Shown one piece after another: positions 1 to 17,827 of a stretch of 17,827 nt of DNA; the stretch's first letter is position 1, and each line of letters starts with the position of its first letter. The notes beneath the pieces were generated by a model. It had not been told where the DNA came from. It ran no database searches and saw nothing but the letters and a program-made list of their open reading frames with translations. The position numbers were made by a program, and so were the translations under genes. The DNA is from Nitrospinota bacterium (GTDB taxonomy: Bacteria > Nitrospinota > Nitrospinia > UBA9942 > JAHJSF01): assembly GCA_018830405.1 (NCBI GenBank), contig JAHJSF010000088.1, positions 1 through 17,827 on the forward strand, written 5' to 3'.

Positions 1-30
1 ACCTATTCCAATCCTAAAAATGAGATGGCG
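1..30 (-). repeat. Structured repeat, copy A (partial, cut by window edge)
   Basis: These 30 bases match the reverse complement of 1486-1515 at 29 of 30 positions, and resemble 8579-8608. They are the 5' end, in the element's sense, of the dispersed structured repeat described at 1478-1653. The rest lies to the left of the window. Its sense strand is minus, so copies A and B are inverted relative to each other and bracket the two genes between them. Confidence 0.8.
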
Positions 31-35
31 AGTGG

Positions 36-51
36 TGCGCCTAACGGCGCA
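36..51. other. Small perfect stem-loop
   Basis: TGCGCC (36-41) and GGCGCA (46-51) form a perfect 6-bp stem around the loop TAAC, just beyond repeat copy A. No T-run follows, so it is not a standard terminator. Role unknown. Confidence 0.4.
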
Positions 52-75
52 GGGGGAGCTAATAGAAAAAGAGAG

Positions 76-81
76 TATAAT
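76..81 (+). promoter_or_regulatory. Possible -10 box for the flavoprotein gene
   Basis: TATAAT, a perfect sigma-70 -10 hexamer, lies 39 bases before the ATG at 120. No good -35 hexamer is seen at the usual distance (about 53-58 is G-rich), so the call is tentative. Confidence 0.35.
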
Positions 82-119
82 AAACAGAAAATGTTTTTTT
101 GCAATTCAGGAGATTAAAT

Positions 120-719
120 ATGAGCGAATCTAAAAAGATTGTTGCCATTGTAGCGACTTACCGCAAGGGGAGGATTATTGACCAAGCAGTGGATGCCATT
201 CTCGAATCTGCCCAAGAGAAGGGTGCCGAGGTTGAGAAGATATATCTGACCGATAAAGATATTAAGTTCTGCACAAACTGCCGCCACTGCACCCAGGAGG
301 CGGAAAAGAGCAGGGGAGAGTGTGTTCTTTCAGACGAGATGAATTCTATTCTGGATAAGATTGAAAGCTCCAATGCTCTTGTTTTAGCCTCCCCTGTAAA
401 CTTCGGTTCTTCCACCGCAATATATAAAAGATTTATGGAACGTCTCCTCCCCTACACCTACTGGCCCTGGGGGACGATGATTCCAAAGATTAGGGTTAAA
501 AAGAGAGGTCTTAAGGTGGTGGTTGTAACCGCCTCAGCAGCACCCGGTATATTCACCCGCCTCCTGACCCATATCGGGAGGCAATTTAAAGATACGGCTA
601 ATGTTTTAGGGGGGAAAATAGTTGGGAGTCTCTTCATCGGCATAGCGGCGATGGAGGAGAGGGGGAATTTGAGAGACAGAGACAGACAAAAAGCTATACA
701 GATCGGGATAAATTTGTAG
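120..719 (+). CDS. NADPH-dependent FMN reductase-like / iron-sulfur flavoprotein-like
   Basis: A 199-residue protein with a flavodoxin-like fold. It opens with a beta strand and loop (KKIVAIVATYRKG, about residues 5-17) that fits the FMN phosphate site, and has the family signature ASPVNFGSSTAIYKRFMERL (about 90-109). Cysteines C51, C54, C57 and C68 form CX2CX2CX10C. Related iron-sulfur flavoproteins bind a 4Fe-4S cluster with a similar but tighter motif, so a cluster is possible but unproven. The likely role is soluble flavin-dependent electron transfer; the substrate is unknown. The ATG at 120 was chosen because AGGAGA (108-113) lies six bases upstream; a TTG at 99 in frame would put this site inside the gene. 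It stands alone, convergent with the gene at 831-1430. Confidence 0.8.
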   Translation: MSESKKIVAIVATYRKGRIIDQAVDAILESAQEKGAEVEKIYLTDKDIKFCTNCRHCTQEAEKSRGECVLSDEMNSILDKIESSNALVLASPVNFGSSTAIYKRFMERLLPYTYWPWGTMIPKIRVKKRGLKVVVVTASAAPGIFTRLLTHIGRQFKDTANVLGGKIVGSLFIGIAAMEERGNLRDRDRQKAIQIGINL

Positions 720-748
720 CCCTTTGTTGCTCCTCGGCTCGTCATTAC

Positions 749-769
749 GGCGTACGCTAAAAGTACGCC
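749..769. other. Stem-loop downstream of the flavoprotein gene
   Basis: GGCGTAC (749-755) and GTACGCC (763-769) form a perfect 7-bp stem with the loop GCTAAAA, 29 bases after the stop codon at 717-719. No T-run follows directly, so it is a poor intrinsic terminator. The surrounding sequence (about 730-820) is pyrimidine-rich and looks like a decayed dispersed repeat, but no second copy lies in this window. Confidence 0.4.
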
Positions 770-830
770 TCATTCCTCATCTTCGTCGCGCCTCGGTCTA
801 CTTTTTTCTCCCGCTCTGTTGGAAAAAACT

Positions 831-1430
831 TTAGGGCTTCTTTGAGTACATCTCGACTTTATCAAGTAGTTCATTTGCTAATTCATAATTATCTGCCATT
901 GAAGCAATTTGCATTGCTGATAACATTCCAATTGCATTTGCATTGTCCAAAACCTCGAGTATCTCATCCTCGCTATAGTCTGGTTCTATAGTTTTCTCCT
1001 TACTCCTGCGAACAACTTGTAAAAAGCCACTATGGGTATAACTATTCATTGCTTTCCAGTTTACAGCCTTTACTTTAGATAAAATGCCAGCTTGGTAACC
1101 ATCTTGTTGCTCTATATCTTTAATTAAATCCCCGAAATCTATTTTTAGTTTATCTTTCTTAAAAATTTCGATTTCATTTTCACTGGCACATTTTCTAATC
1201 CACACACCTTTGTGATACGCTTCAGTTAGAATTCTTGCTAATGAGAAAGCTGAGCCTACCAGTTCTTTAGCAATTAATAAAACAATGGCTTTCTGATGCT
1301 CTAGGGCAACATCAAAGAGAGATGCGGAGAATATAGCCCTTTCATCGGAGCTTACTTCCAAGCCGGCGATTTTTTTATCCATCCACCGGATTAATTCTTC
1401 AGACTCTAGTATTTTGTCTTCAATTTTCAT
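831..1430 (-). CDS. Hypothetical helical protein, possibly DUF5677/DUF6988-like
   Basis: A 199-residue, probably all-helical cytosolic protein with no signal peptide or clear membrane segment. Visible features (numbered from the upstream ATG at 1442; subtract 4 for the start chosen here) are an SLARILTEAYHKGVWIR helix (about 67-83) and a YTHSGFLQVVRR segment (about 135-146). Together they recall poorly characterised DUF5677/DUF6988 or HEPN-like families, but the assignment is from memory and weak. No RX4-6H HEPN nuclease motif is evident. The ATG at 1430 is preferred because GTTAGGTAAG precedes it; the upstream in-frame ATG at 1442 has no ribosome site. The gene is AT-richer than its neighbours, stands alone and lies between inverted repeat copies A and B, which suggests accessory DNA. 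A defence role cannot be inferred from what is seen. Confidence 0.55.
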   Translation of the reverse strand: MKIEDKILESEELIRWMDKKIAGLEVSSDERAIFSASLFDVALEHQKAIVLLIAKELVGSAFSLARILTEAYHKGVWIRKCASENEIEIFKKDKLKIDFGDLIKDIEQQDGYQAGILSKVKAVNWKAMNSYTHSGFLQVVRRSKEKTIEPDYSEDEILEVLDNANAIGMLSAMQIASMADNYELANELLDKVEMYSKKP

Positions 1431-1477
1431 CTTACCTAACATTATTGAGTGTTAATCGAGGAAAACACATTCCTCTT

Positions 1478-1653
1478 CCCAACTCCGCCGTCTCATTTTT
1501 AGGATTGGAATAGGTTGATTGAGGAGGCAAGCCTAAAACTGTTTGAGCGAAGCGAGTTTTTTAGGCTCCAAAATCAACCGTAATTTCAAGCCGTCAAAAA
1601 ATGGGTAGGCGGCAGTTTCTTTGTTTCGTTTCTTGTCTGCACAAGAAATGAAG
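1478..1653 (+). repeat. Structured dispersed repeat, copy B (complete, ~176 nt)
   Basis: This is homologous to 8439-8616 on the other strand. In sense order it holds a conserved 5' block (1485-1504), then a nested stem-loop. The outer stem is 1505-1511 with 1583-1589, the middle stem is 1513-1520 with 1572-1579 (perfect 8 bp), and the inner hairpin is 1530-1540 with 1555-1567 (11 bp, two-base bulge). A linker (about 1590-1623) with GGCGGCAGTTTCTTTG follows, then a 3' hairpin: arms 1624-1636 and 1641-1653, loop CTGC. CCGCC (1485-1489) could pair with GGCGG (1608-1612) to close the whole. It has no coding capacity. It lies between the genes at 831-1430 and 1662-1997. Confidence 0.85.
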
Positions 1654-1661
1654 GATAAAAA

Positions 1662-1997
1662 CTATTTGTCCAAAGACTTAACCTCAACAAGAGAGTTGCC
1701 TTCAAATTTTAAAATAATGTCGCCATAAAGCAAAAGCTCGTCTTGATTTTCTTTTTTAAAGTATCCTTCTCCAAAACGAGTTTCAATAATTTGCTCAATC
1801 TCTGAGCGGCGCATTTTCTTGCTACTCTCTAAGAGGAGGTTTTGAAGAACTGCTATTTCTCTACGCTGAGCCCTCTGCTCCTTAAGAGCAATCTCATTAG
1901 AAATGCCGGAGTTAATCAATGCGCTGAGCAGTAAGACACTAATAACAACTAACAATCCTAATGTCCATTCCATGTTTTTTTTAATCCATGAAAGCAT
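1662..1997 (-). CDS. Small membrane-anchored hypothetical protein
   Basis: A 111-residue protein not recognised as a known family. After a basic start (MLSWIKKNMEW) it has one hydrophobic segment, about residues 12-29 (LGLLVVISVLLLSALINS). A charged, probably coiled-coil stretch follows (about 34-68, KEQRAQRREIAVLQNLLLES), then a small C-terminal domain. Without a clear cleavage site it is probably a single-pass inner-membrane protein. The ATG at 1997 has AAGGA about eight bases upstream. The gene is bracketed by two near-identical 48-bp direct copies of the repeat's 3' end (1606-1653 and 2049-2096, 47 of 48 identical), and its stop codon lies 8 bases from the first. Its base composition is AT-richer than the operons to the right. 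Confidence 0.6.
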   Translation of the reverse strand: MLSWIKKNMEWTLGLLVVISVLLLSALINSGISNEIALKEQRAQRREIAVLQNLLLESSKKMRRSEIEQIIETRFGEGYFKKENQDELLLYGDIILKFEGNSLVEVKSLDK

Positions 1998-2048
1998 TAT
2001 CTAATTCCTTTCTGCGTAAGTAGACTATTTAAATCCGTTAAAAATGTT

Positions 2049-2096
2049 TAGGCGGCAGTTTCTTTGCTTCGTTTCTTGTCTGCACAAGAAATGAAG
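2049..2096 (+). repeat. Structured repeat, copy D (3' end only, 48 nt)
   Basis: This is identical to 1606-1653 except for one base. It has the GGCGGCAGTTTCTTTG linker and the 3' hairpin with arms 2067-2079 and 2084-2096, loop CTGC. The pairs C2070-G2093 and G2071.U2092 replace the A-U and C-G pairs of copy C. It starts 10 bases past the SPOR gene's stop codon, matching the placement of copy B behind the gene at 1662-1997. Confidence 0.85.
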
Positions 2097-2106
2097 AGTA
2101 TGAAAC

Positions 2107-2784
2107 CTACCTAAGCCTCACAATTATGGCCTTTATATTTTCTTTATCATAAATCTCACCGGCCAGACGTCTGGCTTCTTCAACCTTTTTGGCCGTTCCC
2201 ACCCTGACACGGTACCAAGTTGCGCCATCCTTGACGAAGGGGACGAGGTATGGTTTATACCCCTTTTGCTCCATCTTTCGTATGAAGGCGTTCGCCTCCG
2301 ATTCGTTCTTGAAAGCGCCTATCTGTATGATATAGGCCTCTCCCCCATTTTTACCGAGAGGAGATTTTAACTCTTTTTGATGGGGACTCTCGGCCTTTAA
2401 GGGTTCAGGGGGAGTTGCCTTATTTCCCTTTTGACCCATATCTTGTTTCACAGCCCCATTTTGCACCACTGGAGCAGGCTTACCTAAGGTGAGGGTTCTG
2501 TAAAAAGTCAGGTCATTCTCATTTACCCGCCTCTCTTCAACTTTCTCTGCTACTACTGTCTCTCCTCCGCCATCTTCTTTTTGGGAGGAGACCTCTTTAT
2601 CTCTTAGATGCTTGCCTATGTTATAGGCGGGCATCGACTCTATGGGAGCTGCTTTATCTGCTTGTCCCTTGCCGAGCATGTTGCCCAGGGTGAAGGCGGC
2701 CCCGGAGGAGGCAACTATAATTAATATGATCAGGAAGAGATGTGTCCTGTTTAATCTTATTTCCCACCCTTTTTTATCGGCCAT
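2107..2784 (-). CDS. SPOR-domain membrane protein
   Basis: A 225-residue bitopic envelope protein. Residues 1-13 are cytosolic, about 14-36 form one membrane segment (THLFLIILIIVASSGAAF), and about 37-145 form a low-complexity periplasmic linker rich in K, E, P and G. About 147-225 is a SPOR domain: the AYIIQIGAFKNESEANAFI start, the YLVPFVKDGATWYRVRVG core and the ARRLAGEIY helix are typical. SPOR domains bind peptidoglycan stripped of stem peptides and often locate proteins to the division septum, so a cell-wall or division role is inferred. The start lies 8 bases after the argS stop, with GAGGGG just upstream, so the two are co-transcribed. SPOR genes next to argS recur in Desulfuromonadales-type genomes (general knowledge, not checked here). 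Confidence 0.88.
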   Translation of the reverse strand: MADKKGWEIRLNRTHLFLIILIIVASSGAAFTLGNMLGKGQADKAAPIESMPAYNIGKHLRDKEVSSQKEDGGGETVVAEKVEERRVNENDLTFYRTLTLGKPAPVVQNGAVKQDMGQKGNKATPPEPLKAESPHQKELKSPLGKNGGEAYIIQIGAFKNESEANAFIRKMEQKGYKPYLVPFVKDGATWYRVRVGTAKKVEEARRLAGEIYDKENIKAIIVRLR

Positions 2785-2792
2785 TATCCCCT

Positions 2793-4475
2793 CTACATGC
2801 TTTCAGGGGCGCTTACCCCTAATATCTTGAGTGAATTTTTAATAGTTAATCTTATCCCTCCAAGCAGGGCCAGCCTGGCATTGGTAATCGCGTTATCCTC
2901 TCCCAGCACCCTATGTTTTTTATAGTAACTATGCAGCTCGGAGGCTATTTCGTTAAGATAATGGGGAACCAGGTGCGGTTCAAGACGAACGGCCATCCTC
3001 TCTACCAGGCCGGTGAATTCCGATATCTTCTTAATAAGCCTCAACTCTTCGGGGAGTTTGAGAAGGGCGAGGTTGGCCGTTTGGGGGGAAGGTTTTTCAC
3101 CCATTCTCTCCTCGGCCTGTCTGAAGATGCTGCATATTCTGGCGTGAGCGTACTGTATATAGTAGACCGGGTTGTCTGATGATTGTTTTTTGGCCAGGTC
3201 GACGTCGAAGTCAAACTGGGCGTCGGAACTTCTCATCAGAAAGAAGAAGCGGGCGGCGTCGCTCCCGACGTCCTTTATCAGATCGGTCAGGGGGAGGAAT
3301 TGGCCGCTCCTGGTCGACATTGATATCATTTCATCCCCCTTCTTGAGGTTGACCAGCTGAATGAGTATGACATCAAGGGCCTCGTCGGGAAGTTTCATCG
3401 CCTTAATGGCCGAACGAAGCCTTGAAACATATCCATGATGATCGGCACCCCAGACGTTTACTATCCTTTCAAATCCCCTTTCAAACTTTTCTTTATGATA
3501 GGCAATGTCGGAGGCCAGGTAGGTGTAGGCCCCGGTTCCCTTTCTGACAACCCTATCCTTGTCATCTCCAAAGGCGGCGGCCCGAAGCCATAAGGCCCCT
3601 TCGCTTTCGTAGACGAAATTCTTTTCCCTCATCCAGTCGACTACCTTCTCTACCGGGCTCTTTTCACCATCCGGGTCTTCAAAGAGGGTATTCTCGCTGT
3701 ACCAGGTATCAAACTCTACTCCGAATCCCTTAAGATCGTCTTTGATAATATCAAGGATGGTGTCGGCGGTATATTTGGTGAAGAAGGGGAGGTTTTCTTC
3801 ATCCGAAACCGTAAGGAGGGTTTCCCCCTTTTTATCGATGATCTCTTGGGCGATATTCTTTATGTAATCCCCCTGATAACATTTTTCAGGGAGTTCAATC
3901 TCTTTTCCGAGCAGCTGTTTGTAGCGGACAAGGGTGGAGAGGCCGAGGGTTCGCATCTGTTCCCCGGCATCATTTATATAATATTCTCTGGTGACATCGT
4001 ATCCGGCCCAGTCGAGTATATTGGCCACTACATCCCCCACGGCAGCTCCCCGGCCGTGCCCTATGTGCAAGGGACCGGTTGGGTTGGCACTGACAAACTC
4101 TACCTGCACCTTTTTATCCCTGCCGAGCGCAAGTCTTCCGTAGTTGTCCCCTTGGCGGATAACATCCTTTAGGCAGGAATGCCAAAAGGCGTCTTCCATG
4201 AAGAAGTTTATAAAACCGGGGCCTGCTAACTCTATCTTCGATATCTCCTTATCCCCCTGACCTAACATATCGATGATAATCTTCCCTACCTCCCTCGGGT
4301 TTTTCTTCAACAGGGGGGCGAGTATCATGGCAATGTTAGTTGAGAAATCGCCATGCTTTTCCTCCTTAGGTATCTCTACCAGGAAGTTTTCGGGGATATC
4401 CATGGGGGGGAACTTTCCCTCATCTATTGCTTGGCGGCAGGCCTTGTTTATCTTTTTATATATTATATTTTTCAT
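2793..4475 (-). CDS. argS: Arginyl-tRNA synthetase
   Basis: A class I cytosolic enzyme that charges tRNA(Arg) with arginine using ATP. At 560 residues it is the usual length. The N-terminal Arg-tRNA synthetase domain covers about 1-95. The catalytic core carries the HIGH motif in ANPTGPLHIGHGRG (HIGH at 137-140). The position of the KMSKS loop is ISMSTRSGQ (384-392), which lacks the classical lysine; this is common in ArgS and not a defect. A DALR anticodon-binding domain follows from about 437 (YYIQYAHARI) and ends in the family-typical SAPESM. The ATG at 4475 fits the family's N terminus. It leads a two-gene unit with the SPOR gene and is separated from the dehydrogenase upstream by 153 bases, probably holding its own promoter. 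Confidence 0.98.
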   Translation of the reverse strand: MKNIIYKKINKACRQAIDEGKFPPMDIPENFLVEIPKEEKHGDFSTNIAMILAPLLKKNPREVGKIIIDMLGQGDKEISKIELAGPGFINFFMEDAFWHSCLKDVIRQGDNYGRLALGRDKKVQVEFVSANPTGPLHIGHGRGAAVGDVVANILDWAGYDVTREYYINDAGEQMRTLGLSTLVRYKQLLGKEIELPEKCYQGDYIKNIAQEIIDKKGETLLTVSDEENLPFFTKYTADTILDIIKDDLKGFGVEFDTWYSENTLFEDPDGEKSPVEKVVDWMREKNFVYESEGALWLRAAAFGDDKDRVVRKGTGAYTYLASDIAYHKEKFERGFERIVNVWGADHHGYVSRLRSAIKAMKLPDEALDVILIQLVNLKKGDEMISMSTRSGQFLPLTDLIKDVGSDAARFFFLMRSSDAQFDFDVDLAKKQSSDNPVYYIQYAHARICSIFRQAEERMGEKPSPQTANLALLKLPEELRLIKKISEFTGLVERMAVRLEPHLVPHYLNEIASELHSYYKKHRVLGEDNAITNARLALLGGIRLTIKNSLKILGVSAPESM

Positions 4476-4628
4476 AGTAAAGATGAATATGTAAGTTTTA
4501 AAAATCTACCAAACCATTGAGTCGATAGTTTAGCAAACTATTATCGCCGATTTACACTCTTTAAGGAAAAATATTTATTTTTGGGGTTATATCTTGATTT
4601 GGACTACTGTCAGGGGGTGGGGAACAGG
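4476..4628 (-). promoter_or_regulatory. argS leader / intergenic region with a small palindrome
   Basis: A gene-free AT-rich gap between the dehydrogenase stop and the argS start. It contains a perfect stem-loop, ATAGTTT (4525-4531) and AAACTAT (4535-4541) around AGC. At its far edge CAGGGGG (4611-4617) and CCCCCTG (4634-4640) are complementary across the dehydrogenase stop codon, with no T-run after them. No convincing -35/-10 pair was fixed by eye. The palindrome could be an operator or an mRNA stem. Confidence 0.35.
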
Positions 4629-6350
4629 CTATTCCCCCTGGTCGATGATATCCTTATGGAGCCGAATTAGATCCATATTGTCCGACAGAATTGCCTCGAG
4701 AGATTCCTGCACCCTTCTTTGGGCGGGGGCAATGAATATGGCTGCGACCTTCTTTTTGCGGTCCGATTTTAGGGCATCGAGGCAGAAGAGATAGCTTATG
4801 ACTGTGTCGGCCGCTATCTTGACCAGACGTTCGGCGTGGTACTCCTGATATGTGGAGTCCCCCTTCTCCTTGATGTGCGCGATTCCTTTCTCCAGGGAGG
4901 CCCTAAGACCCTTGGCCTTATCAAATATATCTGCTATCGGAGCGAAGTTATTATTCGCCTCATATTCGTCAAGCCTTTCGGAGACGGTTCCGGTGATAAC
5001 CCCCCCTAGGGCCCCGACCACCTGAAGTTGGCTGGTTCCTTCGTATATATTGGTTATCCGAATGTCGCGGTAGTGCCTCTCTACATTGAACTCGGTTGTG
5101 AATCCTACCCCCCCATGTATCTGTAGGGCGTCGTAACAGACCTTGTTTCCCATCTCGGTGGTGAAATATTTGAGAAGGGGGGTGAAAAGGCCGGCGTAGC
5201 GGGAATATTTCTGGATATCCTCCTTATATTTATCCTTCAGGGACGGGTCTTCGTCGACCATCTCTTCCATATTTTCTTTTATATCGACTATCCGGGAGGT
5301 TTCATACATCAAGGTTCTTCCCCCCTCTATGGCAATCTTCATGTTGGTCAGCATTTCATAGACGGCCGAAAATTCCCGTATCTCCTTTTTGAACTGTATC
5401 CGGTCATTGGCGTAAGAGTAGGCCTCCCTATAGGCCGCCTCGGCTATCCCGACCGCCTGGGCGGCAATGGCCAACCTGGCCCCGTTCATCAGAGACATGG
5501 TGTAGCGGACCAGCCCCATCTTTCTCTTTCCGAGGAGTTCCGCCTTGGCGTTTTTAAATTGAAGCTCACAGGTGGGGGAGCCTTTGATACCCAGCTTATG
5601 CTCTATCCTCCTAATCTTCATATCCGAGTCACGCTCATATATGAATAGGGATATTCCGCGTCCTCCGGCCATACCATTTTCGGAGCGGGCCATAACAAGG
5701 GATATCTTGGCGCAGCCGTTGGTGATAAACCTCTTAACGCCGTTTAGATGCCATACCCCATCTTTATCCTCCGTGGCCTTCAGCATGACTGCCTGTAGGT
5801 CAGACCCTGCATCCGGTTCGGTCAGGGCCATCGAACCCATCACCTCGCCCGAACAGAATCGGGGGAGGTAACGTTGTTTCTGGTCTTCGTCGGAAAATTT
5901 ACTGATTGTGTCGGATATGTCCTGCAACCCGAATATATTCATCAGTGAGGCGTCGGCCCTGGAGACTATCTCTATGGCCATGGCGTAGAGGGTTTTGGGC
6001 ATATTTATTCCACCGTAGCGGCGGGGGATGGTGAAGCCCATAAGTTCGGCCTTGTTGAGGATATCGATGGCCTCGGCGGTTCCCTTGGCGTAGATTACCT
6101 CTCCGTCTTTAAACCGGGCGCCTTCGGCATCGACAGCTGGGGCCCTGGGAGCGACGAAGTTTCCCGAGATATCGCCGATTATATCGAGCAGCCGTTTGCA
6201 GTTATCCATGGCATCTTCATAATCTTGAGGGGCCTCCGGATATTGTCCCTTGTCGCTGTAATGTCTCTCCTTAAGGTCCAAAACGGCGGAGAGATCCATA
6301 TTGTTGATATGGAAGAGTATGTCGCTGTTATCGCTGTAAAAGTTTGGCAC
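4629..6350 (-). CDS. Acyl-CoA dehydrogenase with C-terminal extension
   Basis: A 573-residue FAD flavoenzyme that forms the alpha,beta double bond of an acyl-CoA and passes electrons to ETF. The N-terminal helical domain is about 55-170. The beta domain has the flavin/substrate signature ALTEPDAGSD (175-184) and FITNG (208-212). The C-terminal helical domain has RIQFKKEIREF (317-327), QIHGGVGF (410-417) and NIYEGTSQ (434-441), where E437 matches the catalytic base. Residues about 455-573 form an extra helical segment seen in bacterial ~600-residue family members; classical enzymes are near 380-400. The substrate is unknown. It starts with GTG at 6350, preceded by a strong GGAGGAGGA. It follows etfA after a 130-base structured spacer, so ETF is its likely electron acceptor. 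Confidence 0.93.
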   Translation of the reverse strand: MPNFYSDNSDILFHINNMDLSAVLDLKERHYSDKGQYPEAPQDYEDAMDNCKRLLDIIGDISGNFVAPRAPAVDAEGARFKDGEVIYAKGTAEAIDILNKAELMGFTIPRRYGGINMPKTLYAMAIEIVSRADASLMNIFGLQDISDTISKFSDEDQKQRYLPRFCSGEVMGSMALTEPDAGSDLQAVMLKATEDKDGVWHLNGVKRFITNGCAKISLVMARSENGMAGGRGISLFIYERDSDMKIRRIEHKLGIKGSPTCELQFKNAKAELLGKRKMGLVRYTMSLMNGARLAIAAQAVGIAEAAYREAYSYANDRIQFKKEIREFSAVYEMLTNMKIAIEGGRTLMYETSRIVDIKENMEEMVDEDPSLKDKYKEDIQKYSRYAGLFTPLLKYFTTEMGNKVCYDALQIHGGVGFTTEFNVERHYRDIRITNIYEGTSQLQVVGALGGVITGTVSERLDEYEANNNFAPIADIFDKAKGLRASLEKGIAHIKEKGDSTYQEYHAERLVKIAADTVISYLFCLDALKSDRKKKVAAIFIAPAQRRVQESLEAILSDNMDLIRLHKDIIDQGE

Positions 6351-6374
6351 TTATTTCCTCCTCCCAGTGTTTAG

Positions 6375-6473
6375 TTGCATAAGTCTGCGTCAGTATCAAG
6401 ACCAAGAATTTGGCGCGGCCGGCGCGAAGCCAACCGCACCAAAGGCCGGTCGGCTACAGCAAGATTTATGCAA
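6375..6473 (-). repeat. Structured spacer with terminal inverted repeats between etfA and the dehydrogenase
   Basis: TTGCATAA (6375-6382) and TTATGCAA (6466-6473) are perfect inverted repeats. The similarity continues inward imperfectly for about 20 bases. Inside, on the mRNA strand, AGCCGACCG (complement of 6455-6447) pairs with CGGTTGGCT (complement of 6436-6428) through nine pairs, one a G.U. A GC-rich near-palindrome lies at about 6412-6426. It is unusually long and structured for a spacer inside an operon: either a small inserted MITE/REP-like element or an mRNA processing site. Confidence 0.5.
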
Positions 6474-6480
6474 TTAAGCA

Positions 6481-7488
6481 CTAAACCTTATTTTTGTAGG
6501 CCGCTATCATCTTGGTCAGGATATCGTTAATATCCCCGACTATCCCATAGTGAGCGATATTAAAGATGGGGGCTTCAGGGTCGTTATTTATGGCTATGAT
6601 ACGTTTTGATTCGTTCATCCCCGCTCTATGCTGTATCTGTCCCGATATGCCGCAGGCTATGTATAGATTCGGTCTGACCGTTGTTCCGGTCTGTCCCACC
6701 TGATGTTCCTTCTTGAGGAGACCCGAGTCTACAACAGGGCGTGAGGCCCCGACCACCCCTCCCAAAACGGAGGCGAGTTCTGCGACCAGCTTTATTGAAT
6801 CTGGGTTGGCGGCCCCCATACCTGCTGAGACGATTATCCTGGCTGAGGTGAGGTCAACCGATTTCTCTATTTTGATAACCTCTAATATCTCGCTCAGGAA
6901 GAGATCATCTTTTGGGGTATAAGCCTCTTCAACAATTTCAACCTTTTTATTCTTATCGGGGTTGACCATCTTCATTACCCCGCTTCTGACCGTAGCCATG
7001 CTTGGCATACTATCGGGGGAGACTATGGTGGCTATTATATTCCCCCCAAAAGCTGGGCGTATCTGCAAAAGCTTATCCTTGTAGGTTTCCCCTTTGAGAG
7101 TAAATTCACCTATTTGCAGGTCGGTACAGTCGGCCGTCAGGCCGCACCTGAGTTCTGAGGCAATCCTCGGGGCTATGTCGCGGCCGGTGGTAGTCGCCCC
7201 GAAGAGGACGATCTGGGGGGCGTATTTTTTTATGATATGGGAAACCGCATCGGCGTAGGGGAGCGAGAGAAAGAACTCCAGTTCTTCGTTGTCTATGTAG
7301 TAGACTTTGTCACAACCGTAATGACCAAGGAGTTTAAGCTCCTCCTCCATCTCATATCCGACTGCCGCCGCCTCTAAGGAGACCCCAAGTTGGTCGGCCA
7401 GTTCCCTCCCTTTGGAGATTAATTCGAGGCTTACATTGGCTATCTTCCCTTCGAACTGCTCTATAAAGACCATCAGGCCGTTTGCCAT
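6481..7488 (-). CDS. etfA: Electron transfer flavoprotein, alpha subunit
   Basis: The larger subunit (335 residues) of the soluble ETF heterodimer, which collects electrons from acyl-CoA dehydrogenases and passes them on. Domain I is about 1-190, with the FGATTTGRDIAPRIA segment (96-110). The FAD-binding domain is about 205-335, with GASRPVVDSG (247-256) and GQTGTTVRPNLYIACGISG (265-283), followed by QHRAGM (286-291) and INNDPEAPIF (300-309). There is no N-terminal ferredoxin extension. The start lies 7 bases after the etfB stop, with AGAGGT before the ATG, so the two are coupled. Whether this ETF is bifurcating cannot be decided by eye; no FixC/FixX or ETF:quinone oxidoreductase gene is in the window. 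Confidence 0.96.
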   Translation of the reverse strand: MANGLMVFIEQFEGKIANVSLELISKGRELADQLGVSLEAAAVGYEMEEELKLLGHYGCDKVYYIDNEELEFFLSLPYADAVSHIIKKYAPQIVLFGATTTGRDIAPRIASELRCGLTADCTDLQIGEFTLKGETYKDKLLQIRPAFGGNIIATIVSPDSMPSMATVRSGVMKMVNPDKNKKVEIVEEAYTPKDDLFLSEILEVIKIEKSVDLTSARIIVSAGMGAANPDSIKLVAELASVLGGVVGASRPVVDSGLLKKEHQVGQTGTTVRPNLYIACGISGQIQHRAGMNESKRIIAINNDPEAPIFNIAHYGIVGDINDILTKMIAAYKNKV

Positions 7489-7495
7489 ACCTCTA

Positions 7496-8353
7496 TTATC
7501 CGATTATATATTCTTCAGTAAGTTCATGGATTAGGGCATCGATTGCCTCTTTGTCGGCCCCGACCATCTTGGTGTCTCCGGCAGTTAGAACCACGCTCTC
7601 TATCTCCTTGACCTTGGTTGGAGAACCGGATAGCCCGCACAGCGAGACATCGGCCCCTATGGTATCGGCATCCCATTCCTTGATATGGGTGATAACCCCC
7701 TTGTCGTTAACGGCAGGCGCGGGGGAGGGGTCTTTTTTAGTCGTTAGATTTTTGTAGGCCATAACCTTCTTCACGCTGGCCGGACGGGGTTCGTTGGCCT
7801 CGTCTGTAACGGTCAGGAGAACCGGATATCCGGCTTTGACTATTTCAATCCCGTTTTCAATGGAACGTTTGACTGTTATGAAACTATTGGTAACCTCAAC
7901 GACTTCGGAAACAAAGGTTAGCTGATTGAGACCGAGTTTTTCGGCTATTTGTGGCCCGACTTGGGCGGTATCTCCGTCTATGGCCTGACGGCCGGAGAGG
8001 ATAATATCGAATTGTCCCATTTTCCTGATGGCGGCTTGGAGGGCATAGGAAGTGGCCAGAGTGTCGGCCCCGGCGAATCTTTTATCGGAGAGGAGAACCC
8101 CTTCATCGGCCCCCCTGAATATGGAGTCTTTTAAAACCTCGACCGCTCTGGGAGGGCCCATTGTAAGAACGGATAGTCGCCCGCCAAGGGTCTCTTTTAT
8201 TTTGAGCCCCTCTTCGAGGGCGTTCATATCTTCGGGGTTGAATATGGCGTTGAGGGCGGCCCTGTTTACGGTGCCATCCTCCTTCATCGTATCCCCCTTG
8301 ATATTGTGGGTGTCGGGAACCTGTTTGACCGTTACCAATATATTTAAACCCAT
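7496..8353 (-). CDS. etfB: Electron transfer flavoprotein, beta subunit
   Basis: The smaller ETF subunit, 285 residues from the chosen start and slightly longer than the usual 250-265. It binds the second nucleotide (AMP in classical ETF, FAD in bifurcating ones). The N-terminal NILVTVKQVPD (4-14), NPEDMNALEEGLK (39-51) and nucleotide-loop GRQAIDGDTAQVGPQ (121-135) are typical, as is the beta signature around VKRSIENGIE and DEANEPRPAS (184-193). The frame stays open upstream to 8425, but the ATG at 8353 is preferred: it gives the family N terminus (MGLNILVTVKQ) and has GGAGA upstream. It is first gene of the etfB-etfA-dehydrogenase operon. Structured repeat copy C begins about 86 bases upstream, in the region where a promoter or leader would lie. 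Confidence 0.96.
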   Translation of the reverse strand: MGLNILVTVKQVPDTHNIKGDTMKEDGTVNRAALNAIFNPEDMNALEEGLKIKETLGGRLSVLTMGPPRAVEVLKDSIFRGADEGVLLSDKRFAGADTLATSYALQAAIRKMGQFDIILSGRQAIDGDTAQVGPQIAEKLGLNQLTFVSEVVEVTNSFITVKRSIENGIEIVKAGYPVLLTVTDEANEPRPASVKKVMAYKNLTTKKDPSPAPAVNDKGVITHIKEWDADTIGADVSLCGLSGSPTKVKEIESVVLTAGDTKMVGADKEAIDALIHELTEEYIIG

Positions 8354-8438
8354 ACGACGTCTCCATATATGTTTATATTTACAGCCTCCTAACGATAACA
8401 GAAAAGGTAGTGACCCGCAAAACAAATTGGTTTTTCTT

Positions 8439-8616
8439 CTTACTTTCTTGTGCAGACAAGAAAGTAAGCAAAGAAACTGCCGCCTGCTGATTTTTTTAAC
8501 GGCTTGAAACTAAGCCTCCTTAAAGCGCCTCAAAAACTCGCTTTGCTCAGACAGTTTGAGGCTTATTTCTTTAAAGAGCCTGTTTCAATCCTAAAAATCA
8601 GATGGCGGGAATTGGG
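8439..8616 (-). repeat. Structured dispersed repeat, copy C (complete, ~178 nt)
   Basis: This full copy has its sense on the minus strand and matches copy B throughout its conserved blocks. The 3' hairpin is a perfect 13-bp stem (8439-8451 with 8456-8468) around a 4-base loop. The nested stem-loop has outer 8504-8510 with 8582-8588, middle 8518-8525 with 8569-8576 (one G.U on the sense strand), and inner 8527-8538 with 8553-8562 with the same two-base bulge as copy B. The middle stem has unrelated sequence in the two copies yet pairs in both. It lies between divergent etfB and galT. No T-run follows the hairpin, so it is not a simple terminator. Confidence 0.85.
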
Positions 8617-8973
8617 ATGAAGTGGCCTTTGGCTTTTGAATTATATTACGGTTACTCAGTGTCTCTGTGGTTAATAATCTTTTCTCAGGTTAAAAAAATC
8701 CTGTCCAATCCCGTTCATTCCCCGATAAAGGCATTCGAGGACAGGCCTGTCTAAAGCTTTTTCGGGTCTTTACTGTTTTTCGTGGTTTATCAAAAATAAA
8801 GATCTCTCCTTACAGTCGAGATGACAATTGGCAGGGTATCTACTCTTACCCGATTTTGATTTGATTTAAGGCCTCCTTTGGGATAACCTTCTATCAGGCT
8901 GTAAAGTTAGTTTCTCGCCGTTTGGCCGTTCCTTTTTGGTTCATATTTTTAATATCTTGTTTCGGAGAAACAG
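8617..8973. other. Gene-free divergent region upstream of the galT operon
   Basis: About 350 bases without a convincing gene on either strand. It looks like a mosaic of decayed dispersed sequences. One perfect 12-bp palindrome, GACAGGCCTGTC, lies at 8740-8751, and its GGACAGG (8739-8745) is also complementary to CCTGTCC at 8700-8706. A weak sigma-70 candidate for galT is TTGGGA (8878-8883), 16 bases, TGTAAA (8900-8905). The galT ribosome site CGGAGA is at 8963-8968. Confidence 0.35.
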
Positions 8974-9969
8974 ATGTCTGAGTTAAGAAAAGACCCTGTT
9001 GTCGGGAGGTGGGTTATCATTTTGAAGAGCCGGGGAAAGAGACCTCTTGAGCCTTATATACCGACCGATTCGGGGCGCAGCACTTTTTGTCCCTTCTGTT
9101 ATGGGAATGAATCGAAGACCCCTAAGGAGATTATGGCTGTCCGTCCTGATGGTTCCTCACCTAATGCTTCTGGCTGGAAGGTTAGAGTTGTTCCCCATAA
9201 GTATCCTCTGCTTCAAATAGAGGGAGAATTGAGTAAGGTGGGAGAGGGGATATATGACAAGATGAATGGGGTTGGGGCACATGAAATTATTATAGAGACC
9301 CCGGAGCATGGTCTTCGAATGGAGGAGCTTTCCGAGGATGACATACGAGATATATTGATTGTTTTTAGGGAGAGGATTGTTGACCTTGCCAAAGACAAGC
9401 GTTTCAAATATATACTCATATTTAAAAATCATGGAATGGAGGCGGGAGATACTGTAGACCATAGCAACAGCCAACTTATAGCCCTTCCCATTATCCCCGA
9501 TCTTATCAGAGAACAGATTGAGGGAGCCTTTGAGCATTATAAATTGAAGGACAGGTGTATATTCTGCGATGTCATAAATCAGGAGCTTAGAGAAAATATA
9601 AGGGTCGTATCTGAGAATGATAATTTTGTGGCCATCGCCCCCTATGCCTCACGTTTCCCATTTGAGGTGGCCATATACCCCAAAAAGCATTGCGCCTTTT
9701 ATGAGAATAATGGTGTTAATACATACAAGTCTCTGGCCAACATAGTGAAGGATACCTTGGAACGTCTTGGGATAGTGCTCAATAATCCCCCCTACAATAT
9801 GATTCTCCATACCTCCCCCACATCCGGTAGTCATAACGAATATTACCACTGGCATATAGAGATTATGCCTAAGGTGACTATGGTGGCCGGGTTTGAATGG
9901 GGTTCCGGTTTTCATATCAATCCAACCTCCCCTGAAGATGCAGCCAGATATCTTAGAGAGGCCAAGTAG
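8974..9969 (+). CDS. galT: GalT-family nucleotidylyltransferase with replaced nucleophile
   Basis: A 331-residue HIT-superfamily protein of the galactose-1-phosphate uridylyltransferase family, which swaps UMP between UDP-glucose and galactose-1-phosphate. The family start ELRKDPVVGRWVII (3-16) is present. Metal-site candidates are kept: C39/C42 (FCPFC), H103, H163, H279, and H292/H294 in YYHWHIEIMP. A second CXXC is C195/C198. The active-site motif, normally H-X-H-X-Q with the second His as nucleophile, reads H163-S-N165-S-Q167, with codon AAC for N165. Normal UMP transfer through a uridylyl-histidine intermediate is therefore doubtful. The gene overlaps glgA by one base (TAGTG), pointing to a role in sugar-nucleotide or glycogen metabolism. 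It may be inactive, regulatory, or use another mechanism. Family call is firm, activity uncertain. Confidence 0.88.
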   Translation: MSELRKDPVVGRWVIILKSRGKRPLEPYIPTDSGRSTFCPFCYGNESKTPKEIMAVRPDGSSPNASGWKVRVVPHKYPLLQIEGELSKVGEGIYDKMNGVGAHEIIIETPEHGLRMEELSEDDIRDILIVFRERIVDLAKDKRFKYILIFKNHGMEAGDTVDHSNSQLIALPIIPDLIREQIEGAFEHYKLKDRCIFCDVINQELRENIRVVSENDNFVAIAPYASRFPFEVAIYPKKHCAFYENNGVNTYKSLANIVKDTLERLGIVLNNPPYNMILHTSPTSGSHNEYYHWHIEIMPKVTMVAGFEWGSGFHINPTSPEDAARYLREAK

Positions 9970-11432
9970 TGAAGGTCGTTATCGCCTCTTCCGAAATGCG
10001 TCCCTTTGCCAAGACAGGAGGGCTGTCAGATGTTGTGGCCGGCTTGTCACTGGCCGAGGCGAGACTTGGGGTTGACGTGCTGACAATTATTCCTCTCTAC
10101 GCCTCTGTCGATAGGGACAGGTACTGTATAACCGACACAGGGAAGTTTGTCGATGTGACCATGGGGGAAATGATCAGGCGGGGGACTATTTTTGAGGGGA
10201 TAAGCGAAGAGGGATTAAAATCAATCTTCATAGGGAGTGACGAATATTTTGACCGTGAAAGTCTGTATGGTTCGCCCCGGGGAGACTATAAAGATAACGA
10301 CGAAAGGTTCTCCTTTTTTTCTTTGGCCATTTTGGAGACGCTGAAGTTAATCGGTTTTACCCCTGATGTTATACACCTTAATGATTGGCAGACTGCCCTT
10401 GTCCCCCTCTACCTAAAGACAAGCTACAAGGACGACCCATTTTTTAAGAAAACGTCTACCCTTTTTACCATACACAACCTGGCCTATCAGGGGCTCTTTC
10501 CGAAACCGTCCCTTAAAAAGGCAGGAATAGGTGAGGGACTTTTTACTTCGGAGGGGGTTGAGTTTTACGGGCAAGTTAACTTTATTAAAGGGGGACTTCT
10601 CTTGGCCGATATCCTCAATACGGTCAGCCGGAGATATAGTCTCGAGATACAGGAACAAGAGTTTGGGGCCGGACTGGAGGGGCTGCTCAAAAGGAGGCGG
10701 GACGACCTGCATGGGGTGGTAAACGGAATAGATATCGATTGTTGGAATCCTGAAAGAGACCCCCTTATTCCCCAAAATTATTCAATCTCTGATATAAGTG
10801 GCAAAAGAGACTGTAAAATGGCCCTCCTTGCGGAGTTTGGATTTAAAGGGGGGAGAGATTGGCCTCTTATGGGAATGGTCTCCCGTCTGATAGACCAGAA
10901 AGGATTTGATCTTCTTCTCAAGGTTATGGATAGGCTAATGGAGATAGACGTCAGGCTTGTCATCCTTGGTTCGGGGGAGGGGAAATATGAACAGGCCTTG
11001 ACCGCTTTGGCCGAAAAATATCGGGATAGGTTGGGGGTGGTGATAGGGTTTGACGATCCTTTGGCTCACAGAATAGAGGCCGGGGCTGATATCTTCCTAA
11101 TGCCCTCCTATTACGAGCCGTGCGGTCTTAACCAGATGTATAGTTTGAGATATGGGACAGTTCCCATAGTTCGGGACGTCGGAGGGCTCAGTGATACGGT
11201 TGAAGATTATCGTTTAAAAGGGGGGGGAACGGGGATAAAATTCAGCGAGTATAATGAAGAGTCTCTATTGGCGGCCATCCGGGAGGGACTTAAGCTCTAC
11301 CACGATAAGAAAACTTGGCGGGGCATTATAAGGCGCGGCATGAAAAAAGATTTTTCTTGGGGACGTGCGGCCCGGGAGTATATAGGACTATATAGGTTGG
11401 CTATGGCCAAGGGGGAGGGGGATGATGAGTAG
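9969..11432 (+). CDS. glgA: Glycogen synthase (GT5, ADP-glucose type)
   Basis: A 487-residue cytosolic enzyme that adds glucose from ADP-glucose to alpha-1,4-glucan chains; the length is normal for bacterial GlgA. The N-terminal Rossmann domain has the ADP-glucose binding FAKTGGLSDVV (13-23, K15). VIHLNDWQTALVPLYLK and FTIHNLAYQGLFP follow, both conserved. The C-terminal GT-B domain has GMVSRLIDQKGFDLL and the signature PSYYEPCGLNQMYSLRYGTVP with the catalytic-site Glu. The GTG start at 9969 overlaps the galT stop in TAGTG, so translation is coupled. Its end overlaps the kinase gene by 8-11 bases. The coupling to a kinase and receiver suggests glycogen synthesis is tied to a sensory input. 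No glgC, glgB or glgP is in view. Confidence 0.97.
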   Translation: MKVVIASSEMRPFAKTGGLSDVVAGLSLAEARLGVDVLTIIPLYASVDRDRYCITDTGKFVDVTMGEMIRRGTIFEGISEEGLKSIFIGSDEYFDRESLYGSPRGDYKDNDERFSFFSLAILETLKLIGFTPDVIHLNDWQTALVPLYLKTSYKDDPFFKKTSTLFTIHNLAYQGLFPKPSLKKAGIGEGLFTSEGVEFYGQVNFIKGGLLLADILNTVSRRYSLEIQEQEFGAGLEGLLKRRRDDLHGVVNGIDIDCWNPERDPLIPQNYSISDISGKRDCKMALLAEFGFKGGRDWPLMGMVSRLIDQKGFDLLLKVMDRLMEIDVRLVILGSGEGKYEQALTALAEKYRDRLGVVIGFDDPLAHRIEAGADIFLMPSYYEPCGLNQMYSLRYGTVPIVRDVGGLSDTVEDYRLKGGGTGIKFSEYNEESLLAAIREGLKLYHDKKTWRGIIRRGMKKDFSWGRAAREYIGLYRLAMAKGEGDDE

Positions 11433-13866
11433 CGATATAATTGATGTTGAGATATTAAGAGAGATTGGGAGGATAGCCAATTCCGATATCCATATAGATG
11501 AGCGGTTAAAGGTTATTATATCGGTCATTATCGAGAAGACCGGGGCCGATGCCTCCTCTATCCTGCTGCTGGACCAACATGATAATAACCTTATTTTTAA
11601 GGCCACTCAGGGGTTAAATCCAGACCTCATCAACAAAATAAGAATTCCGGTGGATAAGGGGATTGTAGGGTATGTTGTGCGCAACAAGGAGATAGTTGCC
11701 CTGTCTGTTGCCGCGGATGACCCGAGGTTTGAGCCTGTACCAGGTATCGGCGAGGAGAGATTTAAGTCGGTCTTGGCCGTTCCTATACTGCATAAGGGGC
11801 TGGCCATAGGACTCATATACAACCAGACTGTAGCAGAGAAGACCTACACCAAGAGGGAAATAGAATTACTGGAGGTGATTGCCGAGCAGGTTACCGGGGT
11901 AATCAGAAATTCTCAACTCTACGAAAAGACATGTCAACACCTCTCGTCACTATTATCTTTAAACTACTTTAATGAGAGGGTCAACTCATCAACCAATACA
12001 GGCGATCTACTGAATGACTTGGCTGGGGAGTCGCTGAAAATGGTCAAGGGGGATGCCTCTGTTGTTTGGATTGTTGCCGAGGATAAACTTGTCCCAATGG
12101 CCCATGCGGGGGGGGACATCGGCGGGCCGGTAATATATGAGCCTATCAAAATCGGAGAGGGGCTTATAGGGAAGGTGGCCGAGGAAAGGAAGGGTTTGAT
12201 AGTCAACAGCCCGGATGTTTGGGGAGAGGATATGTTTGTCAGGGCGGCATCCCCTAAAGCCGTAATCGTTGTGCCGTTGCTGGTTGGTAAAAAGGTGGTT
12301 GGGGTGCTGGCGGTGGCCGACAAGGTGGGAGCGGAGAGAGGCGACTATATAGGCTTTGAGCCGGAGGAACTTGAGATACTCTCCAGCCTCAGCGTATACG
12401 CAGCCATGGCGATTAATCGGCTGGACATCTACAAAAAACTTGAGCGGGTCAGCGCGGAGAGGGAGAAGAAGATAAAGGAGTTGGCCATTCTCCATGAGAT
12501 AGGTGTGGCCATCCAGACCGTTCCAGATTTTAATACCCTTATCAGGCTTATCCTGGGGTGTATTACCGTAGGCGACGGGTTGGGTTTTAATAGGGCTATG
12601 CTCTTTCTGGTTAATGATGAAACCAATATGCTTGAAGGAACGATGGGGTTGGGCCCCGATTCTATGGATGAGGCGGTGGATATATGGAGGAGTATGCCCA
12701 AGATAGATAATCTTGTTAAATGGCTGCTGACTCACGATTATAAAGATCAGGGAACAGGAACCCATCTCAATAATTTGGTCAAGAATATAAGGGTGCCGAT
12801 TGACAGCAGCGGCGGTATATTGCCGATGACCCTTATAAAAGGGAAATCATTTAATGTCCCCGATGCCTCCCAACACCCCTATATAGATAGAGACTTTATT
12901 GAGAAGATCGGAACAAACTCATTTGCCGTAGTCCCCATTATTGTCAGGGAACAGCATATTGGGGTGATACTGGTTGACAACTGTTATACCGAGAAGGAGA
13001 TTACAGAGGGGGACATTGAGTATCTTGTCCACTTTACCAGCTATATAGGGCTGGCCATACATAACCGCCGGCTCTTTAAGAAATTAAGAGAATCGCATAA
13101 TGATATATTGGTGATACAGAATAAACTCCTCCGTTCCGAAAAACTATCTGCCCTCGGGGAGTTGACTGCCGAGTTGGTGCACGAACTAAAGAACCCGCTG
13201 ATGGTCATAGGGGGTCTGACCAGAAGGATAATCAGTAACCCTAATATTGACCCGGACAAATACGACAGATATAACAGGGCCATACAGGATGAGGTTTCAA
13301 GGATTGAAAAACTCCTGAAGGAGATACAGACAAATTCGAGACTGGTGACGACCGAGTTGGCCGAAACGGATATCAATATGCTTATTGAGGATATTATATT
13401 CTTCTACGAACATACTTCTCGCGACCGTATGGTCGATATCGTCAAAGAATTGTCTAATGACGTGGGGAGGTGCCTGATAGATGCGGACCGTTTTAAACAG
13501 GTCATCATCAACCTTGTTCATAATTCAATGGATGCCATGCCCGGGGGGGGGACCCTGACTATTAAAACCGAACCGGTTAAGGATGACTACAACAATGGTA
13601 TCATGCTCACTGTTATGGATACGGGGACAGGTATTCCCCCTAATGTCATAGACAGAATTTTTGATCCATTTTTTACCACCAAGGATGATGGGACGGGACT
13701 TGGTTTGGCCATGAGCAAAAAGATTGTTGAGGCGCACGGAGGAACGATAGATTATAGGGGCCGGCCGGGAGGAGGGGCAATCTTTACTATTTATATACCC
13801 AAGGTTGGAGAGGGGAGTATGTTGGTTCAGGCCAATATAAGCTCGAAGAAGGTAAGGCACCATTAA
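11422..13866 (+). CDS. Cytosolic sensor histidine kinase with three GAF domains
   Basis: An 814-residue soluble protein without membrane segments. GAF domains are at about 24-163, 194-332 and 366-550; the third is the most divergent. The HisKA domain holds GELTAELVHELKNP (579-592), with H587 as the expected phosphorylated residue. The ATPase domain (about 683-793) keeps the N box (N697, N701), G1 (DTGTGI, 733-738), the F box (FDPFFTTK, 747-754) and G2 (GTGLGL, 757-762), so the kinase should be active. GAF domains bind small ligands or cofactors; the signal is unknown. ATG codons at 11422 and 11425 both lie within the end of glgA, and the purine-rich GGGGGAGGGG upstream is better spaced for 11425. 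The receiver 21 bases downstream is the obvious partner. Confidence 0.93.
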   Translation: MMSSDIIDVEILREIGRIANSDIHIDERLKVIISVIIEKTGADASSILLLDQHDNNLIFKATQGLNPDLINKIRIPVDKGIVGYVVRNKEIVALSVAADDPRFEPVPGIGEERFKSVLAVPILHKGLAIGLIYNQTVAEKTYTKREIELLEVIAEQVTGVIRNSQLYEKTCQHLSSLLSLNYFNERVNSSTNTGDLLNDLAGESLKMVKGDASVVWIVAEDKLVPMAHAGGDIGGPVIYEPIKIGEGLIGKVAEERKGLIVNSPDVWGEDMFVRAASPKAVIVVPLLVGKKVVGVLAVADKVGAERGDYIGFEPEELEILSSLSVYAAMAINRLDIYKKLERVSAEREKKIKELAILHEIGVAIQTVPDFNTLIRLILGCITVGDGLGFNRAMLFLVNDETNMLEGTMGLGPDSMDEAVDIWRSMPKIDNLVKWLLTHDYKDQGTGTHLNNLVKNIRVPIDSSGGILPMTLIKGKSFNVPDASQHPYIDRDFIEKIGTNSFAVVPIIVREQHIGVILVDNCYTEKEITEGDIEYLVHFTSYIGLAIHNRRLFKKLRESHNDILVIQNKLLRSEKLSALGELTAELVHELKNPLMVIGGLTRRIISNPNIDPDKYDRYNRAIQDEVSRIEKLLKEIQTNSRLVTTELAETDINMLIEDIIFFYEHTSRDRMVDIVKELSNDVGRCLIDADRFKQVIINLVHNSMDAMPGGGTLTIKTEPVKDDYNNGIMLTVMDTGTGIPPNVIDRIFDPFFTTKDDGTGLGLAMSKKIVEAHGGTIDYRGRPGGGAIFTIYIPKVGEGSMLVQANISSKKVRHH

Positions 13867-13887
13867 CGGCAGCTAAGGGAGGTTACA

Positions 13888-14256
13888 ATGGGCAAAAAGT
13901 GCATTCTGGTTGTGGATGATGAGGAGAATATTAGGTTTCTCTATAACGAGGAGCTCCATGACATGGGTTTTTCGGTTGAGCTGGCCAAGAATGCGGCCGA
14001 GGCCGAGGAGAAACTGCGTGATAAAAAGCCGGATCTTATAATACTCGACATCAAGATGCCAGATGTTGACGGGATAGAGTTGTTGAACCGAATAAGATCA
14101 AACGATACTACCACCCCGATAATAATATCCTCTGCCTATAACGACTATAAGCAGGATTTTAATGTTTGGGGGGCCGAGGCCTATGTCGTTAAATCCTCCG
14201 ACCTGACGGAGCTTAAGGGGGAGATTAAACGGATACTATGGGGGGACAACCCCTAA
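13888..14256 (+). CDS. Single-domain response regulator (CheY-like receiver)
   Basis: A 122-residue receiver with no output domain. The acidic pocket is D10/D11 (VVDDEEN), the phosphorylated residue is D54 (IILDIKMPDVDG), the switch Ser is S81 or S82 (PIIISSAY), and the conserved Lys is K102 (YVVKSSD); all are in place. AGGGAGGT precedes the ATG, 21 bases after the kinase stop. It is probably phosphorylated by that kinase and acts through protein contacts or a phosphorelay, because no DNA-binding domain is present. The stop codon is one base from the stop of the convergent mlaA gene, with no terminator between them. Confidence 0.95.
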   Translation: MGKKCILVVDDEENIRFLYNEELHDMGFSVELAKNAAEAEEKLRDKKPDLIILDIKMPDVDGIELLNRIRSNDTTTPIIISSAYNDYKQDFNVWGAEAYVVKSSDLTELKGEIKRILWGDNP

Positions 14257-14257
14257 A

Positions 14258-15169
14258 TTACTCCTCGACCTGTTTTTTCCTTCTCTGGGCGTAGGCATCC
14301 TTGACGAATGTGTAAGGGTCAAAGGCGTCCTTAACAAATTTCTCATACCTATCTATGTTGAGAGAGGTGTCATTAACTACCCTAAAGGTCTTGAGCACCG
14401 TCCTCGTTTCGGGATTATCCCTATAGAAATACGTTTCAGGCTCAAGGTAGTAGTCGCCGGTTAGCCCGGCCATGTCCCTGAGAGAGGAGGGGCCTACTAT
14501 GGGGAGGGTGATATATATGCCGTGCCCCAAACCATAGTGTCCGAGGGTTTGCCCAAAATCCTCATCCTGTTTCTCAAATCCCATTTTTTCGGCCGGGTCC
14601 ATAAAGCCGAGAAGACCTACGGTTGTGTTGATGGCAAAACGGCTCAGCTCTATGCCGGCCGATTTTGGTTTCAGCTGCAGGGCCGAATTGACAAACCTGA
14701 CCGGAAAGCCGAGGTTTGAAAAGAATCTTTTAACCCCAAGTCTCCCCCTTTCCGGGACTATATAAGCATACCCTTTGGCGGTTGGTTTTAAGACCCAAAA
14801 ATAGAGCTTGTCGTTGAATGTGAAGATTACCCTGTTGATTGGTTCAAGGGGGTCGTATATTGTAGCCCCCTTGGCGGTATCTTGCCCATTATATGACTCC
14901 CCCTCAAATTCATCAAAAGTGTCGAAGGGGTCTTTTGGAGTTTCTTCCCCCTCTGCCCCATCAGTTTCAAATTTATCAAAATTGCCGAAGGGGTCTTTAT
15001 CGGTTTCAGTTTCCTTGTCCAATCCCTCTAAGGGGTCTTTGTTGCGGCCGATCTCTGGGTGCCAAACCCAGTCGGGAAATTCAGCGCCCATGGAGGGTGG
15101 TATAGAGGAGAAGAGAAGGGGTATGATTAGAAGCTGAATGATTAATATCTTTTTTCCGTATCTCTTCAT
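14258..15169 (-). CDS. mlaA: MlaA/VacJ-family phospholipid transport protein
   Basis: A 303-residue envelope protein. MlaA sits in the outer membrane, removes misplaced outer-leaflet phospholipids and hands them to periplasmic MlaC. The signal peptide is about 1-29 (KKILIIQLLIIPLLF, SMGA). An acidic linker of about 40-100 carries three degenerate repeats: KDPLEGLDKE, KDPFGNFDKFE and KDPFDTFDEFE. The VacJ domain starts at YDPLEPINRVIFTFNDKLY (105-123), with RFFSNLGFPVRFVNSALQ, NTTVGLLGFMDPA, DFGQTLGHYGLGHG and LPIVGPSSLRD. It has no cysteine at all, so it cannot be a lipoprotein, unlike E. coli MlaA. The start overlaps the RND stop as ATGA, so the pair is translationally coupled. Confidence 0.94.
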   Translation of the reverse strand: MKRYGKKILIIQLLIIPLLFSSIPPSMGAEFPDWVWHPEIGRNKDPLEGLDKETETDKDPFGNFDKFETDGAEGEETPKDPFDTFDEFEGESYNGQDTAKGATIYDPLEPINRVIFTFNDKLYFWVLKPTAKGYAYIVPERGRLGVKRFFSNLGFPVRFVNSALQLKPKSAGIELSRFAINTTVGLLGFMDPAEKMGFEKQDEDFGQTLGHYGLGHGIYITLPIVGPSSLRDMAGLTGDYYLEPETYFYRDNPETRTVLKTFRVVNDTSLNIDRYEKFVKDAFDPYTFVKDAYAQRRKKQVEE

Positions 15170-17691
15170 AGCGGACTTTCTTTTTCGAGTTGTCCTTCAG
15201 GGCCGAATGGTTTAAGAAGCATTATAAGGCTAGGCAGTAGGGTCAGGGCAGCTACTATAGCCATTACCATGGCCAGACCGGTTAAGAGACCGAACAGGAC
15301 ACTCGGGATGAAGTTTGAGAGGACCAGTATTGAAAAGCCTATGATGATGGCAATCGAGGTGTAATACATGGCGTTGCCTATGCTGGCGTGGCATCTGAAC
15401 ATGGTATCCATATAATTCCGGTCAAGCTGAAACTCCTCTTCAAACCTGTGTATATAGTGGATGGTATCATCTACGGCTATGCCGACCGCGATGGCTACTA
15501 TGGTTATGGTCATCATATCGAGCGGTATCCCGAAAAGGCCCATTACTCCCAAAACCATGCCTGAAGAGAGGATATTGGGGAAGATGGCGATAAAGGATAT
15601 CTTAAAAGAGCGGAAGAGAACTAGGAACATAAGCATAAGGGCGGCTATGGTGAATCCGATTGTCTCAATCTGCGAGTGGTAGAGGCTCTGGAGCATATTG
15701 TTGTAGAGAACCATTACCCCTGTCAGACGGGCCTGCCCCTCCTTCAGTCCCAACTCATGGGTGAGGTCGTACTTAATCTTTTTTAAGAGGGCGTCCCTCC
15801 GGAGAGAAGGCATAGAGTCTTTTATACGGATCGATATGCGGGCCTGATTATCCTTGGGGGAGGCGTAGGGATCGACTATTATATCCTTAAACTCCTGGGG
15901 CAGTTCGTTTATAAGGAGGGTCATATCCAGGTTATCAAGGGATTTTCCCTCATTTATCTTTTTAATAACGTCGAGCATAGTCTTGAGTGAGAGGACCTTG
16001 CCCACCTCTTTTATCCCGTCGAGGTAGGTGTGAACCTTTTCGACAGTCTCTAACTTGTCGGGGGTATACCAGTAGGTGGTGTCCTTCTCTGCCCGGTCAA
16101 ACTCTTCAAAATCAGCAAACAGTTCGTCCCCATTAACGACGTTGGCTTTTTCGGCCGTCGGGGTTTCTTTTGGTTGTTCAAAATCTATGGTCAGATCAAG
16201 CGGGGTGGTTCCCCCCAATCTCTGGTCTATCATCTTCATACCCCTATAGATCTCGGTCGATTCTCTAAAATAATCTATGAAACTATTTTCCATCTCTATC
16301 CTGGATATCCCGACGAAGGTCAGGATTAAGATGAGGGCTGCGGCTACATATATCGTTGGGGCGTGGTCTCTGGTAAATCTGGCATAGAAGGAGGTCAGCC
16401 TCTCCCCGAATTCCCTCTTCGGTTTGTATTCCCCTTGCGGCAGAAGGGTTAGCACGACGGGAAATAGGATAAAGGTTACGGCCATAGATACAACCAGTCC
16501 TATCGACATCATCCAACCGAAATTTATAACCGGAAGGATGTCGGAGTAGATGAGAGAGGCAAATCCGGCTATCGTTGTTGTGGTTGTGAATATGCAGGGG
16601 GTAATCATGGCCCGGACACTGTCGAAGACCAGTTCCTTATGGTCTCTCTCCGGCTCTTCATTGTAAAGCTCATTATATTTGACTACGAGGTGAATTGTTA
16701 AGGCCATTGTTATGACTAGCTGGAGCGATATAAAATTTGAGGATATGACCGTTACCTGCCACCCGAATAGGCTGACCAGACCGGCCATAGCTATAACCGA
16801 AAAGGCGCAGCAGAGCATCGGCAGGATAACCCATCTGGTCCTCCTGAAGATTGTCCCCATGGTGATAATAAGGAGGAAGATCATCCCTATCCCGAACGTC
16901 TTGATATCATTCTTGACGAAGGTGATCATATCGTCTGATATCATCGGTACCCCCCCCAGAAAGAGCTCCCCCGAGTCTTTATACCTCTCCATTATGGTCC
17001 TGACATCGGCGATATCCTTGTGCATCTGTTCATTCGCCCTATCCTTAAGAATCAGATATTCGGCGGTTAATTCTTCCAGCTCTCTATCCTCGTCCGGGGT
17101 TATAGTATCGTCATGCCTATTCATGATGAGGGCGGAACGCCTCTTAGCCACCTTGTCGTAGGCCTCATCCTTGGTGAAGTTTATCTGTATGGTGCACGAC
17201 TTAAGGTCTTCACTGACAAGGAGTTCTCTATAGATCGGGCTTTCCCCTATCTCCTTTTTGGCCATCTCTGTATCTACCCATTGTGTCTCAAGGGTCTTCA
17301 GGTTGTTCTTAATCTCCGACAGGGGGACGGGCGGGGTGCTGAGGAGGGGGACATCAAGTATGGTCACTACCGAGGAGACCCTCTCCAGCCCCCTGAGCTC
17401 TTCCCTCAGTTTCTTTATCTCATTAAGAGATTCGGGGGAGAAGAGTTCTTTCTTGGGCGTGTAGGTCATTAGGACGAACTCTAAGGTGGCGTATCTGTCA
17501 TTTATTTTTCTGGAATATCTTAGGTCTTTATCATGTTCCAGGATAAGCGAGTCGGCCGAGGCATCAAGCCTAAAGTTTCTTATCTGAAGGCCGAGGAGGG
17601 TAAATATTATCAGCAAAAGGGCGAGGGTTATTTTTGGTCTGTCTAATATAACCTTACGGTATATCCTGGCGTATATGGATGGTTCTTTCAT
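15166..17691 (-). CDS. RND-superfamily (MMPL-type) lipid exporter
   Basis: An 841-residue inner-membrane protein with the two-fold RND layout. TM1 is about 20-37, then a periplasmic loop (about 40-260). A TM cluster of about 264-285, 290-308, 315-337, 362-383 and 390-417 follows, then TM7 at about 445-462. The second periplasmic loop is about 465-670, and a second TM cluster spans about 675-828. The second half has GIAVDDTIHYIHRF (737-750), where D740/D741 fit the proton-relay acidic pair. The matching first-half segment (ALTIHLVVKYNEL, 330-342) lacks them, as is usual in this subfamily. The placement between mlaC-like and mlaA genes suggests lipid transport rather than drug export. The ATG at 17691 has no clear ribosome site; it was chosen because it gives a typical N terminus. 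Confidence 0.88.
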   Translation of the reverse strand: MKEPSIYARIYRKVILDRPKITLALLLIIFTLLGLQIRNFRLDASADSLILEHDKDLRYSRKINDRYATLEFVLMTYTPKKELFSPESLNEIKKLREELRGLERVSSVVTILDVPLLSTPPVPLSEIKNNLKTLETQWVDTEMAKKEIGESPIYRELLVSEDLKSCTIQINFTKDEAYDKVAKRRSALIMNRHDDTITPDEDRELEELTAEYLILKDRANEQMHKDIADVRTIMERYKDSGELFLGGVPMISDDMITFVKNDIKTFGIGMIFLLIITMGTIFRRTRWVILPMLCCAFSVIAMAGLVSLFGWQVTVISSNFISLQLVITMALTIHLVVKYNELYNEEPERDHKELVFDSVRAMITPCIFTTTTTIAGFASLIYSDILPVINFGWMMSIGLVVSMAVTFILFPVVLTLLPQGEYKPKREFGERLTSFYARFTRDHAPTIYVAAALILILTFVGISRIEMENSFIDYFRESTEIYRGMKMIDQRLGGTTPLDLTIDFEQPKETPTAEKANVVNGDELFADFEEFDRAEKDTTYWYTPDKLETVEKVHTYLDGIKEVGKVLSLKTMLDVIKKINEGKSLDNLDMTLLINELPQEFKDIIVDPYASPKDNQARISIRIKDSMPSLRRDALLKKIKYDLTHELGLKEGQARLTGVMVLYNNMLQSLYHSQIETIGFTIAALMLMFLVLFRSFKISFIAIFPNILSSGMVLGVMGLFGIPLDMMTITIVAIAVGIAVDDTIHYIHRFEEEFQLDRNYMDTMFRCHASIGNAMYYTSIAIIIGFSILVLSNFIPSVLFGLLTGLAMVMAIVAALTLLPSLIMLLKPFGPEGQLEKESPL

Positions 17692-17732
17692 TTTTAGTTG
17701 GCAGAGAAGTTGGTGTTGGTCGTCGGGTTGAC

Positions 17733-17827
17733 CTAGGTGTTAGTCTTGGATGTCTTATTCTTAAGTTCTTTTAAGAAATCACCCACCGAATTTTTACTTA
17801 AGAACTGGTTATACTGCGCCCTGAATG
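17733..17827 (-). CDS. C-terminal end of an MlaC-like (Ttg2D) protein, partial
   Basis: Reading the minus strand from the window edge gives 30 residues, beginning FRAQYNQFLSKNSVGDFLKE and ending at TAG (17735-17733). Aromatic and Gln/Asn residues followed by a K/L/E-rich helix resemble the C terminus of MlaC/Ttg2D phospholipid-binding proteins, which often read YRxQFNxIL. The fragment is short and the call rests partly on the mlaA context. The gap to the RND start is 41 bases, so it probably belongs to the same operon. Confidence 0.5.
   Translation of the reverse strand, partial: FRAQYNQFLSKNSVGDFLKELKNKTSKTNT

Follow-up and report, generated by a model that had tools for sequence, protein, structure and literature searches.

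A dispersed bacterial element of ~175 bp with a nested hairpin and a proposed triple-helix pseudoknot at its 3' end

The window examined here, the whole 17,827-nt contig C63 of a Nitrospinota MAG (1.42 Mb in 185 contigs, 87% complete), contains copies of a dispersed element of ~175 bp. The GalT protein has its nearest counterpart in Nitrospinota. We consider it probable that this element is non-autonomous and works as one folded strand, most likely RNA, which combines a nested hairpin with a 3' triple-helix pseudoknot module. What is chiefly new in our analysis is the proposed triple-helix pseudoknot.

A DNA search of the whole source genome gave 39 matches, of which 29 were near full length and alignable; identity of copies to the query copy was 72–89%. 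An earlier note on this DNA had described two complete copies; both are real (1480–1660 on the + strand and 8432–8613 on the − strand), but the number was too low, and collecting the genomic copies showed that the element is not limited to these two. It is non-coding, and its ends are sharp across copies. The core of the first copy, CCGCC...GAAGGATAAAA, occupies 1485–1660 (+), and the element actually starts with the CCGCC block at ~1485 rather than at position 1478, where the earlier note had placed its 5' end. The window also holds a 5'-truncated copy that retains only the 3' pseudoknot module (2030–2103, +) and the 5' fragment of another copy, cut off by the contig end (1–30, −). All 29 aligned copies were intergenic, in both orientations. 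Flanking genes of the 26 classifiable copies were oriented (−,−) in 10 cases, (+,−) in 8, (+,+) in 6 and (−,+) in 2; thus, the element bears no constant relation to sense transcription. We found neither target-site duplications nor empty sites at the copies, and there was no sign of recent movement.

The long nested hairpin domain spans 1485–1612 (+), its outer stem pairing 1485–1489 with 1608–1612, as indicated by covariation helices 1–5 and by folding. In the 29-copy alignment, 96.7% of the cells in a 53-pair structure were standard pairs, and sliding the pairing partners as a control lowered this value to 42–59%. Two-sided changes occurred at 21 of the 53 pairs, compared with 9.4 ± 1.9 in shuffles. 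The middle stem, GGTTGATT (1513–1520) with AATCAACC (1572–1579), accounted for such changes at 7 of 10 pairs (feature 1513–1579, +), and the alignment bore out that its arms in copy 2 are unrelated in sequence and nevertheless pair. The inner hairpin (1531–1566, +) has the loop GCGAAGC, and in other copies this hairpin is lengthened by an extra stem, e.g. GAGCAAGGCGTAGCCTTGCGAG. The paired substitutions that had been noticed between two copies recurred among the 29: A1535-T1562 versus C-G was AU in 22 and CG in 6, and in the 3' hairpin the C1627-G1650 versus A-T change was confirmed beside an adjacent pair that was G.U in 12, C-G in 11 and U-A in 4.

The fold was specific to one strand. Wobble cells over the whole element, counted genome-wide, comprised 65 G.U on the sense strand versus 9 A.C (G.U on the other strand), so that the one-strand bias seen in two copies holds throughout and the strands are far from equal. 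The 3' stems of relatives gave a ratio of 24:5, sense versus other strand. RNA-fold z-scores of the two full copies were −5.1 and −6.2 for the sense strand and −2.7 and −4.3 for the antisense strand; they indicated a fold that exceeds chance and were stronger on the sense strand. Folding with DNA parameters was also significant, with z-scores of −5.5 for the sense and −3.5 for the antisense strand. We see strong support for selection acting on a single-stranded, strand-specific fold. For the fold itself, the earlier claim of selection on RNA is borne out by the 29 copies together with the relatives from other phyla; that the strand is a transcribed RNA is less well supported, because the DNA-parameter fold is also stable and 10 of 26 classifiable copies are antisense to both flanking genes.

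The 3' hairpin (1624–1653, +) has arms at 1624–1635 and 1642–1653 and a loop at 1636–1641, with 99.4% paired cells. Its recognition in the earlier note was correct but incomplete, since the loop belongs to a pseudoknot that had been overlooked. The loop pairs with a short strand located after the long hairpin and before the 3' hairpin, which makes an H-type pseudoknot: the 5' strand GCAG (1612–1615, +) covaries with the loop, where CTGC (1637–1640) forms the 3' strand. In copy 2 the corresponding strands lie at 8477–8480 and 8452–8455 (+ strand coordinates). GCAG/CTGC of the window is replaced in other copies by GCGG/CCGC, GTGG/CCAC, CGGG/CCCG, TGTC/GACA, CGTC/GACG or TGCC/GGCA. Of the 85 distinct strand/loop combinations collected across all sources, 56 formed at least four consecutive Watson-Crick pairs, compared with a mean of 8.2 and a maximum of 18 for re-dealt loops, a comparison that carries no formal probability because related sequences are non-independent.

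Between the pseudoknot strand and the hairpin lies the linker TTCTTT (1617–1622, +; 8470–8475 in copy 2), which is the parallel (Hoogsteen) complement of the stem purine strand AAGAAA (1643–1648) and which we propose as a Hoogsteen third strand. Linker and stem runs shift jointly in relatives: TTTCTTTT/AAAGAAAA, TTTTCTTT/AAAAGAAA, TTTCTTT/AAAGAAA and TTCTTTT/AAGAAAA. Because our module search patterns demanded TTCTTT, TTTCTT and AAGAAA, ascertainment leaves only the run lengths, flanks and loops unaffected; for run lengths, the T-run after the C equalled the A-run after the G in 34 of 34 and 36 of 37 modules outside the source genome. Joint run changes were seen between two modules within one Pasteurella element and in one odd Ilyobacter copy. 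Among 58 asymmetric modules outside the source genome, 56 fit the parallel order, 42 fit that order only, and none fit the antiparallel order only; this parallel order differs from both the direct-repeat and the Watson-Crick order. The asymmetric runs of the same 42 modules rule out that the linker match arose through direct repetition of the stem strand. In the source genome, 3 of 33 modules were not fully consistent with a triple helix. From these sequence patterns we infer that the 3' module may form a telomerase-like major-groove triple helix of T(U).A-T(U) and C+.G-C triples. The telomerase RNA pseudoknot places a pyrimidine linker in the major groove of its stem, where the linker pairs with the 3' purine strand. 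The proposed module resembles it in topology, and we claim no homology. No description of the 3' module was found in the open-access literature, by sequence or by topic.

Elements ending in the same 3' module also occur in Desulfobacterota, Burkholderiales, Gammaproteobacteria and Fusobacteriota and on Clostridia-like phage contigs; the pattern search for the 3' module recovered the last of these, which have the same architecture. BLAST, for which consensus strings served as leads, added relatives in Burkholderia, Caballeronia, Paraburkholderia, Variovorax, Pseudoalteromonas, Aeromonas, Pasteurella and Ilyobacter. The 3'-module pattern matched 45 of 395 Desulfobacterota genomes with up to 142 copies per genome, compared with at most 3 per genome for a reversed-pattern control. 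The distribution across phyla was patchy: when Nitrospinota relatives were searched by DNA sequence, covariance model and pattern, the element turned up only in the source genome. A distant BLAST with the complete element as query gave no match among plasmids and phages. The hairpin domain changes fast, and the 3' module is constant between phyla. The inner hairpin CTGTTTGAGCGAAGCGAGTT, or a similar one, is common to the window element, Variovorax and some Desulfobacterota copies, and the module also sits behind a GAGCGnAGCGAG hairpin type. In Caballeronia it occupies both outer ends of a palindromic unit of ~0.6 kb, and solitary halves are also present; on plasmid pNK81 of Caballeronia sp. 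NK8 we observed nine inverted module pairs ~461 bp apart within such units (e.g. 186689–187183), with lone halves elsewhere. Inverted (−)(+) pairs also occurred in Variovorax and Pasteurella. One 3' module in a phage structural operon (L155, 3011–3285) directly adjoins a GP20-b RNA (RF03003).

We compared the element with known RNA families and repeats. Rfam searches, run on the window at the gathering threshold and on four copies with E values of up to 10, returned no match for the element, in agreement with the earlier statement that it belongs to no named family; that statement does not extend to its relatives, two of which are named (TwoAYGGAY and Bp1_684). TwoAYGGAY (RF01731) is likewise multi-copy, and in Pseudoalteromonas (L161, L173) its long hairpin is followed on the same strand by the same type of 3' pseudoknot module, which falls outside the stretches covered by the Rfam model and is not in the Rfam definition. 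An Aeromonas locus has a TwoAYGGAY-like hairpin below the Rfam threshold and then the same module. In contrast, the window element has a single nested hairpin whose loop is of the GCGnAGC type, has no AYGGAY loops and does not match RF01731. One Pseudoalteromonas piscicida locus (L173, 389–2573) carries seven TwoAYGGAY-like hairpins in alternating orientation within a tandem repeat of ~748 bp period. Bp1_684 (RF02421) begins in the 3' arm of the module hairpin, on the same strand, in Burkholderia and Caballeronia, whereas the rest of its model covers the downstream end of the unit found in Burkholderiales, which the window element lacks; the covariance model had no match in the window or the four copies. 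The corresponding Burkholderia sRNA candidate, Bp1_Cand684, is reported as RT-PCR-validated (PMC3521395) and overlaps the outer end of a related Burkholderia element. TwoAYGGAY and the window element appear to belong to one cross-phylum group through the 3' module, and the window element is a new subfamily of this group, itself no TwoAYGGAY RNA.

REPIN/BIME repeats are also intergenic, palindromic and, as in some relatives, arranged in inverted pairs, but their units measure 20–40 nt versus ~175 nt, and the window element is pseudoknotted without a linked RAYT. The bcr1 repeats of the Bacillus cereus group are also short and intergenic, are predicted to be structured and show features of mobile elements (PMC2267715 and references therein). 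The likeness is by description only, and bcr1 is Bacillus-specific. To our knowledge, bcr1 has no 3' pseudoknot module. The HEARO / IscB guide RNA gave no Rfam match in the window or four copies, and integron attC sites were dropped because the element copies are dispersed in both orientations.

The active strand is probably RNA rather than DNA. We favoured RNA because of the wobble asymmetry, the same-strand Rfam motifs and the reported RT-PCR product of the Burkholderia candidate (PMC3521395); single-stranded DNA keeps some weight because of the inverted module pairs, the absence of target-site duplications and the stable DNA fold. In our judgment it is unlikely that the element is REP/REPIN- or IS200-like, with an HUH Y1 transposase moving it in single-stranded DNA form. 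The GCGnAGC mini-hairpin loops of the element, a type unusually stable in DNA, are consistent with this mechanism, as are the inverted pairs of Caballeronia, Variovorax and Pasteurella and the significant DNA-parameter fold, whereas the size and pseudoknot differ from REPs and the distribution of the enzyme argues against it: of 16 Desulfobacterota genomes rich in the element, 5 lacked Y1_Tnp (28, 13, 6, 5 and 4 copies of the element), and Y1_Tnp was found in nearly all tested genomes without the element. The single Y1 gene of the source genome has ends unrelated to the element, being flanked by GGGGTCAGGTCTTGCA repeats instead. This gene (L031, G000:C26, 1363–2342) is bounded by inverted GGGGTCAGGTCTTGCAATG repeats, the left of which is tandemly duplicated. 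RVT_1 reverse transcriptase was absent from the source genome (87% complete) and from 9 of the 16 element-rich genomes, TnpB was absent from the source genome, and a profile search of that genome for IscB (RRXRR) gave no match, as did its controls. The genome searches did not support Y1 transposase, IscB, reverse transcriptase or TnpB as partners. One genome with 13 modules (G448) had no Y1 transposase, no reverse transcriptase and only a sub-threshold TnpB match, which points to a mobilising activity beyond the identified enzymes.

Two other readings make the element a functional RNA. That it is a trans-acting sRNA family, e.g. CsrA-sequestering as proposed for TwoAYGGAY (PMC4333381), and multi-copy by function, seems to us improbable: the shared 3' module and the RT-PCR validation reported for the Burkholderia relative (PMC3521395) speak for it, and yet the window subfamily has no AYGGAY loops, its internal-loop GGA is not conserved in the 29-copy alignment, and its dozens of copies in random orientation are missing from all sampled phylum relatives. 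We hold it very improbable that the element acts in cis within 3' UTRs, stabilising or terminating adjacent transcripts. At least one gene end faces 24 of the 26 classifiable copies, the divergent class being rare (2/26), but in 10 of 26 both genes run antisense to the sense strand of the element. No U-tract follows the 3' stem on the sense strand, for which reason an intrinsic terminator was also rejected.

Under the favoured interpretation, a dispersed element that works as a folded single strand, likely RNA, the linker would lie in the major groove of the 3' hairpin stem and form a triple helix, and the resulting pseudoknot would be a rigid 3' cap. The pseudoknot could serve as a recognition handle for a trans-acting enzyme that spreads the copies, and the variable hairpin may be a spacer or a host-specific part. 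More tentatively, we suggest as a possibility a cross-phylum class of mobile elements, unified by the 3' triple-helix pseudoknot and spread through RNA by an enzyme not yet known, of which TwoAYGGAY and the Burkholderia candidate would be fragments. The combination of triple-helix pseudoknot and variable hairpin provides a testable structural definition for repeats in many bacterial phyla, and the element links two Rfam families whose function is unknown and ties together sequences that had been unconnected.

Several observations concern the surroundings of the copies. A second repeat, GGATTCCCGnTTnCACGGGAATGAC, lies within ~30 nt 3' of several copies (3' flanks of L002, L003, L004, L011, L014, L020 and others), and CCCCCTTTnCTAAAGGGGG-type hairpins lie 3' of other copies. 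In the window, a DUF6988 gene (831–1442, −) adjoins the element and matches the PADLOC candidate PDC-S52. On contig C119, a SIR2_2 gene is located between two inverted copies, with a ParE-like gene nearby.
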